From Brevibacillus composti (GTDB taxonomy: Bacteria > Bacillota > Bacilli > Brevibacillales > Brevibacillaceae): a DNA stretch of 64,000 nt. The position numbers and the translations under genes are program-made. Numbering within the stretch: the stretch's first letter is position 1; the number at the start of each line of letters is the position of its first letter. The stretch lies in NCBI RefSeq assembly GCF_016406105.1, contig NZ_CP066308.1, positions 3,796,001 through 3,860,000 on the forward strand. Direction: 5' to 3'. Under the pieces are notes generated by a model. The model did not search any database and had not been told where the DNA came from. It saw only the letters and a list, made by a program, of their open reading frames with translations. Shown here in pieces: positions 1 to 64,000 of this stretch.

Positions 1-1676
1 GTCTCCCCCGGCGCGATTTCCGGGAACCGCTGGTTTTGCGTGTCGGTAGCCACGGTGACATCCCGGAGTGTGTACTTGGACTTGTTGGTGACAGTTCCCC
101 GGAGCCCCCCCTCGACATAGCGGAGGTCGGATTCAAATGTGCCGACATCCGACAGGAATTGCTCCGTCCCTACTTTGCGCATCGACCAGAACTCGACCTG
201 TTTGAACTGAATCTGCGTCCGATCCGCCTGCGACCATACCCAGGCTTTGGGCTGCGTCTGGTCCGGACGGTAGGGCAGAATAGGCCAGCTCCTGCCGCTG
301 CCTTCCACTTCGATCTCATAGTCGCTGCTGCGGGGGACGAACATCGCGGCAACGGCCTTTGCCTGAGCCGACCCGTTCCCGAGCATCTGAATGAAGCCGA
401 CCTGGTGCAAGAGCGGCTTGGTCCCGCGCTGCGACGCCCCTACGGTAAAAATGGCGATCCCCGTCACCACCGCGAGCGCAGGCACAGCTCCCCACATCCA
501 GCTCTGCTTGCGCTTGCGGCGCAACAGGTAAAACATCACCGGCCCCGCTATCAGCGCATACACGGCAAAGAAGAGCGCCAGCCATTTGATGTCCGGCATT
601 TTCAGGGCTGGAATCCGGTCCGCGGCATGATCGAGCGGCCAGATCCCGTCCATGGGACTTCGGTGGATGCGATGAATCGTGGTGCCAAAGCCTTTGTTCA
701 GGACATCTGCCCAAAAGCGGCTGTTCCCACTCCAGCTGGCTACGGGTTCCTCTGCCAGATCATAGGCGACGTACATCACTTTCCCTTCACCCACTGTGCG
801 GACAGCCACGAGCGGGATTCCCGCTTCGCTGTATATAGCCGTGCCTTCGCGCAACACCCCGGTGCTGACGGTAAACGGGCGATCCAGCCCGGGCGTGTTG
901 TTTTTGTCTACGGTCAGTGCGGGCAAGGCAGCAACCGTGGTGACCCCGGTTGCCTCCACTGGCGAGAGGTCTTTCAGTTCTCCCGCCGTCTTTCCGTAAT
1001 GGGCGCCGCCCGCGATCATCAACAGCCCGCCCGCCATGGTCCATTGGCGTATCGCGTCGATCTGCTGTCCGCTCAAACTGTCCAACGCAAAGTTGTTCAG
1101 CAAAAGCACATCCACCATCTGCAGCTGCGTGCGGTTTACCGGCATTTGTTCCGCTTTTAACGGCAGGACGCGAACCGGATTGTTGAACGCTGTTTTGGGC
1201 ATGGCTCCGAGGAAGTTGGCCGTGTCCGGATGCGAGGCCAGCACCCCTACGAACAGTGTGTCCCCGCTGTATCGCCTGCCGCCGACAGAGGCTTTTGCGA
1301 CGACCTTGTCCCCTTGCATCAGCGATACGTAGGTATTGGGCCCCACCTGGTTGCCGGGAACCGAGATCGTGACCTGTTTGGTCGCGCCCTTGGCGATCGA
1401 AATCGGCTGGTAATAGGCGACATTGAGGTGATTGCTTCCCCAGTCTCCGACAGTGACGACCAGATTGCCCTCGATATCCGCTCCGCTGTTGCTTGCCGTC
1501 ACCTGCACGGGAACGAATGACGTTTCTTTGTAATCTCCGCCAATCCCGGCAATCACGCCAAGTTGGACCGCCCCCTCCGCTTGTACGCCTGGCAGCCATC
1601 CGACCGGCATGCATGTGAGCAGCAGCAAGCAACTCAAAAAAGCCAAGAGCCATTGCTTGGACTTTGTACGATTCAT
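1..1676 (-). CDS. Large membrane-anchored protein with glutamine-amidotransferase-like fold, 3' end outside window
   Basis: The reading frame is open from an ATG at 1676 (preceded by GGTAGGAG) to the left window edge, at least 558 residues. Residues 1-33 form a signal peptide (MNRTKSKQW, then a Leu-rich core). The next about 300 residues are a beta-rich extracellular region followed by a Rossmann-like part with DVLLLNN and GGLLMIAGGAHYG, resembling the amidotransferase-like module of large Bacillota membrane proteins (DUF7408/DUF4350 type). One transmembrane helix (WLALFFAVYALIAGPVMFYLL) is followed by an RRKRKQ stop-transfer stretch and a second helix. No enzyme activity can be assigned. Such proteins often lie beside MoxR-ATPase and DUF58 genes, but that side is not visible. 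The call rests on architecture only. Confidence 0.6.
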   Translation of the reverse strand, partial: MNRTKSKQWLLAFLSCLLLLTCMPVGWLPGVQAEGAVQLGVIAGIGGDYKETSFVPVQVTASNSGADIEGNLVVTVGDWGSNHLNVAYYQPISIAKGATKQVTISVPGNQVGPNTYVSLMQGDKVVAKASVGGRRYSGDTLFVGVLASHPDTANFLGAMPKTAFNNPVRVLPLKAEQMPVNRTQLQMVDVLLLNNFALDSLSGQQIDAIRQWTMAGGLLMIAGGAHYGKTAGELKDLSPVEATGVTTVAALPALTVDKNNTPGLDRPFTVSTGVLREGTAIYSEAGIPLVAVRTVGEGKVMYVAYDLAEEPVASWSGNSRFWADVLNKGFGTTIHRIHRSPMDGIWPLDHAADRIPALKMPDIKWLALFFAVYALIAGPVMFYLLRRKRKQSWMWGAVPALAVVTGIAIFTVGASQRGTKPLLHQVGFIQMLGNGSAQAKAVAAMFVPRSSDYEIEVEGSGRSWPILPYRPDQTQPKAWVWSQADRTQIQFKQVEFWSMRKVGTEQFLSDVGTFESDLRYVEGGLRGTVTNKSKYTLRDVTVATDTQNQRFPEIAPGE

Positions 1677-1764
1677 CTCTCCTACCTCCACCGAAGACAG
1701 ATCTGATAAAACTTGTATGGGTTATGACGTTTGAAACGGCGGAAAAGCTACAGCTGGCCGAAAT

Positions 1765-1802
1765 GAAAAAAATGGCTCCCTTCTGACGTCAGAAGGAAAG
1801 CC
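1765..1802 (-). terminator. Rho-independent terminator after the YhgE/Pip gene
   Basis: The perfect palindrome CCTTCTGACGTCAGAAGG (1779-1796) is extended by GGCT/AGCC and followed on the minus strand by a run of seven T. It lies just behind the stop codon at 1815. Confidence 0.75.
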
Positions 1803-1814
1803 ACATACGGCGTT

Positions 1815-2891
1815 TTACGCGAGCTGTCTTGCTTCTTCTCTCGTTTCATCCTGCCTTTTGCCCTTTGGAACGATCGAAGCGAGAAGCACGCCAGCCAGCA
1901 ATATCACGCCCAGAGCCCCTGCCGCTTTTTCTGTACCCGCCCCGCCAAAAAGCAAATTCATATATCCCTCCACGGCGTAGGTGGCAGGCAAAAGCTGGCC
2001 GATCCACTGGTAGACATCGCCGAGCAATTCTCTTGGCACCACAGTTCCCGAGGTCACGAGCTGCAGAGACAGCACGGCCATATTCATGAGCATGCCCGCC
2101 ATGCCAAACAACGCGACGAACATCTGGGCAAAAACCATGAAAGTCAGGATCGTCAGAAAATGAAAGAGCGCAAAAGAAATGATCCCTCCCTGCATTTGCC
2201 CCCCAAAAGCGACGATAAGCCCTGTGCCGACGGCTGCGATGAATGCCGCTGCACCGGCGGTCACAGCCGTGCCGGCCCCCATATGCTGCCATCTGGCAAG
2301 AGAGCCTGCAATCGCCTGCGACGCCTGATGCAGATTCATCGCCATCAGCATGGCCCCGACATAGGAGGCGAGAACCAGCATCATCGGTATCATCTGATTG
2401 TTCATCCCCTTTACAGGGTGAATCATCTCGATGTCGGCCGCTGCTTGGCGGTACAACTGGGCGGTCATCTGCTCGACTCCCGCTTTCATGATGCTTACGG
2501 TCATCTGGGGATTGGACGCATTCATGGTGTAATGCAGCTTGCTTGCCTGATCAGCCTTTTCTGCCTGTCCAGCCGCAGGAAGGTCCCGGTGGTATCCCTC
2601 TGGTATCGTCACAATGAGGTGCACCGCTCTTTGGTCCAGCAGGAGAAGCGCCTGCTCTTTTGAGGCGGAGACTGCCCTGTACGGCAAAGCGGCACGCAGA
2701 TTCTCCTCCAACCGCTCACCAGCGGCTCCGTCCTCATTTACAATGGCGATTGGAAGCTGATCGATTCGATCCCATACCCCATCGTACGCTGTCATCCAGA
2801 CTGTGCAAAAAATGAGTTGTGCCATAAGGGCCACAACCACCGCAATCATCGTCTGCGGCTGTCTCATGTACTTGTTCCAGGCAGTTCCCAT
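1815..2891 (-). CDS. YhgE/Pip-family membrane protein
   Basis: A 358-residue protein. It begins with a cytoplasmic stretch and a transmembrane helix (residues about 14-34), followed by the YhgE/Pip hallmark LPIAIVNEDGAAGERL. An extracellular domain of about 130 residues follows, then a C-terminal block of five or six helices. This is the fold of ABC-2 permease-like YhgE/Pip proteins, which include phage infection proteins and type VII secretion-associated factors. The start is supported by GAGAGGGGAAAGGG upstream. In related genomes such genes often sit beside a PadR repressor, and a broken PadR lies head-to-head at 2911. The transported substrate is unknown. Confidence 0.75.
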   Translation of the reverse strand: MGTAWNKYMRQPQTMIAVVVALMAQLIFCTVWMTAYDGVWDRIDQLPIAIVNEDGAAGERLEENLRAALPYRAVSASKEQALLLLDQRAVHLIVTIPEGYHRDLPAAGQAEKADQASKLHYTMNASNPQMTVSIMKAGVEQMTAQLYRQAAADIEMIHPVKGMNNQMIPMMLVLASYVGAMLMAMNLHQASQAIAGSLARWQHMGAGTAVTAGAAAFIAAVGTGLIVAFGGQMQGGIISFALFHFLTILTFMVFAQMFVALFGMAGMLMNMAVLSLQLVTSGTVVPRELLGDVYQWIGQLLPATYAVEGYMNLLFGGAGTEKAAGALGVILLAGVLLASIVPKGKRQDETREEARQLA

Positions 2892-2910
2892 CCCTTTCCC
2901 CTCTCTTTTT

Positions 2911-3356
2911 ATAAGTTATAAAGAGGAAGGACTCGTCAGGCTGCGGGGGATTGAACAGAATACCCATCGGCCCGCACGCAAGCTGTACGAAATAACGGAA
3001 GCCGGTCGGGATGCCCTGATCCTCTGGACGATGGAGCCTGCCGGATTGGAGACCATCCGTGACGAGTTTCTGCTAAAGGTATACAATTCCTGGCTGATCG
3101 CCCCTTCGCAGATGATCACCCAGTTCGCGGACATGAAAAAAAGCATGAAGAGCGGCTCGCCGCCTACTTGCAAGCGGCGGCCGGGATGCGGAGCCGGCAG
3201 GCGTCCGCAGAAAAAACAGCCCCTCATTCCGCCTCCTTGCCGGTCATCGAGTTCGGGATCGAGTACGAGCGGCTCTACATCCAGTGGTGTGAGCAAATGA
3301 TAGCGAAGCTTGCAGCAGAAGGGGAAGAGCATCAGCCAGGCGGCCTTGCAAAATGA
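2911..3356 (+). pseudogene. PadR-family transcriptional regulator, 5'-truncated and frameshifted
   Basis: The frame contains SYKEEGLVR followed by RKLYEITEAGRDAL, the second half of a PadR winged helix, and then the C-terminal helical domain (IRDEFLLKVYNSWL). The first about 45 residues, including the recognition helix, are missing; upstream DNA is the 5' region of the divergent YhgE gene. A second lesion lies in the A-run near 3136-3142. Seven A are present, and one more would join the frame to KHEERLAAYLQ and the remaining C-terminus, which stops at 3356. The gene was probably the PadR repressor of the neighbouring YhgE gene. The frameshift alone could be a sequencing error, but the N-terminal loss is real sequence. 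Confidence 0.7.
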
Positions 3357-3369
3357 TGGCATGCAGGCA

Positions 3370-5264
3370 ATCGAGTAGGAGGGGGCGGCTAGCCCCCGAC
3401 CTCTCACACCACCTAGCATGCGGCTCCGCACTAGGCGGTTCGCCAACCTTGACGAATTTCGAAATATCTTTGGGTTACACTCTTGAGTCCTTGGGATTGC
3501 CAGTAGGCATTCCCAAGGGCTTTGTGTAAGTGGGGAGTTATTGAGGTGCGCCACGCGCCTTTGCGCGTGGACGCAATTTCGAAGGCCTGTTGATGTGTCA
3601 GTCCTAATTTCCGAAGTTCGCGGTAACGAGTACGAACCCGTTTCCATTGGTGCCATAGACAGAGCCGTAACCGGCGTTTTAGCCATGATTCCAACTCTGC
3701 AAGTGGTTTTGGGGTTTCAATAAGTGCGTAGTAGCCAATCCACCCCATTAGATATTGATTCAGTTGCTGAATCCGTTCCTTCATGGAAATACTCCATGTC
3801 GGTTTGGTCAATGTCCGAATCTTATCTTTCACCCGCTTGAGCGACTTCGGAGAGATACGAATCCTTGCCTCTTTCTGCGCTGTGAAACTGAATCCCAGAA
3901 ACTTGCGTTTCCACGGCCTTTCCACTGCGCTTTTCTCCTTGTTTACCTTGAGTTTTAATTTCCCCTCCAAGTATCGCTCGATACTAGCTTTTACCCGTTC
4001 TCCGGCACGTTTTGTTTTCACGTAGATGTTACAGTCATCCGCAAAACGGCTGAAGTGCAGTCCTCTACGCTCCAATTCCTTATCCAGGTCATCCAACATA
4101 ATGTTGGACAGTAATGGACTAAGCGGGCCGCCCTGAGGAGTGCCTTCCTCTGTGTGGCTCACAATCCCTCCTGCCATTACGCCTGACTTCAGGTATTTGC
4201 GAATCAGTTTCAGAACCCTCTTGTCCTTCACTTTCCTCGCAACGCGGCTCATGAGGATGTCGTGGTTCACACGATCAAAGAATTTCTCCAGATCGATGTC
4301 CACTACGATTCGGTATCCTTCACGGATAAATCTTTGCGCTTGACGCACCGCATCGTGTCCCCGTTTTCCCGGCCGGAAGCCAAAGCTATTTGGCGAGAAC
4401 CCCGGATCGAAGATCGGTGTCAATACTTGGAGAATGGCTTGTTGGAGCATACGATCCAGTGCGGTAGGTATACCTAATAGCCTGACTCCTCCGTCGGGTT
4501 TCGGGATTTCGACCCTTCGGACAGGAGCAGGCTTATAGGTGCCGTCCAGCAGTTGCTGGCGAATCTTTTCCCAGTGTTCGACGACATAGGCTCGGAGGTG
4601 TTCGGTTGAAACCCCATCAATGCCTGCCGCCCCACCGTTGGACTCCACTTTCTTTAGGGCTTCCAAGAGATTCTTCCGTTCCAGGATTTGCTCCAACAAT
4701 TCCACTCGATACTTCTCCCTTCGCAGGACGAGACTCAGGTCTTGCCGGTCGATGCTCTGCCCTCTCCGGTAACCTCGGGGCTTCACCCCTACTTTCCCGA
4801 AGGAGTTCCTTTCGGAATTCTGCTTTCTACACATCGAATGTCTCGAAAGATTCTGGTTCGTCCTTGAGTTGGCGTTCAGCCCTTCCGCTTTCCGGCGTCC
4901 CGTACTCGCGTACTACGGCCTCTGCTGACTCCTGTACGTTCAGCGGAGCCTCACGGCTCCGGTTACCATCGTCAGATGGCGTTCGTACAGGCCTCCCCAG
5001 GTAAGAACGTCATCTTTCCGCTCATGTACCCACCCAAGTTTACTAGAGTAGTCCTTGGCGGCTTAGGACTTCGCCTTGTCTTGCAGGCTCATCCGACTAC
5101 CCTAGCCTCAAATTGGGTTCGTGTACCTTGGGTCGAGCATTTGCCTCCAGCTTCCTTCAGATTCCACCTCACGATGGACACCCTTGCTCTTGGCTAACGG
5201 TAGGCGCTCGCCAGCCCCCGTTCGGGACTTTCACCCTATAGATGATCGCCCATGCTGGGCGCAC
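3370..5264 (-). mobile_element. Group IIC intron, complete, inserted behind a terminator
   Basis: The 5' end is GTGCGCCC at 5264, followed by the TAGGGTGAAAGTCCCGAACG block typical of bacterial group II introns. The 3' end is read as ...CCTACTCGAT at 3370, preceded by a domain V/VI-like stretch (GAGCCGCATGCTAGG, then GGGGGCTAGCCGCCCCC with a bulged A). The open reading frame sits in domain IV. Length is about 1.9 kb, usual for class C. The 5' exon is the stem and start of the T-tract of the CdaR-gene terminator (5269-5302), the known target type for class C introns. The boundary bases are inferred from motifs. Confidence 0.88.
3431..4834 (-). CDS. ltrA: Group II intron reverse transcriptase/maturase
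   Basis: A 467-residue intron-encoded protein. RT blocks appear in order: GGAAGIDGVS (about 68-76), RRVEIPKPDGGVRLLGIP (106-123), the FGFRPG block (151-156), VVDIDLEKFFDRVNHD (177-192), TPQGGPLSPLLSNI (232-245), and the catalytic FADD (264-267) in place of the commoner YADD. The maturase X/thumb region follows (KFLGFSF, then a basic WLKRRLR stretch). There is no HNH endonuclease domain, as expected for class C, which inserts without second-strand cleavage. The protein assists splicing and copies the intron RNA into new sites. All catalytic residues seen are intact, so the element may be active. Confidence 0.95.
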   Translation of the reverse strand: MCRKQNSERNSFGKVGVKPRGYRRGQSIDRQDLSLVLRREKYRVELLEQILERKNLLEALKKVESNGGAAGIDGVSTEHLRAYVVEHWEKIRQQLLDGTYKPAPVRRVEIPKPDGGVRLLGIPTALDRMLQQAILQVLTPIFDPGFSPNSFGFRPGKRGHDAVRQAQRFIREGYRIVVDIDLEKFFDRVNHDILMSRVARKVKDKRVLKLIRKYLKSGVMAGGIVSHTEEGTPQGGPLSPLLSNIMLDDLDKELERRGLHFSRFADDCNIYVKTKRAGERVKASIERYLEGKLKLKVNKEKSAVERPWKRKFLGFSFTAQKEARIRISPKSLKRVKDKIRTLTKPTWSISMKERIQQLNQYLMGWIGYYALIETPKPLAELESWLKRRLRLCLWHQWKRVRTRYRELRKLGLTHQQAFEIASTRKGAWRTSITPHLHKALGNAYWQSQGLKSVTQRYFEIRQGWRTA

Positions 5265-5268
5265 AAGA

Positions 5269-5302
5269 AGAGGAGACCGGCATCAGGCAGCCGGTCTCCT
5301 CT
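5269..5302 (-). terminator. Terminator of the CdaR-type gene, invaded by the intron
   Basis: A perfect 12-bp stem AGAGGAGACCGG / CCGGTCTCCTCT with a 10-base loop. On the minus strand the stem is followed by TCTT and then immediately by the intron 5' end, so the T-tract is interrupted. On the plus strand the stem is followed by GTTTTTGC, so it may work in both directions. Confidence 0.85.
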
Positions 5303-5340
5303 GTTTTTGCTTCTATCATTCTGTCCAGCTTGGGATGGGT

Positions 5341-6450
5341 TCAGTCGAGAATGCCATCCTCTCTCTCCAGATTCTGATACATCCATACCGCCAACTGAAG
5401 CGACACCGCATCGTGAAAAACCTGCGGATCGTAGCCTGTCCGCTCCTTGATTTTCCCCAGCCGGTAAATCAGCGTATTGCGGTGAATAAACAGTTGTTTT
5501 GCCGCTTCCCCGATGTTCAGATTGCAGGCAAAAAACGCTTCCAGCGTCTCAATCGAGGTGTGCGGTGTTCCCGCAAATACCCGGTTGACAAATTTCTGTT
5601 TGACTTGCGGGTCGATGCGGTTGATCAGCGCCTTGGTCTCCACATCGAGATAGGAGATCAGGCCTCGCCCAGGGTCCCCGAGCAGCAAAGCCAGCTTCGC
5701 TTCCTCATGGGATGCCGCGATCTTGCTCGTCTCCATCACCTGGGAGCCCAGGCCGATTTTAAAGCCGATCTCCTTTTGCCGCAAAAATCCCTGGATCTCC
5801 TCCAGCTTTCTCCGGACGGCTTGCTCCTCGAGGCCGGAAGTGAGGATGAACAAGCGGTTGACGCTGCGGAATCCGACCAGCAGCTGCATTTCATTCAGCA
5901 GCTCCTCTACTTTTTGGATCAGCTCCTGCGCTTGCATGGGCAGCTCGCGCAGTTCGATCAGCGAGACCTGATAGGGTGCCCGCAGCTTGATTTTCAATAG
6001 GTTCAGCCGCTGCTCTGCCGATTCGACATTGGGCTCCCGTCCGATCAGCTCCTCGAAGACCATTTCTTTCATCCGCTGTTTCCACTCGATCTGGGAGGCC
6101 AAAAAAGACTGGTTGATCATCATCTCCGTGATCATTTTGACCAGCTCGCCGAACTCCCTTATCTCCTCCGGCTCCCCGGTAATCCCAATCACGCCGATCA
6201 TTTTTTCCTGAAAGACGATGGGCAGATTGATCCCCGGTCGTGCCCCTTTATAGAGATGCTGGTTATCCCGGGTGATCATCAGCAGTTGGCCCGAGCGAAT
6301 GACATCCGCCGCTCCTTCGTGAATTTCTCCGACGCGCGACAGGTCTCCGGACGCGATGATCGTCCCGGTGTGATCCATGATATTGATATTTCGATTCAAA
6401 CGGTTCATGGTCTCGCGTACAATTTGCCTTGCCATTTTCGCGGTAAGCAT
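5341..6450 (-). CDS. CdaR-family sugar-diacid/carboxylate regulator
   Basis: A 369-residue protein from the ATG at 6450; an in-frame upstream start at 6507 is possible, but families of this type begin near MLTAKMARQIV. Residues 1-130 form the sugar-diacid recognition domain (MARQIVRETM, NINIMDHTGTIIASGD, GINLPIVFQEKMIGVIGI). The middle is a GGDEF-like CdaR domain, and the C-terminus is a PucR-type helix-turn-helix (NIGEAAKQLFIHRNTLIYRLGKIKERTGYDP). These proteins activate carboxylate-utilisation genes when bound to glycerate, glucarate or similar acids. It is divergent from glycerate kinase, its probable target, across the 6451-6626 promoter region. The inducer is inferred from the neighbours. 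Confidence 0.9.
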   Translation of the reverse strand: MLTAKMARQIVRETMNRLNRNINIMDHTGTIIASGDLSRVGEIHEGAADVIRSGQLLMITRDNQHLYKGARPGINLPIVFQEKMIGVIGITGEPEEIREFGELVKMITEMMINQSFLASQIEWKQRMKEMVFEELIGREPNVESAEQRLNLLKIKLRAPYQVSLIELRELPMQAQELIQKVEELLNEMQLLVGFRSVNRLFILTSGLEEQAVRRKLEEIQGFLRQKEIGFKIGLGSQVMETSKIAASHEEAKLALLLGDPGRGLISYLDVETKALINRIDPQVKQKFVNRVFAGTPHTSIETLEAFFACNLNIGEAAKQLFIHRNTLIYRLGKIKERTGYDPQVFHDAVSLQLAVWMYQNLEREDGILD

Positions 6451-6574
6451 CCTGTCATCTTGCCTTTCTATCCTCAGTATTTCCGGTCGTTTATCTATGA
6501 TAAACAAAATTGCGCGAATATTTCTACCCGTTTTTTATGGATGGTAACCGATGCTTTCCGTCCGCTTCCCTCTT

Positions 6575-6607
6575 TATAATGAAAAAAAGTTTTGAAAGCG
6601 CTTAACG
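6575..6607 (+). promoter_or_regulatory. Promoter -10 box and CcpA-type cre site upstream of glycerate kinase
   Basis: TATAAT at 6575-6580 is followed by TTGAAAGCGCTTAACG at 6592-6607, a good match to the catabolite-responsive element consensus. A site just downstream of the start point would let CcpA block transcription when a preferred sugar is present. No clear CdaR box was identified. Confidence 0.5.
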
Positions 6608-6626
6608 TTAGGAGTGGAATGTCAGA

Positions 6627-7772
6627 GTGAAGGTTGTGATCGCACCCGATTCTTTTAAAGGAAGCCTGTCTGCCATTGACGTTGCCACTGCCATCGAAGC
6701 CGGCGTCAAAAAGGTCCTGCCTGATGCCCAGACGGTCCTCGTGCCCGTCGCCGACGGCGGAGAAGGAACGATGGACAGCCTGGTCGCCGCCACCCGGGGA
6801 CGCCAGGTGAACGTCACCGTAACCGGTCCGCTGCACACGCCGGTCCAGGCCGCTTACGGCATTCTCGGAGATCAAGTCACCTGTGTGATTGAAATGGCCA
6901 GCGCATCGGGCTTGTGTCTGGTTCCAAGCGAAAAGAGAGATCCTCTGATCACGACGACGTATGGTACGGGCGAACTGATCAGACAAGCGCTGGACGACGG
7001 TTGCCGCAGATTTATCCTCGGCATCGGTGGAAGCGCTACCAATGACGGCGGCATCGGCATGCTGCAGGCCCTCGGCATGAAGCTGCTAGACGCCCGGGGA
7101 GAATCCGTCAGCTTTGGCGGCGCGGCTGTCGAAAACATCGTGTCCATCGACGACAGCGCGTTTGATGCCCGGATTCGCGAAGCGGAGTTTTTGATCGCTT
7201 CGGATGTGCAAAATCCGCTCGTCGGACCGCACGGCGCTTCTCATGTGTTCGGGCCGCAAAAAGGGGCCACGCCGGAGATCGCGGACCGGCTGGACCGCTC
7301 CCTTTCCAAATGGGCCGACCTGGTCGAAGCCAAGACGGGCATCCGGCTGCACGAGCTGGCAGGCGCAGGAGCGGCAGGCGGAATTGGCGGTGCCTTTCAA
7401 GCGTTTTTCCCCTCCCATATGAGACGGGGCATCGACATCGTGATGGAGTACACCCAGCTAGGCAAGCATCTGGAGAATGCCGATCTCGTCTTCACCGGGG
7501 AAGGACAGATTGATTTTCAAACAGCCTCTGGCAAAACTCCGATGGGAGTAGCGCAAGAAGCCCAGCAACGAGGCGTTCCGGTTTTCGTTCTGGCCGGATC
7601 CATCGGTCGCGGCATCGATACGCTTTATCAGTACGGAATTCATAGCATTCATAGCATTATCAATGCGCCGATGACACTGGAGGAAGCGATGAAACGGGCC
7701 CCGGAGCTGCTGGCTCAAACAGCGGAGCAAGTGCTTCGCACGTATCTGGCACGTCCCACCAATCAAAGATAA
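6627..7772 (+). CDS. Glycerate kinase (GarK/GlxK family)
   Basis: A 381-residue protein starting at GTG 6627, with AGGAG about 12 bases upstream. Family signatures appear in order: APDSFKGSLSA at the N-terminus, VADGGEGTMDSL (about 42-53), GGSATNDGGIGML (about 133-145), GAGAAGGIGGAFQAF and VFTGEGQIDFQT. The enzyme phosphorylates D-glycerate with ATP, feeding carboxylate breakdown products into lower glycolysis. The permease gene follows 20 bp downstream, suggesting one transcript. The GarK class usually makes 2-phosphoglycerate; this is known for the family rather than visible here. Confidence 0.93.
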   Translation: MKVVIAPDSFKGSLSAIDVATAIEAGVKKVLPDAQTVLVPVADGGEGTMDSLVAATRGRQVNVTVTGPLHTPVQAAYGILGDQVTCVIEMASASGLCLVPSEKRDPLITTTYGTGELIRQALDDGCRRFILGIGGSATNDGGIGMLQALGMKLLDARGESVSFGGAAVENIVSIDDSAFDARIREAEFLIASDVQNPLVGPHGASHVFGPQKGATPEIADRLDRSLSKWADLVEAKTGIRLHELAGAGAAGGIGGAFQAFFPSHMRRGIDIVMEYTQLGKHLENADLVFTGEGQIDFQTASGKTPMGVAQEAQQRGVPVFVLAGSIGRGIDTLYQYGIHSIHSIINAPMTLEEAMKRAPELLAQTAEQVLRTYLARPTNQR

Positions 7773-7792
7773 TCGTATAAGGGGGTTTTTTC

Positions 7793-8911
7793 ATGCAAAT
7801 CAAACGCACGATCGAAAAGGTTCCAGGCGGACTCATGGTTGTTCCTCTGCTCCTGGGTGCTCTGCTGAACACGATTGACCAAATGCATCTACCCTTTATC
7901 ATGAGTTTTCTGAAGTCTCTCGGCGTCGCTGCCACCAGTGATGGCCATTATGAGTTTTTGCGGATTGGCGGATTCTCCGAAGCACTCTTTAAAAACAGTT
8001 CGATTATCTTGATTGCCCTCTTCCTGTTCTGCTGTGGAAGCCAGATGAATCTCCGCGTAGGCGGAACAGCCCTGAAAAAAGGCGTCCTGCTGACCGCGAG
8101 CAAATACTTCACGGGCGTGATCGTCGGCTTTATGTGGGGCAAGCTGTCCGGTGACATGATGAACGGCTTCCTCGGCCTCTCTGCCATGGCGATCATCGCG
8201 GCGATGACCAATGGAAACGGCGGCATGTACGCGGCCCTCACCTCCCAGTACGGCAACCGCTCGGACGTCGGTGCGGTGGCAGTGCTCTCGCTGAACGACG
8301 GTCCTTTCTTTACGCTGATGGCACTCGGGATGCTCGGGGCAAACTTCCCGGTCATCGCCTTTATCGCGGTACTCTTGCCAATCGGGATCGGCATGATCTT
8401 GGGCAATCTGGACCCGGAAATTCGCGATTTCTTAAAAGCGGGGGAACTGCTTCCCGTCCCGTTCTTCGCTTTTTCTCTCGGCGCGGGGATGAACTTCGCG
8501 ACCTTCCTCAAGCCGGAGGTGCTGCTGGGCGGACTGGCTCTCGGCTTCATGACCACCATCCTGACGGGCGGCACAGGGATGCTCGTGTTCAAGCTCTTCC
8601 GTGAAAAGAGCCACATCGCTCCGGTGGCGGAAGCCTCTACCGCCGGAAACGCCGTAGGGACACCGGCTGCCATCGCTGCAGCGGCAACCGTAGCGGCCGG
8701 CTCCGGCATGATGTCCGCTGCCGATGCGCAAGCTTACCAAGACATGGTGAATATTGCGACAGCGCAGATCTCCATCTCTACGCTGACGACCGCCATCCTC
8801 TGCCCGATCGCCGTCATTATGATCGACAACTGGCAAAAGAAACGCGGCATCAACGGCAGACTGGAGTCCCACGAAATGGACAATCCTGCCCATGCTGCCG
8901 TAAATCGCTAA
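7793..8911 (+). CDS. kdgT: 2-keto-3-deoxygluconate permease family transporter
   Basis: A 372-residue integral membrane protein with about ten hydrophobic segments. It matches the KdgT family: an N-terminal RTIEKVPGGLMVVPLLLGALLNT, a central NGNGGMYAALTSQYG stretch, GAVAVLSLNDGPFF, and AEASTAGNAVGTPAA near the end. The ATG at 7793 follows AAGGGGG. KdgT-type carriers import 2-keto-3-deoxygluconate by proton symport. Here the pairing with glycerate kinase suggests uptake of a sugar acid or of a compound that yields glycerate. A strong terminator follows, closing the two-gene unit. Confidence 0.9.
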   Translation: MQIKRTIEKVPGGLMVVPLLLGALLNTIDQMHLPFIMSFLKSLGVAATSDGHYEFLRIGGFSEALFKNSSIILIALFLFCCGSQMNLRVGGTALKKGVLLTASKYFTGVIVGFMWGKLSGDMMNGFLGLSAMAIIAAMTNGNGGMYAALTSQYGNRSDVGAVAVLSLNDGPFFTLMALGMLGANFPVIAFIAVLLPIGIGMILGNLDPEIRDFLKAGELLPVPFFAFSLGAGMNFATFLKPEVLLGGLALGFMTTILTGGTGMLVFKLFREKSHIAPVAEASTAGNAVGTPAAIAAAATVAAGSGMMSAADAQAYQDMVNIATAQISISTLTTAILCPIAVIMIDNWQKKRGINGRLESHEMDNPAHAAVNR

Positions 8912-8926
8912 AAGACCCTGCCCATA

Positions 8927-8960
8927 TGCCCCTGACACGCCGTCAGGGGCAGGGATATTT
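8927..8960 (+). terminator. Terminator after the permease gene
   Basis: Stem TGCCCCTGAC / GTCAGGGGCA with a 5-base loop, extended by a partial CCCTG/CAGGG pairing and followed by GATATTTCTT. Confidence 0.75.
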
Positions 8961-9019
8961 CTTCAGCTGCCAGACAACCATGCACAAGTCCAAAGTCTTT
9001 GGATGAAAAGGAGAGAATC

Positions 9020-10300
9020 ATGAAAACGACATTGCTGTACGGTAAACACGGTTTGGAAATAGAAGTGCCAGACGACTCCGTGATTCTGGAGCCGAAGAAC
9101 CTGCCTGGACTGGCAAATGATGAAGAGGCGGTACGGGAGGCCCTGCGCAATCCGATCGGCTGCGCTCCCCTGCGCGAACTGGTGCGCCAAGAGGACAAAG
9201 TGGCGATCGTCATCAGCGACATTACCCGGCCCACGCCCAACCACAAGCTGGTCCCCTGGCTGATCCAGGAGCTCTCTCACGTTCCTTTGGAAAACTTCGT
9301 GGTGATCAACGGCACCGGCACCCATCGCGACCAGACGCGCGAAGAGTTTATCCAGATGCTGGGCGAGTGGGTCGTGGACAATATCCGCGTCATCAACCAC
9401 CACTGCCACGAAAAAGACGAGCTGGTCAAAGTGGGCGAGAGCCGCTTCGGCTGCGATGTCTATCTGAACAAGGAGTATGTGGAGGCTGATTTCAAGATAG
9501 TCACCGGCTTTATCGAGCCGCACTTTTTCGCCGGATTCTCCGGCGGGCCCAAAGGCATCATGCCGGGCATCGCGGGAATCGAGACGATCCAGACCTTTCA
9601 CAATGCACGGATGATCGGCGATCCGCTCTCCACCTGGGGCAATATGGTGGGCAACCCCGTCCAGGACATGACGCGGGAGATCAACGCCATGTGCAAACCG
9701 GACTTTATGCTCAATGTCACCTTGAACCGGGAAAAGGAAATCACCGCCGTATTTGCCGGCGAACTGTACGAAGCCCATGACCGGGGATGCGCCTATGCCA
9801 AGGAGCATGCGATGATCCGCTGCGATCACCGTTTTGACGTGGTGATCACCTCCAATTCAGGCTATCCGCTGGATCAGAATCTGTATCAAGCGGTCAAAGG
9901 CATGAGTGCGGCCCATAAGATCGTCAAAAAAGGCGGCGCCATCATCTGCGCATCCGAATGCTCAGACGGCCTTCCCAATCACGGGAACTACGCCAGCATC
10001 CTGAAAATGAGAGAGACGCCGCAGGAGATTCTGGAGATGATCAACGACCCCGGCTTCAAGATTTTTGACCAGTGGCAGGTGCAGAAGCAGGCCGTCATTC
10101 AGGTCTGGGCGGATGTCTATGTCTATTCCTCGCTGTCCGACGAAGATGTGAGAATGGCCAAGCTGATCCCGACCCGCGACATCGAGAAGACGCTGGCGGA
10201 ATTGAAAGCGAAGTACGGCGAAAACATGAGCGTAGCGGTGCTCCCGCTCGGTCCGCTGACCATTCCGTACGTGGATGAAGACGAAGGAAATACGCCATGA
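9020..10300 (+). CDS. larA: LarA-family nickel-dependent racemase/epimerase
   Basis: A 426-residue protein from ATG 9020, with AAAAGGAG 7 bases upstream. It has the LarA active-site set: GTHRDQT (His102), the segment around EPHFFAGFSGGPKG (His168, Lys178) and FHNAR (His194). These lie six positions before His108, His174, Lys184 and His200 of Lactobacillus plantarum LarA. Lys178 would carry the tethered nickel pincer cofactor. The family interconverts D- and L-lactate, but homologues act on other 2-hydroxyacids. Neighbouring glycerate kinase and a keto-deoxygluconate permease make a glycerate or sugar-acid substrate plausible here. It overlaps the larE start by 4 bp. Confidence 0.9.
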   Translation: MKTTLLYGKHGLEIEVPDDSVILEPKNLPGLANDEEAVREALRNPIGCAPLRELVRQEDKVAIVISDITRPTPNHKLVPWLIQELSHVPLENFVVINGTGTHRDQTREEFIQMLGEWVVDNIRVINHHCHEKDELVKVGESRFGCDVYLNKEYVEADFKIVTGFIEPHFFAGFSGGPKGIMPGIAGIETIQTFHNARMIGDPLSTWGNMVGNPVQDMTREINAMCKPDFMLNVTLNREKEITAVFAGELYEAHDRGCAYAKEHAMIRCDHRFDVVITSNSGYPLDQNLYQAVKGMSAAHKIVKKGGAIICASECSDGLPNHGNYASILKMRETPQEILEMINDPGFKIFDQWQVQKQAVIQVWADVYVYSSLSDEDVRMAKLIPTRDIEKTLAELKAKYGENMSVAVLPLGPLTIPYVDEDEGNTP

Positions 10301-10922
10301 CCGCCGAGCAAAAGCTGGAAGCGCTTCGGGAGATGATCAGAAGGCTGGATCGCGTCGTCGTTGCGTTTTCGGGCGGTGTGGACAGCACCTTTTTGCTGAA
10401 GGTGGCTGTGGAGGTATTGGGGCCGGAGCGGGTGCTTGCGGTGACTGCTGATTCGGAGACGTATCCTTCCTCAGAGCTGGAGGAGGCCAAACGGCTGGCG
10501 CTGCAGCTGAATGTCCCGCATCAGGTGATCGAGACATCGGAGCTGGCGATTCCCGGCTATGCGGAGAATACCGCGAACCGCTGCTATTTTTGCAAAAAGA
10601 GCTTGTTCGAGCATCTCTTGCCGATCATGGAGGAGAAGGGCTATCAAAATGTGGTTTACGGCTTGATCGCCGACGACATGAGCGAGCACCGGCCCGGGAC
10701 GCGTGCCGCCCGGGAGATGGGGGTCCGCGCGCCGCTGCAGGAAGCCGGGCTGTTTAAGGAAGAAATCCGCCAGCTTTCGCGCGAGCTGGGGCTTCCCACC
10801 TGGAACAAGCCCTCCTTTGCCTGCCTCTCTTCGCGCATCGCCTATGGCGAACAGATTACGCCAGAAAAACTGACGAAGGCAGCATGAACCAGGTGTTGGT
10901 TAGCGTGGCAGCAGCTGAATAA
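10297..10922 (+). pseudogene. larE: LarE, ATP-dependent sulfur transferase for the LarA cofactor, with internal deletion
   Basis: LarE sacrifices a cysteine sulfur to build the nickel pincer nucleotide used by LarA. The N-terminal 190 residues are intact: FSGGVDSTFLLKV (PP-loop, about 24-36), NRCYFCKKSLFE, and SSRIAYGEQITPEKL. The frame then stops at 10887 (LTKAA). The DNA immediately after AAGG reads, in another frame, GSMNQVLVSVAAAE and a stop at 10922, which matches the usual LarE C-terminal tail. About 65 residues between LTK and GSMN are therefore missing. Normal LarE is about 270 residues. Loss of this part probably inactivates the enzyme unless another copy exists. Confidence 0.8.
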
Positions 10923-10935
10923 AATATCTTGTCTC

Positions 10936-10968
10936 GCGAGCCAGAGTGTTCATCTGGCTCGCTTTTTT
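10936..10968 (+). terminator. Terminator after larA-larE
   Basis: Perfect stem GCGAGCCAGA / TCTGGCTCGC with a 7-base loop and six T. Confidence 0.9.
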
Positions 10969-11005
10969 CTCGGGGGACTGCCTGATGAGGGCCACCGGGA
11001 CAGCC

Positions 11006-11701
11006 TCACTGCCGCTCCCGTACGATCTGCTGAAACAGCCGCTGGAATTCCGGCGAGGTCCGAAAGGCGTACAAGCGCTGTTCATAGCGGAGCGTCAGAT
11101 AGCTGCCGTCTGCCGAGACGCGAAAATCAAGCCGGCGAAAGCGCTCCATCCCTTCCTCGTGATCCTGATGCAGATTCATGCTGTACCTGGTATCCCTCCC
11201 TCTCTGGTCATCATTCTCCTCCACATAGGCAGACTGACGAAGCGCCTCGTAGATCCCCCTGCCTTCCGCGTCATCTTCCGTGAGAAAGGAGAACCTCCTC
11301 CCTTCCCGCTCAAACAGGAGATTGAACCCTTTTCCCGTCAAGTCCCGGTTCAGGTAAGTCGCCATCTCGGTGCGGGGATAGCGGGCATCTTCCACCCAGT
11401 CGGCCACGGGCAAAAAGCTCGCGGCGAACAGAATCCCCCCCAGCCAGACAGCGCGGAGCTTCGCCTGTTTGTTGACCGTCGTCCGCTTCAACAAAAGCGC
11501 GGCGAACACCAGCCCGAGTGGCAAGTGAAACTGATTCAGGGAAAGACGAAACATGGCCAAATACGCATAGCCGATCAGCTTCCACGGCAGATGCGGCTCT
11601 TTTTCCCTGGGCGTGCGTACCCAGATGATGCAAAGTGCGAGCAGCATCGCGGCATAGACCAGCATATTTACGATCAACAGCGTATCCTTGCCGTATTGCA
11701 A
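11006..11701 (-). CDS. Hypothetical membrane protein
   Basis: A 231-residue protein starting MQYGKDTLL. Two or three hydrophobic helices occupy residues 8-28, 41-70 and 85-100. A soluble C-terminal domain of about 130 residues follows, rich in charged residues (NLLFEREGRRFSFLTEDDAEG, later FRVSADGSYLTLRYEQRLYAF). No catalytic motif or known family was recognised. It is convergent with larE and divergent from the small gene at 11806. It is probably a lineage-specific inner-membrane protein; codon use matches its neighbours. Confidence 0.65.
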   Translation of the reverse strand: MQYGKDTLLIVNMLVYAAMLLALCIIWVRTPREKEPHLPWKLIGYAYLAMFRLSLNQFHLPLGLVFAALLLKRTTVNKQAKLRAVWLGGILFAASFLPVADWVEDARYPRTEMATYLNRDLTGKGFNLLFEREGRRFSFLTEDDAEGRGIYEALRQSAYVEENDDQRGRDTRYSMNLHQDHEEGMERFRRLDFRVSADGSYLTLRYEQRLYAFRTSPEFQRLFQQIVRERQ

Positions 11702-11805
11702 GCCTTCACGCTCCTCTCCTTCTTGATTGCCGTTCCTTTTTTGACTATGGTAGTACAGGAAGACATTGCAGCCCCCACTTAGAAAAACGAGGAGGTCCGA
11801 TCGCG

Positions 11806-12096
11806 ATGATGCTGCTTACGGCTGTTACCTTTATCCTGTTGTTGGTCTCCCATCTGTTCGTTTATCTTACCATTCAGAAGAAATCGACGGCAAAGCTGCT
11901 TTCCTTCTTTGCCGTGTACCTGGTCCTCGCCAGCCCGCTCGTCTACATCCTGGTAAATGCCCGGCAAAACGAATTCGCCGGAGCCGATATCGAACTGGGC
12001 ATCGGCTTTTTGTTCACCTGGGCCGCGATTATCGTGCTGTGCGCGGTCGGTTTCTTTCGGGTCGTGAAAAAGCACATGAAGCCGGACGAGATCTAG
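11806..12096 (+). CDS. Small membrane protein, three helices
   Basis: A 96-residue protein beginning MMLLTAVTFILLLVSHLFVYL. The start at 11806 is chosen because ACGAGGAGGTCC lies 10 bases upstream; longer in-frame versions would run back through a non-coding-looking stretch. Helices cover about residues 3-22, 32-50 and 63-84, and the protein ends in a basic KKHMKPDEI tail. Function unknown. It converges with the SMR transporter gene, with only 13 bp between stop codons. Confidence 0.7.
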   Translation: MMLLTAVTFILLLVSHLFVYLTIQKKSTAKLLSFFAVYLVLASPLVYILVNARQNEFAGADIELGIGFLFTWAAIIVLCAVGFFRVVKKHMKPDEI

Positions 12097-12109
12097 GGAG
12101 AGCCGCTCG

Positions 12110-12493
12110 TCAAGAGACGCCACTCTGATTGCCCGCCTCGCTGCTGTTTGTGGCCAGCGGGGCTCCTGCCTTCTCGCCGCCGCTGTCCAGATTCAGCAGG
12201 ACGCAGCCGAGGATGATCAGGAGAATCGCTACGCCCTTTAGCAGGCTGAACGAATCCTTGAACAAATAGACCCCGATGAGCGCGATGGCTGCCGTGCCGA
12301 GACCGGACCAGATGGCGTATGCCGTGCCGACTTCCAGCTGTTTCAGCGCCAGACTCAGGGACGAAAAACTGAAAAAATAGAGGACAAACATCGCAATCGT
12401 CGGAATAGGTTTGCTCATCCCCTCCGACAACTTCATCGAGGTGGTCCCCGCCACCTCTAGAAAGATAGCCAGGAACAGATAGAACCAACTCAT
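12110..12493 (-). CDS. Small multidrug resistance (SMR) family transporter
   Basis: A 127-residue protein from ATG 12493 (GAGGAG upstream). It has the four-helix SMR pattern with the membrane glutamate in MSWFYLFLAIFLEVAGTTSMK (Glu14), the proton/substrate-coupling residue. The conserved GTAYAIWSGLGTAAIALIGVYLFKD block and a final helix ILLIILGCVLLNL follow. The tail of about 25 hydrophilic residues is longer than usual (SMR proteins are about 105-110 residues). The family covers cation drug efflux and guanidinium export; the Gdx/Qac type cannot be settled by eye. It acts as a dimer in the plasma membrane. The MocR regulator gene lies just upstream on the same strand. Confidence 0.88.
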   Translation of the reverse strand: MSWFYLFLAIFLEVAGTTSMKLSEGMSKPIPTIAMFVLYFFSFSSLSLALKQLEVGTAYAIWSGLGTAAIALIGVYLFKDSFSLLKGVAILLIILGCVLLNLDSGGEKAGAPLATNSSEAGNQSGVS

Positions 12494-12533
12494 GATACTC
12501 CTCCTTCTCACAATCGCTCTGTAAAACGCCTAC

Positions 12534-13970
12534 CTATCCCCACCAGACCCGCGTCAGCGCTTCGATGCCCGGCTCGATCCGATCCAGCTCGATTCCCGCA
12601 AATCCGAGGATGAACTCTTTTTCCTCCTCTTCCATCCGGGGGGTCATCCACGTGTAGGCGGTCGATGAGAGCCGGATGCCCGCTCCCCTCGCCATCCGGG
12701 AAAGCTCTCGCTCCTCCAGATGATGCCTGACGCGCAGCACCAGATGAAAGCCGGCATCTTCTCCCAGCAGCACCGCCCGCTCGCCCATATGCTTTCGTAC
12801 GGCCTGCACGAGGACGTCATGCTTTTTGCGGTATACATTGCGCATCCGGCGCACATGTCTTTCGAAATGCCCCTCCTGCATGAACAGCTGAAGGGTATGC
12901 TGGTGCAGGGGCGATGCGGACTGCTCCAGCAGCAGCTCGCGGAGCAGACGGTCATACACCGGGAGCAAATCGACCGGCAAAACCATGTAATACACACAGA
13001 GAGCCGGGGCCAGCACTTGCGAAAAACCGCCCATATAGACCACCCGTGCATCCGGGACCAGCCCTTGGAGCGCGGGCACGGGTCTGCCGTGGTAGCGGAA
13101 CTCGCCGTCGTAATCGTCCTCGATGATGTAGCTCCCCGTCCGCTGCGCCCACTCCAGGAGCCGCAGTCTTTTGGCGATTGGCATAATCATGCCGAGCGGG
13201 TATTGGTGCGAGGGCGAGACCGAGACTAGCTGCACCCCGCTTTGCTCTACCTCTCCTACATCTAGGCCATCCTCTTCCAGCGGAATCGGCACCACCTCAT
13301 AGCCGTTTTGCCGAAACGTGGAGGGCAGCAGGGGATAGCCGGGATTTTCTACGCCTGCCCGCTGCACGTCCCCTTTCAGCATCTGCGCGAGCAGGGACAG
13401 AAGCCCGTGCTGATCCGCTCCGATGACGATCTGTTCCGGCGAGCAAACCACGCCGCGCAGCTGCAAGAGATAGCGGGCCAGCTCCTGCTTGAGACCCGGC
13501 TCCCCCTGCGGATCTCCGTAAAAGAGCATCTCCTGATTCTCTGCAGTCAGGACGCGGTTGAACAGCCGCCGCCATAAGGCAAAGGGAAACTGGGAAAAGT
13601 CGTTTTTGGAAAGGTGAAAATCATACGGGTACGGCGAAGTGTCCCGATGCGGGAGACGCTCGACGGCGATCTTGTTTTCCGGTTCCTGATCCCGGTGGAG
13701 GTGGAGATCGGACATGGGCTGGACATAGTAGCCGCTTTTGGGGCGGCTGCTGATAAAGCCTTCGGCGATGAGCTGCTGGTACGCCGTCTCTACCGGCGTC
13801 GTGCTTAATCCGAGGGCATCTGCCAGCTTTCGAACAGACGGCAGCTTATCATGCTCCGAGAGACTGCCCGCGATGATCTGCCGCTTGATTTGCTCGTAGA
13901 TTTGGAGATAGTGAGGCTTCCGGCTCGTTTCGTCGATCTGTGGGGTGAACAGCATCTCTCTTGCCTCCAT
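12534..13970 (-). CDS. MocR/PdxR-type GntR regulator with aminotransferase domain lacking the PLP lysine
   Basis: A 478-residue protein from ATG 13970 (AAAAGGA upstream; an in-frame TTG at 13991 is the alternative). Residues 20-85 are a GntR winged helix (HYLQIYEQIKRQIIAGSL, KLPSVRKLADALGLSTTPVETAYQQL). Residues about 115-470 are a type I aminotransferase fold with the conserved EDDYDGEFRYHGRPVPALQ. The segment that normally reads TFSKTLAP with the Schiff-base lysine here reads GGFSQVLAPAL, with Gln at about residue 318 (codon CAA). The protein may no longer bind PLP covalently. It is divergent from a GNAT gene and lies just upstream of the SMR gene, its possible targets. Confidence 0.88.
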   Translation of the reverse strand: MEAREMLFTPQIDETSRKPHYLQIYEQIKRQIIAGSLSEHDKLPSVRKLADALGLSTTPVETAYQQLIAEGFISSRPKSGYYVQPMSDLHLHRDQEPENKIAVERLPHRDTSPYPYDFHLSKNDFSQFPFALWRRLFNRVLTAENQEMLFYGDPQGEPGLKQELARYLLQLRGVVCSPEQIVIGADQHGLLSLLAQMLKGDVQRAGVENPGYPLLPSTFRQNGYEVVPIPLEEDGLDVGEVEQSGVQLVSVSPSHQYPLGMIMPIAKRLRLLEWAQRTGSYIIEDDYDGEFRYHGRPVPALQGLVPDARVVYMGGFSQVLAPALCVYYMVLPVDLLPVYDRLLRELLLEQSASPLHQHTLQLFMQEGHFERHVRRMRNVYRKKHDVLVQAVRKHMGERAVLLGEDAGFHLVLRVRHHLEERELSRMARGAGIRLSSTAYTWMTPRMEEEEKEFILGFAGIELDRIEPGIEALTRVWWG

Positions 13971-14056
13971 CTGTCCTTTTCTTTTTCTCAAATCTGCCTA
14001 TTTTTGAGTATACACTTTTCCGCTATAGTAAGCCTATCTAAAGGAGGCATTCCATC

Positions 14057-14638
14057 ATGCAAACATTCGAAAACAAACCCGTCCGATTCCTGGGGGGCGA
14101 ACGCGTCTACCTCCGCCCCGTCGAACTGGCCGATACCGACCTGTACTTTTCCATGCTTTTCCATCCGCAAGCCCGCCGCCTGACCGGCACGCAGAACAGC
14201 TTCACCCGCGAGCAAATTCACCGCTACCTCGACGGCAAGTCCAAGGATTCCTCCAGCCTCTTGCTGCTGATCGCCCTGCGCGATAACGATGAAGTAATCG
14301 GCGATATCGCCCTGCAGTCGATTGACCAAACAAACCGCAACTGCAATATTCGCATCGCCATTCCGCAGCCGCAGCATCAGAGCAATGGGCTGGGCAGCGA
14401 AGCCATGCGGCTGCTCCTGGACTACGGCTTCGGCATCTTGAATCTGCATCGGATCGAGCTGAACGTCTTTTCCTACAATGCGCAGGCGATCCGCGCATAC
14501 GAAAAAGTCGGCTTCACCCAGGAAGGCGTGCAGCGCGAAGCCCTCTATTACAACCACGAATACCACGACTCTATCCTGATGAGCATCCTGGCCCGTGAAT
14601 ATCGGGAAAAGTACGGCAAACCCGCGCCGCAGGCGTAG
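14057..14638 (+). CDS. GNAT-family N-acetyltransferase (RimJ/SpeG type)
   Basis: A 193-residue protein. ATG 14057 follows AAAGGAGGCATTCC. Characteristic parts are VYLRPVELADTDLYF at the N-terminus, the core IGDIALQSIDQTNRNCNIRIAI, and the acetyl-CoA site in the stretch QSNGLGSEAMRLLLDYGF. ELNVFSYNAQAIRAYEKVGFTQEG follows, and the protein ends with AREYREKYGK. It transfers an acetyl group to an amine, possibly a protein N-terminus, polyamine or antibiotic; the substrate is not determinable. It is divergent from the MocR gene, 86 bp apart, so MocR may control it. Confidence 0.87.
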   Translation: MQTFENKPVRFLGGERVYLRPVELADTDLYFSMLFHPQARRLTGTQNSFTREQIHRYLDGKSKDSSSLLLLIALRDNDEVIGDIALQSIDQTNRNCNIRIAIPQPQHQSNGLGSEAMRLLLDYGFGILNLHRIELNVFSYNAQAIRAYEKVGFTQEGVQREALYYNHEYHDSILMSILAREYREKYGKPAPQA

Positions 14639-14670
14639 ACGGCCGCCAAAAAGTTGCCCGATCATAAATT

Positions 14671-14699
14671 AACCCGCGAGATTTGTCCCGCGGGTTTTT
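14671..14699 (+). terminator. Terminator after the GNAT gene
   Basis: Stem AACCCGCG / CGCGGGTT with a 10-base loop, followed by five T. Confidence 0.85.
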
Positions 14700-14758
14700 G
14701 GATTGGATCGAAACCAACAGCGCACGATCTTTGTCCTTTCCCATCTCCCTGTCCTTCT

Positions 14759-16195
14759 TTACACCAAGCCCGGGCCGTATTCCGCCTGATCAGCCGTCCC
14801 TTGCGCCGCTTTCTGCGCCAATCGCTCCAGCCGCTTCCGGTAGGCGGCTTCCTCCGTTTTCGAACGGCGGCGGAGCAGTGCCGCTTTCTGCCTCCACCGC
14901 TCGTAGGCGCGCTCCGCACAGAACAGAGCCCGTTCGAAGTCTTTCACCTGGTGTTCGTACAGTTTGGCCATCTCGGTCAGGATCTCTTCCGAAAGCGGAG
15001 TGCCCGACTGGCTGACCTCCTCCCAGAGCTGGAGCGCTTGCCGCCATTCCTTCCGCTTCTTGTAGCAGCGCCCCATCGCGATCTTTGCCTTGTGATGCAG
15101 CTCAGGAGCACGATCGGCGGCCTGCCGGTACGCCTCCATCGCCCGCTCCAGATCGCCCAATGCTTCATACCACTGTCCGACCTTGTAACGCTCCTCGCCG
15201 CTCCCCTCTGCCTGCTCGCGGGCCAGGAGCAGGGCGGAGAGATGGATGTAGAGCGTGATCAGAGACAGGACGTCAATCTCGTTGTGGCGCAGCACACCCG
15301 CCACCGTATCCGGGTCCTGGTCCGTCAAAAAGTCAAAGTAGCGAATCGGCGCCAGGTGTCCCGGCACGTCATCCTCCCGCACGACCCCCAGCTTCTCCCG
15401 CTCAATCAGCGAGAGGCGGCAGGACTCCAGATCCTCCCGCCAAAGCCGCCGGGCGCCGTGCAAGAGATCATAATGGCCAAAGCTCGGCAGCCTGGGGACC
15501 AAATCGCGCAGCAGCGTATGTCTCGTCTTCACCTGCGGCCAGTCGAAGGACTTGCCATTGTACGTGACCAGATCGGTCGCCGTCCGCGAATCTTGCAAAA
15601 AGGAGTGGTACAGCGCCGCCTCGGCATGCGGAGCGGCCAAAAAATGCTGGCGGACGACCACCTCATCCCCCTCAAAGCGGCTGTGTCCCAGCAAAAAGAC
15701 GGTATTGCCCGCCCCGCCGTGAAGGCCGGTCGTCTCCGTGTCAAAAAACAAGAGATCCTCCGCCTGCTTCCCCGCCGCCGACAAAGGGTGCTGCAATCCG
15801 GCCTGCTCCCACGCCGCCATCGTCTCGTGAAGTGCAGAGAAAGCGTACCGCCCGTGCCGCTGGCTGGCAGGGTAGCGCAGCTCCCGCACCATCACGTATT
15901 CATCCTCCCAGACATAGGGCCGGGCGCTAAGGTCCAGCCATTTTTGCAGGAAGGGGATGGCTGCCGATGCGGCCGCCGGCCCGTCGGCCGGAGCCGCCGG
16001 AGCTGCATGTGCCGCCGCAAGCACTTCCTCCGGTGCCGCCGGAGCCATGGGTGCGATTGGAGCCTCAGCCTCCGCGACCCCATCCGCCGGCGCCTCCCGG
16101 ACAGCAGCCGCACCATCTCCGGACGACGGGGGCGGATTCTGGGCTTCCCGGGTCAAATGCCCCTTGAACCGATTTAGCTTGCTCTTAAGAGACAT
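14759..16195 (-). CDS. mrfB: MrfB (YprB) exonuclease with TPR tail
   Basis: A 478-residue protein. Residues 1-85 are an Ala/Pro-rich low-complexity linker. Residues about 145-310 form a DnaQ-like (RNase H-like) exonuclease: LLFFDTETTGL (DxE motif), DLVTYNGKSFDWPQVKTRH, and a distal HNEIDVLSL with the third acidic residue. Residues about 330-460 carry tetratricopeptide-like helices (GQWYEALGDLERAMEAYRQAADRAPEL). In Bacillus subtilis, YprA and YprB (MrfA and MrfB) are the mitomycin C repair factors, working outside UvrABC. The gene overlaps the end of mrfA by 11 bp, implying translational coupling. The unusually long Ala/Pro linker is a local feature. Confidence 0.9.
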   Translation of the reverse strand: MSLKSKLNRFKGHLTREAQNPPPSSGDGAAAVREAPADGVAEAEAPIAPMAPAAPEEVLAAAHAAPAAPADGPAAASAAIPFLQKWLDLSARPYVWEDEYVMVRELRYPASQRHGRYAFSALHETMAAWEQAGLQHPLSAAGKQAEDLLFFDTETTGLHGGAGNTVFLLGHSRFEGDEVVVRQHFLAAPHAEAALYHSFLQDSRTATDLVTYNGKSFDWPQVKTRHTLLRDLVPRLPSFGHYDLLHGARRLWREDLESCRLSLIEREKLGVVREDDVPGHLAPIRYFDFLTDQDPDTVAGVLRHNEIDVLSLITLYIHLSALLLAREQAEGSGEERYKVGQWYEALGDLERAMEAYRQAADRAPELHHKAKIAMGRCYKKRKEWRQALQLWEEVSQSGTPLSEEILTEMAKLYEHQVKDFERALFCAERAYERWRQKAALLRRRSKTEEAAYRKRLERLAQKAAQGTADQAEYGPGLV

Positions 16196-18467
16196 GCAGG
16201 CTTCCTCCCTGCGCTACCCGCAAAAGCGACAGGGCCAGCTCCTTGCCGCCTTCCTCCGCCGCCCCGACGCAGGACGGACAACCGCTCTCGCACGGGCAGG
16301 AGAGGATCAACTCCTCTGCCCGGAAAAGGATGGTATCCATCTCCTTGTACACCTGCTCGGACAGGCCGATGCCGCCGGGATAGCGGTCGTAGAGGAAGAT
16401 CGTCGGCGCTCCCGAGTGGATGGCTTTCCGCTGGGGAATGACGTGCAGGTCCATCCGGTCGCACATCACGAACAGCGGCGCGACGTGCTGGAGGACATGC
16501 GCCAGCCCCACCAGACCGCGTTCCACCTCGCTTTTGCCCACGGTCTCCAGGATCGACTCCGAAAAGCTGAGCCAGGCTGCATTGGTATGCAGCTCCTCCT
16601 CCGGCAGGTGGATCGGACCGGAGCCGATGTTTTCATGCGTCTCGAACTTGATCTTCTTGAAGATCGTCGCCATGGCATTCACCGTCACCTCGCCGTAGGC
16701 GAATTCCATCTCCGGCAGCCGCCTCGTCTGGTCTTCCTCCAGCACCTTCAGCTGGACAGCCAGATTGGCGTCAGTGTAGTAGTCCACCTGCACCTCGCGC
16801 ACATACGCCTTCTTTTCCTCGTAATCCAGCTTCTCCACCTGATACTGCGTCCCCTGATGCAGGTAGATCGCCTCCTCATGCAAGAGCGTCATCGAGCTGA
16901 AGCGGTCCATCTCCCCGATCACTTTTTCATTGCCCCGCTCGGAGATGTCGATAATCACCACGTTCTCCTGCGAGGCCGAGCGCAGGCTGATATTGTGGGC
17001 GGGGAAAGAGTCGTTCATCCAGAACCATTTCCCCTTGGCGTGATGCAAGATTTGTTCTTCCGTCAAAAATTCGAGAATTTCCATGATCTCCGCGCGCCCA
17101 AAGCGGTCTCCCTTGGAAAAGGGCAGCTCGTAGGCCGCGCATTTAATGTGGTCGACGAGGATGATCAGATTGTCCGGATTGATCCGCGCTGTTTCCGGGC
17201 TGCGCTCAAAGAAGTACTCCGGGTGCTGGATGACGTATTGATCCAGCGGCGTGGAGCTGCCGACCAGCACGACGACCGACTCGTCCTGCCGCCTGCCCGC
17301 CCGGCCCGCCTGCTGCCAGGTGCTCGCCACCGAGCCCGGATAGCCCGTGATCACGCATACCTGGAGCTGACCGATGTCGACCCCGAGCTCCAGCGCATTG
17401 GTGCTGACCACCCCGATGATGTCCCCCTGCCTGAGCCCGCGCTCAATCGCCCGCCGCTGACTGGGTAGATACCCGCCGCGATAGCCCTGAATGGTCTTCT
17501 CGCCCAGCTTTCGCTTGATCAGCTCCTGCAGGTATTTCAGCAGAATTTCGACCCGGACCCGGCTGCGGGCGAACAAAATCGTCTGGATCCCGTTGGTCAA
17601 AAAGGCGGCTGTGATGTCGCGCGCCTCCAGCGTCGCGCTGCGCCGGATGTTGAGCTGCTTGTTTACGACGGGAGGATTGTAGAACAGGAAATGCTTTTTC
17701 CCCGTGGGAGCGCCGTTGTTGTCCACCAGCACGACCGGCTCCTCGACCAGATTCTCAGCCAGCTCCCGCGGATTGGCGATCGTCGCCGACGTGCAAATAA
17801 ATTGCGGCCGGCTGCCGTAAAAGGCGCAGATGCGCTTCAGGCGGCGTATCACATTGGCCACGTGGCTGCCGAAGACGCCGCGGTATGTATGCAGCTCGTC
17901 GATGACGACGTATTTCAAATGCTCAAAAAAAGAGACCCACTTGGTGTGATGCGGCAGGATCGCCGAATGCAGCATGTCGGGATTGGTAATGACAATATGT
18001 CCCGCCTGGCGGATCGTCTGCCGGATTTGCGCCGGGGTATCCCCGTCATACGTGTCCGACTTGATCGACAGCCCCATCTCTCCGATCAGCTCATGCAGCT
18101 CGCTTTTTTGGTCCTGGGCCAGCGCTTTCGTCGGAAACAGGTAGAGGGCGCGGGCATCGGGGTCCTCCGTCAGCGTCTGCAGGACAGGCAGATGGTAGCA
18201 CATGCTTTTTCCCGATGCCGTCGGGGTCACCGCCACGATATGCCGGCCTTCTCTGGCATGGCGAAAGGCCGTCTCCTGGTGCGTATAGAGCGCCGGTATC
18301 CCCCGCTTGATCAGCGTCTCCCGGATGCGCGTGTCCAGCCCGGCGGGAAATGGCACGGTCACCGCCTCCCGCGGAGGAATCGTCGTCCAGTGCACGATAT
18401 TTTGGGAGTAGCGTTCGTCCTGGCGGAACTGCTCCAGGATTTCCGCAATCGTCAGTTTTCTTTTCAC
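16185..18467 (-). CDS. mrfA: MrfA (YprA) DEAD/DEAH-box helicase with DUF1998 zinc site
   Basis: A 760-residue superfamily 2 helicase. Walker A is TPTASGKSMCY (about 80-90), motif Ia FPTKALAQDQK, motif II DELH, and motif III TSATIANP. In domain 2, motif VI is represented by QQAGRAGRRQDES, preceded by STNALELGVDIG. The C-terminal DUF1998 domain ends with four cysteines in CPCESGCPSCVG, a zinc or Fe-S site. Its B. subtilis counterpart is a 3'-5' helicase that works with MrfB on mitomycin-induced lesions. The start is an ATG at 18467. The IS605 element lies only about 50 bp upstream, so the promoter region may have been altered by that insertion. Confidence 0.93.
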   Translation of the reverse strand: MKRKLTIAEILEQFRQDERYSQNIVHWTTIPPREAVTVPFPAGLDTRIRETLIKRGIPALYTHQETAFRHAREGRHIVAVTPTASGKSMCYHLPVLQTLTEDPDARALYLFPTKALAQDQKSELHELIGEMGLSIKSDTYDGDTPAQIRQTIRQAGHIVITNPDMLHSAILPHHTKWVSFFEHLKYVVIDELHTYRGVFGSHVANVIRRLKRICAFYGSRPQFICTSATIANPRELAENLVEEPVVLVDNNGAPTGKKHFLFYNPPVVNKQLNIRRSATLEARDITAAFLTNGIQTILFARSRVRVEILLKYLQELIKRKLGEKTIQGYRGGYLPSQRRAIERGLRQGDIIGVVSTNALELGVDIGQLQVCVITGYPGSVASTWQQAGRAGRRQDESVVVLVGSSTPLDQYVIQHPEYFFERSPETARINPDNLIILVDHIKCAAYELPFSKGDRFGRAEIMEILEFLTEEQILHHAKGKWFWMNDSFPAHNISLRSASQENVVIIDISERGNEKVIGEMDRFSSMTLLHEEAIYLHQGTQYQVEKLDYEEKKAYVREVQVDYYTDANLAVQLKVLEEDQTRRLPEMEFAYGEVTVNAMATIFKKIKFETHENIGSGPIHLPEEELHTNAAWLSFSESILETVGKSEVERGLVGLAHVLQHVAPLFVMCDRMDLHVIPQRKAIHSGAPTIFLYDRYPGGIGLSEQVYKEMDTILFRAEELILSCPCESGCPSCVGAAEEGGKELALSLLRVAQGGSLHVS

Positions 18468-18514
18468 GTCCGCACACCAACTTCCCCTCTATTCTACGAA
18501 TATATGTTCCGGGT

Positions 18515-18700
18515 TTGAGACTCCCACGGCTAAAGCCGCAAGCTGACGCCTTTGGTATCCGTAGGATTCTTGGGTGGTAGTCGGAAGTGCATTTCTGCTA
18601 TCCGTAGTTCCCCCAAGTTCAGGGCTGTCTCATCAGCCCGTCCTAAGACAGTGCGTATAGCATCTTAGGCTGACAGACTGTTACCATCTGTCACAGGTTG
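18515..18700 (-). ncRNA. Probable omega RNA (TnpB guide RNA)
   Basis: In the IS605 family the TnpB guide RNA comes from the 3' end of tnpB and the right end of the element. Here that stretch has a 165-base non-coding tail after the tnpB stop, with short stems and a terminal GCGGCTTTAGCCG hairpin close to the TCAA end. The guide would be the flanking bases from 18514 downward, beginning ACCCGGAACATATATTCGTA. The 5' limit is approximate and no expression evidence is available. Confidence 0.5.
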
Positions 18701-19720
18701 ACGCATGATATTCATCGCTCCAACCCGATCACGATGAGCATGGAATCCGCATGAACATTCGTACTTTCTGTCTCTTCCCTGGTTTCTCTCCCCGCAGACA
18801 GGACAAGATTGAGAAGTGTAGGCAGGATTAACCTTCACAACCTTTATGCCGAAAAGGCTTGCTTTGTAGGAGATGAATTGTTGCAGCTGATAGAAAGTCC
18901 AACGATGCAGATTCTTTGCGTGTTTACGGCTTGTTCTTGCCGTCTTGCGAATATTCTCTAGTCGTTCAAGCTTGATAATTGACACGCCTTCTTGAACCGC
19001 TGTATTGACAATTTGACGACTGATCTTATGATTTTGGTCTTTCATCCAACGTTGTTCCTTGTTCCCAAGTTTCCGAATGGCAGACAACTTTTTGAGTCTA
19101 CCTAATTTACGCCTCCGTTGCTGGTACTTTCTGCGTATGTACTTGTTCTGTCTGCCATTTCCAAAAAATCTGGTCTTCCCCGTGGATGTTACAGCAACTG
19201 CAGGAACTTTCAGACCAAGATCAATACCCATCATGTGTTCACCGTTCGATTCGGCGGTTGGAACTTCTAACGAAATTTGAGCGTACCATTTTCCTGATTT
19301 TTCAACGATTCGCATCAGTCCAAGCCTGGCTTTACATAACAACTCCATATCCCGATACGTTGGATTCGCACGAAATGCTGTCTTCTTTGTCTTACCATCA
19401 AGAACGATAGGAAAGGCAACTGTATTTTCAGAGATAGAATAGTTTTGATTGTTGATAAAATAGACAGGTTTTTTAAGAATTGGGCGAATGCCCAACTTCT
19501 TCATTTTTCGGTACACACGCTCGGCATCACGAATGGCTTGATTACAGACAGCAGAGGGAAGGTTGGATTCTACATCTTTGGTTGTCACTTTCGGAAACAC
19601 TCCAAGTTGTTCCGCCTGTTCACTCAGTTGGTTAACTACCCGAACATACTCTTTACCTAACTGGCAAAGAAGATCTGGTTGATCAGGAAATATGCGAATC
19701 TTAACGGTTAAGGCTTGCAT
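18665..19720 (-). CDS. tnpB: TnpB RNA-guided nuclease of the IS605 element
   Basis: A 351-residue protein starting MQALTVKIRI. The RuvC residues are present: Asp167 in GIDLGLKVP, Glu252 in IIKLERLEN, and Asp331 in AHRDRVGAMNI. The zinc finger has four cysteines (SCPVCG, Cys306/309, and CSCG, Cys322/324). The length is at the short end for TnpB but all catalytic parts are there. TnpB with its omega RNA cuts DNA next to a TAM, here predicted TTAC, and helps the element persist at its donor site. It starts 3 bp after tnpA and was probably co-transcribed with it. It appears intact. Confidence 0.92.
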   Translation of the reverse strand: MQALTVKIRIFPDQPDLLCQLGKEYVRVVNQLSEQAEQLGVFPKVTTKDVESNLPSAVCNQAIRDAERVYRKMKKLGIRPILKKPVYFINNQNYSISENTVAFPIVLDGKTKKTAFRANPTYRDMELLCKARLGLMRIVEKSGKWYAQISLEVPTAESNGEHMMGIDLGLKVPAVAVTSTGKTRFFGNGRQNKYIRRKYQQRRRKLGRLKKLSAIRKLGNKEQRWMKDQNHKISRQIVNTAVQEGVSIIKLERLENIRKTARTSRKHAKNLHRWTFYQLQQFISYKASLFGIKVVKVNPAYTSQSCPVCGERNQGRDRKYECSCGFHAHRDRVGAMNIMRQPVTDGNSLSA

Positions 19721-19723
19721 GTT

Positions 19724-20122
19724 TCACCCCCTTTTCTTTTGTTCTTCCACATAACGCTTTACAGTTTCACTTGATACGTTTCCTGCTGTACTGACGAAAT
19801 AAGAGCGTGTCCACAGACTAGGCAAATGAGCAAGATGCTCGAATTCTTGCCTTAGTATTCGAGAAGTCACTCCTTTCACTTTTGCCATAACGTCTGATGG
19901 AGAATGGGTGGGAAGACAGTTTATGAAAAGATGGACATGATCTGACATCACTCCCAATGCCAAGATATGCCAGTCATTCTCTTGGCATATTTTTTCAAGT
20001 ATTTCCTTGAATCGAATTCCCACCTGCTTCACGAATACTTTTCTTCGATAACGTGCGCAGAAAACGAAATGATAATTGATTAAAGATACTGTGTTAGCTG
20101 TACGTCTATATTCTTGTCCCAT
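19724..20122 (-). CDS. tnpA: TnpA Y1 single-strand transposase of the IS605 element
   Basis: A 132-residue Y1 HUH transposase. The metal-binding HUH motif is SDHVHLF (His62, His64) and the catalytic tyrosine is Tyr124 in VKRYVEEQ. It cuts and rejoins single-stranded DNA at both element ends as a dimer, favouring the lagging strand at replication forks. Family landmarks include LINYHFVFCARYRRKVF and LGVMSDHVHLFINCLP. The ATG at 20122 is preceded by a weak ribosome binding site, in keeping with low expression. It looks complete. Confidence 0.95.
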   Translation of the reverse strand: MGQEYRRTANTVSLINYHFVFCARYRRKVFVKQVGIRFKEILEKICQENDWHILALGVMSDHVHLFINCLPTHSPSDVMAKVKGVTSRILRQEFEHLAHLPSLWTRSYFVSTAGNVSSETVKRYVEEQKKRG

Positions 20123-20324
20123 ACAAACACCGTATCAGTTTTGCGATTAAACTACAACAAACTGACAAAAAGAAACATACTCGCACACATGTTGAGAGTT
20201 TGCTCTGCTCATCCCGTACAGGGATGTTCGGGCCAAGCCGTCTTTCATCCCACGATTAAACCGTGGGCTTTCAGTCGGCAATTACTGTAACCCATTAAAG
20301 GGGGTTATAGAAGGCCTTTACGTG

Positions 20325-20364
20325 AAAAAAGGCACCGAGACGGCATATGCCCTCGGTGCCTTTC
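20325..20364 (-). terminator. Terminator downstream of the DUF2167 remnant
   Basis: Stem AAGGCACCGAG / CTCGGTGCCTT with a loop of about 12 bases, followed on the minus strand by TTTT. It lies 35 bp behind the stop codon at 20399. Confidence 0.85.
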
Positions 20365-20398
20365 CTTTTTACTTTTTCGCGATGCTCCCCAACCCGCT

Positions 20399-21018
20399 TT
20401 ACATCGATGGCGGCTGTTGGGTCGGCGGTCTTTCCCCCTGATCGGTCGGGGAGTGCTCCCCTGTCTCCTCCGTCGATAGTGGCTGTTCGGCGGAGAACTC
20501 GCCTCCGGCCGTACTCTCCGTCTTCTTTTTCCGCCCAAACAGGAATTTTCCGATCGCCCCGATCGCAACGACGATCAGGACCCAGCCTTTTTCAAGAACA
20601 ACAACAAGACCCCGAGCAAGCCCGCTTTTTTCGCCAGCGCCACGCCCAGCCCGCCCAGGACGAATCCGTCCAATCCAAACTCGGCGACTTTGTCCGTCGA
20701 AGCGTCAAAATCTTCGTAGCGGTTTCCTTCTTTGACATGAAAAGTAGGGATGATGGCTTCTTTCAATGTTTTCTTATCCTGATCCAGATGAGCCGGATCA
20801 GTAATCAGCAAAAAGGAGACAAAACCTTTGCGCGTCAGCATCTGGACATTGTAGTTTACCAAAGGGTTTTTCTGTGCATCCTCCCCGAGCATGGACCACT
20901 CGAGCGTATGTGTTTTTTCATCATAGAAGGGTTCGACATTCCATCCGGTGACATAGATCCGCTCTTCCGGAGCCCGGTCTTCATTGGCCGCCTCTGTCCC
21001 TTTTTTATAGCTGTCCAG
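20399..21018 (-). pseudogene. DUF2167 membrane protein, 5'-truncated and frameshifted
   Basis: The sequence encodes the second half of a DUF2167 protein: LDSYKKGTEAANEDRAPEE, VTGWNVEPFYDEKTHTLEW, then NPLVNYNVQMLTRKGFVSF and LLITDP. A membrane tail follows (DGFVLGGLGVALAKKAGLLGVLLLFL). The frame shifts at an A-run near 20588-20592. Five A are present and a sixth would restore LKKGWVLIVVAIGAIGKFLFGRKKK and a hydrophilic Pro/Glu-rich tail ending at 20399. The N-terminal half of about 130 residues is missing: at about 21018 the sequence changes to a divergent FAD oxidoreductase that has also lost its 5' end. Function of the family is unknown. Confidence 0.75.
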
Positions 21019-21906
21019 GCCTCGACGCCGAATTTCTGCGCCGGGACAGCTTGTACTACGCCAGCTCGGATAAGGATGTAGACCAACTGCGAAAGGATTA
21101 CGAGATTTTGAAGCGGCACGGCTTTGCGGTGGAGTACTGGGAAGAAAAACAGCTCAGCCGGCACTACCCCTTTTCCCGCCCCGCCGCCATCTACAGCTAT
21201 GGCGAAGCGGAGCTGAATCCGTACACCTTTACGCTGGGACTGCTCGAAAAAGCGCGGGCAAGCCGCGTTCGCATCTTTGAAAACACCAAAGTGACGGGAA
21301 GAAAGAGGGAAAAGGACGGGAGCAGTCTGATCCTGACGGAGCGGGGACATCGGATCCGAGCCCGTAATGTGATCGTGGCCGCCGGGTGTGAGGGACCCTG
21401 AGTTCAAGCGCGAGAAAAAAGCATCCGTCATCAGTACATATGCAGTGATCACCCAGCCGGTACACGACTTGTCGGCATGGTACAAGCGGACCCTCATCTG
21501 GGAAACCGCCCGCCCCTACATCTATATGCGCACGACCAAGGATAACCGGGTCATCATCGGCGGACTGGATGAGACGACGGCTTCGGCGGACAAGCGGAAT
21601 TCCCTGCTGACCCAAAAAAAGAACAAGCTGCTCCAGGCATGCCGCCAACTTTTTCCCGGTCTGCATCTGCAACCCGCCTATTATCTGGCTGCCTTTTACG
21701 GGGGGACGAACGACGGCTTGCCGATGATCGGCATCTACGATGAGTACCCGGACTGGTATTTTTTATTTGCTTATGGGGATAGCGGGATTGTTTATAGCAT
21801 GATGCTGGCTAAAATGCTGCGGGATGTGATTGTGGCCGGCACGCACCCGGATCTTTCGCTGTATCGGCAAAACCGTTCGGCCCCGCACGCCGAGCCGATG
21901 GTTTGA
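21019..21906 (+). pseudogene. FAD-dependent glycine/D-amino-acid oxidase family protein, 5'-truncated and frameshifted
   Basis: The frame opens at LDAEFLRRDSLYYASSDKDVD without a start codon and lacks the N-terminal GxGxxG FAD motif. It continues through YSYGEAELNPYTFTLGLLEKA and RARNVIVAAG. At about 21395-21401 an extra C (GGACCCTGAG for GGACCTGAG) shifts the frame. The second part then runs from EFKREKKASVISTYAVITQPV to YGGTNDGLPMIGIYDEYPDWYF and GDSGIVYSMMLAKMLRD, ending at 21906. This is the C-terminal FAD/substrate region of DadA/ThiO-like oxidoreductases. It abuts the DUF2167 remnant head-to-head, so one deletion probably removed both 5' ends. Confidence 0.78.
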
Positions 21907-21930
21907 AGGAGACCGCAGGCAAAACGAAAA

Positions 21931-21960
21931 GGCTCCGCCTGTTTTTCGGCGGAGCCTTCT
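21931..21960. terminator. Bidirectional terminator hairpin
   Basis: Stem GGCTCCGCC / GGCGGAGCC with an 8-base T-rich loop. TTCTT follows on the plus strand and TTTTCGTTTT on the minus strand, so it can serve both the FAD remnant and the small gene at 22009. Confidence 0.8.
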
Positions 21961-22008
21961 TCCTACCCTTTCGTGGGCACATGTCCTCGCGTGGATGACA
22001 CGCACAAC

Positions 22009-22197
22009 TCAGGTAAATACATATAGAAAAATCACGATCAGGAGTACGGCACACAAGCCATAGTAGACCCCCATCCTTTTCCAATGACCGAGAGCTTTGG
22101 AACCGTATGGCTTGTCTTTGGGGCCAAAGCCGACCAGCAGTGTGGCGACCAGGCCTACAGCCATAATTACAATCACGAGTATCATCGGAGTTGTCAT
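22009..22197 (-). CDS. Small two-helix membrane protein
   Basis: A 62-residue protein from ATG 22197 (GTGAGGCAGTC upstream); an in-frame start at 22260 would add a basic non-membrane stretch. Two hydrophobic helices, TPMILVIVIMAVGLVATLLVGF and VYYGLCAVLLIVIFLYVF, flank a charged loop GPKDKPYGSKALGHWKRMG. No family was recognised with certainty. It is divergent from the MocR gene at 22367. Confidence 0.65.
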   Translation of the reverse strand: MTTPMILVIVIMAVGLVATLLVGFGPKDKPYGSKALGHWKRMGVYYGLCAVLLIVIFLYVFT

Positions 22198-22366
22198 GAC
22201 TGCCTCACTCTTCTTTCTTTTTTTGCATTTTGGCAACGATGCCCTCTTTCCACTTTTCATTATCCGTCGACTTTGTCACAAAAACACCATCCAGTTGGGG
22301 TTTATTTTGACCATCCACTTCCCTATCCTTAGAGGTAAGAATGCAGATTCGAAGGGAGGTTTCCCT

Positions 22367-23836
22367 ATGCCTGTTTGGAATGAGCCCAAAAGACGGCGCC
22401 CGGCTCTCTACAAACAAATTGCGCAGGATCTCGAGAGGCGAATCTCCAGCGGGGAGTTTCCGCCAGGCAGCAAGCTGCCATCCGAACGGACACTGGCCAA
22501 AGAATGGAACGTCAACCGCAGCACTGTCGTCTCCGCCTATGAAGAACTGAGGGCTCTCGGGCTTATCGAACGAATGCAGGGGAGCGGCTCCCGGGTCAGC
22601 AGCGACATCTGGGGATTGGCCCGCCATCGCCTGCCAAACTGGCCAAAACTGGTGGAAAACGGCGCTTTTTTGCCCAATGCCCCGCTGCTCCGCCACATTC
22701 GCAAAGAGACGCTGGATCACGATCTGATCGACTTCGCCAGCGGGGAGCTGTCTCCTGATCTCTTCCCGGCAGCCTCCTTTCGCCGCATCCTGTCTGAGCA
22801 GCCTTTTGACTGGCAGCTTGGCTACGACCACCCGCAGGGAAGCCCTGAGCTGCGAGCGATCATCGCCGAACACGTCAGACAGGAGCGCGGCATCAATGCC
22901 ACGCCTTCTTCGATCCTGATCACGTCCGGAGCGCAGCAGGCGCTGTACCTGGTAATCCAATGTCTGCTAAAACCGGGTGACGCCGTTGCCATCGAGGACC
23001 CGTCTTATTGCTACTCCTTGCGCTCCTTTCGCTCTGCCGGGTTGAAACTATGTTATCTGCCGGTAGATCGGGACGGAATCAATCCGGATGATATCCTCGC
23101 CCTGCATCGCGAGCATCGCCTGAAAATGGTCTTTCTCAACCCTCATTTTCAAAATCCGACGGGAGCGACACTCTCCCCGGCACGTAAGCAGCGCGTGCTG
23201 GAGCTGTCTGCCGAACTGGGCATACCGGTGATCGAGGATGATCCGTATTCCATGACCGCTTTTTCCGGGACACCTGTCCCTACCTTGAAATCCCTGGACC
23301 GAAATGGCACCGTCCTCTACATCAGCTCCTTGACCAAAATCATCGCTTCCGGACTGCGGATCGGCTGGGTGATCGGCCCTCAGACGGTGATCGAACGCCT
23401 CGCCGACGCCAAGCAACAGGTTGATTTTGGCCACAGCATCTTTCCGCAGTGGGTCGCCCACCAGTTTTTGCGCTCCCCCGACTACGAGGGACATATGGAT
23501 CATTTGCGGGCAGCGCTGCACGCAAGACGCGAACGCTTTGTCAAAGCACTCCGGGAAAAGCTGGGGAATGAGGTAGAGCTGTTCCTCCCCGAAGGAGGCA
23601 TTCATCTCTGGTGCCGGTTCCGCAATGAGCTGGACGGGAATGCGGTGTTGACAGAGGCCATCCGCCGCGGAGTCGTCTTTGTACCCGGAAATGTGCTGGG
23701 CACAGACAAGCATGCCATCCGTTTTACTTTTGGCCGGGCGGAAGAGAAGTCGATCGAGGAAGGAATCCAGCGTTTTGCGGAAGCATACCGGGAAGCTGTT
23801 CAGAATTTTTCAAGGACATCAGACCCCCTCTGTTGA
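22367..23836 (+). CDS. MocR-type GntR/aminotransferase transcriptional regulator
   Basis: A 489-residue protein. ATG 22367 follows GAAGGGAGG and is preferred to longer in-frame starts. Residues 12-80 are a GntR helix-turn-helix (YKQIAQDLERRISSGEFPPGS, KLPSERTLAKEWNVNRSTVVSAYEEL). The aminotransferase domain has ITSGAQQALYLV, NPHFQNPTG, EDDPYSM, and the PLP lysine in YISSLTKIIASGLRIGW. Unlike the MocR at 12534 it keeps this lysine. Such proteins sense PLP or amino-acid adducts and control nearby genes. Formate-THF ligase follows after 46 bp, and a small membrane protein is divergent; either could be a target. Confidence 0.9.
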   Translation: MPVWNEPKRRRPALYKQIAQDLERRISSGEFPPGSKLPSERTLAKEWNVNRSTVVSAYEELRALGLIERMQGSGSRVSSDIWGLARHRLPNWPKLVENGAFLPNAPLLRHIRKETLDHDLIDFASGELSPDLFPAASFRRILSEQPFDWQLGYDHPQGSPELRAIIAEHVRQERGINATPSSILITSGAQQALYLVIQCLLKPGDAVAIEDPSYCYSLRSFRSAGLKLCYLPVDRDGINPDDILALHREHRLKMVFLNPHFQNPTGATLSPARKQRVLELSAELGIPVIEDDPYSMTAFSGTPVPTLKSLDRNGTVLYISSLTKIIASGLRIGWVIGPQTVIERLADAKQQVDFGHSIFPQWVAHQFLRSPDYEGHMDHLRAALHARRERFVKALREKLGNEVELFLPEGGIHLWCRFRNELDGNAVLTEAIRRGVVFVPGNVLGTDKHAIRFTFGRAEEKSIEEGIQRFAEAYREAVQNFSRTSDPLC

Positions 23837-23882
23837 AATAGAATATGATCGAAAAAAAGCATTCTATGGAGGCATCCATTTT

Positions 23883-25511
23883 ATGAAACCTATCGCCGAC
23901 ATTGCCAAGCTTGTGGATATTCACGAAGAGGATTTGGAGCTATACGGAAAGTACAAGGCCAAGCTCTCTCCTGAGCTGTGGGAAAAGGTGAAGGACCGGC
24001 CTGACGGCAAACTGGTCCTGGTCACTGCGATGAACCCCAATCCGGCAGGAGCGGGCAAGACCTTGACGACCATCGGCTTGTCGCAGTCATTGAACAAACT
24101 GGGCAAGAGAGCTATCGCCGCCCTCCGGGAGCCTTCGCTGGGACCCTGTCTCGGGATGAAGGGAGGAGCCACCGGCAGCGGCCGGGCCCAGATTCTTCCC
24201 GCCGACGAGATCAATCTCCACTTTACGGGTGATATTCACGCCATCACCTCGGCCCACAACCTGCTTGCGGCGATGATTGACAACCACATTCATCACGGCA
24301 ATGAGCGCAGGCTGAATCCGAAAAAAATCGTCTGGAAGCGTGCCATGGACATGAATGACCGCGCCCTGCGCAACATCGTGATCGGGCTGGGAGACGGAAA
24401 TGGACAAACCAGAGAGGACGGCTTTTTGATTACCACCGCCTCGGAGATCATGGCGATTCTCTGCCTCAGCGAAAGCCTGGCGGATCTGCGCGACCGGCTG
24501 GGCAAGATCATCATCGGATACGATCTGGATGACAAGCCGGTGACACCCGCCGATATCCGAGCCGTTGACGCCATGTGTGTCCTGTTGAAAGACGCCTTGA
24601 AACCCAATCTGGTGCAGACGGCGGAGGGCACCCCGGTGATTGTGCACGGCGGACCTTTTGCCAACATCGCCCACGGCTGCAGCAGCGTCATCGGCACCCG
24701 GCTGGGGCTGAAGCTGGCCGACTACGTTGTAACCGAAGCGGGCTTCGGGGCCGATCTGGGCGCGGAGAAATTCTTTAACATCAAATGCCGAAAAGCGGGG
24801 CTGACTCCCTCTGCCGCTGTCCTGGTCGTCACCGTTCGCGCCTTGAAATACAATGGCGGCATTCCGGTTGCCCAGCTGCATGAGGAGAATCTGGATGCTT
24901 TGCGTGCCGGCTTCGCCAACGTCCAAAGGCATGTGGAAAACCTCCGTTCCTTTGGCGTTCCTGTCGTGATCGCGCTCAACAGCTTCCATACGGACACCGA
25001 GCAGGAGCAAAGCGAAGTAATCGCCCTGTGCCAAAAGCTCGGAGCGGACGTCGCGCTCTCCCGCGTCTGGGCGGAGGGCAGCGAAGGCGGCATCGATCTG
25101 GCTGAAAAAGTGATTCAAGCTGCACAGTCCGCCTCTTCCTTTACGTATTTGTACGAGGACCAGCTCCCGATCCGCGAAAAAATCGAGAGGATCGTGACCA
25201 AGCTGTATCGGGGAGCCGGTGTCCGCTTCTCCAAAGCAGCCCTGCAGACCATGCGGAAAGCCGAAGAGATGGGCCTCTCCCATTTCCCGGTTTGCATGGC
25301 CAAGACGCCTTATTCGTTTTCGGATCAGCCCGACCAGCTCGGAGCGCCGTCCGATTTTACGATACAGGTCAGCGAAATCCGCATTTCCCAAGGCGCAGGC
25401 TTCCTCGTGGTGTTGACGGGCAGCCTCGTCACGATGCCCGGTCTACCCAAAAAGCCCGCAGCGGAATCTGTGTTTCTCAATGAGGATGGAGAGGTAGAGG
25501 GATTGGCTTAG
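23883..25511 (+). CDS. fhs: Formate--tetrahydrofolate ligase
   Basis: A 542-residue protein, normal for the family (about 555). ATG 23883 begins MKPIADIAKLVDIHEEDL, with GGAGG upstream. The ATP-binding loop is PNPAGAGKTLTT (about 52-63). EPSLGPCLGMKGGATGSGRAQILPADEINLHFTGD follows in two adjoining blocks, then HGGPFANIAHGCSS and the KCRKAGLTPSAAVLVVTVRALKYNGG region. The enzyme makes 10-formyl-THF from formate and ATP, supplying one-carbon units for purines and initiator tRNA. A strong terminator follows. Linkage to the MocR gene suggests control by it, which is inference. Confidence 0.96.
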   Translation: MKPIADIAKLVDIHEEDLELYGKYKAKLSPELWEKVKDRPDGKLVLVTAMNPNPAGAGKTLTTIGLSQSLNKLGKRAIAALREPSLGPCLGMKGGATGSGRAQILPADEINLHFTGDIHAITSAHNLLAAMIDNHIHHGNERRLNPKKIVWKRAMDMNDRALRNIVIGLGDGNGQTREDGFLITTASEIMAILCLSESLADLRDRLGKIIIGYDLDDKPVTPADIRAVDAMCVLLKDALKPNLVQTAEGTPVIVHGGPFANIAHGCSSVIGTRLGLKLADYVVTEAGFGADLGAEKFFNIKCRKAGLTPSAAVLVVTVRALKYNGGIPVAQLHEENLDALRAGFANVQRHVENLRSFGVPVVIALNSFHTDTEQEQSEVIALCQKLGADVALSRVWAEGSEGGIDLAEKVIQAAQSASSFTYLYEDQLPIREKIERIVTKLYRGAGVRFSKAALQTMRKAEEMGLSHFPVCMAKTPYSFSDQPDQLGAPSDFTIQVSEIRISQGAGFLVVLTGSLVTMPGLPKKPAAESVFLNEDGEVEGLA

Positions 25512-25516
25512 GGGTC

Positions 25517-25555
25517 AAAAAAGGTGCGGGGGCATGTACCCCCGCACCTTTTTTC
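25517..25555. terminator. Strong bidirectional terminator after fhs
   Basis: Long perfect stem AAAAAAGGTGCGGGGG / CCCCCGCACCTTTTTT with a 6-base loop; A and T runs on both sides allow use from either strand. Confidence 0.9.
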
Positions 25556-25680
25556 AAGCGATTGTCCGACTCCTCACTTGCCCGTGCTCCTGACTCTCTC
25601 TACAATGGATGAGTGAAAGGAAACATCACCATTCGGCCGCAAACCAACCGCATCGACCAATACACGCAAAGGAGACGGAC

Positions 25681-25980
25681 ATGGATCGAAAAAAATGGGA
25701 AGAGAAAATCGTGGAAAACTACCAGCGTGACGAGGGCATGATGATCCTCGTGTTTGCCCAGTGGTGCGTCAATCACGGACTGGATGCACACGAACTGTAC
25801 CGCCGGGCCTATCCTGGGCAGACTGCCAACCCGCTGCTGCAGCAAATGGTGGAGCTCACGGTGCCAAAAGAAGAAGCGGAGGAGATACCGGATCAGACCT
25901 TGCTCGGCGTCCTTTCTCTCTTCGGGAATGATGACCTGGCCTTCGTCGTGCAGGAGGAGATCAACAGACGTCCGGCCTAG
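25681..25980 (+). CDS. Small acidic hypothetical protein
   Basis: A 99-residue protein beginning MDRKKWEEKIVENYQRDEG. ATG 25681 follows AAAGGAGACGGAC. It is mostly alpha-helical and acidic, without signal peptide or membrane segment, and includes FAQWCVNHGLDAHELYRRAYPG and a C-terminal LLGVLSLFGNDDLAFVVQEEI. No domain was recognised. It stands alone between the fhs terminator and the convergent chemoreceptor gene. Confidence 0.7.
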   Translation: MDRKKWEEKIVENYQRDEGMMILVFAQWCVNHGLDAHELYRRAYPGQTANPLLQQMVELTVPKEEAEEIPDQTLLGVLSLFGNDDLAFVVQEEINRRPA

Positions 25981-26025
25981 ATCCGGCGATCCGCCAAACT
26001 CCCGCTCACAGACCGCTAGACACCG

Positions 26026-27726
26026 CTAGACGCGGAATCGAGCCACCAAGGAGCGCAGCTCTTCCGCCATTTCGGCCAGAGATTCAGCCGAGGAAGTGAC
26101 TTCCTCCACGCTGCTGAGCTGTTCCTCTGAGGCAGCCGATACATTTTGCGAGCTGGCTGCCACCGTTCGGGAACCGTCCAGAATCATGTGGGCGGATGCC
26201 GTGACGTGCTGGCTGCTGGCAGCAATTTGTCTGGAAGCGGCAGTGATGGCCTGAACCCTCTCCGATACCTGCTCGACGTACGATTTGATCTCGCTAAACT
26301 GTTCACCTGCTGTATGTACGGTCTGAATGCTCTCTTCCACTTCGGAAATCCCCTTTTCCATGCGCTCGACCGTCTGCTCGGTGTTTTTCTGCATGGCGCC
26401 AATCAACTGGATAATCTGGTCGGCGGAACGAGCCGACTCTTCCGCCAGCTTGCGCACCTCATCGGCGACGATGGCAAAACCTCGCCCGTGTTCGCCCGCT
26501 CTGGCCGCTTCGATCGCCGCATTTAGTGCCAGCAGATTGGTTTGCGTGGCGATCCCGGAGATGACCTCGACGATCTTGCCCACCTGCTGAGAGTGATCGC
26601 CCATGTCCTGCACCGCTTTTGCCAATTCTTGAATCGTATGATCCAGCGCATCCATTTGGGAAATCGCCTGCTGAATCGTTCGGTTTCCTTCTTCTGATTT
26701 TTGCGATGCCTGCCGCGACAAAGACGACGTCATTTCCGTCTGTTCGGCGATGTGCTCGATCCCCAGCGCCATCTCATTCATGGCCTCCACGCTTTCTTCC
26801 GCGCCTCTGGCCTGTTTCTCCGCCGTCAACACCACTTCCTGAATGCCGGAGCTGATCGTTTCCGAAGCCAGGCTGGTTTGCTCGGCACTGGCTGACAGTT
26901 CTTCTGAAGAGGCTGCGACATTCTCCGCGCCGATGTTGATTTGTTGAATCAGATTGCGCAGATTGGCCGCCATGTGGTTAAAGGAGCGAGCCATCTCCCC
27001 GATCTCGTCATTGTTTTTCACGCGAAGCTCGTCCTGGGTCAAATCCCCTGCCGCCACCAGTTCCGCCGCCCGGGCGACCTGAACGATCGGTTTGGCGATC
27101 ATCCGCGACATGAAGTAGCCGATCAGAATAGAGAGCACCAATGCCCCCGCGCTGAACCAGACGAGGTTGGCCGTGGCCGTGTCCACAGCTGCCGAGTTGG
27201 CCCTGCTGCCTTCCTCCATCGATTGCAGCTGACTGGTCACGATCTGGTCAATCACCGGTTCCAATTTCCTTCCGAGAGGCAGGACCTGCTGCATGAAGTA
27301 CTCGGTCACTTTCGCCGAATCTTCCTGCCTGTCTATCATCTGCAGAAGTTTCGTGTACTCCTTTTTAAAGTCCTCGCTTGCTTTGGCAAACTCCTGCAAT
27401 ACTTGTTTATTCTCATCGCTCTGAAGAAGGGCCTCCATATTCTTCATGACTTCCTGAGCCTGTTGTTCATAGCTTTGCAGATTGACGGCAAACTCTTTTT
27501 CCCCCGTCATGACATATCCCCGCAAGCTGTTGGACTGTTTTACGGAGAGCACCTGCAGGCTTTGCGCATGCCGCAAGATAACTGCCCGCCTGTCCACCAG
27601 GTCCGAGTAGGACTCGTCTACCTCCGTAAAGTAGATATACGCTACTCCTGCCGTCAACGCCAGCAGCAGTGCAATACTTAAAAAACCGCCAATCAGTTTT
27701 TGCCCAATCGTGACTTTCCGCTTCAT
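26026..27726 (-). CDS. Methyl-accepting chemotaxis protein with four-helix sensor domain
   Basis: A 566-residue chemoreceptor from ATG 27726 (AAGGGGTG upstream). The first membrane helix is near 10-30. A periplasmic-type helical bundle of about 160 residues (CHASE3/4HB-like, [18 protein letters not shown]) is followed by the second helix at about 190-212 and a HAMP domain ([17 protein letters not shown]). The cytoplasmic signalling tip contains [43 protein letters not shown] (given in parts in the sequence). It relays ligand binding to CheA/CheW. No pentapeptide tether is seen. The ligand is unknown. Confidence 0.93.
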
Positions 27727-27844
27727 CACCCACACCCCTTACCGGTTCGTTAGTACGTCACTACAAGTTCCAACTGATTTCAACGGGTCAAAACGGCTGA
27801 AAGAAGCGACAATTTGTATGCGTTAGGTCCCGCTGACCTCTCTT

Positions 27845-27872
27845 TGTCGTACAATGTTTGTTGTGCGACAAA
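27845..27872 (+). repeat. Left 28-bp inverted repeat of the recombinase cassette
   Basis: The repeat reads arm TGTCGTACAA, spacer TGTTTG, arm TTGTGCGACA, then AA. The two arms are imperfect inverted copies (9 of 10 positions), so each repeat is itself a dyad of the size used as a core site by tyrosine recombinases. An identical 28-bp copy lies in opposite orientation at 28918-28945. Confidence 0.95.
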
Positions 27873-27941
27873 ATTCAACAAAATTCAACCCAATTATAGA
27901 TAATTGTCCCAATTCTATCAACTATCATTGTGAGCAATATC

Positions 27942-28898
27942 CTATTGCTTTAGACTCAGTGCTTCTTTCAGGCAGTTCTCGACAAAGTCGGGAGCTGCCT
28001 TTTGCAATTGTTCGACCGTATGCAAATAACGCTGGGTGGTCGTGATCGACGCATGCCCTAAATTCTCTTGCACTTGCTGAAGAGAGGCACCGCCCAGCAG
28101 GGCAAGGGTCGCATTCGTATGGCGAAGCCAATGTGGCGTGACTTTTTTCCCGATCTTGCTGTTCTCCCGGGAGATTTGGATGATGCGTTCCACTTGCCGC
28201 ACAGACAGCGGGAACACGCGATCCTCAACATTTTTCGCGGGAAAAGTCTCGGCGTATTCTTTGTACAATTGCCACAAGTTCTGTGGAACTTTTACGTCCC
28301 GTTGCTTGCCGCCCTTTCCCCGCTCGACGGAGAGCCAGATCGAGGATTCGGCTGGATCGGTATAAAAATCCTTCCACCGCATATGCGTCAGTTCGGACAC
28401 GCGCAATCCCAGCAGCACGAGAGTCAGGCCGATCAGATAATCCCGCGCTCCTTGCGCTTTTAGCTGGTTCAGAAAGAGGACGGTTTCCCTCTGTGTCAAA
28501 AAGTGATGTTTGCTCGTGACTGGTACTTTGGGAGAGCGCGTCGACGAAGTGGGGTCCTGCGGAAACAGCTTCAGATTCGGGTCGCATCCCCATTTGTAGA
28601 GGGAGCGCAGGGGAGCAAGCAGACTGGCCACCGTCGCCGGCGCCAACGGTTGGCCCCTTTTGCCGCCAGGACCTTTGGACAAGCTGTATTGGTAGGACTC
28701 GATATCTTTCCAGGTCACTTCGCGAAGCGGTTTGTAGGAGATAAACGCACGGAATTGAGCGATGGCTCTCTGATAGTTGCGAAAGGTATAGGCGGAGTTC
28801 GTCCGGATGTGTAAAAAAAGCGAAATCGCCTGTTCGTCGGTAAGGTTTCCGTTTTTTATTTGAACCCATTCGTTTGTGAGTAAGCTGTCTTTTGCCAC
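27942..28898 (-). CDS. Tyrosine recombinase/integrase
   Basis: A 318-residue recombinase starting at GTG 28898 with AAAGGGG upstream. Residues 20-115 form the core-binding SAM-like domain (AISLFLHIRTNSAYTFRNYQRAIAQFRAF). The catalytic domain shows Arg166 (GLRVSEL), Lys195 (RGKGGKQRDV), His256 and Arg259 (PHWLRHTNATL), His282 (LGHASI) and nucleophile Tyr291 (TQRYLH). All six conserved residues are present, so the enzyme is predicted active. Its size and layout are XerC/D-like, but it is not in a housekeeping context: it is framed by inverted repeats at 27845 and 28918 and stands alone. It has no excisionase or phage genes beside it. Confidence 0.95.
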   Translation of the reverse strand: MAKDSLLTNEWVQIKNGNLTDEQAISLFLHIRTNSAYTFRNYQRAIAQFRAFISYKPLREVTWKDIESYQYSLSKGPGGKRGQPLAPATVASLLAPLRSLYKWGCDPNLKLFPQDPTSSTRSPKVPVTSKHHFLTQRETVLFLNQLKAQGARDYLIGLTLVLLGLRVSELTHMRWKDFYTDPAESSIWLSVERGKGGKQRDVKVPQNLWQLYKEYAETFPAKNVEDRVFPLSVRQVERIIQISRENSKIGKKVTPHWLRHTNATLALLGGASLQQVQENLGHASITTTQRYLHTVEQLQKAAPDFVENCLKEALSLKQ

Positions 28899-28917
28899 AG
28901 TTCAAATATCCCCTTTC

Positions 28918-28945
28918 TTTGTCGCACAACAAACATTGTACGACA
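28918..28945 (-). repeat. Right 28-bp inverted repeat of the recombinase cassette
   Basis: Exact reverse complement of 27845-27872. On the minus strand the copy contains TACAAT, a possible -10 box, within its first arm. Its end is 20 bp before the recombinase GTG, leaving room only for the ribosome binding site. Confidence 0.95.
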
Positions 28946-29040
28946 CCGTTTCATAAACCCGACAGATCCCATCACTACCAGAAAACAGGAACTCCCCTCT
29001 CCCATCTCCACAAGTTTTTCTATCGATATCCATAAAAGAA

Positions 29041-29065
29041 AGCCGTGAGCTTCACGGCTTTTTTC
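29041..29065 (+). terminator. Terminator hairpin downstream of the recombinase cassette
   Basis: Stem AGCCGTGA / TCACGGCT with a 3-base loop and six T. No complete plus-strand gene precedes it, so the gene it once served may be lost. The rest of 28946-29040 holds nothing recognisable. Confidence 0.7.
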
Positions 29066-29133
29066 ATGGGTGCTGCGCTTCCCGGGAAAAGTGTCTTTCC
29101 TCGGTGCTACGATCCCCCCAAGGAGGAGCGTCT

Positions 29134-29295
29134 ATGGTATTCGCCGGGGAACGACTCGCACCGGACAGCTTGCTTTATGCAGCACCCCATGGAAGACAAT
29201 CCCCGGATCATTCCCTTACTCACGCTGAAACCCCTGGTTCCCCTCATGATCGAGCGGGCATCCACGGCATTATTTTCGTCCCGACTCTCATATAA
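29134..29295 (+). CDS. Short open reading frame with a strong ribosome binding site
   Basis: A 53-codon frame starting MVFAGERLAPDSLLY, with AAGGAGGAG placed correctly upstream of ATG 29134. The peptide has no recognisable domain and its composition is not clearly protein-like beyond the first 15 residues. It may be the start of a gene truncated by deletion, or a leader-like peptide. Nothing else was seen in 29066-29375. Confidence 0.3.
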   Translation: MVFAGERLAPDSLLYAAPHGRQSPDHSLTHAETPGSPHDRAGIHGIIFVPTLI

Positions 29296-29375
29296 ACCAT
29301 GTTTCAGGCCCGTCTGTAAATGGATTTTCGACGTTTTTCTCTAATTTGTAATAATCGGCCATCTCCGGCCCATGC

Positions 29376-30749
29376 TCACTTTTCGATGGCGCCGGTCGCT
29401 GTCTCATAGGCATAGCCAAACTGGTACAGCTTCGCCTCCTGCCCATGCTCCCCGATCAGTTGGAAGCCGATCGGCAAGCCCGTCTGCGAAAAGCCGCAGG
29501 GCACAGAGAGACTCGGATTGCCGGTAAAATTGGTCGGCGAGGTCAGCCGCAGCAGAGCCGGACGAACCCCGTCCGGATGATCGCCGATCATGATGTCCCG
29601 CTGCCCGATATCTGTCGGCAGAATTGGCAAGGTCGGCGTCAACAGGACATCCGCCTCACGGAACACCTCGTTAAACTGCGCCAGCAACTGGCCGCGGCGC
29701 TGTTGCACCTGCACGTATTGGTAGCCCCGCACGTCTGTGCTGTCCATCAGTCGCTCGCGCACTTCCGGCTGCAGCGCATCCGCGTGATCGCGCAAGGTCC
29801 GCTCGTGGATTGCCGCAGCTTCCGCCTGAATCGTAATCCGCTGTCCCTGCATCAGTTCATCGATCCCCGGCAGATCCACTTCCCGAATCTCCGCGCCCAG
29901 CTCCCGGTATACGGCAGCCACCTGCTGGATCGCCTGCTTGATTTCCTCTTCGACATGCTGGTAGTACCAGAGGGGCAAGCCGATCACTTTTCCGCGCACG
30001 CTCTCGCCGAGCAGCGCCGCGTAATCATCAGCTGGCTGGGTGAGCGTATAGGGATCGTTTTCATCGTAGCCCGCCAGCAGTTGCAAGAGCGACGCATTGT
30101 CCCTGACGCTTTTGGTCATCGGGCCAACATGGTCCAGCGTATAGCCGAGGTCAAACGCGCCGTACTTGCTGACACGGCCAAAGGTCGGCTTCATCCCGAC
30201 GATGCCGCAGGCGGCCGCCGGAATCCGCACCGATCCGCCCGTATCCGTCCCCAAGGCGGCATAAGCCAGCCCGGCTGCTACCGCTGCACCGGAACCGCCG
30301 CTTGAGCCCCCTGTAATTTTCCGGGGATCGTGGGGATTGCGGGACGGCCCAAAAAAGGAGACGTCTCCGGTCGGCCCGTAGGCAAATTCATGTGTATTCG
30401 TTTTGCCGATGACGATCGCTCCGGCCTGCTGCCATCTGGTCACGGCAGTGGCGCTGTAAGCGGGTACGAAGTGCTCGTAAATCTGGGAGCCCATCGTCGT
30501 GCGGACGCCCTCCGTAAAAATCATGTCCTTGATGGCAACCGGAATCCCATGCCAGATCCCTTTCCACTCCCCCCGCATAATCTCGGCCTCCGCTTGGGCC
30601 GCCTCCCGCCGGGCCTGTTCCGCACAAATCGTAATATAAGCGTTCAGGGTCTCATTCTGTTTCTCTATCGCCTCCAGCGTCTGGCCGACGATTTCGACCG
30701 GAGATATTTTCTTCTCCCGAATGGCTTTCGCCAGTGTGTACACATCCAT
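29376..30749 (-). CDS. Amidase (amidase-signature family, GatA-like)
   Basis: A 457-residue protein from ATG 30749 (GGGGAGGGG upstream). It has the Ser-cisSer-Lys triad: the lysine in GIPVAIKDMIF (about 78-88), and the serines in KITGGSSGGSGAAVAAGLA, with the nucleophile in the later GTDTGGSVRIPAA block. The C-terminal part has GNPSLSVPCGFSQTGLPIGFQLIG. No gatB or gatC lies nearby, so it is more likely a stand-alone amidase hydrolysing small amides than the tRNA-dependent amidotransferase subunit. Cytoplasmic; no signal peptide. Substrate unknown. Confidence 0.9.
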   Translation of the reverse strand: MDVYTLAKAIREKKISPVEIVGQTLEAIEKQNETLNAYITICAEQARREAAQAEAEIMRGEWKGIWHGIPVAIKDMIFTEGVRTTMGSQIYEHFVPAYSATAVTRWQQAGAIVIGKTNTHEFAYGPTGDVSFFGPSRNPHDPRKITGGSSGGSGAAVAAGLAYAALGTDTGGSVRIPAAACGIVGMKPTFGRVSKYGAFDLGYTLDHVGPMTKSVRDNASLLQLLAGYDENDPYTLTQPADDYAALLGESVRGKVIGLPLWYYQHVEEEIKQAIQQVAAVYRELGAEIREVDLPGIDELMQGQRITIQAEAAAIHERTLRDHADALQPEVRERLMDSTDVRGYQYVQVQQRRGQLLAQFNEVFREADVLLTPTLPILPTDIGQRDIMIGDHPDGVRPALLRLTSPTNFTGNPSLSVPCGFSQTGLPIGFQLIGEHGQEAKLYQFGYAYETATGAIEK

Positions 30750-30810
30750 GGTCTGAACCCCTCCCCTGCTTTCTTTCCTGCACGGTATCGAATCTATCAT
30801 ACCCCTTTCA

Positions 30811-30855
30811 AAAAGGACGGTCTACGCTAATCAGGAGTCTCGGACCGTCTTTTTA
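30811..30855. terminator. Terminator between the WG-repeat gene and the amidase gene
   Basis: Stem GACGGTC / GACCGTC with a 20-base loop, T-run on both strands (TTTTTAT on plus, CTTTTT on minus). It lies behind the WG-repeat gene stop at 30889. Confidence 0.65.
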
Positions 30856-30888
30856 TGCAGCCGGATGGCGCAAGGGAGGGACATCCTT

Positions 30889-33450
30889 TCAGTGGAACGA
30901 CCTCCAGAACTCGCCGCTCTCGTCGATGATCCCGGAAATCTCCGAAAACGGGATGCGGAAGGTGGGGAAGCCCGCTGCATACGGCGCAATTTCGTAAGGA
31001 GCAAAATAGAGGTAGAGCGCATCTGCCTTCACGTAGAAGGGTTGGTCGGGACTGATTCCCTTGTAGCTGTCCGGAAATACGTAGGAATATTCCGGATTGG
31101 TTCTGATTTGATTGCCGACCAGCTCGCTCAGCACCCGGACGTAATCACTGCCCGGCTTGAACAGGTCTTTCAAGCTGTAGATGCGCCCGCTGACCAGATC
31201 GATCGGGACATAGATTCGCGTGGGCATGCCGTGAGCCGCTCCGAACGGGAAATTGTAGCCGGTCAGCTCCAGCTCTACCAGCTGTTTGCGGAAAAAGGCC
31301 ACGGCAAAATCTCCGCTGTAGCTGTAGTCCAGCTGTGCATTCGGATCGATCGGCTTGACCTGGGAAAGCTCCTTGAGGCGATTGTTGACCGCCTCCCGTG
31401 CGGCGCGATTGGCGATCCCTTTGATTTCCGGATAGTAGACGAGGTAGTTCTTGTTGGGCGCATACTTGTGTTCGACGATCCGGTACGGCTCCCGCAGAGG
31501 TATGATCGTATTCTGCTGCCAGACCCGTTTCCCGTTGCGATCGTAGTAGGAGACCCGTTGATCCACGTCCGCTTTGACCAGCTCTCCCATCAGCGTCAAT
31601 GTTCCGCTGCCGGGGACGATGGGCAGATTCGAGACCCGCTGTCCCCTCCTGTCGATGAAAAAGGTGCTTCTCCCGTCACTCACCGAAGCCACGCCCTCTT
31701 TATACCTGCCGACGTTCTCGTAGAGGAAGTCGGTCAAGATCGGACCATCGGCATCGGCGATGGCGTACGTCGAGCCCAGATAAGGCCGATTCGGGTCGAT
31801 CGCTTTGCCGAGCGCGACCCGTCCCTCGCCCAATAGCTCCAAATCGTTATATTCCGGCGGTATCAGATAGGCGCCGGTCTTGTCGATCAGACCGTACTGG
31901 TTTTGGGTAAAATCGGCGGAAGCATTGACGATGGCCCGCCCGTCCTCAAAAGGCAGAGCGACGGAATATTGCGGCTCGATGACAACGCGCCCCGACTCAT
32001 CGAGGTAGCCCTTGGGGCCATCCGCTGTCCGGGCAAAAGCAAGCAGCCCGTCTCCCAGCGGCCCGACGCTGGCATAGGGATACGTCTGCAGAATCCGGCC
32101 GCTTGTGTCGATGAGGGCGTATTCTCCTTCCCGCACCTGCACCACCGCTTTGCCATCCTGAAAATCAGTGGCCGCCAGGTATTGGGCCCCTATTGCTTCC
32201 CTTCCGTCCCGGTCCAGGTACCCGTATGCGGATCGGCCCTGTGCATCCGTCTTGTTAAAGAGAGCCCGCCCCTCTTTGTACGTCCCGATATACGAGTAGG
32301 CTTGGGGCGTCAAGATCTTCCCCTTCTCGTCGATCACCCGAAAACCGCGGTCGTCGATGACGGCGGCCCGCCCTTCAGAGAAGGGAGCGATCGATTGATA
32401 GACCGGCGATACGACAAAGGAGCCCAGTTTATTGATCAGTCCGCTGCGATTGTTCATCTGGACGATGGCAAGGCCATTTTGCTGGAAGTCCTCGGCATAT
32501 TCGTAATGTGGCTGGATCACAAAGCGCCCGCTTCCGTCGATGTACCCCCACTTCACGCCCTCCGCCGTCTTTACCGAGGCCGGAAAGAGCGCAGCCATAG
32601 CCCTGGACTCCAATTCCCTCCGAATCAAACGGATGAATCCTTCCCATTCCTGCTTGGCAGATGGACCGAACTTCACCGCTGTGGCCAAGGTCGCTACCGC
32701 CTGGGCGGGCTGCCCAGCCTTTTGCTGGGCGCGGGCCAGTTGATACCACAGCTGGGTGCTTCCGGGTTCTTCTTGCGTCTTCTCCTGGAGGGATGCAGCC
32801 AGCTGCTGAAAAAAAGCCGGATACCGGTCATTTGCGAGCGACAGCTCGCTGCCGTTCCACTTGTAGATATTGGCATGGGGGCCCCCGGCCACGCCGGGCT
32901 CGCGCTGCCATAGGATAATTTCATGGACGCCATCGCCGCCTGCAACTGACGGAAGATCGTCCACCTCGATTTCCTCGAAAGAAAGGAGGCTGCCCACTCT
33001 GTTCACCAGCCCACGCGGCGTCCATTCATAGACAGCCAGAGCTGCGGGCTGCGCCGCCATATCCTCCCGAAGCGGATCGGATCCCTCCGTCATATTGCTT
33101 GCTCCCGCAAGTGCATCCTCGCCAGCCAGCCTCCACCCGATGATGAGCTGAGCCTTTTTTCTTCCTGTGACAGGCGCTGTCTGAAAATGACGAATGGCCG
33201 CTTTTCGGCTGGAAAGCGTCTGGACTGCATACCAGCCATCCTGCCCTTTTTTCCATACCGTTAAAAAAGTCTCTCCCACCCAGCGATAGATGGCCGCCAG
33301 TTCTTTTTCCCCATCTCCATCCAGATCACTCAGCTGAATGAACGGCGAGGGGGAGTCATCAAGCGCCCCCTTTGCCTGCGCCCCCACAAGTTTTGCCCCA
33401 ATCGGCAAGAGTTTTTGCACCTCATCTTGCAGTTTGTTTTCCCACATCAT
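30889..33450 (-). CDS. WG-repeat protein with DUF3298-type C-terminal domain
   Basis: An 853-residue protein, using ATG 33450, which has GGGAGAG 6 bases upstream; ATG 33465 is possible but lacks a site. Residues 1-200 resemble FG-GAP/Ca-binding propeller-like secreted modules (LSDLDGDGEKELAAIYRW). A tetratricopeptide-like helical part follows (QLWYQLARAQQKAGQPAQAVATLATA). From about 300 there are roughly eight WG repeats (KWGYIDGSGRFVIQPHYEYAEDF, GYLDESGRVVIEPQYSVALPFEDG). The last 200 residues match the DUF3298/RsiV extracellular domain (GAAHGMPTRIYVPIDLVSGRIYSLKDLF). No signal peptide is obvious. Its role is unknown; WG arrays often mediate binding. Confidence 0.83.
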   Translation of the reverse strand: MMWENKLQDEVQKLLPIGAKLVGAQAKGALDDSPSPFIQLSDLDGDGEKELAAIYRWVGETFLTVWKKGQDGWYAVQTLSSRKAAIRHFQTAPVTGRKKAQLIIGWRLAGEDALAGASNMTEGSDPLREDMAAQPAALAVYEWTPRGLVNRVGSLLSFEEIEVDDLPSVAGGDGVHEIILWQREPGVAGGPHANIYKWNGSELSLANDRYPAFFQQLAASLQEKTQEEPGSTQLWYQLARAQQKAGQPAQAVATLATAVKFGPSAKQEWEGFIRLIRRELESRAMAALFPASVKTAEGVKWGYIDGSGRFVIQPHYEYAEDFQQNGLAIVQMNNRSGLINKLGSFVVSPVYQSIAPFSEGRAAVIDDRGFRVIDEKGKILTPQAYSYIGTYKEGRALFNKTDAQGRSAYGYLDRDGREAIGAQYLAATDFQDGKAVVQVREGEYALIDTSGRILQTYPYASVGPLGDGLLAFARTADGPKGYLDESGRVVIEPQYSVALPFEDGRAIVNASADFTQNQYGLIDKTGAYLIPPEYNDLELLGEGRVALGKAIDPNRPYLGSTYAIADADGPILTDFLYENVGRYKEGVASVSDGRSTFFIDRRGQRVSNLPIVPGSGTLTLMGELVKADVDQRVSYYDRNGKRVWQQNTIIPLREPYRIVEHKYAPNKNYLVYYPEIKGIANRAAREAVNNRLKELSQVKPIDPNAQLDYSYSGDFAVAFFRKQLVELELTGYNFPFGAAHGMPTRIYVPIDLVSGRIYSLKDLFKPGSDYVRVLSELVGNQIRTNPEYSYVFPDSYKGISPDQPFYVKADALYLYFAPYEIAPYAAGFPTFRIPFSEISGIIDESGEFWRSFH

Positions 33451-33502
33451 ACGCGACTCTCCCATACATCTTTTGGGATATCATATGTGGGTGGATATAG
33501 GT

Positions 33503-33548
33503 GGTGCCCACCTCGGTTGCGTAATCGCCGCAATCGGAAGTGGGCACC
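33503..33548. other. Stable hairpin between the kinase-STAS gene and the WG-repeat gene
   Basis: Outer stem GGTGCCCAC / GTGGGCACC with an inner TTGCG / CGCAA stem. No T-run follows on either strand, so it is either a weak terminator for the kinase-STAS gene (stop at 33562) or a leader structure in the WG-gene transcript. Confidence 0.5.
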
Positions 33549-33561
33549 TGCTGCAGAAAGA

Positions 33562-35109
33562 CTATTCTTTTTTAAAGAGCTGTTCGCTCAACGCCTGTTG
33601 AAGCGTCCCTTTGGTAATCGCTTTGTTCTCAAAAGTGATCCCGTTGGCGATCATCGTCTTCACGATCTCCGGCCGGATTCCCGTGATTACGGCCTGGCAC
33701 CCCATCATCGAGATACCTCCCAGAATATCGAGGAAGCGGTGAATGACCTTGGTTTCCATATGGACGACACCGGAGAGGTCAAAGATCAGCACCTCGATTC
33801 TCGTCGCCCCGATCTGGGCAATCACCTTGTCCTCGATGGTGGACAAGCGGTGTTCGTCAACCGCCCCGACCAACGGCAGAATGCTCATGGAAGCCGTAAG
33901 AGGGAGCAGCGGAACGGATAAATTGTCCACCAGCTCTTTTTGGGCCTGAAGCAGCTGATCCTTGTAGTTGGAATAGCTCATAATGAAATAGTTCAGAAAT
34001 TGGTCCACCAGCTTGTTGATCTGTTTTTCACGGTTGTAAAAGCTCTCCAGGCTGTTGCCTTCATTTCTCATGCGGTCGTAATTGTACAGGAAGTCCAAGA
34101 GCACCCGGCGTACCGCCTGAATCCATTCCAGATTAAAAGCGAGCGTCAGGGAATTTTTCGCCCAGCTCATCCCTTCCTGCTGCGCGAAAGAAACGACATC
34201 GTGGACTCGGCCATCTACTATATAAAGAACCAACTTGTGTGCGTTAGCCACTAAATTGATATTGCCCACTTCGTGGATTTCTGCAATCTTTTCTCTCACA
34301 TTGGCAGCTTCCGATAGCAGACACTCTTCAAATACTTCGCGATTATGTATAAAGAAATCTCGCAATTCTTCGTCCTCTCTTAGTTGCAAATCCATTTTTA
34401 CCACTCCACGCGTCATCTTTTTCGATTCCCTAGGGATGCTCAAGACGAACCTCGTACCTTCACCTTCCTTGCTATACACCTGAATCCTCCCTCCATGTTG
34501 ATAAATCACAGAGAATACTTGGGTCAGCCCCATCCCTGTCCCGTCCAATTTCGTAGAAAAGAACGGGGTGCCAAGCAGCGATAATTTTTCCTGCGGGATG
34601 CCCGTTCCGGTATCTTCAATCGAAACAACGACATGATCATCGACAACTTTGTGTTCGAGCGTGATGGTTCCTTTTTCGGGAATCGCTTCAAAAGAATTTT
34701 TCAACAGATTGAACAGCGCTTTTTTTAACTGGTTTCTTTTCCCGAATACATAGGCATCCGTATCTTGAAAACGCTTATGTATTTGGACGCGATAAATCTG
34801 GTCTTGAAAGAGATGGACCAGCGCCTCCAGTTCGACGGAGAGGTTGACCGTTTGATGGGGTTCATTTTCCAGATCAGGTTTTGATACGTGCAATAAATTT
34901 TCCAGCGTTGCCAGAGCATTCTGTAATTCCGACTGGGCAATTTCCACGTACATCTCATCATGGTTTTCTTTGAGAAGTTGCAAAAAGCCCTTTACCGCTG
35001 TGAGGGGGTTCTTTACCTCGTGGGCAATTCCCGCCGCAATTTGGCCTACTGAAGCCAGTTGACTCAAATGCACTTCATTTCTCAACTGATGACTTTCCTT
35101 GACGTCCAC
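33562..35109 (-). CDS. Histidine kinase fused to an RsbR-like STAS module
   Basis: About 515 residues from GTG 35109, which has AAAGGAG 6 bases upstream; ATG 35142 would add 11 residues. Order of parts: phosphoacceptor HisKA (LASVGQIAAGIAHEVKNPLTAVKGFLQLL), then HATPase_c with N box LFNLLKNSFEAI, DTGTGIPQEKL, and TGMGLTQV. An all-helical globin-like RsbR N domain of about 160 residues follows, and a C-terminal STAS domain (VLIFDLSGVVHMETKVIHRFLD, TGIRPEIVKTMI). KinB/Spo0B-like phosphorelay chemistry and stressosome switching are thus on one chain. There are no membrane segments, so it should be cytosolic. No partner response regulator or RsbS/RsbT lies nearby. Confidence 0.88.
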   Translation of the reverse strand: MDVKESHQLRNEVHLSQLASVGQIAAGIAHEVKNPLTAVKGFLQLLKENHDEMYVEIAQSELQNALATLENLLHVSKPDLENEPHQTVNLSVELEALVHLFQDQIYRVQIHKRFQDTDAYVFGKRNQLKKALFNLLKNSFEAIPEKGTITLEHKVVDDHVVVSIEDTGTGIPQEKLSLLGTPFFSTKLDGTGMGLTQVFSVIYQHGGRIQVYSKEGEGTRFVLSIPRESKKMTRGVVKMDLQLREDEELRDFFIHNREVFEECLLSEAANVREKIAEIHEVGNINLVANAHKLVLYIVDGRVHDVVSFAQQEGMSWAKNSLTLAFNLEWIQAVRRVLLDFLYNYDRMRNEGNSLESFYNREKQINKLVDQFLNYFIMSYSNYKDQLLQAQKELVDNLSVPLLPLTASMSILPLVGAVDEHRLSTIEDKVIAQIGATRIEVLIFDLSGVVHMETKVIHRFLDILGGISMMGCQAVITGIRPEIVKTMIANGITFENKAITKGTLQQALSEQLFKKE

Positions 35110-35333
35110 CTTTTGCTCCTTTCCCCTCTTGTATGAGAACATGATCGGATTCTCTCATTACTTTCGGATAATTAATCAAATCGTCATAAGAACATTTCTT
35201 CTTTTCATCTTTGGAAATTCCTCTTTCGTTTGTGAATTTATCCAATCGAACAAAAACCTCGGGGTCATTCGCAAATGATTCCGGCCGCCGTTCCCCAGAC
35301 CCTTTTCATATGCTTTCCAACCGGGGTCTCGAA

Positions 35334-35380
35334 GCAAAAAACAGCGACCTCTCTTCCTTGTTACAGGAAAGCGGTCGCTG
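35334..35380 (-). terminator. Terminator on the minus strand upstream of the kinase-STAS gene
   Basis: Stem CAGCGACC / GGTCGCTG with a partly paired 23-base loop (TCCTTG...CAGGAA) and six T on the minus strand. It would end transcription from the GyrI-like gene. The stretches 35143-35333 and 35381-35473 hold no supported gene. Confidence 0.75.
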
Positions 35381-35473
35381 CGCGAGCGGGTGTAAGACCA
35401 TTGGCAATATGGCCTTTATGCGATTGTGTATAGTGCAGGTGGATGTCCCCATAGCATGACTGTCAACAAAGCG

Positions 35474-35956
35474 TTACTCCACCGCTACGAATATCTGGAC
35501 CACGGCATCCTGCGGGTTAAAATCACGGCCATCGTACCGTTCAAAGTCCCCGGTGAAAGTGCGGCGTTCTGCCGCCGTCGCGGATCACGCCCAAATTTTT
35601 TGCCAGGCCTCGGTCACGACCTCTCCGACCGGTCCTCGCTCGGTAGTGAAGACGGCGTATTTGGCCGCAGGCACCGCGATGGCCTCGAGCCCCTCCTCCG
35701 CACCATCCGCCGCATGCGCTTCATGACCGATGAGCACCGTGTATTCGCCCTGCGCGCCATTTTCGTACTGGGCGTACAAGGTATACGTATAGTGGGGCTG
35801 TTTGATATCGCCGATCCGCCCGGTGACGCCCGTGGCGAAAAACTGCTCCCATAAACCGGCAATTTTTCCAGCTTCGCTCATTTCCTCTGCATTTGTCGTC
35901 CGGGTGGCGATTCCCGTCAGATACATCGCGTCCAGGCTTACGAATTTGGGTTCCAT
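35474..35956 (-). pseudogene. GyrI-like/effector-binding-domain protein interrupted by an in-frame TGA
   Basis: The frame from ATG 35956 (GAGGA upstream) encodes MEPKFVSLDAMYLTGIATRTTNA and continues through QPHYTYTLYAQYENGAQGEYTVLIGHEA to EVVTEAWQKIWA, where TGA (35587-35585) stops it. The same frame then continues without interruption: SATAAERRTFTGDFERYDGRDF, then NPQDAVVQIFVAVE, ending at TAA 35474. This is the normal C-terminal end of the GyrI-like (AraC effector-binding) fold. One base change (TGG to TGA) would explain the break. It is a recent nonsense mutation or a sequencing error. These proteins bind small hydrophobic ligands. The tag gene lies just upstream. Confidence 0.78.
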
Positions 35957-35999
35957 AAACATTCCTCTTTTCCTTAGGTATACAGCCGTCGCTATCCTG

Positions 36000-36575
36000 T
36001 CAGCTGTCTTGCTTTGCCTCATTTCCCGGGTAGCAGATGCAATCGACAAGATGATCATTTACCATTCCGACTGCCTGCATAAACGCGTAGCAGATCGTCG
36101 AGCCGACAAACTTGAACCCACGCCGTTTCAAGTCCTTGCTCAGGCGGTCGCTCAACTCTGTGGAAGCCGGCACCTCGCTCATCGATCGGAAATGGTTCTG
36201 AATCGGCTTGCCGTCGACAAAAGACCACAGGTAAGCGGAAAACGAGCCAAACTCCTCCGCCACCTGAAAATACGCCTTGGCATTGGTCACGACGGCTTGA
36301 ATTTTCAGCTTGTTCCGCACGATGCCTTCATTTTGCATGAGCTCGTCCAACTTTCGCTGGTCATACCGAATGATCTTCTCCGGCTCAAACTTGTCAAAGG
36401 CCTGCCGATAGTTCTCTCTTTTTTTCAAAATAGTAAGCCAGCTCAGCCCCGCCTGCGCACCCTCCAGGTTGAGGAATTCAAAGAGCAGCCGGTCATCGTA
36501 GACAGGCACTCCCCACTCCTTGTCGTGGTAATCGAGGTAGAGAGGATCTTGCGTGACCCATCCGCATCTGTTCAT
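36000..36575 (-). CDS. tag: DNA-3-methyladenine glycosylase I
   Basis: A 191-residue protein from ATG 36575 (AAAGGAGGCGC upstream). The four zinc ligands of Tag fall at exactly the Escherichia coli positions: Cys4 (MNRCGW), His17 (YHDKEWG), His175 and Cys179 (MVNDHLVDCICY). Other marks are LFEFLNLEGAQAGLSWLTILKKRENYR and RRGFKFVGSTICYAFMQAVG. The enzyme removes 3-methyladenine from alkylated DNA, starting base excision repair. An ATL protein gene lies a short distance upstream on the same strand, giving an alkylation-repair neighbourhood. Confidence 0.95.
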   Translation of the reverse strand: MNRCGWVTQDPLYLDYHDKEWGVPVYDDRLLFEFLNLEGAQAGLSWLTILKKRENYRQAFDKFEPEKIIRYDQRKLDELMQNEGIVRNKLKIQAVVTNAKAYFQVAEEFGSFSAYLWSFVDGKPIQNHFRSMSEVPASTELSDRLSKDLKRRGFKFVGSTICYAFMQAVGMVNDHLVDCICYPGNEAKQDS

Positions 36576-36913
36576 CGCCGCGCCTCCTTTCCTTTTATAA
36601 CGAACATACATTCCCTTTTTCATCATATAACGTACAAAAGCCCGATGCAAGAAATTTCCACAATAATTTTGTGGCGCTGCCTCCCGCGCATCCCGCTGCC
36701 TCTTTTTGCAACTTTCGGATGATTTTCCGCGTCAGTAGCGGTAGAGAATCAAGCGTATCGCGGAGAGAAGCTTGGTTTTTTTATTTTTTCAAATCGCATT
36801 CAAAGAAAGATACCAATAGACCACGCAAACAGGCATCCGATTGCAGCGGATGCCTGTATCTGTTTCGCCGAGGTTCTCGCATCATGGCGGCTGACACCTC
36901 TTGTGTTTCTTTT
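36576..36913. other. Intergenic region with one inverted repeat
   Basis: The 338-base gap between tag and the ATL gene has no supported gene. It holds a perfect inverted repeat ACAGGCATCCG / CGGATGCCTGT (36829-36857) with a 7-base loop, a likely weak terminator for the ATL operon. Confidence 0.6.
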
Positions 36914-37252
36914 TTATTCCGGATGGTATTGATAGCGTGCTAGATCGACAGAGCCGCTGTCCGACACCTCGACACCCTCTCCGCGCAGCAGCATAAGCTG
37001 GGTCATTCGAAACTCGTCGTCCTGCAAGCTGATTTGGCCCGCTGCATTGATCACCCGATGCCAGGGCAGCCGGTGTTTTTTGCTCATCGAATGAAGGATT
37101 CTGACGATTTGCCTGGCACCGCGCGGACTGCCCGCGAGCGCTGCGATTTGGCCGTAGGTCATGACCTTCCCCTCCGGAATCTGCCGAATAAGCTGGACAG
37201 CTCTCTTTGTAAAAGGTTTGAGCGGTTTCTCGGTTGTCACAGATATCCCCAC
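36914..37252 (-). CDS. Alkyltransferase-like (ATL) protein
   Basis: A 112-residue protein homologous to the DNA-binding domain of O6-alkylguanine-DNA alkyltransferase. The active-site PCHRV is replaced by PWHRV (Trp64), the defining change of ATL proteins. These cannot transfer the alkyl group but flip out and mark O6-alkylguanine for nucleotide excision repair. KVMTYGQIAALAGSPRGARQIVRIL is the helix-turn-helix with the arginine finger. The GTG at 37252 is used; GTG 37240 is an alternative. The gene lies 14 bp after the SagB-type oxidoreductase gene, so the two form one operon. Confidence 0.92.
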   Translation of the reverse strand: MGISVTTEKPLKPFTKRAVQLIRQIPEGKVMTYGQIAALAGSPRGARQIVRILHSMSKKHRLPWHRVINAAGQISLQDDEFRMTQLMLLRGEGVEVSDSGSVDLARYQYHPE

Positions 37253-37266
37253 ATCCTGTCTGCTGC

Positions 37267-38049
37267 TTATGTCGGTCTGCGGTCGTGGATCCAGTCCCTG
37301 CCTTCCACCTTGCCTACGGATGCCATCAAGACCGAGAGATGGTTTTGACCGTCAATTCCCAGGTATTCATTCATCTCTTTATCATACCAATGCCCGATGG
37401 TCGTTGCGCCGAGCCCCAAGCCATTCGCCGCGATATGCAGGTTCTGGGCCACATGGCCGACATCCCACCAGATGTATCGGTACGCCCGCTCCTTGTACTT
37501 GCTTTTGGTGCGATCGACGACTGCCGTCCAGACGAAGTTGACCGCTGCACGCCGCGTCAACTCCTGATTTTCTGTCAATTGATACGCCGTTTCCGAGACA
37601 TCTTCGAGCTTCAAGCCTTCCAGACACCATTCTTCTACATCCAGGTGGTACAGTCCTTTTTCCAATCCATCCACATTGTTTACCAACAGATAGGTCTCGA
37701 TCGGGTACAAGGCCCCTGCCGAGGGTGTCGTCCGCAGCTGATAATCGCCCATGTCCGCGGTAATCCCCTGTGTCGCCCACAGCAGGATGTTCAGCTCATT
37801 CAAAGAAAGCGGGTCTTGCAAAAAGTTTCGCTTGGACCGCCGATTCTGCATCAGCTCCCACAGATCGGGAGAGGGCGGCAGCTCTCTTTTTCCCAAGGGT
37901 ATGCGCATTTCCGCGTTTTCATAGCGCAAATAGGTGGGCGGTCTTTTGGAAAAATCATACCGGGCCGCCCAGCCCTCCTCCAAATCGCCTGCGGCATAGG
38001 ATGTCGCCAGCAAAAACTGATTGCATATTCGTTGCCACTCCGGGTGCAT
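37267..38049 (-). CDS. SagB/ThcOx-type FMN nitroreductase
   Basis: A 260-residue protein. It has SagB-type nitroreductase features: LWELMQNRRSKRNFLQDPLSLNELNILLWATQG, then TTPSAGALYPIETYLLVNNV and ALYHLD-like GLYHLDVEEWCL, and late RYIWWDVGHVAQNLHIAANGLGLGATTIG. It binds FMN. In thiazole/oxazole RiPP clusters SagB oxidises azolines, but no cyclodehydratase, precursor peptide or exporter is near, so a general flavin oxidoreductase role is more likely. It is divergent from a LysR regulator and co-oriented with the ATL gene. The LysR protein is the probable regulator. Confidence 0.87.
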   Translation of the reverse strand: MHPEWQRICNQFLLATSYAAGDLEEGWAARYDFSKRPPTYLRYENAEMRIPLGKRELPPSPDLWELMQNRRSKRNFLQDPLSLNELNILLWATQGITADMGDYQLRTTPSAGALYPIETYLLVNNVDGLEKGLYHLDVEEWCLEGLKLEDVSETAYQLTENQELTRRAAVNFVWTAVVDRTKSKYKERAYRYIWWDVGHVAQNLHIAANGLGLGATTIGHWYDKEMNEYLGIDGQNHLSVLMASVGKVEGRDWIHDRRPT

Positions 38050-38111
38050 GATGAAGCCTCCTCTTGTTTTTCTATCACCTACTGACTACAATCGAGTATA
38101 CGAATCGCGTT

Positions 38112-38162
38112 TTCATTAGTAAAACAATGATTATTAATACTTTTCATTAGATTGAACTAATG
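38112..38162. promoter_or_regulatory. LysR-type operator between the SagB-type gene and the LysR gene
   Basis: Perfect inverted repeat CATTAG-N6-CTAATG (38145-38162). The upstream half TTTTCATTAG is repeated at 38110-38119, about 30 bp away, giving paired half-sites typical of a LysR recognition and activation site. The region is AT-rich and separates two divergent genes. Confidence 0.65.
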
Positions 38163-38178
38163 GAAAAGGGGAGTTTCT

Positions 38179-39057
38179 ATGATGACACTGGCCCAATTGC
38201 AAGTGTTTGTCGCGGTGGCCGAAGCCAAAAATGTGACGAAAGCAGCGGACACCCTGGGGTTTACCCAATCAGCCGTCTCCCAGATGATTCAAAGTCTGGA
38301 GAAGGAGCTGGGGATCCCGCTCTTCCACCGCAGTCGAAAGGGCGTGATCCCGACCAACATCGGCGAGCGCATGCTGCGCCAAGCCCGGGAGATTCTGCGG
38401 ATCACCGCCTGCATGAAGCAGGAGGCCGCGGCCGCACAGGGAATCGAAACCGGCACATTGCGAATCGGCGCTATCCACAGCGTATCCACAAAGATGCTGC
38501 CCGGCTTGATCGGTTCATTCCGCAAGCGCTATCCTCAGGTGGAAATCGTGCTGTTTGAGGGGGAGTACGAGGAGGTAAACACCTGGATCAACAGCTCGGT
38601 GATCGATGTCTGCTTTACCACTGCCCCGGGCAAGGAGATGGAATTTGTGCCGCTTGCCACTGATCAGATGATGGTCTTTCTCCCAGAGGATCATCCGCTG
38701 CAGCATGCACCCTATCTTACTTTTTCCGACCTGCGTAAAAATTGTTTCATCATGCCCAAAGATGACTGTATCAAAAAACTGCTGCAAGAAAACGGCTTGT
38801 CCTCCACCGTTACTTTTGAGGTAAGGGATGTGACCACGATTCTGGCGATGGTGCAAGAATGGGTCGGGGTCACGATTCTGCCCCAGCTCTACATGCCCGA
38901 AGTGCTGCCAAAGGTCGTCTCTGTTCCTCTACGGCCCGTGATCACTCGTGAACTGGTCATCAGCGTGCGCAGCTTTGCATCCGTCTCGCCGATGGCGGCG
39001 GAGTTCATCCTGCATAGCCAGGAATATATGAAAACGAAAATGACTGCTTTTTCGTAG
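38179..39057 (+). CDS. LysR-family transcriptional regulator
   Basis: A 292-residue protein. ATG 38179 (or 38182) follows AAAAGGGGAG. The N-terminal winged helix-turn-helix is LAQLQVFVAVAEAKNVTKAADTLGFTQSAVSQMIQSLEKELGIPLFHR (read in parts), followed by the effector-binding domain from GTLRIGAIHSVSTKMLP. It is divergent from the SagB-type gene with a palindromic operator between, the classic LysR arrangement. It most likely activates the SagB-ATL operon and represses itself. The inducer is unknown. A good terminator follows. Confidence 0.93.
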   Translation: MMTLAQLQVFVAVAEAKNVTKAADTLGFTQSAVSQMIQSLEKELGIPLFHRSRKGVIPTNIGERMLRQAREILRITACMKQEAAAAQGIETGTLRIGAIHSVSTKMLPGLIGSFRKRYPQVEIVLFEGEYEEVNTWINSSVIDVCFTTAPGKEMEFVPLATDQMMVFLPEDHPLQHAPYLTFSDLRKNCFIMPKDDCIKKLLQENGLSSTVTFEVRDVTTILAMVQEWVGVTILPQLYMPEVLPKVVSVPLRPVITRELVISVRSFASVSPMAAEFILHSQEYMKTKMTAFS

Positions 39058-39064
39058 AAAAGAA

Positions 39065-39117
39065 AAAGATCTTGCCGCCTGAATTGGCTGCAAGATCTTT
39101 GCGTTGTTTTTTTAAAA
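39065..39117 (+). terminator. Terminator after the LysR gene
   Basis: Stem AAAGATCTTG / CAAGATCTTT with a 16-base loop, followed by GCGTTG and seven T. It abuts the 3' end of the convergent gene at 39120. Confidence 0.8.
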
Positions 39118-39119
39118 TC

Positions 39120-39869
39120 TTAGAGAGACTTCAGCTCCACATCTTGATCGTAGCCATCGCCAAAGAATTCGTACAGATCCTCTTCTGCGTCAATGTCGAT
39201 GATCACTCCTTCAATGTCAGCCGAGTCGAAATCATCCCAGATGGCATCGCAGATATCTTCTACAAAGCTCCGAATATCGCTTTTGGAAAGAGATTTGTAT
39301 TCATCCTCGTAGTCGTACAGGTCTACCTCAATCTCTACGCTGATATCGTCCTCATCGTCCCCATCCAGGGTGATATCCCACGTGATGCCTTCGAATTTAC
39401 CGAACTCGTCGTTGAGATAGTCTTCCAGATCTGCGAGGTCGTCATCAAAATCATCGTCGCTGCTGCTTTTCTTCTTTTTCGATTCCAGATCGTCGATTTC
39501 ATCCTCCAGATCGGCAATCTTGGATTCCAGGCTCTTGATCTTGGAATCTCTTTCCGCCAGCTGCGCTTCCAGTGAAGCGATGCGGCCATCCGGTCTGTCT
39601 TTCACATTGATGGTGTAAGTCGTGCCATCCCAGGTGACGTCCTTGTTAAACACGTCCGCCATCATGCGGAGCGGGATAAAGGTGCTGCCGTTGACGATAA
39701 ACGGCTCCAGTTGTGTAGGAACCACTGACCCGTTATACAGGATTTTGATATTATTGTAAGAAGCTTGAACATTCTTCTTACCGACAGCCGCATCCGTACT
39801 GATCGGCATAAGAACTGCCCCTGTCAGGACAACAGCAGACAAGACGGACACCCATTTCTTTTTCCACAT
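39120..39869 (-). CDS. Secreted copper-amine-oxidase-N domain protein with coiled coil and acidic tail
   Basis: A 249-residue protein from ATG 39869 (GGGAGAGGTACGT upstream). A signal peptide MWKKKWVSVLSAVVLTGAVLMPISTDAA precedes a copper amine oxidase N-terminal domain (IKILYNGSVVPTQLEPFIVNGSTFIPLRMMADVF, TYTINVK). Then comes a coiled coil (IASLEAQLAERDSKIKSLESKIADLEDEIDDLE), a KKKKSSS linker and a very acidic C-terminal region of about 110 residues (DDDFDDDLADLEDY, LDGDDEDD). The protein is secreted and probably binds the cell wall or metal ions. No enzyme residues are evident. It stands alone; the two-component genes upstream are divergent. Confidence 0.85.
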   Translation of the reverse strand: MWKKKWVSVLSAVVLTGAVLMPISTDAAVGKKNVQASYNNIKILYNGSVVPTQLEPFIVNGSTFIPLRMMADVFNKDVTWDGTTYTINVKDRPDGRIASLEAQLAERDSKIKSLESKIADLEDEIDDLESKKKKSSSDDDFDDDLADLEDYLNDEFGKFEGITWDITLDGDDEDDISVEIEVDLYDYEDEYKSLSKSDIRSFVEDICDAIWDDFDSADIEGVIIDIDAEEDLYEFFGDGYDQDVELKSL

Positions 39870-40131
39870 ACGTACCTCTCCCATCATGATTTCTTTTGGC
39901 TGTTCGTTTGTACCTATATGTACAAATTTTTCCGTAAGCACATGGAACTAGTGAGCTACGAAATGCCTTCTATCATCAACAATTTAAAACAAAACGGTGA
40001 AAATACGGTGAAAAGCCAGGGAATATTTCCCGTTACTTTTTTATTTTTTTTTTACAGAAATGAGCTACGATGATAGGTAGAAGGAAAAAATTCCTTTCCG
40101 GACCGGATGTACGATAAGGAGGGGAAGCATT

Positions 40132-40806
40132 GTGCAAATCTTGGTTGCCGAGGATGATCTCGTGCTGGGCCAACTGATCGCCCACCTTTTAAAGAAAAAA
40201 GGAGGGTATCAGGTAGAGTGGGTCACCACCGGTGATGAAGCGAAAGACTATGCCACGGAAGCCCACTATGACATACTCATTCTCGATTGGATGCTGCCGG
40301 GCATAGAAGGCGTACATATTTGCAAGTCCCTGCGAGAGCAAGGCTATACGGGCGCCATCATCATGCTGACCGCAAAAGATACGCTGGAAGACCGGATCAA
40401 CGGATTGGATGCCGGAGCGGATGATTATCTGGTCAAGCCTTTTGAGATCGACGAATTGCTGGCCAGGATACGTGCCGTCAGCCGGCGAAATTTTGCCCCG
40501 ATTCAGGATCAACTGATCCAGCTGGATACGATCAAAGTAAACCTGACCAATCGCACCGTGTTTGATGAACATCGCGAAATACAGCTGACGCCGCGAGAGT
40601 ATCAGCTTCTCGATCTGCTGATACGCAACAGGGGCCAGGTCCTGCCCCGCGAGCTGATCTATGAGCGCATCTGGGGACACGAGGCGGAAGTCTCCCTGAA
40701 AACGATCGATGCCACTGTGAAGCTGCTTCGGAAAAAGCTGAACGGGACCAGCGGAAAAGATTATATACAAAGTATTCGCGGGGTGGGATACAAGCTTGAT
40801 TTCTAA
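40132..40806 (+). CDS. OmpR/PhoB-family response regulator
   Basis: A 224-residue protein starting at GTG 40132 with AAGGAGGGGAAGC upstream. The receiver domain has the acidic pair EDD (8-9), phosphoacceptor Asp52 (ILILDWMLPG), Thr in IIMLTAKD and the conserved lysine in VKPFEIDELLARI. The DNA-binding winged helix occupies residues about 130-224 (LTPREYQLLDLLIRNRGQVLPRELIYERIWG, SIRGVGYKLDF). It overlaps the following kinase gene by 11 bp, so the two are co-translated. Target genes are not apparent; the divergent secreted protein at 39120 is a candidate. Confidence 0.95.
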   Translation: MQILVAEDDLVLGQLIAHLLKKKGGYQVEWVTTGDEAKDYATEAHYDILILDWMLPGIEGVHICKSLREQGYTGAIIMLTAKDTLEDRINGLDAGADDYLVKPFEIDELLARIRAVSRRNFAPIQDQLIQLDTIKVNLTNRTVFDEHREIQLTPREYQLLDLLIRNRGQVLPRELIYERIWGHEAEVSLKTIDATVKLLRKKLNGTSGKDYIQSIRGVGYKLDF

Positions 40807-42211
40807 CTGGTTTTCGCGGCATCGCCCGTGGAAAAGGGACGTTTTTGTACATACGCAAGCCCGGTTGGCGCTCCAGTACAGCGCGATCATGATGATTTTT
40901 CTCTCCCTCTTCATCACGATCGTCTATTTTCTGGTCGATTTCGCTGTTTTCTATGAACAGGAAAAACAGCTGCATGCCAGCACGGAGCAGCAAGTCCAAG
41001 CCATCAAGGAAGCCCTGCCGGAAGAAAACCTGGGCGATATGGAGCTGGATGACGAGCTCAACACCATCCGGGAGAGCGGCAAGCAGTTTTTCTACTACTT
41101 CATAGAGCCGGACGGCCAGTTGATCATCGGTGACGAGTGGAATCGCCGGCTGCAGCCGGAGCTGCTGGAAATGGTAAAAGACTGGATACCGGGGAAGCGG
41201 GAAGTCCGCTATGAAAGCATGACGCTATCGCCCCCCTCCTACAAACGGGGAGACAATGCCGCGTCGAACAGCCATATGGCGAAAGAGCGGGATATTCAGC
41301 TGATGATGACCGGACGAGCCGTCTATGACAACAGGCAATTGGTCGGGTTCCTCTATACGGGACGGGATATTACGTTTACCTATGAGCTGACCAAGCGCCT
41401 GTTAACCGTGCTGATCGTGCTCGGCATTCTGTTCTTGGGCGTTGCCGTGTTGCTCAGCTACTTCATGTCCAAACGGGCGATGATCCCCATACGTCAATCC
41501 TTTCAAAGACAAAAGGAATTTATCGCCGACGCTTCCCATGAGCTGCGAACGCCGCTCAGCATCCTTCATTCCTCTCTGGATGTATTCGAGATGGAGGACG
41601 GAGAGCACCTCTCGGACTTTTCCAAAAACGTGCTGGTCAACATGAAGAACGAAGTGAAGCGAATGGCGAAAATGGTCAGCGATCTGCTCACCCTGGCACG
41701 CTCGGATACGGATCGGCCTGATGCCCTGATATTTGAACCGTTCGACCTCGCTTCGTCCGCCGGGCAGCTGGTCCACTCCACCCGCACGCTGGCGCAGCAG
41801 CGGAATCTGCATCTTCATTTTCATGCGCCTGCCTCCCTGCCGATGTACGGGGACCCGGAGAGGATCAAGCAGCTGCTCTATATCCTTCTGGACAATGCGA
41901 TCAAATACACGCCTCCCGGGGGAGAGATCCACCTCAGTCTGTCCAAGGATTTGACGGACAAGCATCCTGTGCTGCTGGTAAAAGTACGGGACAGCGGTAT
42001 CGGCATCCCGCCTGGCCATATCGACCGCATCTTTGACCGCTTCTATCGGGTAGAAAAAAACCGTTCCCGGCAAATGGGCGGAATGGGCCTGGGACTGTCG
42101 ATCGCCAAGTGGATTGTCGAAGCCCATGACGGCACCATCTCCGTGTCCAGTGCGCCGGGACAAGGGAGCACTTTCACCGTCTCGATCCCGCTCACCAAAA
42201 AGAGGACGTAG
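40796..42211 (+). CDS. Membrane sensor histidine kinase
   Basis: A 471-residue kinase starting at TTG 40796 inside the end of the regulator gene. Two membrane helices (about 29-52 and 200-224) enclose an extracytoplasmic sensor of about 145 residues. The H box is FIADASHELRTPLSIL, with N box LYILLDNAIKYTPPGGE, G1 DSGIGIP, F box IFDRFYRVEKNRSRQ and G2 GMGLGLSIAKWIV. No HAMP domain is obvious; a short linker SKRAMIPIRQSFQRQ joins the second helix to the kinase core. It phosphorylates the upstream-encoded regulator. The signal is unknown. Confidence 0.95.
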   Translation: MISNWFSRHRPWKRDVFVHTQARLALQYSAIMMIFLSLFITIVYFLVDFAVFYEQEKQLHASTEQQVQAIKEALPEENLGDMELDDELNTIRESGKQFFYYFIEPDGQLIIGDEWNRRLQPELLEMVKDWIPGKREVRYESMTLSPPSYKRGDNAASNSHMAKERDIQLMMTGRAVYDNRQLVGFLYTGRDITFTYELTKRLLTVLIVLGILFLGVAVLLSYFMSKRAMIPIRQSFQRQKEFIADASHELRTPLSILHSSLDVFEMEDGEHLSDFSKNVLVNMKNEVKRMAKMVSDLLTLARSDTDRPDALIFEPFDLASSAGQLVHSTRTLAQQRNLHLHFHAPASLPMYGDPERIKQLLYILLDNAIKYTPPGGEIHLSLSKDLTDKHPVLLVKVRDSGIGIPPGHIDRIFDRFYRVEKNRSRQMGGMGLGLSIAKWIVEAHDGTISVSSAPGQGSTFTVSIPLTKKRT

Positions 42212-42256
42212 CCTAATCCTTGCGAATGGCTGCGTCCTCCGTGCTATTTCCCCCTG

Positions 42257-44413
42257 CTATTCCTCGGCCAGCCGCTCCACGATCGCGTCGCCGCTTTCTC
42301 CTATCCGGACGTACGCATAATTCGCCGACCTTTCCACATCCAGCCCCGTTCCCTCCGGAACAAAAAAGTTCTCGATGCCGTACGCCACCCGGTCGCCGCC
42401 GACCGCCCGACCGTTGATGATGACATCATCCGGAGCCGGTTGATACGCCTGATTCCATCTTCCTTCCACTTGATGATAGCCGCTGTAGACGTACACATCA
42501 TCTTCGCCTTTGCGCAGCACCACGCGCACGCGAGCGGATTGCCGTTCATCAACAACCTCGTCGATTCGCGAAATCGCATAGCTGAGCTGGACATAATCTC
42601 CCTGCAAAAGCGACCGCGGATCTACGGGAGCCAGTTCCAGCTTGACTGTTTTTCCGTGGGCGAGAATCGCTTCGCTGTTCCATACCTGATAGCCGATCAT
42701 CCCAAACTGAAGCAGGATGACGAGCAGAAGAGCGATCCGGCGGCGGGAAAAAATCGCCCGCTCCTGTCTGTCCGGAAGGGATTTCTGCCTCTGGTCGAGC
42801 CAAAAACTGACGCCGAAGAAAAGCAGGCTGAGCCCGAGCAGACTGATCGACTTATGCAGCAAGCTCCAGAGCAAATCGTAATATTTGCTGACCAGAAAAC
42901 CGAACCAGAACAAGAGGACGATGCCTGCCTCTCCTCTCTCTCCCCTCCCGTGCGCCCCGTACATCATCCCCGTGGCAAACAGGAAGAAGGCGATATTGGC
43001 GATGGCATAGCCTATGCCATGTGCGGTTTCGGCCAGCAGGAGAAAGGCGTACAGCCCGTATACCAGCGCGCTTCGGCGCACAAGCGTCTGCTGGCCGGGG
43101 ACGAAGTACATCGCGAGCTGAAAGAGGCTGATAATCAGCCACGGCCAAAATTTTCCGGGCAGCACCGACTCCAGCCCAAAGTAAAGCACCAGCACAAATG
43201 CTAGCTGAGTCAGCAGCCGGGCCCACAGCTCCGGCAGCTTTACCCAGACGAATGCCAATACGAGCAAAAATACCGTCCAGAAAAAGGGAATCCCCGCAAA
43301 ATAATCATGAGAGATCATCAGCGATGAACCGGCTCCCATCAAATAGCCCATCGTCAGAAGCGTGTACCGGACCGTATCCTGAATCTGCTTGTTAAAAACT
43401 ACGGGCGCAATAAAGGCGCCAGCGGACAAGCAAAAGACTACGTAATCGACGCCCTCCCCCTCCAGCATCAGCGCCAGCAAGATCACGAGACAGACGGTAC
43501 CGATCAGGGAGGCTACCACTGTCACCAGGACGACGATCGCCTCGCGAAAGGCACGCTGCCAGATACTGCCCTCCGGCTGGCCGGACTGGCGCACCCATTT
43601 GAGAGCGGCCACCGACCCCCAGACGAGACCGGCAGCCAACATTAAGCCCAGCCACAATAAGCCCTCTGAAAAATGCTCAATGAGAAACAAAAAGAACTTC
43701 CCGAGAATAAACACGGCTCCTGCTGCAGCTGTGGCGATGAGAAACCCACGATGGGGGCGCACCTTCAGAAAATAAGCAAATAGCCCCGCGAATGCCAACA
43801 GATAGAGGATCTCCGGCATCGCGCCGTAGACGTCAGCAAAGGCACTGATGAACAGGGCGAATTGGAGAACTGCAAAAGAAAGGTAGTAGACCGGACGAGA
43901 CGGGAGCAATCCCCGCGCTGTCAGTCCGAAAAGAAGGGCATTGAAGCAGGCGATGCCCAGGTACATCCAGTAGGCGAATTCTTCGCCATGCGCAGCAAGG
44001 ACGACCGATGGCTCCAGATAAAAATAGACGGTAAGATGAACAAGCACATAGCTGATCACATAATAAGGCTGGTACCTGGTGATAAGCGCAAACAGGAGAT
44101 TGGGGAGCAGCCATACCGCGAAAAGCAGATAGCTGTCCGCATGTGAGTTGTACACCTGTCCAAGCAAGGCCACGCAAATGCCAAAAGCCAGCCCGCCCGC
44201 TGCCAGCAGCCAATTGCTTAAAAAGAGATGTCTTTTCCATAAAAGATGACCCGCGTATGATGTCAAATAAAAGAGCAGAAGCATGCCTGTACATACGCCA
44301 ATCCGTTCCCCCCTGTCCATCGCCGGCCAGTTGGAGGCAAAGAAGTACAGAACGGCCGACAGGAAACAGGCGATGCCGAGCAAATAGCCCAGTCGCACCC
44401 AAGGCAGTCTCAA
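42257..44413 (-). CDS. DUF2157/GDYXXLXY polytopic membrane protein
   Basis: A 718-residue protein with about 18 hydrophobic helices. The N-terminal part (YLLGIACFLSAVLYFFASNWPAM) matches DUF2157. The middle resembles DUF4401, and the C-terminal about 160 residues are a soluble GDYXXLXY domain with the motif itself in SLLQGDYVQLSYAI. In other bacteria the DUF2157-DUF4401 and GDYXXLXY parts are often separate neighbouring genes; here they are fused. The function is unknown. It is convergent with the sensor kinase gene. Confidence 0.87.
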   Translation of the reverse strand: MRLPWVRLGYLLGIACFLSAVLYFFASNWPAMDRGERIGVCTGMLLLFYLTSYAGHLLWKRHLFLSNWLLAAGGLAFGICVALLGQVYNSHADSYLLFAVWLLPNLLFALITRYQPYYVISYVLVHLTVYFYLEPSVVLAAHGEEFAYWMYLGIACFNALLFGLTARGLLPSRPVYYLSFAVLQFALFISAFADVYGAMPEILYLLAFAGLFAYFLKVRPHRGFLIATAAAGAVFILGKFFLFLIEHFSEGLLWLGLMLAAGLVWGSVAALKWVRQSGQPEGSIWQRAFREAIVVLVTVVASLIGTVCLVILLALMLEGEGVDYVVFCLSAGAFIAPVVFNKQIQDTVRYTLLTMGYLMGAGSSLMISHDYFAGIPFFWTVFLLVLAFVWVKLPELWARLLTQLAFVLVLYFGLESVLPGKFWPWLIISLFQLAMYFVPGQQTLVRRSALVYGLYAFLLLAETAHGIGYAIANIAFFLFATGMMYGAHGRGERGEAGIVLLFWFGFLVSKYYDLLWSLLHKSISLLGLSLLFFGVSFWLDQRQKSLPDRQERAIFSRRRIALLLVILLQFGMIGYQVWNSEAILAHGKTVKLELAPVDPRSLLQGDYVQLSYAISRIDEVVDERQSARVRVVLRKGEDDVYVYSGYHQVEGRWNQAYQPAPDDVIINGRAVGGDRVAYGIENFFVPEGTGLDVERSANYAYVRIGESGDAIVERLAEE

Positions 44414-44553
44414 TCCCCATTCCCCCTTTCACTCCGCATGCGGGGATCGATGGGATCGTCCCTCTTTCCCGCGAAGCGAATATTTCCTTTTCTTTGTAAA
44501 AATCGTACGCTTTCTTTGCCTCCTTGACAAGAAAATAATGCCAATTCTAGATC

Positions 44554-45156
44554 TCAGGCAGCGAAACCTGTTCCCCCCGGTACGCCGCAGTGAAACTGCC
44601 AGTCTTCCAAAAAAGAGGGCCACAGGTTGGGACGTCGGTTGATCGCCAGCGGGTGGTAGGAAACCGCAGTCGGGATGCCGCGGGGAGCATGCCAGGCTTT
44701 CCGCAGCCTTTTCACCTCCGCTTCCCCCTGTTCAAAAAAAGACTGTACCGCCACATTGCCCAGGCAGAAGATGAACTGCGGCGATTTGCTCTCGATTTGA
44801 TCCAGGAGATGCTTCATGCAGATCGACCTGGCCACTACTTTCTCGTAGGCCTTTTTCGGCTGCCTTTTGAGCACATAGGTCACATACAGATCCTCCTGTC
44901 CCAAACCCGCCAGCTGCGCCGCTTTTTGCAGGGTCTTGCGCGTGCCGCAGACAAAGGGGCGCCCTTCCCGATCCTCCCGCGAGCCCGGGTTATCAAGCAC
45001 CACCATAATCGGTGCATTCGGATTTCCTTCCCCCCATACCATCCGTGTCCCGTGCCGGATCAAGCCGCAGTCCGGGCAGCCCTCTGCCCCTGCCGGCGGC
45101 AATTCCTCCGGCCAAGCCGCGGGGCAATGCACATCCGTATTTCCATCCATCTCCAT
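44554..45156 (-). CDS. Uracil-DNA glycosylase family protein (family 4-like)
   Basis: A 200-residue protein from ATG 45156 (GGGAGG upstream). It carries a cysteine pair GCPDCGLI near the N-terminus, motif A MVVLDNPGSREDREGRPFVCG, and the C-terminal motif SYHPLAINRRP. TYVLKRQPKK matches the family's NxVxxxP segment. Spacing resembles family 4 and related Fe-S uracil glycosylases, but the catalytic acidic residue differs (LDNPGSRED instead of GEAPG). It probably excises uracil or a related damaged base. Fe-S binding is inferred; only some of the four expected cysteines are clear (Cys in CGLI, VCG, ICMKH, and CLG). Confidence 0.82.
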   Translation of the reverse strand: MEMDGNTDVHCPAAWPEELPPAGAEGCPDCGLIRHGTRMVWGEGNPNAPIMVVLDNPGSREDREGRPFVCGTRKTLQKAAQLAGLGQEDLYVTYVLKRQPKKAYEKVVARSICMKHLLDQIESKSPQFIFCLGNVAVQSFFEQGEAEVKRLRKAWHAPRGIPTAVSYHPLAINRRPNLWPSFLEDWQFHCGVPGGTGFAA

Positions 45157-45354
45157 CGTAATATCCTCCCTCAATGGATCCGTTTGCCATAGCTTGGGAG
45201 CAAAAACAGATTTTCAAACAAAAAAAGCCCCAGCGGGGATTGTTTTCGAAAGTGCCTGGGGACATACATGCCCTCCTCGCTTGCGCATATATATAAATTC
45301 GCCCCCGAGATGAAGGGAGGACACTGAGGAGGCAAAAAGGAGGTAGTAGTCCCT

Positions 45355-45732
45355 ATGAAGATCGCCATGATGATCTGTGTGCTGCTCTTCGCCGGCACAG
45401 CGCTGGCAGGTATAGCCAGTGCCGATTCCCCGTTTCCGGATACGCACAAACACTGGGCCAAATCCAGTATTCAGTGGGCTTTGGCCAAAAATATGGTAGT
45501 CGGTTACCCGGATGGCACCTTTAAACCCGACCACATCGTAACAGAAGCGGAATTCCTCGCGATGCTGCTCCGCATGTTCGAAAATACAAAGCTGGAGGTC
45601 GAAACGCTTGAGTATCTGACCCGGGCGGAAGCCGTTCAGTTTTTAAAAAATATCGCGACCAGCGGACTGCACAGCATGAAAAAACGTCCGAACCAGCCCG
45701 AGGATTATCCGAATCTCCATCCCTACAAGTAA
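45355..45732 (+). CDS. Secreted S-layer homology (SLH) domain protein
   Basis: A 125-residue protein. ATG 45355 follows AAAAAGGAGGTAG. A signal peptide (MKIAMMICVLLFAGTALAGIASA) precedes one clear SLH domain (FPDTHKHWAKSSIQWALAKNMVVGYPDGTFKPDHIVTEAEFLAML, in parts). Then LTRAEAVQFLKNI looks like the end of a second SLH copy, immediately after LEYL; the first part of that second copy is absent. SLH domains bind pyruvylated wall polysaccharide. The last 90 bases overlap the 3' end of the convergent gene at 45643. The short second domain may be a deletion scar. Confidence 0.78.
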   Translation: MKIAMMICVLLFAGTALAGIASADSPFPDTHKHWAKSSIQWALAKNMVVGYPDGTFKPDHIVTEAEFLAMLLRMFENTKLEVETLEYLTRAEAVQFLKNIATSGLHSMKKRPNQPEDYPNLHPYK

Positions 45733-46095
45733 AATTGAACATGCCCATCCCGCTTGACAATCGCCTTTGGCCAGGGTAAAGGTGAGCAGCTTGCCGGACG
45801 GGTCGACGTTCATAATGACATGCGGATACTTTTTCATGTCGGCCTGGTATAGCCGGACCTTTCCCCCTGCATTCGGGTCATTTACTTCCACCTCCATGAC
45901 GGGGTAGTCCTTGAGGTAAGGAAGGATCTTCTTTGCCTTTTGCAGTTCATTTTCGATCTTTTTCATCCACTCGGCGGATACCTCGCCGCTCTCTTCGTTG
46001 ATAATGGAGGCATTTTGCGCATAAGAGCTGATCGGGGCCGCCAGAACGACGCTGGCCGTCATCAGCAGGAACAGGCTTTGGGTCAGTTTTTTCAT
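45643..46095 (-). CDS. Small secreted protein of unknown function
   Basis: A 150-residue protein with signal peptide MKKLTQSLFLLMTASVVLAAPISSYA. The mature part reads like a compact domain up to about residue 112 (WMKKIENELQKAKKILPYLKDYPVMEVEVNDP, then GGKVRLYQADMKKYPHVIMNVD). The last about 35 residues, from KGDCQAGWACSILL onward, are encoded antisense to the SLH gene and look unrelated in composition. This suggests that the original C-terminus was replaced when the two genes were brought together. No family recognised. Confidence 0.65.
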   Translation of the reverse strand: MKKLTQSLFLLMTASVVLAAPISSYAQNASIINEESGEVSAEWMKKIENELQKAKKILPYLKDYPVMEVEVNDPNAGGKVRLYQADMKKYPHVIMNVDPSGKLLTFTLAKGDCQAGWACSILLVGMEIRIILGLVRTFFHAVQSAGRDIF

Positions 46096-46230
46096 CTTTC
46101 TCCCTCGCTTGCTTTTTGAATTTGCAAATCCATGTCAATTTGGTGGTTCACCCATTATTCGTATGAACGCTGTTTTTGTTTCAAGTTTTTTGAAAAAGAT
46201 CTTTCGCTGTAATGGAAATTTTCGCAAGAG

Positions 46231-46239
46231 TGGTATAAT
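46231..46239 (+). promoter_or_regulatory. Extended -10 promoter element upstream of the RraA-family gene
   Basis: TGGTATAAT at 46231-46239 is a consensus extended -10 (TGN plus TATAAT), about 155 bp before the start codon. No strong -35 box precedes it. Confidence 0.5.
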
Positions 46240-46395
46240 TGAGCCGAAACCAACTCTCTTTCAGGCTTGGAGAAGATGTCTTCTATGTGAAAATGGGTTC
46301 AGCCCGCTGCATAAAAAAATCTGCCGAGGCATCTCTTGGCAGCCAGACAAAATCCGATTGGTAATAAATTCCACACCAGAAACGGAGGAGATTCG

Positions 46396-47013
46396 ATGAA
46401 GGACATCCTGAGCATGTTTGCGGAAATCCCGACCCCTTGCATATCCGATGCCATGCAGGGACTGAATAATTTGGATCCAAGCATTAAGCCATTGAGGGAG
46501 CACGATAAAATTGCGGGGAGAGCTTTCACGGTAAAGATGCCCGTCGGCGACAATCATGCGGTTCTTCGGGCCATTCGGGAAGCAAAACCCGGCGACGTCT
46601 TGATCATTGACGCAAAGGGAGATACCTACCGGGCGGTTGCCGGCGACTTCGTCGTGGGGATGGCAAAAACCCTGGGAATCAGCGGCATCGTAGTGGACGG
46701 AGTCATTCGAGATATACAGGGCATTTTGGATCTGCAATTCCCTGTCTTTTGCAAGGGAACCACAGTCGCTGCCAGTGCCAAAGCCGGCGGAGGGGAAGTT
46801 AACGTCCCCATTTCTTGCGGCGGAGTCGCGGTCCACCCCGGAGACATCATTGTAGGAGACGCCGATGGTGTTGTCGTGGTCCCTCAAAACCTGGAGACGG
46901 TTATCCTCTCCAAAGCATTGGAAAAGATGAAAAAGGACCAGGAACGGGCAGACCTGGTCTCTGGAAATCCGGAAGCCGTCAGAAAGTATCTCGATTCTGT
47001 TCTGGGAAAGTAA
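46396..47013 (+). CDS. RraA-family/HMG aldolase-like protein
   Basis: A 205-residue protein. ATG 46396 follows CGGAGGAGATTCG. Family marks are TPCISDAMQGLNNLD at the N-terminus, AGRAFTVKMPVGDNHAV, GDVLIIDAKGD, then GISGIVVDGVIRDIQGI with the conserved Arg-Asp, and VHPGDIIVGDADGVVVVP. Members include regulator of RNase E activity and class II 4-hydroxy-4-methyl-2-oxoglutarate/oxaloacetate aldolases. In a Gram-positive without RNase E and beside a KDPG aldolase fragment, an aldolase or decarboxylase role is more likely. A terminator follows, shared with the convergent fragment. Confidence 0.88.
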   Translation: MKDILSMFAEIPTPCISDAMQGLNNLDPSIKPLREHDKIAGRAFTVKMPVGDNHAVLRAIREAKPGDVLIIDAKGDTYRAVAGDFVVGMAKTLGISGIVVDGVIRDIQGILDLQFPVFCKGTTVAASAKAGGGEVNVPISCGGVAVHPGDIIVGDADGVVVVPQNLETVILSKALEKMKKDQERADLVSGNPEAVRKYLDSVLGK

Positions 47014-47025
47014 GTGCCCAAAGAA

Positions 47026-47095
47026 AAAACACCTTCAAGCCGCCTCCATCTCTTCCGATATGGTTGCGCCTGCTTGAAGGTGTTTTGGTTTTCAT
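47026..47095. terminator. Bidirectional terminator between RraA-family and KDPG-aldolase genes
   Basis: Long stem AAACACCTTCAAGC / GCTTGAAGGTGTTT with a 31-base loop; T-rich on both flanks. Confidence 0.8.
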
Positions 47096-47108
47096 CGTCC
47101 TACTGCGT

Positions 47109-47678
47109 CTATGATCTGTTGCGCGCCGCTTGGATCAACGCCACATATTCCCGCGCACGCGATTCGATTCCCTCGTAATCATCCCAGGACGGCACCAAGT
47201 TCCGGCCGATCCCTACTGCGACGGCGCCCGCCGCGATAAACTCCGCTGCATTTTCAAGATTGACTCCCCCAGTGGGAATAATCGATACATGCGGCAGTGG
47301 TGCCATGACATCCTTGATAAAATTGGCCCCCACTGATGAAGCGGGAAACAATTTTACCAGTTGGGCGCCCCATTCCACAGCCTGTACGATTTCCGTGGGC
47401 GTGAATATTCCTGGCACCGGCTGTTTTCCATACCGGAGAGCTGTTTGAATCACGTCTTGTTTCAAGTTCGGGCTAAAAATAAACTCCGCTCCGTGATGAA
47501 TCGCCATCCGGGCCGTTTGACCGTCCAGAACCGTGCCGGCTCCGATCACGGCCTGGTCTCCGTATTTCCTCGCCAGTCGTTGGATGATCTCAAACGACTC
47601 GGGAGAATCTACCGTAATCTCCAATGCCGTCACTCCGCCTTTAATCAAAGCGGCCAGGTCTTGCCTTCCTTTGTCCAC
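47109..47678 (-). pseudogene. KDPG/KHG aldolase, N-terminally truncated
   Basis: The frame holds most of a 2-keto-3-deoxy-6-phosphogluconate aldolase: LIKGGVTALEITVDSPESFE, GAGTVLDGQTARMAIHHGAEFIFSP, PGIFTPTEIVQAVEWGAQLVKLFPAS with the Schiff-base lysine in VKLFPA, and IIPTGGVNLENAAEFIAAGA. The usual first strand, carrying the catalytic Glu after the Arg-Gly of VAIVRG, is missing. Upstream DNA instead belongs to an amidohydrolase fragment, and the first residues (MDKGRQDL) come from that junction. The product would lack part of the barrel. It may have partnered the RraA-like gene in sugar-acid breakdown. Confidence 0.78.
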
Positions 47679-47872
47679 TCATTCACCAGATGATTAATGA
47701 TCCATTCATTTTCGGCATGAACCATTGCCGTCTGTTTGCTTTTTGCAATCCGCTCAAACATCGCGTACAGCTCGCCGTCATCTACAGCTCTCATCCCGTA
47801 GGAAGCAGCTCCGGAAGTCGTGCCCTCCTCACATGGAAACACCACTTCGTGAGGAAAAGTCAGATTGTCCGT
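47645..47872 (-). pseudogene. Dihydropyrimidinase/hydantoinase-like amidohydrolase, internal fragment
   Basis: The stretch encodes SYGMRAVDDGELYAMFERIAKSKQTAMVHAENEWIINHLVNEWTKEGKTWP (in parts). It matches the middle of D-hydantoinases and dihydropyrimidinases around the metal-binding VHAEN histidine. Both ends are gone. It is fused to the KDPG aldolase fragment on one side and to a probable relaxase remnant on the other. Confidence 0.65.
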
Positions 47873-48324
47873 CTTTGGCCTAATTGTCTGTCTTCGCTTA
47901 GCGCCGCCTTCGCGTTGCCAACTTGGCGCTCGCGCCGTTTCGGCAACGATGGCTCCCTGTCCGGCTGACGGCGTTCCTTTTCAGCTTTGCGGTTTTCTTC
48001 CCGAAGCTCGCGGAGCAGTGCGCGAATCGATTGTCGCTGCGGAACTGCGTGCCGTTCAGCTTCAGTCATAGTACCCCTTGCGGATGCCGCGCTGCGCTCG
48101 GAGATAGGCTCGATCTGATCGGCGTCGTTCGCGCGGCGGATGCGGTTGTAGAGCGTTTTGCGTTTGCCGCAAAGCTCGTTCATCTCTTGCTCCGTAACGG
48201 ACGCAAACGCCAGAAGCTGCTCTTTACTGGAAATGCGGTGCTGGCAAAGCAGCTTTGTCTGTGCGGTGATAACCGTACCAGAACCGAAATCGAGCGCTTC
48301 CTCAACTTCGATCACCCCTTTCAA
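47860..48324 (-). pseudogene. Probable relaxase/mobilization protein, C-terminal remnant
   Basis: A 154-residue frame without a credible start. It contains TVITAQTKLLCQHRISSKEQLLAFASVTEQEMNELCGKRKTLYNRIRRA (in parts), resembling the helical C-terminal part of MobA/Rlx relaxases of Clostridia-type conjugative elements. A very basic tail follows (RKAEKERRQPDREPSLPKRRER). The N-terminal HUH nuclease domain is missing. It lies beside other element-type genes (TOPRIM protein, toxin-antitoxin) and a hairpin pair, supporting a decayed conjugative element. Identification rests on pattern only. Confidence 0.5.
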
Positions 48325-48417
48325 AAGTAGGCTTCATAAACCGAATCGCCGAAGCAATAAACAACCATCCTGCAAACTATCCGTTCATCGAAACGATATC
48401 CAGGTAATGGTGGGGTC

Positions 48418-48461
48418 TTAGGGGCGCAGCCCCTAAAAAGCGAATTTGGCTAGCCAAATTC
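48418..48461. repeat. Two adjacent perfect inverted repeats, possible oriT or terminator
   Basis: TTAGGGGC-GCA-GCCCCTAA (48418-48436) is followed after five bases by GAATTTGGC-TA-GCCAAATTC (48442-48461). They lie in a 260-base non-coding stretch (48325-48586) next to the relaxase remnant. Such hairpin clusters are common at transfer origins and at element terminators; nothing here decides between them. Confidence 0.55.
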
Positions 48462-48586
48462 AGTGCTTGCTGCAACACGAGACAGTCGTCTCGCGTCGCC
48501 TCAAAGCACCTGCCGGGAAAAAGAGGGGGCCCCCGAAACAACAAAAAGACGCCCATCCACTCAGCGTCTTCCTCAGAACATTTTTG

Positions 48587-48904
48587 TTATCTTACCAACC
48601 AACGGTAATCCTGGCGGCAGTCTACAATGAAATCGACATACACGATTTCATCCTGAATTTGATACAATACCAGATACCATTTTTCCACGAACATCTTGTG
48701 ATACTTGTTTGACGGGATAAATTCCGCTTCCAGAAAAGGATAGCGTTCCGGCAATCGCGCTAAGGAACGTATCGCATGCAGCAATTCGTTTTTCGCTTTC
48801 CGCGCCGCATCAGGACTTTTCTCCGCAAGAAATCGCACATGAGCCGCCAGCATTTGGCGGGCGCGATCGGAAACGATGATCTTATAACCGGGCATCTTTT
48901 CCAT
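48587..48904 (-). CDS. RelE/ParE-family toxin
   Basis: A 105-residue protein from ATG 48904 (GAGG 6 bases upstream). It has the RelE/ParE fold pattern: YKIIVSDRARQMLAAHVRFLAEKSPDAARKAKNELLHAIRSLARLPERYPFLEAEF (in parts), then YHKMFVEKWYLVLYQIQDEIVYVDFIVDCRQDYRWL. The Arg and Tyr residues near the C-terminus are those used for mRNA cleavage in RelE or gyrase binding in ParE; which applies is unclear. Its start lies inside the end of the antitoxin gene, as usual in these operons. Confidence 0.85.
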   Translation of the reverse strand: MEKMPGYKIIVSDRARQMLAAHVRFLAEKSPDAARKAKNELLHAIRSLARLPERYPFLEAEFIPSNKYHKMFVEKWYLVLYQIQDEIVYVDFIVDCRQDYRWLVR

Positions 48905-49172
48905 GCTGAACCTCGTCAATAATGCCCTCTAGGTAAGTGTCTAGTTCATCCGGCGTCACACCAACACGGCCCGCCAAACGATCCTCTTGCACAGCGAGCA
49001 GTTCTTCGCGCAGCTTTAACATCCTCTCGCGACGGGAGAACGTCTCCATGTCCATCACGACGAGATCTCCTTCACCGTTCTTGGTCAGATAAACCGGTTC
49101 CCCGGAAGATTTGCATAGATCGGCGATTTCATTATAGTTTTGCCGGATACTGGCGGAAGGCTTGATTATCAT
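48882..49172 (-). CDS. Phd/YefM-family antitoxin
   Basis: A 96-residue protein. The N-terminal Phd/YefM DNA-binding part is IKPSASIRQNYNEIADLCKSSGEPVYLTKNGEGDLVVMDMETF; the C-terminal half is a helical, acidic toxin-binding tail (LDTYLEGIIDEVQHGKD). ATG 49172 follows AAGGAGTGAGC. It should neutralise the downstream toxin and repress the operon through the promoter at 49208. Such pairs stabilise mobile elements, which fits the surrounding remnants. Confidence 0.87.
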   Translation of the reverse strand: MIIKPSASIRQNYNEIADLCKSSGEPVYLTKNGEGDLVVMDMETFSRRERMLKLREELLAVQEDRLAGRVGVTPDELDTYLEGIIDEVQHGKDARL

Positions 49173-49207
49173 CTAGCTCACTCCTTGTATAGCTGTTTAT
49201 TGATTTT

Positions 49208-49236
49208 ATTATACCTATTACATGCTATGCAATCAA
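49208..49236 (-). promoter_or_regulatory. Promoter of the toxin-antitoxin operon
   Basis: On the minus strand a -35 box TTGATT (49236-49231) and a perfect -10 TATAAT (49213-49208) are 17 bases apart, about 35 bp before the antitoxin start codon. The spacer includes GCATAGCATG, a short dyad that could be part of the antitoxin operator. Confidence 0.75.
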
Positions 49237-49342
49237 TGGGCTGTGCTTACCCTCAATTTATCTACATCCCATCCGCATACAGTGAGAATCACATTTCCTG
49301 ATACACAATAAGAAAAGACACAGACCCGATCGGCATCTACCG

Positions 49343-50292
49343 CTATCGGGATGTTTCTCCGCGTCTTCTTCGGGATTCCATCAAATCGTTATTTACATCC
49401 TTTCCGTACTTAGGCGGCTCATCGGATATAAGAAGGGCGGGGGAGAGGAGCCTCTGTATCGTGGCTGCCGCCATTCGCCCTGGATCATCATTGTCCAAGT
49501 GCAGGACAAGTCGATTCACCTGGGGAAGCACTGCAAGTACTGCATTAGGGCAGCCGGGGGAGTAGGGTCTTCCCCCTCTGTCTTGGGCCTATATATTCCG
49601 GCCAGCGACAGCTTATGCACCTGCCGCCAATCCCGGTCGGCGAGATGTTTTAGCGTACAGAAGGATAAAAGATCAATGACGCTCTCAAATAGATGCAGTT
49701 CCGTAGCGTTTCCCAAGGCCGGAATAGAAAACGAAAACCGCTTGTCGCTCCCAGCGGCTTCCCCCATATAACGGGTACTTGTCGTACCTCGTATCGCCGC
49801 ATAGCGCGGCGTCCCTTCCTGGTCAAAACCGACGAATACCGCATTGTGGTAGCGTCTGCTTTCATACAATCGCCCCGTTTCGAGACAGTAGTCTATCAAC
49901 GTGCGATGGATACCGCGTTTGCTGAGATAGGCCATGACGCGATACGAAGTATGATTCGATTTGGGAAGCTCAAACCGCACAGGAGAAAAACGTTGTTGCA
50001 AAGATTGCGTAAATGTAGGTGCGCTGCCCGAATCAACGCCATCGATTTGCAGCACCGCATCGGAAAAAGACAAGCCCCGCACTTTGATCAAATAGTCAAG
50101 CGCCGAGCGTCCGCCGATCCCCCTTGACCACCAGTACCATTTGCCGTTGGAAATTTTCAAACTGTCGTGTGTCCGGGTGGTATAGACATTGCGAGAGCAA
50201 CGTACCAGTTCTGTGGGCTCCCACATATGCAAATACGTGAGCAAATCTAGACTTTTTGCACGTTCGATCTGTTCCTTGCTTACATAGCTCAT
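49343..50292 (-). pseudogene. DUF3991/TOPRIM primase-like protein of conjugative elements, frameshifted
   Basis: The N-terminal part (MSYVSKEQIERAKSLDLLTYLHMWEPTELVRC, NGKWYWWSRGIGGRSALDYLIKVRGLSFSDAV) is the zinc-ribbon-like/DUF3991 region. Next comes a TOPRIM part (ELHLFESVIDLLSFCTLKHL, with the E of the TOPRIM core). At 49516-49531 the frame breaks: one missing G (CAGTGC for CAGGTGC) separates it from LPQVNRLVLHLDNDDPGRMAAATIQRLLSP, the second TOPRIM acidic motif, and the rest to 49343. Proteins like this are carried by Clostridia-type ICEs and by plasmids, probably for replication or transfer. The single-base gap could be a sequencing error. Confidence 0.8.
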
Positions 50293-50323
50293 TGCCGTAG
50301 CTCCTCTCCGATGGATATACCGT

Positions 50324-50548
50324 TCATCGTGCCTTACCCCGCTTTTTGGGATACAGATAAGCTCTGCCTTCCTTCAACTCCGTAGCACCATTCTTTTTCA
50401 TGAATGCGTCAAGATCGCCTTCATAAACTTGACTGGTCATCAACTCCAATGTTGGCACGGTTTCTCCCTCCTCGGCCGGGCTAGTTCCGTAACAAAAAGG
50501 CGGTAGAATCGGGCAAAAGCATCCGCCGCTTGGGATGGCATACATCAT
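50324..50548 (-). CDS. Small hypothetical protein of the conjugative-element remnant
   Basis: A 74-residue protein from ATG 50548 (GGAGG 7 bases upstream) beginning MMYAIPSGGCFCPILPPFCYG and ending in a basic YPKKRGKAR tail. The C-terminal part (VYEGDLDAFMKKNGATELKEGRAYLY) looks like a compact domain. It lies 31 bp upstream of the TOPRIM gene on the same strand and probably shares its transcript. Function unknown. Confidence 0.6.
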   Translation of the reverse strand: MMYAIPSGGCFCPILPPFCYGTSPAEEGETVPTLELMTSQVYEGDLDAFMKKNGATELKEGRAYLYPKKRGKAR

Positions 50549-50570
50549 GTTCATTCCTCCGGAAATGCGA

Positions 50571-50602
50571 AAAGGACCCCAAAGTCGGAGTCCTTTTCGT
50601 CT
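50571..50602. terminator. Terminator upstream of the small element gene
   Basis: Stem AAAGGACCCC / GGAGTCCTTT (one mismatch) with a 6-base loop; T-rich on both strands. It separates the element remnant from the IS256-family copy. Confidence 0.65.
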
Positions 50603-50766
50603 GTAATTTATTAATTTAATAGTGGGGCTATATTCGACCTGTGAAATGCGATCAAGTCCATATTTGTGTGTAAAATTGCCCTCGGTTAGAATGCCCCCTT
50701 CCGTCCCCCGAAGGGGGAGACGCAGGGAGCACACCCCCTGCACCCCGTCACTCGCCGTATGGCAGG

Positions 50767-50791
50767 CCCAGCAAGGGATTGCTGGGTTTTT
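50767..50791 (+). terminator. Terminator hairpin inside the IS256 left flank
   Basis: Stem CCCAGCAA / TTGCTGGG, 4-base loop, five T, on the plus strand. A second inverted pair AGCCTGTCAAGGC / GCCTTGACAGGCT (50810-50855) lies next to it, just behind the transposase stop. Confidence 0.7.
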
Positions 50792-50870
50792 CAAAAGTGT
50801 GTTTCATTCAGCCTGTCAAGGCTAAAAATGGAACGCTTCGCGGCCTTGACAGGCTTAGATGCGGTGTTTA

Positions 50871-52100
50871 TTAGCCGATGCGAGTGACTTTGGTATGGGA
50901 GGAGATTGGGGATTGTCCTTGACGCCATTCAAGATATTCTGTCATGTCCAAATACTTTTTGCCGCTAGCCCATTTCTCGTCCGTTTCCATGAGCAAGGCC
51001 CCTATCAAGCGGATGGCAGACTCTCGATTCGGAAAAATCCGAATCACGCGTTCACGGCGGCGGATTTCCTCATTCAACCGCTCCATCGGATTGGTGGTGC
51101 GAAGACGCTTGCGGTACTTTTCCGGTAATGCCAAGACGGCTGTGACATCTTCGAAGCCTGCTTCCAGGACAGCCATGGCCTTCGGCGCTTTCGTTTCATA
51201 CTCCTCCAGTACCTTCTCTAACAGCATCCGTGCCGTCTTTGCATCCGGTGCCTCCAGAATGGGGCGAATCCGGCTATGAATCTCGTCCTGCAAGGATTTG
51301 GGTGTGGCGTCAAGAATGTTGCGCATGAAGTGCGTCTGGCATCGCTGCCAGGTCACCCCTTGGAAGTTCCTGCGGATGGCTCGAACCAACCCTCCATGGT
51401 CATCCGACACAATCAGATCGACGCCTTTAAGCCCACGGCTTTTCAGCCAGCCAAAAAATTCGCTCCAGCTGGCCTCCGACTCGCTGTCGCCGAGCATAAC
51501 GCCCAATACCTCCCGGTATCCATCGGCATTGACACCGATCCCGATGAGAGCGCCCCGTGACCGCACCCGCCCTTCTTCGCGTACTTTCAGGTACAGGGCA
51601 TCGACGATGACAAAGGGGAACGAAGAATCGTGTAGCGGACGGTTGTTCCAGGCGTTCACGATAGGATCCAACCGTTTGCACAGATCGGACACGGTCGATT
51701 TGGAAAACTCCGTACCGCACAATTCTTCTGTGATCTGGGCCACCTTACGGGTAGACACACCGTTGACGACCATCTCCATGAGAGCCAGCACCAGTGCCTG
51801 TTCGCTGCGTTGATAACGGGCGAACAACTCGGTGGAGAACTTCCCGCCGCGAATGCGAGGGACACGAAGCGTGATCGTACCGACACGTGTAGTCAATTGG
51901 TGTGGGTATGTACCATTTCGATATGCTTGACGCTCATCTGTCCGTTCGTAGGGTTCCGCCCCCAACTGTTCGGTCGCCTGTGCCTGCAAGACTTGGTTCA
52001 ATACGGATTCCAACAACTTGGCCACTCCCGAATCCTGTGAATTGCCGAGAAAAAGCTGATGCAAAAGTTGCGAATCTACGGTAATCTGGTATTGAGCCAT
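50871..52100 (-). CDS. IS256-family (mutator-type) transposase
   Basis: A 409-residue DDE transposase from ATG 52100 (MAQYQITVDSQLL). IS256 features are present: YRNGTYPHQLTTRVGTITLRVPRIRGG, the first catalytic Asp in FPFVIVDALYLKVREEGRVR, the second in KGVDLIVSDDHGGLVRAI, the CHC-like CQTHFMRNIL, and the catalytic Glu region MERLNEEIRRRERVIRIFPNRESAIRLIGALL. It looks complete and potentially active. The element lies between a decayed conjugative-element region and a chemoreceptor gene. Confidence 0.93.
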   Translation of the reverse strand: MAQYQITVDSQLLHQLFLGNSQDSGVAKLLESVLNQVLQAQATEQLGAEPYERTDERQAYRNGTYPHQLTTRVGTITLRVPRIRGGKFSTELFARYQRSEQALVLALMEMVVNGVSTRKVAQITEELCGTEFSKSTVSDLCKRLDPIVNAWNNRPLHDSSFPFVIVDALYLKVREEGRVRSRGALIGIGVNADGYREVLGVMLGDSESEASWSEFFGWLKSRGLKGVDLIVSDDHGGLVRAIRRNFQGVTWQRCQTHFMRNILDATPKSLQDEIHSRIRPILEAPDAKTARMLLEKVLEEYETKAPKAMAVLEAGFEDVTAVLALPEKYRKRLRTTNPMERLNEEIRRRERVIRIFPNRESAIRLIGALLMETDEKWASGKKYLDMTEYLEWRQGQSPISSHTKVTRIG

Positions 52101-52266
52101 TTCAAATTCCCTCTCCTTCGAATGTTGTCTAGTCAACTTCATTCTAACCGAGGGGGATTGAAAATGGCTCTCTTATTTTTAGAGAGATGCTGTTTTTACA
52201 CAATTATACGGACTCAACTCATATATACCCGCTCCCGCGGGTCACAACATCTCGTAGAGCCAATTA

Positions 52267-54003
52267 TCAAACCTTAAACTTGCTGATCAACCCATTCAGC
52301 TCGTTGGCCATCTGCGACAAGTGATCTGCAGACGAAGCCAGATTTTTCATCGAAAGCAACTGTTGTTCCGATGAAGACGCAATATTTATTGAGCTTTGCG
52401 CTGTCTTCTTCGCGATTTCAGCGGCCCCATCGATCGTAGCCGCAACTTCTTGCGTCGCAGAAGAAATCTGCTCCGAGATGGCGGATAGTTCCTGAATTTG
52501 CCCGCTGACCAAATGAATCTCCTTGAGGATCTGATTGAACGCGTCACCGGCCTGTTTTACGACTTTCATTCCGGCATTTACCTCTTCGTCTACCGATGTC
52601 ATCGCGCGAACCGCATGTAGTGTTTCCTTCTGAATATCATCGATCAGAGCAGCGATTTGCCGAGCTGATTCTTCCGATTGTTCAGCTAGTTTCCGCACTT
52701 CGTCCGCAACAACCGCAAATCCTCTTCCCGCTTCTCCTGCACGCGCAGCCTCAATCGCAGCATTTAGCGCCAAGAGATTCGTTTGAGAGGAAATGCCTGT
52801 GATGACATCAATAATTCGCACAATTTCCGTTGAGCGTTCTCCTAACATTTGAACCACTGATGATGTATCGGATACGGATTGACGGATGGAATCTATTTGT
52901 GAGACCGCATTTTGAATCGCCAGATTACCTTTTTCTGCTTGTTCAGAAGTTCCGAGTGAGGCAGCGGAAACGTCTGAAGCAGTCGTCGATATTTGCTGAA
53001 TGCCAAATGCCACTTCGTCCATAGCTCGGGCGCTTTCGATGGCTCCCGTCATTTGGCTGTCCGCGTCAACTGCCATTCCTTGAATAACGGAGGTATTTTC
53101 ATTCACCATTTGGATATTTTGCTCGATGCTGGAAGACAGCAGCTCGGAAGATCTGGCCGCCTGCTCCGAGTGTTTTTGGATTCCCTTGATTATCTCTCTG
53201 ATCTCTTGGGTCATATGATTAAAATGCTGGCTCAATTCCCCGAATTCATCATTCGTATTGATATGAAGCGAAATGTTAAAATTCCCTGTGCTTACTTCAT
53301 GAATGGCTTTTTCAATCACTTTCACCGGAGACAACAGTTTCTTTAATGTGAAGAACTGTACGATTATCATTAGGATGACAAGTGCCGCGAGTGTGATGGA
53401 TGACCACAGCAACAGCTCGTGCTGCCCGTCTTTCACCAGGCTTGCATCCAAATCCAATCCCAGATAGGCATAGACGTGTTCGTTTTCATCCAGAATCGGC
53501 TCCATCACCGTGACCCATGTTCCGAATGGATCCGTATAGATACCGGTAAATGTTGTCTTTTTCGTTTTCTGAAGCTGCTCTACCGCATTCAGAATGACTG
53601 GCGGTTGTTCTAGCAATTGACCAGGTGCTGCGCCCGCATCAATGACATGCTGAGGCACTGACACTACCAATAGCTTGTTGTTGTCTCTCACTTCCGTTCC
53701 CAGGATATATGCTTGGGCGATATTCGGATTTCGTTGGAGATTTTCGAATGTTTCCATGGCCTTTTTTTGTTGTTCGCTCTTCTGATCAGGATTCGTGAAC
53801 ACCTGTTTGAACTCGTCGGGTTGAAATAATTGAAATCCGAATTGTAATACACCACTTGCCTGCTGGAGTAAACTTTGGCGCATGACATTCTCCTGGATGA
53901 AATAACAAGCTGTAATCAGAACGATACCAATAACAAGAATACTAGAAACGGAGAAGATAAGATTCTTCTGAAAGAACGTAAAACGTGAGAACCTATACAT
54001 CAT
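52267..54003 (-). CDS. Methyl-accepting chemotaxis protein with dCACHE-like sensor
   Basis: A 578-residue chemoreceptor from ATG 54003 (GAGGTGG upstream). Membrane helices at about 13-35 and 205-225 enclose a sensor region with [37 protein letters not shown], a CACHE-type fold. HAMP follows ([20 protein letters not shown]), then the signalling domain with tip [44 protein letters not shown] (in parts). Only 50 bp separate its stop from the IS256 right end. It should signal to CheA/CheW; the ligand is unknown. Confidence 0.93.
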
Positions 54004-54122
54004 TTCCACCTCAACTTTTAAGATTTATATTCTGTGATATCTTCGGAGCGTAATATTCACTCAGATGTACGGACATAACGTCACATCCCAATTAGTGCTG
54101 TGTACAGTCATCCCTTCCAACT

Positions 54123-55901
54123 TCAAGTAGCTGTGTTGAAAGGGACATTACGGTTGTTCATGTTGCTCTTTAGCAACTTTTCCATGTCCTGTGCGGGCAT
54201 CGGCTGATGGAACAGGTACCCTTGCCCTCCCTCGCATCGGTGAGTTCGTAATACTTGTGCCTGTTCCTCCGTTTCCACTCCCTCGGCAACGACGGACATG
54301 CCCAGTTTATGAGCCATCGTAATTATCGTGGATACAATCGCTTCGTTATCGGAATCAGCCCTAAGATCCCGGACAAACGAGCGCTCAATCTTCAATTTTT
54401 GTATCGGGAATTTTTTCAAATAGCCGAACGATAAGTAGCCTGTGCCAAAATCGTCAATCGAAATGGCAATTCCCAGGTCAGACAAAGCATGTATATTCGC
54501 CACGGCTTTATCTGTGTCGTACATCGCCGCGCTCTCTGTTATCTCCAGTTCAAGCGATTGCGAATCCATCCCTGTCTCCTCCAGGATCGACTCGACCTTA
54601 TGGACAAAATCGTTTTGTTGGAACTGCTTCGCCGATACGTTAACCGCTAGTTTACCGGGAGAAAGCCCCTTGTTTCTCCACTCTTTCCACTGCATACAAG
54701 CTGTGCGTAAGACCCACTCACCCAATGGAACGATCAAACCTGTTTCTTCCGCCAATTGAATGAATTCCCCCGGTCCTATCATGCCTCTATCCTGATGCTT
54801 CCATCGGACGAGTACTTCCATTCCTAATATATTTCCGTTATGCAGGGAATACTGCGGCTGATAGTAAGGCAAGAAATGCAAATCCTCCACAGCTTTTCTC
54901 AATTCTCGCACCATCACCATACGTTTTTGGGCATCCCTTTTCATCTCCATATGGTAATACTCGAAACCGGAACCGGTTTCTCTGGCTCGGCTCAAGGCAA
55001 TATGGGCTTGTTTGAGCAACAGTTCAGATTGGTCCCCATTGTTTGGATAAAGGCTAACGCCAAAGGAGGTGATTATTTCCAACTCGAGTTCATTACACAG
55101 GATAGATAGAGAAAGCAAATCCCGTACCTGCAGCAGCGAGTCATAAATCCTTTTGGGGTCACCCGATATCGGCAAAGCCAGTCCAAATTCGTGTCCACCC
55201 AGCCGTGAAATGATCGCGTCCCCTTTTGTTTTCTCCATCAGGATTGTTGCAACTTTCTGAAGAAGGAGATCACCTGCTTCGTATCCCCATAGTTCGTTTA
55301 TACTGTCAAGAGAGTCGATCTTTAGTACAACTACCGCAAGTACGCTTCTGCTTTGTTCCGCCCGCTTGATCGCCAGAGAAAGCAGATTGGTGAACAGGCG
55401 TCTTTTGGGCAACCCTGTCCATTCATCATAGGAGGAGTGAAACTCAAGCTGAGCGCGCATATCGCGATTCAGCTCTCTCCATTGCTCGCCAATGATTCTT
55501 ACCTGGGTCTCCATTCGCTTTGCATCCGTTATATCGATTGAAGAGCCTATCACCTCTACAACTTGTCCATTTTTCCAAATGGGTGAAAGAGAAGTAAATA
55601 ATATCCGCTCTCCAATGGTAAGTTCGTGGTTGCCGTTTTCTCCCGCAAACGCTTTCTGCGCATTCTTCTCAATCCATGTAGCCATGTGTGGAGGGAATAC
55701 CTGGTGCGGCGTCTTGAGGTATATCTGTTCTGTGGTGAAACCGAATTCTTTAGCTAACTTTCCCTCAGAAAGGGTAAATACAACTTCTCCATTGGACATT
55801 CTTTGCAAACAAAACATTAAGTTTTGCAAATGGCTAGTTCTTTTCCGCAAACTGTTGTTCGATGTTCGTTTGGAAGGTACATGTCTCGATTCATATGTCA
55901 C
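54123..55901 (-). CDS. PAS-GGDEF-EAL protein with degenerate GGDEF and EAL motifs
   Basis: A 592-residue protein starting at GTG 55901 (GGGGG upstream). Residues 25-125 form a PAS domain ending GSSIDITDAKRME. The GGDEF domain has GGHEF (RLGGHEFGLALP) in place of GGDEF, so cyclase activity is doubtful. The EAL domain has EVL (GMEVLVRWKHQDRG) in place of EAL but keeps NVSAKQF, ELEITESA, IDDFGTGYLSFGYL and AEGVETEEQAQ. Most metal ligands for phosphodiesterase activity remain, so c-di-GMP hydrolysis is possible. No membrane segment is present. It sits beside a chemoreceptor, perhaps linking motility and c-di-GMP. Confidence 0.9.
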   Translation of the reverse strand: MTYESRHVPSKRTSNNSLRKRTSHLQNLMFCLQRMSNGEVVFTLSEGKLAKEFGFTTEQIYLKTPHQVFPPHMATWIEKNAQKAFAGENGNHELTIGERILFTSLSPIWKNGQVVEVIGSSIDITDAKRMETQVRIIGEQWRELNRDMRAQLEFHSSYDEWTGLPKRRLFTNLLSLAIKRAEQSRSVLAVVVLKIDSLDSINELWGYEAGDLLLQKVATILMEKTKGDAIISRLGGHEFGLALPISGDPKRIYDSLLQVRDLLSLSILCNELELEIITSFGVSLYPNNGDQSELLLKQAHIALSRARETGSGFEYYHMEMKRDAQKRMVMVRELRKAVEDLHFLPYYQPQYSLHNGNILGMEVLVRWKHQDRGMIGPGEFIQLAEETGLIVPLGEWVLRTACMQWKEWRNKGLSPGKLAVNVSAKQFQQNDFVHKVESILEETGMDSQSLELEITESAAMYDTDKAVANIHALSDLGIAISIDDFGTGYLSFGYLKKFPIQKLKIERSFVRDLRADSDNEAIVSTIITMAHKLGMSVVAEGVETEEQAQVLRTHRCEGGQGYLFHQPMPAQDMEKLLKSNMNNRNVPFNTAT

Positions 55902-55984
55902 TTGTATGCCCCCACTGCTATGAAGGTAGATTTAGATCCTAGACATAGGGACATAGGCGTCCTTTTGTCAGTCTCTTCCATATC

Positions 55985-56390
55985 TGTCCGTGAACCTAAC
56001 TGATAGCGGGATGCACTGAGATGACGTAATACGTTGTGAATGTCAATCTAAATGCGAACCACCGTGTCTCATCAAAAAATTAACCACCATAGCAAAATGA
56101 TTACCACCCGATGGGTGGGTAACTTTTTCATGATCACGATTGCTACAGGTTTTATTTAATTAGGCAGCTGACACCGTTCATTGCAAAATGTAAGTGCAGT
56201 GGGGGAAGTCGATCCACCAACGAAGCAAGTTTCATTCTTGAACAGTTGAGTCCCGTTTTCATACTTTTTTATCACGGGTAGCACAATTGAAGAAGCAACG
56301 AACAAACCCTACCTCATCAAGAATAGCTAGATCGACTTTTAACCACTGTTTCTCCCATTGAAGCAATTGCTCAATGCTGGAGCCTCCATC
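55985..56390 (-). pseudogene. Decayed IS21-type istB remnant
   Basis: Between 56165 and 56376 the minus strand encodes WEKQWLKVDLAILDEVGFV, the Walker B region of an IstB helper ATPase. It breaks into other frames with stops, though YENGT recalls the following IstB motif. Near 56040-56100 the sequence TGATGAGACACGGTGGTTCGC with TGGTGGTTAA repeats resembles an IS21 end. Nothing functional remains. The rest of 55902-56611 holds no supported gene. Confidence 0.45.
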
Positions 56391-56611
56391 AGTTCATTAC
56401 ACATATTTGCTACGGGCCAGAATTGAACGGTGTAACCGTGATGACAGACTGAAAAGACATATTGGTCGTTGGTATTCATTATGGATCTGACGCTCTATGG
56501 CCTCATGATCCATTCCTTACAAAATTTCTGATTGAAGGCAACCGAAGATGTACTGAAAAATCCCTGATTCTCGCAACGTAGCTTCGACCAGGAAAGGTTA
56601 TTGAAGCCCCC

Positions 56612-57637
56612 TTACTTATTCCAGATGTACTCGTACGATGGTGGTGCCTCGATGGATACATTCAGTTCCTTTGCTGCCCTCCTCGGCCAGTAAGGATCTC
56701 TTAACAATTCTTGGCCAATAAAAATCAAATCGGAATGCCCTTGAACCAGTATCTCTTCGGCCTGGAATCCACTCGTGATCATACCAACTGCCGCTGTAGG
56801 AATTTGTACTTCTTTTTTTATCTGTGCCGCAAAGGGAACTTGATAACCTGGACCAGGTTTTTCCGGGAATTTTGGTGGTACAACCCACCCGGAACTACAA
56901 TCCATTAAATGAACACCCTGTTTTTTCATCAGGTTTCCGTAAAATACATAGTCATCGATGGAACATCCTTCGGGGTGGTAATCGGTCGCTGAAATCCTGA
57001 CAAATAGTGCTCCGTCCCATACTTTCTTTATTTCATGAATTATTTCTTTTAGAAACTGGTACCTTTTTTCCGGATTACCTCCGTAGTTATCCTCGCGTTT
57101 GTTAGATAACGGAGATAAAAATTGATTCAGTAAATATCCGTGTGCAGCATGGAGCTCCAATACATCAAATCCCGCTTGTTTTGCTCTTCTGGCCGATTCT
57201 TTAAACGCTAGAATCACCTCATGTATTTGCTCTTCCGTCATTTCTTCCGGGACCACGCTGCTTTCATCGTAAGGGATTGCAGAAGGGGCCATGATTTTTC
57301 CCGGTATTTTTGATTTTCTCCCTCCATGACAGAGCTGCATACCTATTTTGGCCCCTTGTTCGTGCACGATGGTTACAAGCTCTTGTAAACCGGATATTTG
57401 TCCATCTTCCCAGATCCCGAGATCATCAGGATCGGTTCGCCCATCTCGAGTTACTGCTGTTGCCTCCACCATAATGAGGCCTACCTGTCCAACAGCCCTG
57501 CTCGCGTAGTGAATTTTATGCCAATTCGTGACTTTCCCATCTTCGGCTTTGCAAGCGTTCATGCCCATTGGTGACATGACAATTCGGTTTTTTAGAGATA
57601 CGCCGCCAATCGTAATTGGTGAAAAGAGGATACTCAT
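56612..57637 (-). CDS. Old yellow enzyme-family NADPH dehydrogenase (YqjM/NamA-like)
   Basis: A 341-residue FMN-dependent TIM barrel; ATG 57637 follows GAGGTGTTAGC. FMN and substrate motifs are MSPMGM near residue 21, the MVEATAV stretch, [11 protein letters not shown], the catalytic His pair in [27 protein letters not shown], and [22 protein letters not shown]. In YqjM the residue after MSPM is Cys26, which tunes the FMN potential; here it is Gly25. It reduces activated C=C bonds such as enones and nitro-compounds. A perfect palindrome lies 27-52 bp upstream, and a winged-helix gene is next, so it is probably an inducible detoxification gene. Confidence 0.9.
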
Positions 57638-57663
57638 GCTAACACCTCAATATTGAACTGAAA

Positions 57664-57689
57664 TTTAGTTCAAAAAAATTTGAACTAAA
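57664..57689. promoter_or_regulatory. Palindromic operator upstream of the old yellow enzyme gene
   Basis: TTTAGTTCAAA and TTTGAACTAAA form perfect 11-bp arms around AAAA. A related half-site, TTGAACTGAA, lies just before it. Position and symmetry suit a winged-helix repressor, most likely the product of the gene at 57746. Confidence 0.7.
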
Positions 57690-57745
57690 GAATTAATAAC
57701 ACAGTTCGGGTAAGATTACAACTATCCTCTTATAAAAAATTCCAA

Positions 57746-58651
57746 CTAATGAAATACATATCTTTCTAACATTTGCTTTACGTCATCAAATACTCCAGCT
57801 CGAATTCCATACTTATCCTGATTGGTAAACGGAACGTGATGGATAGATATCAAACCTGCTGTTCGCAACAAAGACAAATGATAATGCAAATTGCTTTTTG
57901 ACAATTCCATGACCTCGACCAAATCCGTAAAGCTTCTATTTCCGGATGAAAGGATCTTTAAAATCCGGAGCCGCTTCTCGTCTGCTAACGCTCTCGTCAT
58001 TCTCATCAAACGATCTGGAGGGAAGAGATCGTTTTCTTCCGGAGCCTCAACCGGATATAGAATGATCAGAAACCCTTTGTAATCATCAAATACGACATTC
58101 ACGGGTTTTGTATGATAGACAGGAACCAAGACGACTTCTTTCAACTCTTCGTGTTCTTCAATTGCTAACCCGTTACAAAACATTTCTATCGTTTTTTGAG
58201 GGCCGAGATTACTCAAGCAGTCGTCAAAGCGATCCCTTTCCTGTGAAAGAAGTTTCTGGATCTTTAGCTCTTGATCTTTGTAGTATTTTGTATACCATTG
58301 TGTAAAAACAGAGATAACATCGTTTTTGATTGTCCCAATGTCATTTGGAACGTTCTCAAGTAAAAACGGGGAAACCTGTTCAAATACCTCACCTACAGTT
58401 AAGCTGGCTAACCAGTTTGTAACTGCATCCAAATTTGAGTTGTCTGGGCATCTCCAAATGAGAAGCGCAATCAGTGGAAATGGCAGGGATAGGCTGTCCA
58501 TTTCCGCCATGAAATCTTTATCTAACTCATTCCTGACTTTTTTTACCCATTGATTGTCCAAATCAAAAGCTTTCGAACATTTGCTGTATGCCATTAAGCT
58601 TGAAAGAAGATCGTAAACGGGACTAATCTGCAGTTTTACTTGATACGACAT
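57746..58651 (-). CDS. ArsR-like winged-helix transcriptional regulator
   Basis: A 301-residue protein; ATG 58651 follows GAGGGGGAGGC. The first about 215 residues are a helical region of unknown type with a conserved-looking MSYQVKLQISPVYDLLSSLMAY start, as in the DUF5937-containing ArsR group. The C-terminal about 80 residues are an ArsR winged helix (LADEKRLRILKILSSGNRSFTDLVEVMELSKSNLHYHLSLLRTAGLI, in parts). It is upstream of the old yellow enzyme gene on the same strand, with a perfect palindrome between them. It probably represses that gene and responds to an electrophile; the ligand is unknown. Confidence 0.85.
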   Translation of the reverse strand: MSYQVKLQISPVYDLLSSLMAYSKCSKAFDLDNQWVKKVRNELDKDFMAEMDSLSLPFPLIALLIWRCPDNSNLDAVTNWLASLTVGEVFEQVSPFLLENVPNDIGTIKNDVISVFTQWYTKYYKDQELKIQKLLSQERDRFDDCLSNLGPQKTIEMFCNGLAIEEHEELKEVVLVPVYHTKPVNVVFDDYKGFLIILYPVEAPEENDLFPPDRLMRMTRALADEKRLRILKILSSGNRSFTDLVEVMELSKSNLHYHLSLLRTAGLISIHHVPFTNQDKYGIRAGVFDDVKQMLERYVFH

Positions 58652-58735
58652 AAATGATGCCTCCCCCTCTGATCGAGCACGCCCCTCTTTTTATTATCCT
58701 CGGGAGCCTTTTATAGATTTTTAATGGTTTACTTT

Positions 58736-59527
58736 TCAGATGGATCCAAAATACTTATGGTAGATTTCAGGATCACGTTTCTTTAATGATAACATTGTGC
58801 GATTGAATGCGCTTTTTACTATTTTTCTCTGATCATTTGATAAGATTTTTACTATATGAATAGAATCCTCGATGTATTTGATTCCCTCTCTGGACGAAAA
58901 AATTTTAATAATATTCCATCTCACATGTTCATTTTCTGATTTAACCCAAGTGTTTAGTCTGGTCATCAGTTGTTTGGGATAGTATTTTAATAATCCATCC
59001 CCAATGGCAAACGCTCCCAAGTTCTTTTTCACATATTCGTCTTCATCACATAATAAGGGTTCGATCAAATCAATGAGTAGCTCTGCATATCTTTCATCCA
59101 TTTTCCTCGCCGCATATTTTACCGCAACTACTGCCGCTCTTCTCACATTTGGTGAATGGTTTTTCGTCCACTGGATGAGAGTCGGGTAAAAGTTCTGAAA
59201 GTGATTTGTTAAAACGATTGCACAAGCACTTGCAGCCCACTCTCTGACTTCCCAATGGGTGTTATCAGCTAGTCTTAATAAAACCGAAGATACTTCCGAT
59301 GGATTGACATCGTAGTTGGTAGCTAATAGTATGGCCCCTAACTCTTCACCTGTCGGACTTTCCGAATTCGCAAATTGAAGCCCGACGCTGTAGATCGTCT
59401 CTGATTGCTGTAAACCCTGGTATATGATTTTTAAAGCCTTATCTTTGACGGATTGTTTTGGCGTGTTTGCATGTTCTGTTACTTGCATATGCAGAATATC
59501 AAGCATGACTGAAATATCCCTTTTCAT
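58736..59527 (-). CDS. HEAT-repeat protein related to AlkD-type DNA alkylation repair proteins
   Basis: A 263-residue helical protein from ATG 59527 (GAGGCTGTT upstream); an in-frame TTG at 59680 would add 51 residues with no good site. It is built of HEAT-like repeats: SSVLLRLADNTHWEVREWAASACAIVLTNHF, QWTKNHSPNVRRAAVVAVKYAA, LCDEDEYVKKNLGAFAIGDGLL, and ENEHVRWNIIKIFSS. The layout recalls AlkC/AlkD DNA glycosylases, but the catalytic Trp-Asp-Arg set cannot be confirmed by eye. It could equally be a scaffold protein. An IS5/IS1182-like element lies about 170 bp upstream and may separate it from its promoter. Confidence 0.65.
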   Translation of the reverse strand: MKRDISVMLDILHMQVTEHANTPKQSVKDKALKIIYQGLQQSETIYSVGLQFANSESPTGEELGAILLATNYDVNPSEVSSVLLRLADNTHWEVREWAASACAIVLTNHFQNFYPTLIQWTKNHSPNVRRAAVVAVKYAARKMDERYAELLIDLIEPLLCDEDEYVKKNLGAFAIGDGLLKYYPKQLMTRLNTWVKSENEHVRWNIIKIFSSREGIKYIEDSIHIVKILSNDQRKIVKSAFNRTMLSLKKRDPEIYHKYFGSI

Positions 59528-59699
59528 AACAGCCTCTTGGAATGGTTCTTGCCACAAAATGCATCGCCTGCTCTCTATTTTCTGTATTGAGCCTTTTGCA
59601 AAATTCACTTCTTGATTAGACGCGATAAATTCGAAGGAGTCCTTGCATGAAGAATTGTTATCAAAATAAAAGAAAATCAAGGGCTAACACTGATTTTGG

Positions 59700-60995
59700 G
59701 CAGACCTGCAGAATTTTATCGCTCCGTTTTTTACGCAGCTTCCTTCTCGATCTTATGTATTCTTGCCACAGCCAGTGCGGAAACCAAAAGGACGATGGCA
59801 TTCAGATATACATGCGTCTTGACTTTCTCGATGCCCCATACATGCAGGGAATTGGCTGTCAAATACGATTTGAGGCGAGAGTTGCAACGCTCTACACTGG
59901 TTCGTTCGTTGTAAAGTTCTTTCCAGCGTTTGGTATCTCGATGTGGATGGCTGTATCGACGAAGATCATCCTTGATGTCGACTTTCACCACCATGCCGTA
60001 ATTCGATGCAGAACAAGCCGCCATGCCGAGAGGACAGTCCACTTTTCCTGTTGCATGGGGGCAGCGGAACTTGAGTTGGTCGCCATCGGCTCCCCAATAC
60101 GTCATCTCGTACCCCATGGAGCAGCAGGGAGTCCCATTTGACGTCATGCCAGCGGGAGGCTCTTTCTCATTGCGTAGATTTAGTGGGATAATCGCTTGCG
60201 CCCCGATTCTACGAGCAGCTATGTAATTCTTCAACTGATCGTATCCGGCATCCATCATGACGAAGTCCACTTTTGTTAGCCGACGAGCCGCTACCTGCTC
60301 CATCAGCACAGGACCCATATCTCCGTCATTTATATGGGCGGGAGTGACCTTAAGAGCCATGGGCAATTCGCTTTTTGTATCCACCGCAAGGTGAATCTTG
60401 TACCCAAACCACGAAAGCTTATTTCCGAACGAGTCGAATTTGGCTCCCCAATTGGCATTGCCTGTCTGCTCACTGCGAGACTTCGGTTGCTTCTTTTCAT
60501 ACGCTTCAATGGCTGCGCTGTCGATGGCCAGATGGTTCCCCTTGATGATTCCTTCACTTTGGCAGAAGCGAACGAGATCCAGAAATAGTTGCTCTGCCAA
60601 CCCCTTCCTGGTCAGTTCGGCAAATACTCGGCTAATCGTAGCGATTGATGGAGCTGAGCGGTCTAAAGGGAAACCGCATTGATATCTGAAACGCAAATCC
60701 AACTCAAGACGACGCTGCAATGTGGTAAATGTTGAGATTCCTTCCAACGGTGCGACCAGGAGTGCCCGAAGAATCGCTTGGCGGCAGTGCCCTTCAGCAC
60801 CACGGGGTGAAGTACTTCTTAGCTGTTGGGCGTAGGGACGTAAATCAAGCACGCTGAAGAAAATAGGCAATCGCTCCCGCGATTCTAACTTTTGCAGTTC
60901 CTCAAAGGAAAACAGACTTTCTTGGAGAATATACAAAGTGACTTCCCTCCTCTGGGGTTTGTGGTTTGGTCACCGAAAAACTTCTCCAGGTCGGG
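59700..60995 (-). mobile_element. IS5/IS1182-like DDE insertion sequence
   Basis: The transposase is flanked by imperfect inverted ends: CAGACCTGCAGAATTTTATC near 59701 and, on the minus strand, CCGACCTGGAGAAGTTTTTC near 60993. Conserved positions are GACCTG-AGAA-TTTT. Exact limits and target duplication are not resolved. Confidence 0.65.
59731..60936 (-). CDS. DDE transposase, IS5/IS1182-like
   Basis: A 401-residue transposase starting at TTG 60936 (GGAGGG upstream). The N-terminal DUF772-like part is helical (RQAILRALLVAPLEGISTFTTLQRRLELDLRFRYQCGF). Catalytic residues are Asp in HLAIDSAAIEAYEKKQPKSR, Asp in VDFVMMDAGYDQLKNY, and Glu in YNERTSVERCNSRLKSYL. An additional cysteine cluster (CPHATGKVDCPLGMAAC) is seen in the insertion domain. 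No frameshift is visible and the gene may be active. Confidence 0.9.
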   Translation of the reverse strand: MYILQESLFSFEELQKLESRERLPIFFSVLDLRPYAQQLRSTSPRGAEGHCRQAILRALLVAPLEGISTFTTLQRRLELDLRFRYQCGFPLDRSAPSIATISRVFAELTRKGLAEQLFLDLVRFCQSEGIIKGNHLAIDSAAIEAYEKKQPKSRSEQTGNANWGAKFDSFGNKLSWFGYKIHLAVDTKSELPMALKVTPAHINDGDMGPVLMEQVAARRLTKVDFVMMDAGYDQLKNYIAARRIGAQAIIPLNLRNEKEPPAGMTSNGTPCCSMGYEMTYWGADGDQLKFRCPHATGKVDCPLGMAACSASNYGMVVKVDIKDDLRRYSHPHRDTKRWKELYNERTSVERCNSRLKSYLTANSLHVWGIEKVKTHVYLNAIVLLVSALAVARIHKIEKEAA

Positions 60996-61208
60996 GTGAA
61001 GTCCTTTTTTTATGCTCAGAAAACCTTGTTGCTCAAGGGTTTAGATTTATGCAAAAGGCTCGTATTAGATGAAAGGTGCACTTGAATATCATTTTGCACT
61101 TTTTGTTAGATTTTGAAAACTATAAAACTGTTCAAAAATTATCGAACTTAACTTTCACCTTTATCTCACCTGTATCTTTGCTACTTGTTGACTAAGTCCG
61201 AATATAAA
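60996..61208. other. AT-rich intergenic region
   Basis: No supported gene. The stretch is AT-rich between the IS right end and the rhodanese terminator and holds only short, weak repeats. Confidence 0.6.
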
Positions 61209-61246
61209 TAAAAAACTTTAGAGCAAATGTTTGCCTAAAGTTTTTG
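61209..61246 (-). terminator. Terminator downstream of the rhodanese gene
   Basis: Stem AAAACTTTAG / CTAAAGTTTT with an inner GCAAA / TTTGC pairing. T-rich flanks occur on both strands. It lies about 95 bases after the rhodanese stop. Confidence 0.8.
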
Positions 61247-61339
61247 AAGTATTGCCGATGCGGCCGTCCATCGAATTCTCATAAATCCGTGCAAACCCCA
61301 GCTCTCTGGCATTAGGCTTCGGCATCGTGCACTTCAGGT

Positions 61340-61711
61340 TTATTGTTGGATAGGGCCGCTCCATGCCGAGATTCCCCCGTTCAAGTTGGCAAGATTGGTG
61401 TATCCGTTTCGACTCAGCAGTTTTGCAGCTTGCTTGCTCCGCATACCGCTCTGGCAATAAAGAAACACTTTCTTGTCTTTTGGAATCTCCCCCATGCGCT
61501 GCGACAGTTGACTTAACGGGATATTCACGGCACCTGCAATATGTCCCCGTTTATATTCATGAACTTCCCGGACATCAATGACCTTATTCCCCTTGGATTC
61601 TTCCTGAAACTGCTTTGCGGATAAATTACGCACTCCTTTTACAGGAGCAAATTGTTTATACAGCATCCAGATGACAAATAAAGCCAAAACGATATAAAAG
61701 ATATAATCCAT
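61340..61711 (-). CDS. Membrane-anchored rhodanese-like sulfurtransferase
   Basis: A 123-residue protein. One N-terminal membrane helix (MDYIFYIVLALFVIWMLYKQF) is followed by a single rhodanese domain: KVIDVREVHEYKRGHIAGAVNIPLSQL, then the active loop FLYCQSGMRSKQAAKLL with the catalytic Cys, and GYTNLANLNGGISAW. It carries a persulfide on that Cys. The neighbours (CsoR/CstR remnant, DsrE, TusA) place it in a persulfide-handling cluster like cst operons. The start is 9 bp from the stop of the CsoR remnant. Confidence 0.92.
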   Translation of the reverse strand: MDYIFYIVLALFVIWMLYKQFAPVKGVRNLSAKQFQEESKGNKVIDVREVHEYKRGHIAGAVNIPLSQLSQRMGEIPKDKKVFLYCQSGMRSKQAAKLLSRNGYTNLANLNGGISAWSGPIQQ

Positions 61712-61720
61712 AGCTTACAC

Positions 61721-61898
61721 CTACCTGCTTTTCACTAAGAGTTCCACCGCTTCTTGCACTACTTTTTTTGTATTTCCGCCGTTCGCTTGTTCGTCCAGAA
61801 TACATTGCTCCAAATTCACCGCTACAACAAGCGCCATCGTTTTATCAATCGCACTTCGCACGGCTCAATCGTCTTTTCATGCTTTCATCATATTTCAT
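61721..61898 (-). pseudogene. CsoR/CstR-family repressor with internal deletion
   Basis: The first frame starts at ATG 61898 with MKYDESMKRRLSR and runs to a stop. A second frame continues with AVRSAIDKTMALVVAVNLEQCILDEQANGG and NTKKVVQEAVELLVKSR, stopping at 61721. Together these are the two ends of a CsoR-type repressor; the middle about 45 residues (including the first ligand Cys) are missing. The join lies in AGCCGT, which can be read as part of both LSR and (S)AVR. That suggests a deletion between two 6-bp repeats. In cst operons this protein senses persulfides. A palindrome lies just upstream. Confidence 0.82.
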
Positions 61899-61910
61899 CT
61901 TAGCAACCCC

Positions 61911-61924
61911 CTATACATGTATAG
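61911..61924. promoter_or_regulatory. Palindromic operator upstream of the CsoR/CstR remnant
   Basis: CTATACATGTATAG is a perfect 14-bp palindrome preceded by CCCC and followed by GTATATT. Position and the flanking C/G steps suit a CsoR-family operator overlapping a promoter. Confidence 0.55.
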
Positions 61925-61958
61925 GTATATTTTAACCCTTAATGGGGGGAACTCGTCA

Positions 61959-62110
61959 TTAATAAATCAATTCAGTTCGCGTCAGCTGCATCCCCAAATA
62001 AGCAGGGACCCCTGCATAGACGATTCCATCGATAAGTTCTTCTTTTTGCAGTCCTAGTAAATTACATGGTCATGGTACAAGCATCTAGCTTCACGCCTTG
62101 CTCTTGATCC
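61959..62110 (-). pseudogene. DsrE-family protein remnant
   Basis: The minus strand encodes KDQEQGVKLDACTMTM, then after a one-base slip LLGLQKEELIDGIVYAGVPAYLGMQ and a stop at 61959. This is the second half of a DsrE/DsrF-like sulfur relay protein, including the conserved Cys (DACTMTM). The first half is gone: upstream sequence is the TusA terminator. Confidence 0.7.
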
Positions 62111-62126
62111 TTGTATTCTGCCTTGT

Positions 62127-62154
62127 AAAAATCGGGTGGTGCAAGCCACCCGAT
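62127..62154 (-). terminator. Terminator after tusA
   Basis: Stem ATCGGGTGG / CCACCCGAT with a 6-base loop and T-run on the minus strand. Confidence 0.85.
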
Positions 62155-62166
62155 CCGTCAGTGACA

Positions 62167-62391
62167 TTACCCTTTCTTCACAAGGAACGTAAATACGCCG
62201 TTCTCTTCCTTCACATCAACCAGTTCATGATTCGTTTGATTCACCCACGCTTGGAAGTCGTTTATAGAGCCCTTATCGGTAGTTTGCAGCTCCATGATTT
62301 GACCTGTCTGAATCGAGTCGATTCCTCTCTTTGCTTTCACAATCGGCATTGGGCATGATAGCCCCTTTGCGTCAATCACGATATCGGCCAT
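62167..62391 (-). CDS. TusA-family sulfur carrier
   Basis: A 74-residue protein from ATG 62391 (GAGGGGGAG upstream). The family signature GLSCPMPIVKAKRGID carries the persulfide Cys (about residue 12) and the CPxP motif. The C-terminal half folds as in SirA/TusA (MELQTTDKGSINDFQAWVNQTNHELVDVKEENG). It passes sulfane sulfur between rhodanese, DsrE and other carriers. The IS4 copy inserted 31 bp upstream probably separates it from the dsrE gene and from its promoter. Confidence 0.93.
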   Translation of the reverse strand: MADIVIDAKGLSCPMPIVKAKRGIDSIQTGQIMELQTTDKGSINDFQAWVNQTNHELVDVKEENGVFTFLVKKG

Positions 62392-62412
62392 TTCGTTCTC
62401 CCCCTCTTTTGT

Positions 62413-62421
62413 ATTAGAAAT
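62413..62421 (+). repeat. Target-site duplication, left copy
   Basis: ATTAGAAAT, identical to 63898-63906 on the other side of the IS4-family element. Confidence 0.85.
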
Positions 62422-63897
62422 CAATAGCGTTGCATAAACATTGCTTTTCTATCGTTTATAGAATTTTCTGAAAACGGACCTGCCGCCGTATAGGCTAAAA
62501 AGTTAAGGGGGCTATGCATGCAAGGCAGTCATTGTCCATTTGGTAATATATAGGATTTCAAGGTGCTGATTACCTTTTCTTGCTTTGCGTTGCCTTAGCT
62601 CTTCACGACCTTCTGCCGACCTTTCGAAGTGCGTGCTGGTTTTCGAAATACAGCCGCTTTAAAAACTTCCCACGACTTGGTGAGATTCGATTTTAGTAGT
62701 CGGCTTAGATCAAGCAGCGACTTAGTTGTCGAGAGCTCCAGTTTCATCAGGAGCAGAAGGCAGTAACTAATCAGGCAAATCAGGATCTGGTTCCATACGG
62801 CGTTTTCATCTTCACCGTAGAATCGCGTCAACTTCAGATGCTGCTTCAACCATCGGAAGAAGGTTTCAATCTTCCAGCGATTGCGGTACAAGTCGCCGAT
62901 TTCTTCAGCGGTCAGATCGAATCGGTTCGTTATGATTCGGATGGGATTTCCTTTTAAATCGACGGTTTCGATGAGGCGAAGAACATGCTTCATCTGTTTG
63001 GCCCCTTTGCCGATCTTCACCATGCGATCCCGAGTCATGACCGAGCCTTCCGCTGTTGGAAATTCATCCATCACTTCGACAATAGCATTGTCTTTCAACC
63101 GAGTAACGAAGAAGACTCCATCCCAGCAGTACTGGTCGTATTTCTCGTAGTCCACGTAGCCGCGGTCAAATACATAAGTAGCGCCGGTTTCATCGATGAG
63201 CGCATCCATTTGGGTGCGATCTGACGGCTTGGCCGGAGTGAGCACGGCCTTCTCCGGATAGACCGTATCCGGATCACAGAAGGTCACGCGTAAGTGGAGT
63301 TTCACGCCGGCTTTCGTTTTCCGGTACGTTGCCCACTTGTACTTGCTAAGACACAGACTCATGGTCGTGGAATCCAGCAGTTTAACCGTACCGACTCGCC
63401 CAGCGGCAGGCGTGCGAATGCGAGTGACCTGAGCGACCAGATCGACAAATAGCTGCTGTAAAAGTTCCGGCGACAGCTTGTTGTTCTTCCTGGAAAGCTG
63501 CGAAATACTGATGGAGGTGATGCCGAGTTCTTTCTGGAAGGCTTCGTTATTCTCAATTTCGGTGACAATGTCCCGCAAAGCCTTGCGCTGATTCAGCTGA
63601 GCGTCCATGAAGATGAGAAGGTACGCTAGAGTGGTAAGCTTCTTCACATACTTGTCTTCGCCGGTTTCTGTGGTCCAGTCGGAAATTATTTTTGCATTTA
63701 AGGGTGCAACCCATTTACCAAATGACGAAAGTAGTGTATCCTTGTCCATGCGTGATCTCCTATGATTAGGGATTTGGACAGGACTACCTGCTACCCTAAT
63801 TATGGAGATTTTTTCTTGCAATGGACGTCTTTAATTTAACATTTTTAGCACAATTTAGAATAACAGAGAAGGGTTCGAATTTAATGCAACGCTATTG
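62422..63897 (-). mobile_element. IS4-family insertion sequence with 9-bp target duplication
   Basis: A 1476-bp element with perfect 14-bp terminal inverted repeats CAATAGCGTTGCAT (62422-62435 and 63884-63897 as the complement), flanked by 9-bp direct repeats ATTAGAAAT. It carries one intact transposase. The duplication includes the end of the dsrE stop codon region at 63899, so the insertion lies exactly at the dsrE 3' end. Intact ends, clear duplication and an intact gene suggest a recent insertion. Confidence 0.92.
62595..63749 (-). CDS. IS4-family transposase
   Basis: A 384-residue DDE transposase from ATG 63749 (MDKDTLLSSFGKWVAPL). Catalytic residues are Asp in VKLLDSTTMSLC, Asp in ATYVFDRGYVDYEKYD and Glu in the YREK-type box YRNRWKIETFFRWLKQHLKL. 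The N-terminal region (LTTLAYLLIFMDAQLNQRKALRDIV) is typical of the IS4 group in Bacillota. No frameshift is visible. A basic tail (RKPARTSKGRQKVVKS) ends the protein. Confidence 0.93.
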   Translation of the reverse strand: MDKDTLLSSFGKWVAPLNAKIISDWTTETGEDKYVKKLTTLAYLLIFMDAQLNQRKALRDIVTEIENNEAFQKELGITSISISQLSRKNNKLSPELLQQLFVDLVAQVTRIRTPAAGRVGTVKLLDSTTMSLCLSKYKWATYRKTKAGVKLHLRVTFCDPDTVYPEKAVLTPAKPSDRTQMDALIDETGATYVFDRGYVDYEKYDQYCWDGVFFVTRLKDNAIVEVMDEFPTAEGSVMTRDRMVKIGKGAKQMKHVLRLIETVDLKGNPIRIITNRFDLTAEEIGDLYRNRWKIETFFRWLKQHLKLTRFYGEDENAVWNQILICLISYCLLLLMKLELSTTKSLLDLSRLLKSNLTKSWEVFKAAVFRKPARTSKGRQKVVKS

Positions 63898-63906
63898 ATT
63901 AGAAAT
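63898..63906 (+). repeat. Target-site duplication, right copy
   Basis: ATTAGAAAT, the second copy of the 9-bp duplication. On the minus strand it covers the last codon and stop (TTC TAA) of the dsrE gene. Confidence 0.85.
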
Positions 63907-64000
63907 GTAATGTGACTTGCGCATCAAAGGCATAATCGAGATAAGCCGCCGCTCCTCCAAGTTCAATGCCATCGATGAAATCTTCCTTGTCGAGTCCCAT
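63899..64000 (-). CDS. DsrE-family protein, 5' part beyond the window
   Basis: The last 33 residues of a DsrE/DsrF-like protein: MGLDKEDFIDGIELGGAAAYLDYAF, then DAQVTLHF and TAA at 63899. The frame is open to the window edge. It belongs to the same persulfide cluster as tusA, from which the IS4 copy now separates it. It is similar to, but clearly different from, the DsrE remnant at 61959. Confidence 0.8.
   Translation of the reverse strand: MGLDKEDFIDGIELGGAAAYLDYAFDAQVTLHF

Follow-up and report, generated by a model that had tools for sequence, protein, structure and literature searches.

What is a tyrosine recombinase gene doing between two perfect inverted copies of a recombination-site-like sequence, and does the arrangement serve the recombinase itself, a mobile unit or a neighbouring gene? 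The locus that raises this question lies in a 64,000-nucleotide stretch of Brevibacillus composti DNA (contig NZ_CP066308.1; hereafter the window). An initial annotation, made from the letters alone, had described it as a self-contained recombinase cassette and offered several readings of its role, which we followed up by comparison with relatives.

The cassette and its recombinase

The core of the earlier observation, a recombinase gene between perfect inverted sites, is real. Positions 27845-27872 and 28918-28945 form 28-nt inverted repeats that are 100% complementary and separated by 1045 nt, and both consist of the arms TGTCGTACAA and TTGTGCGACA flanking the asymmetric 6-bp spacer TGTTTG, just as had been described. 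With up to three mismatches allowed, the site pattern has two matches in the window and none in 100 shuffles, which excludes chance for the pair. A whole-genome search for the dyad (any spacer, ≤3 mismatches) returned these two sites only, so that the earlier remark that the window holds no further copy now extends to the genome. The GTG start codon of the recombinase lies 19 nt inside the right site, in agreement with the roughly 20 bp reported before. The assembly shows the cassette in a single orientation, and no Rfam family matched 25900-30900 at gathering scores. The features of the locus are:

26026..27735, minus strand: predicted target, a methyl-accepting chemotaxis protein gene (4HB_MCP_1, HAMP, MCPsignal) that begins some 110 bp beyond the left site and is directed away
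27845..27872, plus strand: left recombination site (D site, on the 3′ side of the recombinase), with outer arm TGTCGTACAA, spacer TGTTTG and inner arm TTGTGCGACA; such site pairs are conserved around relatives
27893..27921, minus strand: predicted outward sigma-A-type promoter, TTGATA-17-TATAAT (11/12 consensus matches), inside the cassette and reading across the left site to the chemoreceptor gene
27942..28898, minus strand: tyrosine recombinase of 318 aa with a GTG start (Pfam Phage_integrase, E 7.4e-25)
28910..28916, minus strand: AAAGGGG, resembling a ribosome-binding site for the recombinase gene, in the narrow gap that separates the start codon from the right site and leaves no space for a recombinase promoter; a family-wide arrangement
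28918..28945, minus strand: right recombination site (U site, on the 5′ side of the recombinase), an inverted copy of the left site with the same spacer
29036..29064, strand unassigned: terminator-like hairpin sequence in the non-target flank
29376..30800, minus strand: amidase gene, a conserved non-target neighbour, with an orthologue beside the same chemoreceptor in genome G004; this flank is common to the window and genome G021

Two of these features had been overlooked, namely the abutting chemoreceptor gene (26026-27735) and the outward promoter-like sequence (27921-27893). The earlier picture of a cassette with the recombinase alone inside has to be amended, as the segment 27845-28945 (~1.1 kb) contains the recombinase gene together with promoter-like sequence and has its predicted target gene outside.

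The recombinase gene is intact, as claimed: residues R166, K195, H256, R259, H282 and Y291, which we take to be the R-K-H-R-H-Y catalytic set of tyrosine recombinases, are invariant in an alignment of 21 relatives. Belonging to Phage_integrase, the enzyme is not a serine recombinase of the kind found in Hin-type invertases, and it scores far below the curated Xer cut-offs (126 bits with a cut-off of 335 for XerC, 110 with 330 for XerD and 138 with 220 for XerA).

The gene is at times damaged or duplicated in relatives. Two loci (L039 and L017) have an interrupted recombinase frame, with the first stop about 180 codons in, and intact sites and spacer. Second recombinase copies, partial or interrupted, were seen nearby or elsewhere in the same genome for L025 and L037 (both G051) and L038 (G088). 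At the D end of L090, a 73-nt inverted repeat takes in the beginning of the recombinase gene, so that this sequence occurs at each cassette end, suggesting a partial duplication.

Sites, predicted targets and promoter-like sequences across relatives

The cassette has many relatives among Brevibacillus- and Paenibacillus-type bacteria. Searches with tblastn (E≤1e-60) found the recombinase in 8/39 genomes of the window's family, in 23/398 drawn from its class and in 72/295 drawn from a Paenibacillus-type family (f4). A contig search with the single recombinase protein returned no relative; with an alignment (A1) it returned 363, the best 80 of the 363 being kept, mostly from Paenibacillus, Cohnella and Brevibacillus. 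Plasmids gave no match at E≤1e-40 and phages none at E≤1e-30, and viral contigs gave remote matches only.

Of the 104 loci looked at, inverted repeats flank the recombinase in 102; the other two (L026 and L045) are copies of one record with runs of N at the site positions. Repeats missing around orthologues, the outcome specified beforehand as speaking against the proposal, were thus not found. Leaving out L026 and L045, which have no readable site, and ten loci taken as repeat records (one of them, L028, is actually a distinct genome) gave 92 loci. A strict core pattern (CG...AA-6 nt-TT...CG) was readable at both ends in 83 of these and failed in nine; the 83 are the elements counted below.

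The spacers at the two ends of an element are identical in 83/83 cases, a figure that the locus search may inflate somewhat by having favoured good repeats, although nearly every locus was counted; the same holds with one member per cluster (50/50 at 80% identity, 29/29 at 70%). Across the elements there are 36 different spacers, none self-complementary; different elements share a spacer in only 3.8% of comparisons, and on a quick tree the spacer changed 40 times or more. This paired identity is most naturally explained by recombination of one end with the other, or by selection for it. The arms differ between ends in 15 of the 83 elements. Outer arms are identical within most elements, and some process beyond plain inversion may even them out. 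Six genomes of the first locus set hold two or three cassettes each; spacers differ between co-resident cassettes in 6/6 of them, a result that chance alone would usually give as well.

As controls, ten genus relatives of the recombinase at about 34% identity showed no core site (best repeat scores 9 to 15), and ten remote viral recombinases, from 31 viral loci, had best repeat scores of 10 to 14. Repeat length alone separates the controls uncleanly, with 4/20 reaching the score of 15 that belongs to the weakest kept element (L079, which has a cut D site). That D site stops half-way and is followed by unrelated DNA, transposase-like by eye. L189 (P. daejeonensis) has a third site of this kind, its spacer unchanged, at contig position 175153, 9.7 kb away from the cassette; some 14 nt resembling U-inner sequence come next, then an assembly gap, and we take this as a hint only.

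The neighbours of the cassettes fall into a narrow range of functions. In 81/92 loci, a gene from one of four clusters starts ≤450 bp outside a site and is directed away, on the U side in 61 and on the D side in 20. The Pfam domains in these target-bearing loci are HD_5/HD (68), CheW (7), HAMP (6) and MCPsignal (5), and the remaining 11 loci include EAL (6), PAS-GGDEF (1), GGDEF-EAL (1) and CheX (1). In total, 90/92 cassettes abut an HD, EAL or GGDEF (c-di-GMP-type), CheW, CheX or chemoreceptor gene that is directed away. One of the two exceptions (L057) sits where the contig ends 100 nt past the site, and this stretch matches L068 over its target flank and the beginning of its HD gene; the other (L069) faces SecA, as do its relatives L203 and L207 (P. 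dendritiformis clade). In G004, where chemoreceptor and amidase genes occur without a cassette, there is a 9-nt half-site-like word, the alignment being too weak to call it a scar.

Promoter-like sequence is concentrated at one end of the cassette and on one strand. In the 110 nt of cassette next to the D site, TATAAT or TATACT is directed outward in 69/83 elements and inward in 6/83, leaving 14/83 without an outward -10 box by this simple rule; at the U end the same words occur 10 times outward and 3 times inward among the 83. By weight matrix, the outward strand at D scores 9.64 versus 6.39 when shuffled, and the three remaining inner strands score no higher than background. Because the loci share descent, the raw counts overstate independence; with one member per cluster, outward and inward boxes number 39 and 5 of 50 (80% identity) and 20 and 4 of 29 (70%). 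Outside the cassette, the 200 nt on the target side between site and target show no outward promoter excess (0/72 above the shuffled 95th percentile), and outward promoter-like sites are somewhat raised on the non-target side (13% of 70 loci).

At the U end, a Shine-Dalgarno-like word occurs within 60 nt in 80/83 elements, and the gene starts a median of 20 nt from the U core in the 71 elements where the start could be placed. With its start so close inside the U site, the recombinase is probably transcribed from outside the cassette, and its expression is thus probably orientation-dependent too. Inward promoter-like sites are in modest excess at target-side U ends (20% of 56, versus 5% by chance).

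Two other promoter candidates were considered. The outer arm ([CT]A[CT]AAT) as the -10 of a site-embedded promoter was dropped, as there is no -35 excess at the right spacing. Near-consensus inward matches to sigma-D promoters (≤1 mismatch) number 6/72 on the target side and 0/72 in the opposite direction, too few to claim. Near-consensus sigma-D-like sequences directed into the cassette are present in the target-side flanks of L076, L082, L087, L093, L112 and L118; such sequences may link recombinase expression to motility.

As a held-out check, 40 further loci were picked from the matches listed in the f4 search; 19 were set aside as already seen (≥98% nucleotide identity) and 21 were kept, 10 of which match an earlier gene at 83-96% nucleotide identity and 11 of which have no nucleotide match. 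Cores were readable in 20/21, and among these 20 the spacers were identical in all, a -10 box was directed outward in 19 and inward in none, and a listed target lay within 700 bp in 18, both misses facing SecA. In the unreadable locus (L191), the sites enclose a promoter segment, some 220 bp long (L191:2494-2730), between a CheW-chemoreceptor operon and the recombinase, which lies outside; by eye, the segment carries TTGTGA-17-TATAAT directed at the operon.

Inversion among relatives

The initial annotation had predicted from the opposed spacers that the whole gene inverts, and the comparison of relatives bears this out in nature. In the window and in G021, whose recombinases are 80% identical, the cassette lies in opposite orientations between the same neighbours. 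Altogether, 20 locus pairs have both outer flanks in common and the cassette inverted; these pairs are not independent and belong to three groups (window/G021; L083-L114, where L087 and L114 are opposite to the rest; and L054 versus L049 and L068). In the clearest pairs, window/G021 and P. senegalimassiliensis/P. sanguinis, the flanks align at 83-90% in one direction and the cassette at 88% in the other, and the switch falls at the sites. Same-orientation pairs with both flanks in common number 106, some of them one record twice. The tree, with 91 rows (68 U and 23 D, L057 being assigned by hand), requires a minimum of 17 changes of orientation, part of which may reflect different loci rather than inversions.

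Both junctions were also found in draft assemblies of three strains. Two contigs of P. periandrae (L057/L188) differ in which cassette end adjoins the target flank: one has the D end there and the other the U end (matches of 127 nt and 134 nt, 99%, one mismatch each). The outer arm reads TCGT in one junction and TCGC in the other, a difference that plain inversion leaves unexplained, and an assembly of this size (9.8 Mb) may contain two close strains. For P. brevis, one contig runs from the U end into the target flank, and a second runs from it into an HD-less flank (71 nt, 100%, 28-nt site included). A contig of P. sabuli opens on a perfect inverted repeat of 92 nt; target-side flank makes up about 65 nt of this repeat and so is present at both cassette ends. 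Contigs end ≤130 nt outside a site in 4/79 loci, versus 0.27 expected, and contig forks exactly at the sites are what mixed orientation gives. These paired junctions in draft sequence suggest that the cassette flips in culture, assembly error being possible. Two marks of phase variation are thereby found in the family: the segment occurs in both orientations between inverted sites across relatives and, judged by sequence, it carries a promoter directed out to a gene.

Proposed switch, alternative readings and known systems

Taken together, the sites, the identity of their spacers, the outward -10 box, the association with targets, the natural inversion and the occurrence of both junctions in single relatives' assemblies, all of them read from genome sequences, suggest with a probability of about 0.88 that 27845-28945 works as a self-contained phase-variation switch, in which a tyrosine recombinase inverts a promoter aimed at the neighbouring signalling gene. 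Its predicted layout runs from the U site through the ribosome-binding site, the tyrosine recombinase and the outward promoter to the D site. The recombinase, presumably the enzyme that does the work, would bind the two inverted sites and exchange strands within the identical 6-bp spacers, inverting the 1.1-kb segment together with its own gene. With the D end facing the signalling gene, the promoter, if active, would drive that gene, presumably the ON state; this is the orientation of the window, where the target would be the chemoreceptor at 26026-27735. With the U end facing the gene, as in G021, the promoter would point the other way, presumably OFF. The cassette looks like a random on/off switch of bacterial behaviour, and flipping would be expected to change a motility or c-di-GMP phenotype.

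A minimal IS-like mobile element with terminal inverted repeats, its siting near signalling genes being incidental, would account for the patchy distribution (23/398 class genomes, 72/295 f4 genomes) and for the six genomes with two or three copies. We consider it very improbable, however, given that 90/92 cassettes lie just upstream (start ≤450 bp) of one functional class of gene that is directed away, and that both flanks are common at the same loci in the 106 same-orientation pairs, even with some of these being one record twice. The window genome holds one pair of sites rather than several copies, and there is no plasmid or phage match at E≤1e-40 and E≤1e-30, respectively. With viral matches remote and no other sites in the genome, the earlier suggestion of a minimal mobile unit goes unsupported, and so does that of a control module for scattered sites. 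What stands of the initial annotation is the recombination sites and their inversion; besides these two unsupported readings, the recombinase-only content and, as taken up below, the claim of an unusual layout call for correction.

The cassette might instead control only its own recombinase, with the adjacent gene as a bystander. A recombinase start about 20 nt inside the U site implies that the promoter must be outside, and the target side has a modest excess of inward promoter-like sites, both as self-switching would have it; yet the outward -10 box at the D end and the class of target are both conserved, and the leader on the target side shows no excess of promoters itself, so we give this reading as little credence as the mobile element. 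Even less probable is a fossil locus, whose recombinase gene is ordinary and whose repeats are inert, the whole being fixed in each species. It would explain the single orientation in the window assembly, the interrupted gene of L017/L039 and the cut site of L079, but not why spacer identity was kept through at least 40 spacer changes, why close relatives show inverted pairs or why the assemblies of three strains hold both junctions.

The promoter-inversion reading can be extended, tentatively and at somewhat less than even odds, to a family of portable flip-cassettes placed or kept before chemotaxis and c-di-GMP operons throughout Brevibacillaceae and Paenibacillaceae. As no recombinase promoter lies inside the cassette, recombinase expression would be set by orientation, making the switch asymmetric and self-timing; for example, transcription entering from the target-side flank might reach the recombinase in the OFF state alone. 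A private spacer for each cassette would prevent cross-reaction among paralogous cassettes in one cell.

Several known systems share parts of this design. Switches of the fimS/FimB-FimE type combine a tyrosine recombinase, short inverted repeats and an invertible promoter, with the recombinase genes outside the inverted segment, a layout seen within the present family in L191. XerC/XerD resemble the cassette in their tyrosine recombinase family and dyad core site, dif having a dyad core with a 6-bp spacer, but serve one chromosomal dif, whereas the cassette has paired inverted sites around its own gene.

In the open-licence literature, searches for a Brevibacillus invertible recombinase and a Paenibacillus invertible promoter returned nothing, and titles and abstract openings on Paenibacillus inversion, HD-GYP or colony phase variation announce no such switch. 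The match for Paenibacillus invertons concerns streptococcal methylomes, and the entries returned for tyrosine recombinase, phase variation and c-di-GMP mostly concern C. difficile. In the relevant part of a survey of small inversions, one signature only is given among 22 samples of class Bacilli, and inversions are suggested to be favoured in Clostridia (PMC5903667); the cassette family suggests that many Bacilli possess a dedicated inversion switch, self-contained and directed almost exclusively at c-di-GMP and chemotaxis genes. For phase variation in P. polymyxa, a passage of PMC3694910 calls the direct mechanism still to be elucidated, and the main text of a later study of molecular changes contains neither 'recombinase' nor 'inversion' (PMC7538429). 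Loci like the cassette are candidates worth examining where Paenibacillus shows phase variation.

Promoter inversion before c-di-GMP phosphodiesterase and motility genes, as proposed here, is described for pdcB/Cdi2, flg and cmr of Clostridioides difficile, where RecV is, like the cassette enzyme, a tyrosine recombinase (passages of PMC9286219 and PMC5903667). RecV serves several switches and the recombinase of pdcB is given as not identified in the part of PMC9286219 concerned, whereas each cassette has its own enzyme. The Salmonella Hin segment (hixL-hin-hixR, upstream of fljBA) likewise has its recombinase inside the invertible segment, as outlined in PMC5903667, so that the layout is not as unusual as had been thought; in the present family the gene also lies inside, L191 being the exception. 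In both systems two repeated sites bound the segment, and the description in PMC9368917 has the Hin promoter drive an adjacent motility operon in one orientation, as predicted for the cassette, and Hin work with Fis and HU. Hin is a serine recombinase, unlike the tyrosine recombinase of the cassette, which differs further in its dyad sites with a 6-bp spacer, its occurrence in Bacilli and its chemotaxis and c-di-GMP targets instead of flagellin. The family seems to have reached the Hin layout independently, with the other class of recombinase, and the best reading of the family is that of a Hin-layout promoter-inversion switch with a tyrosine recombinase.
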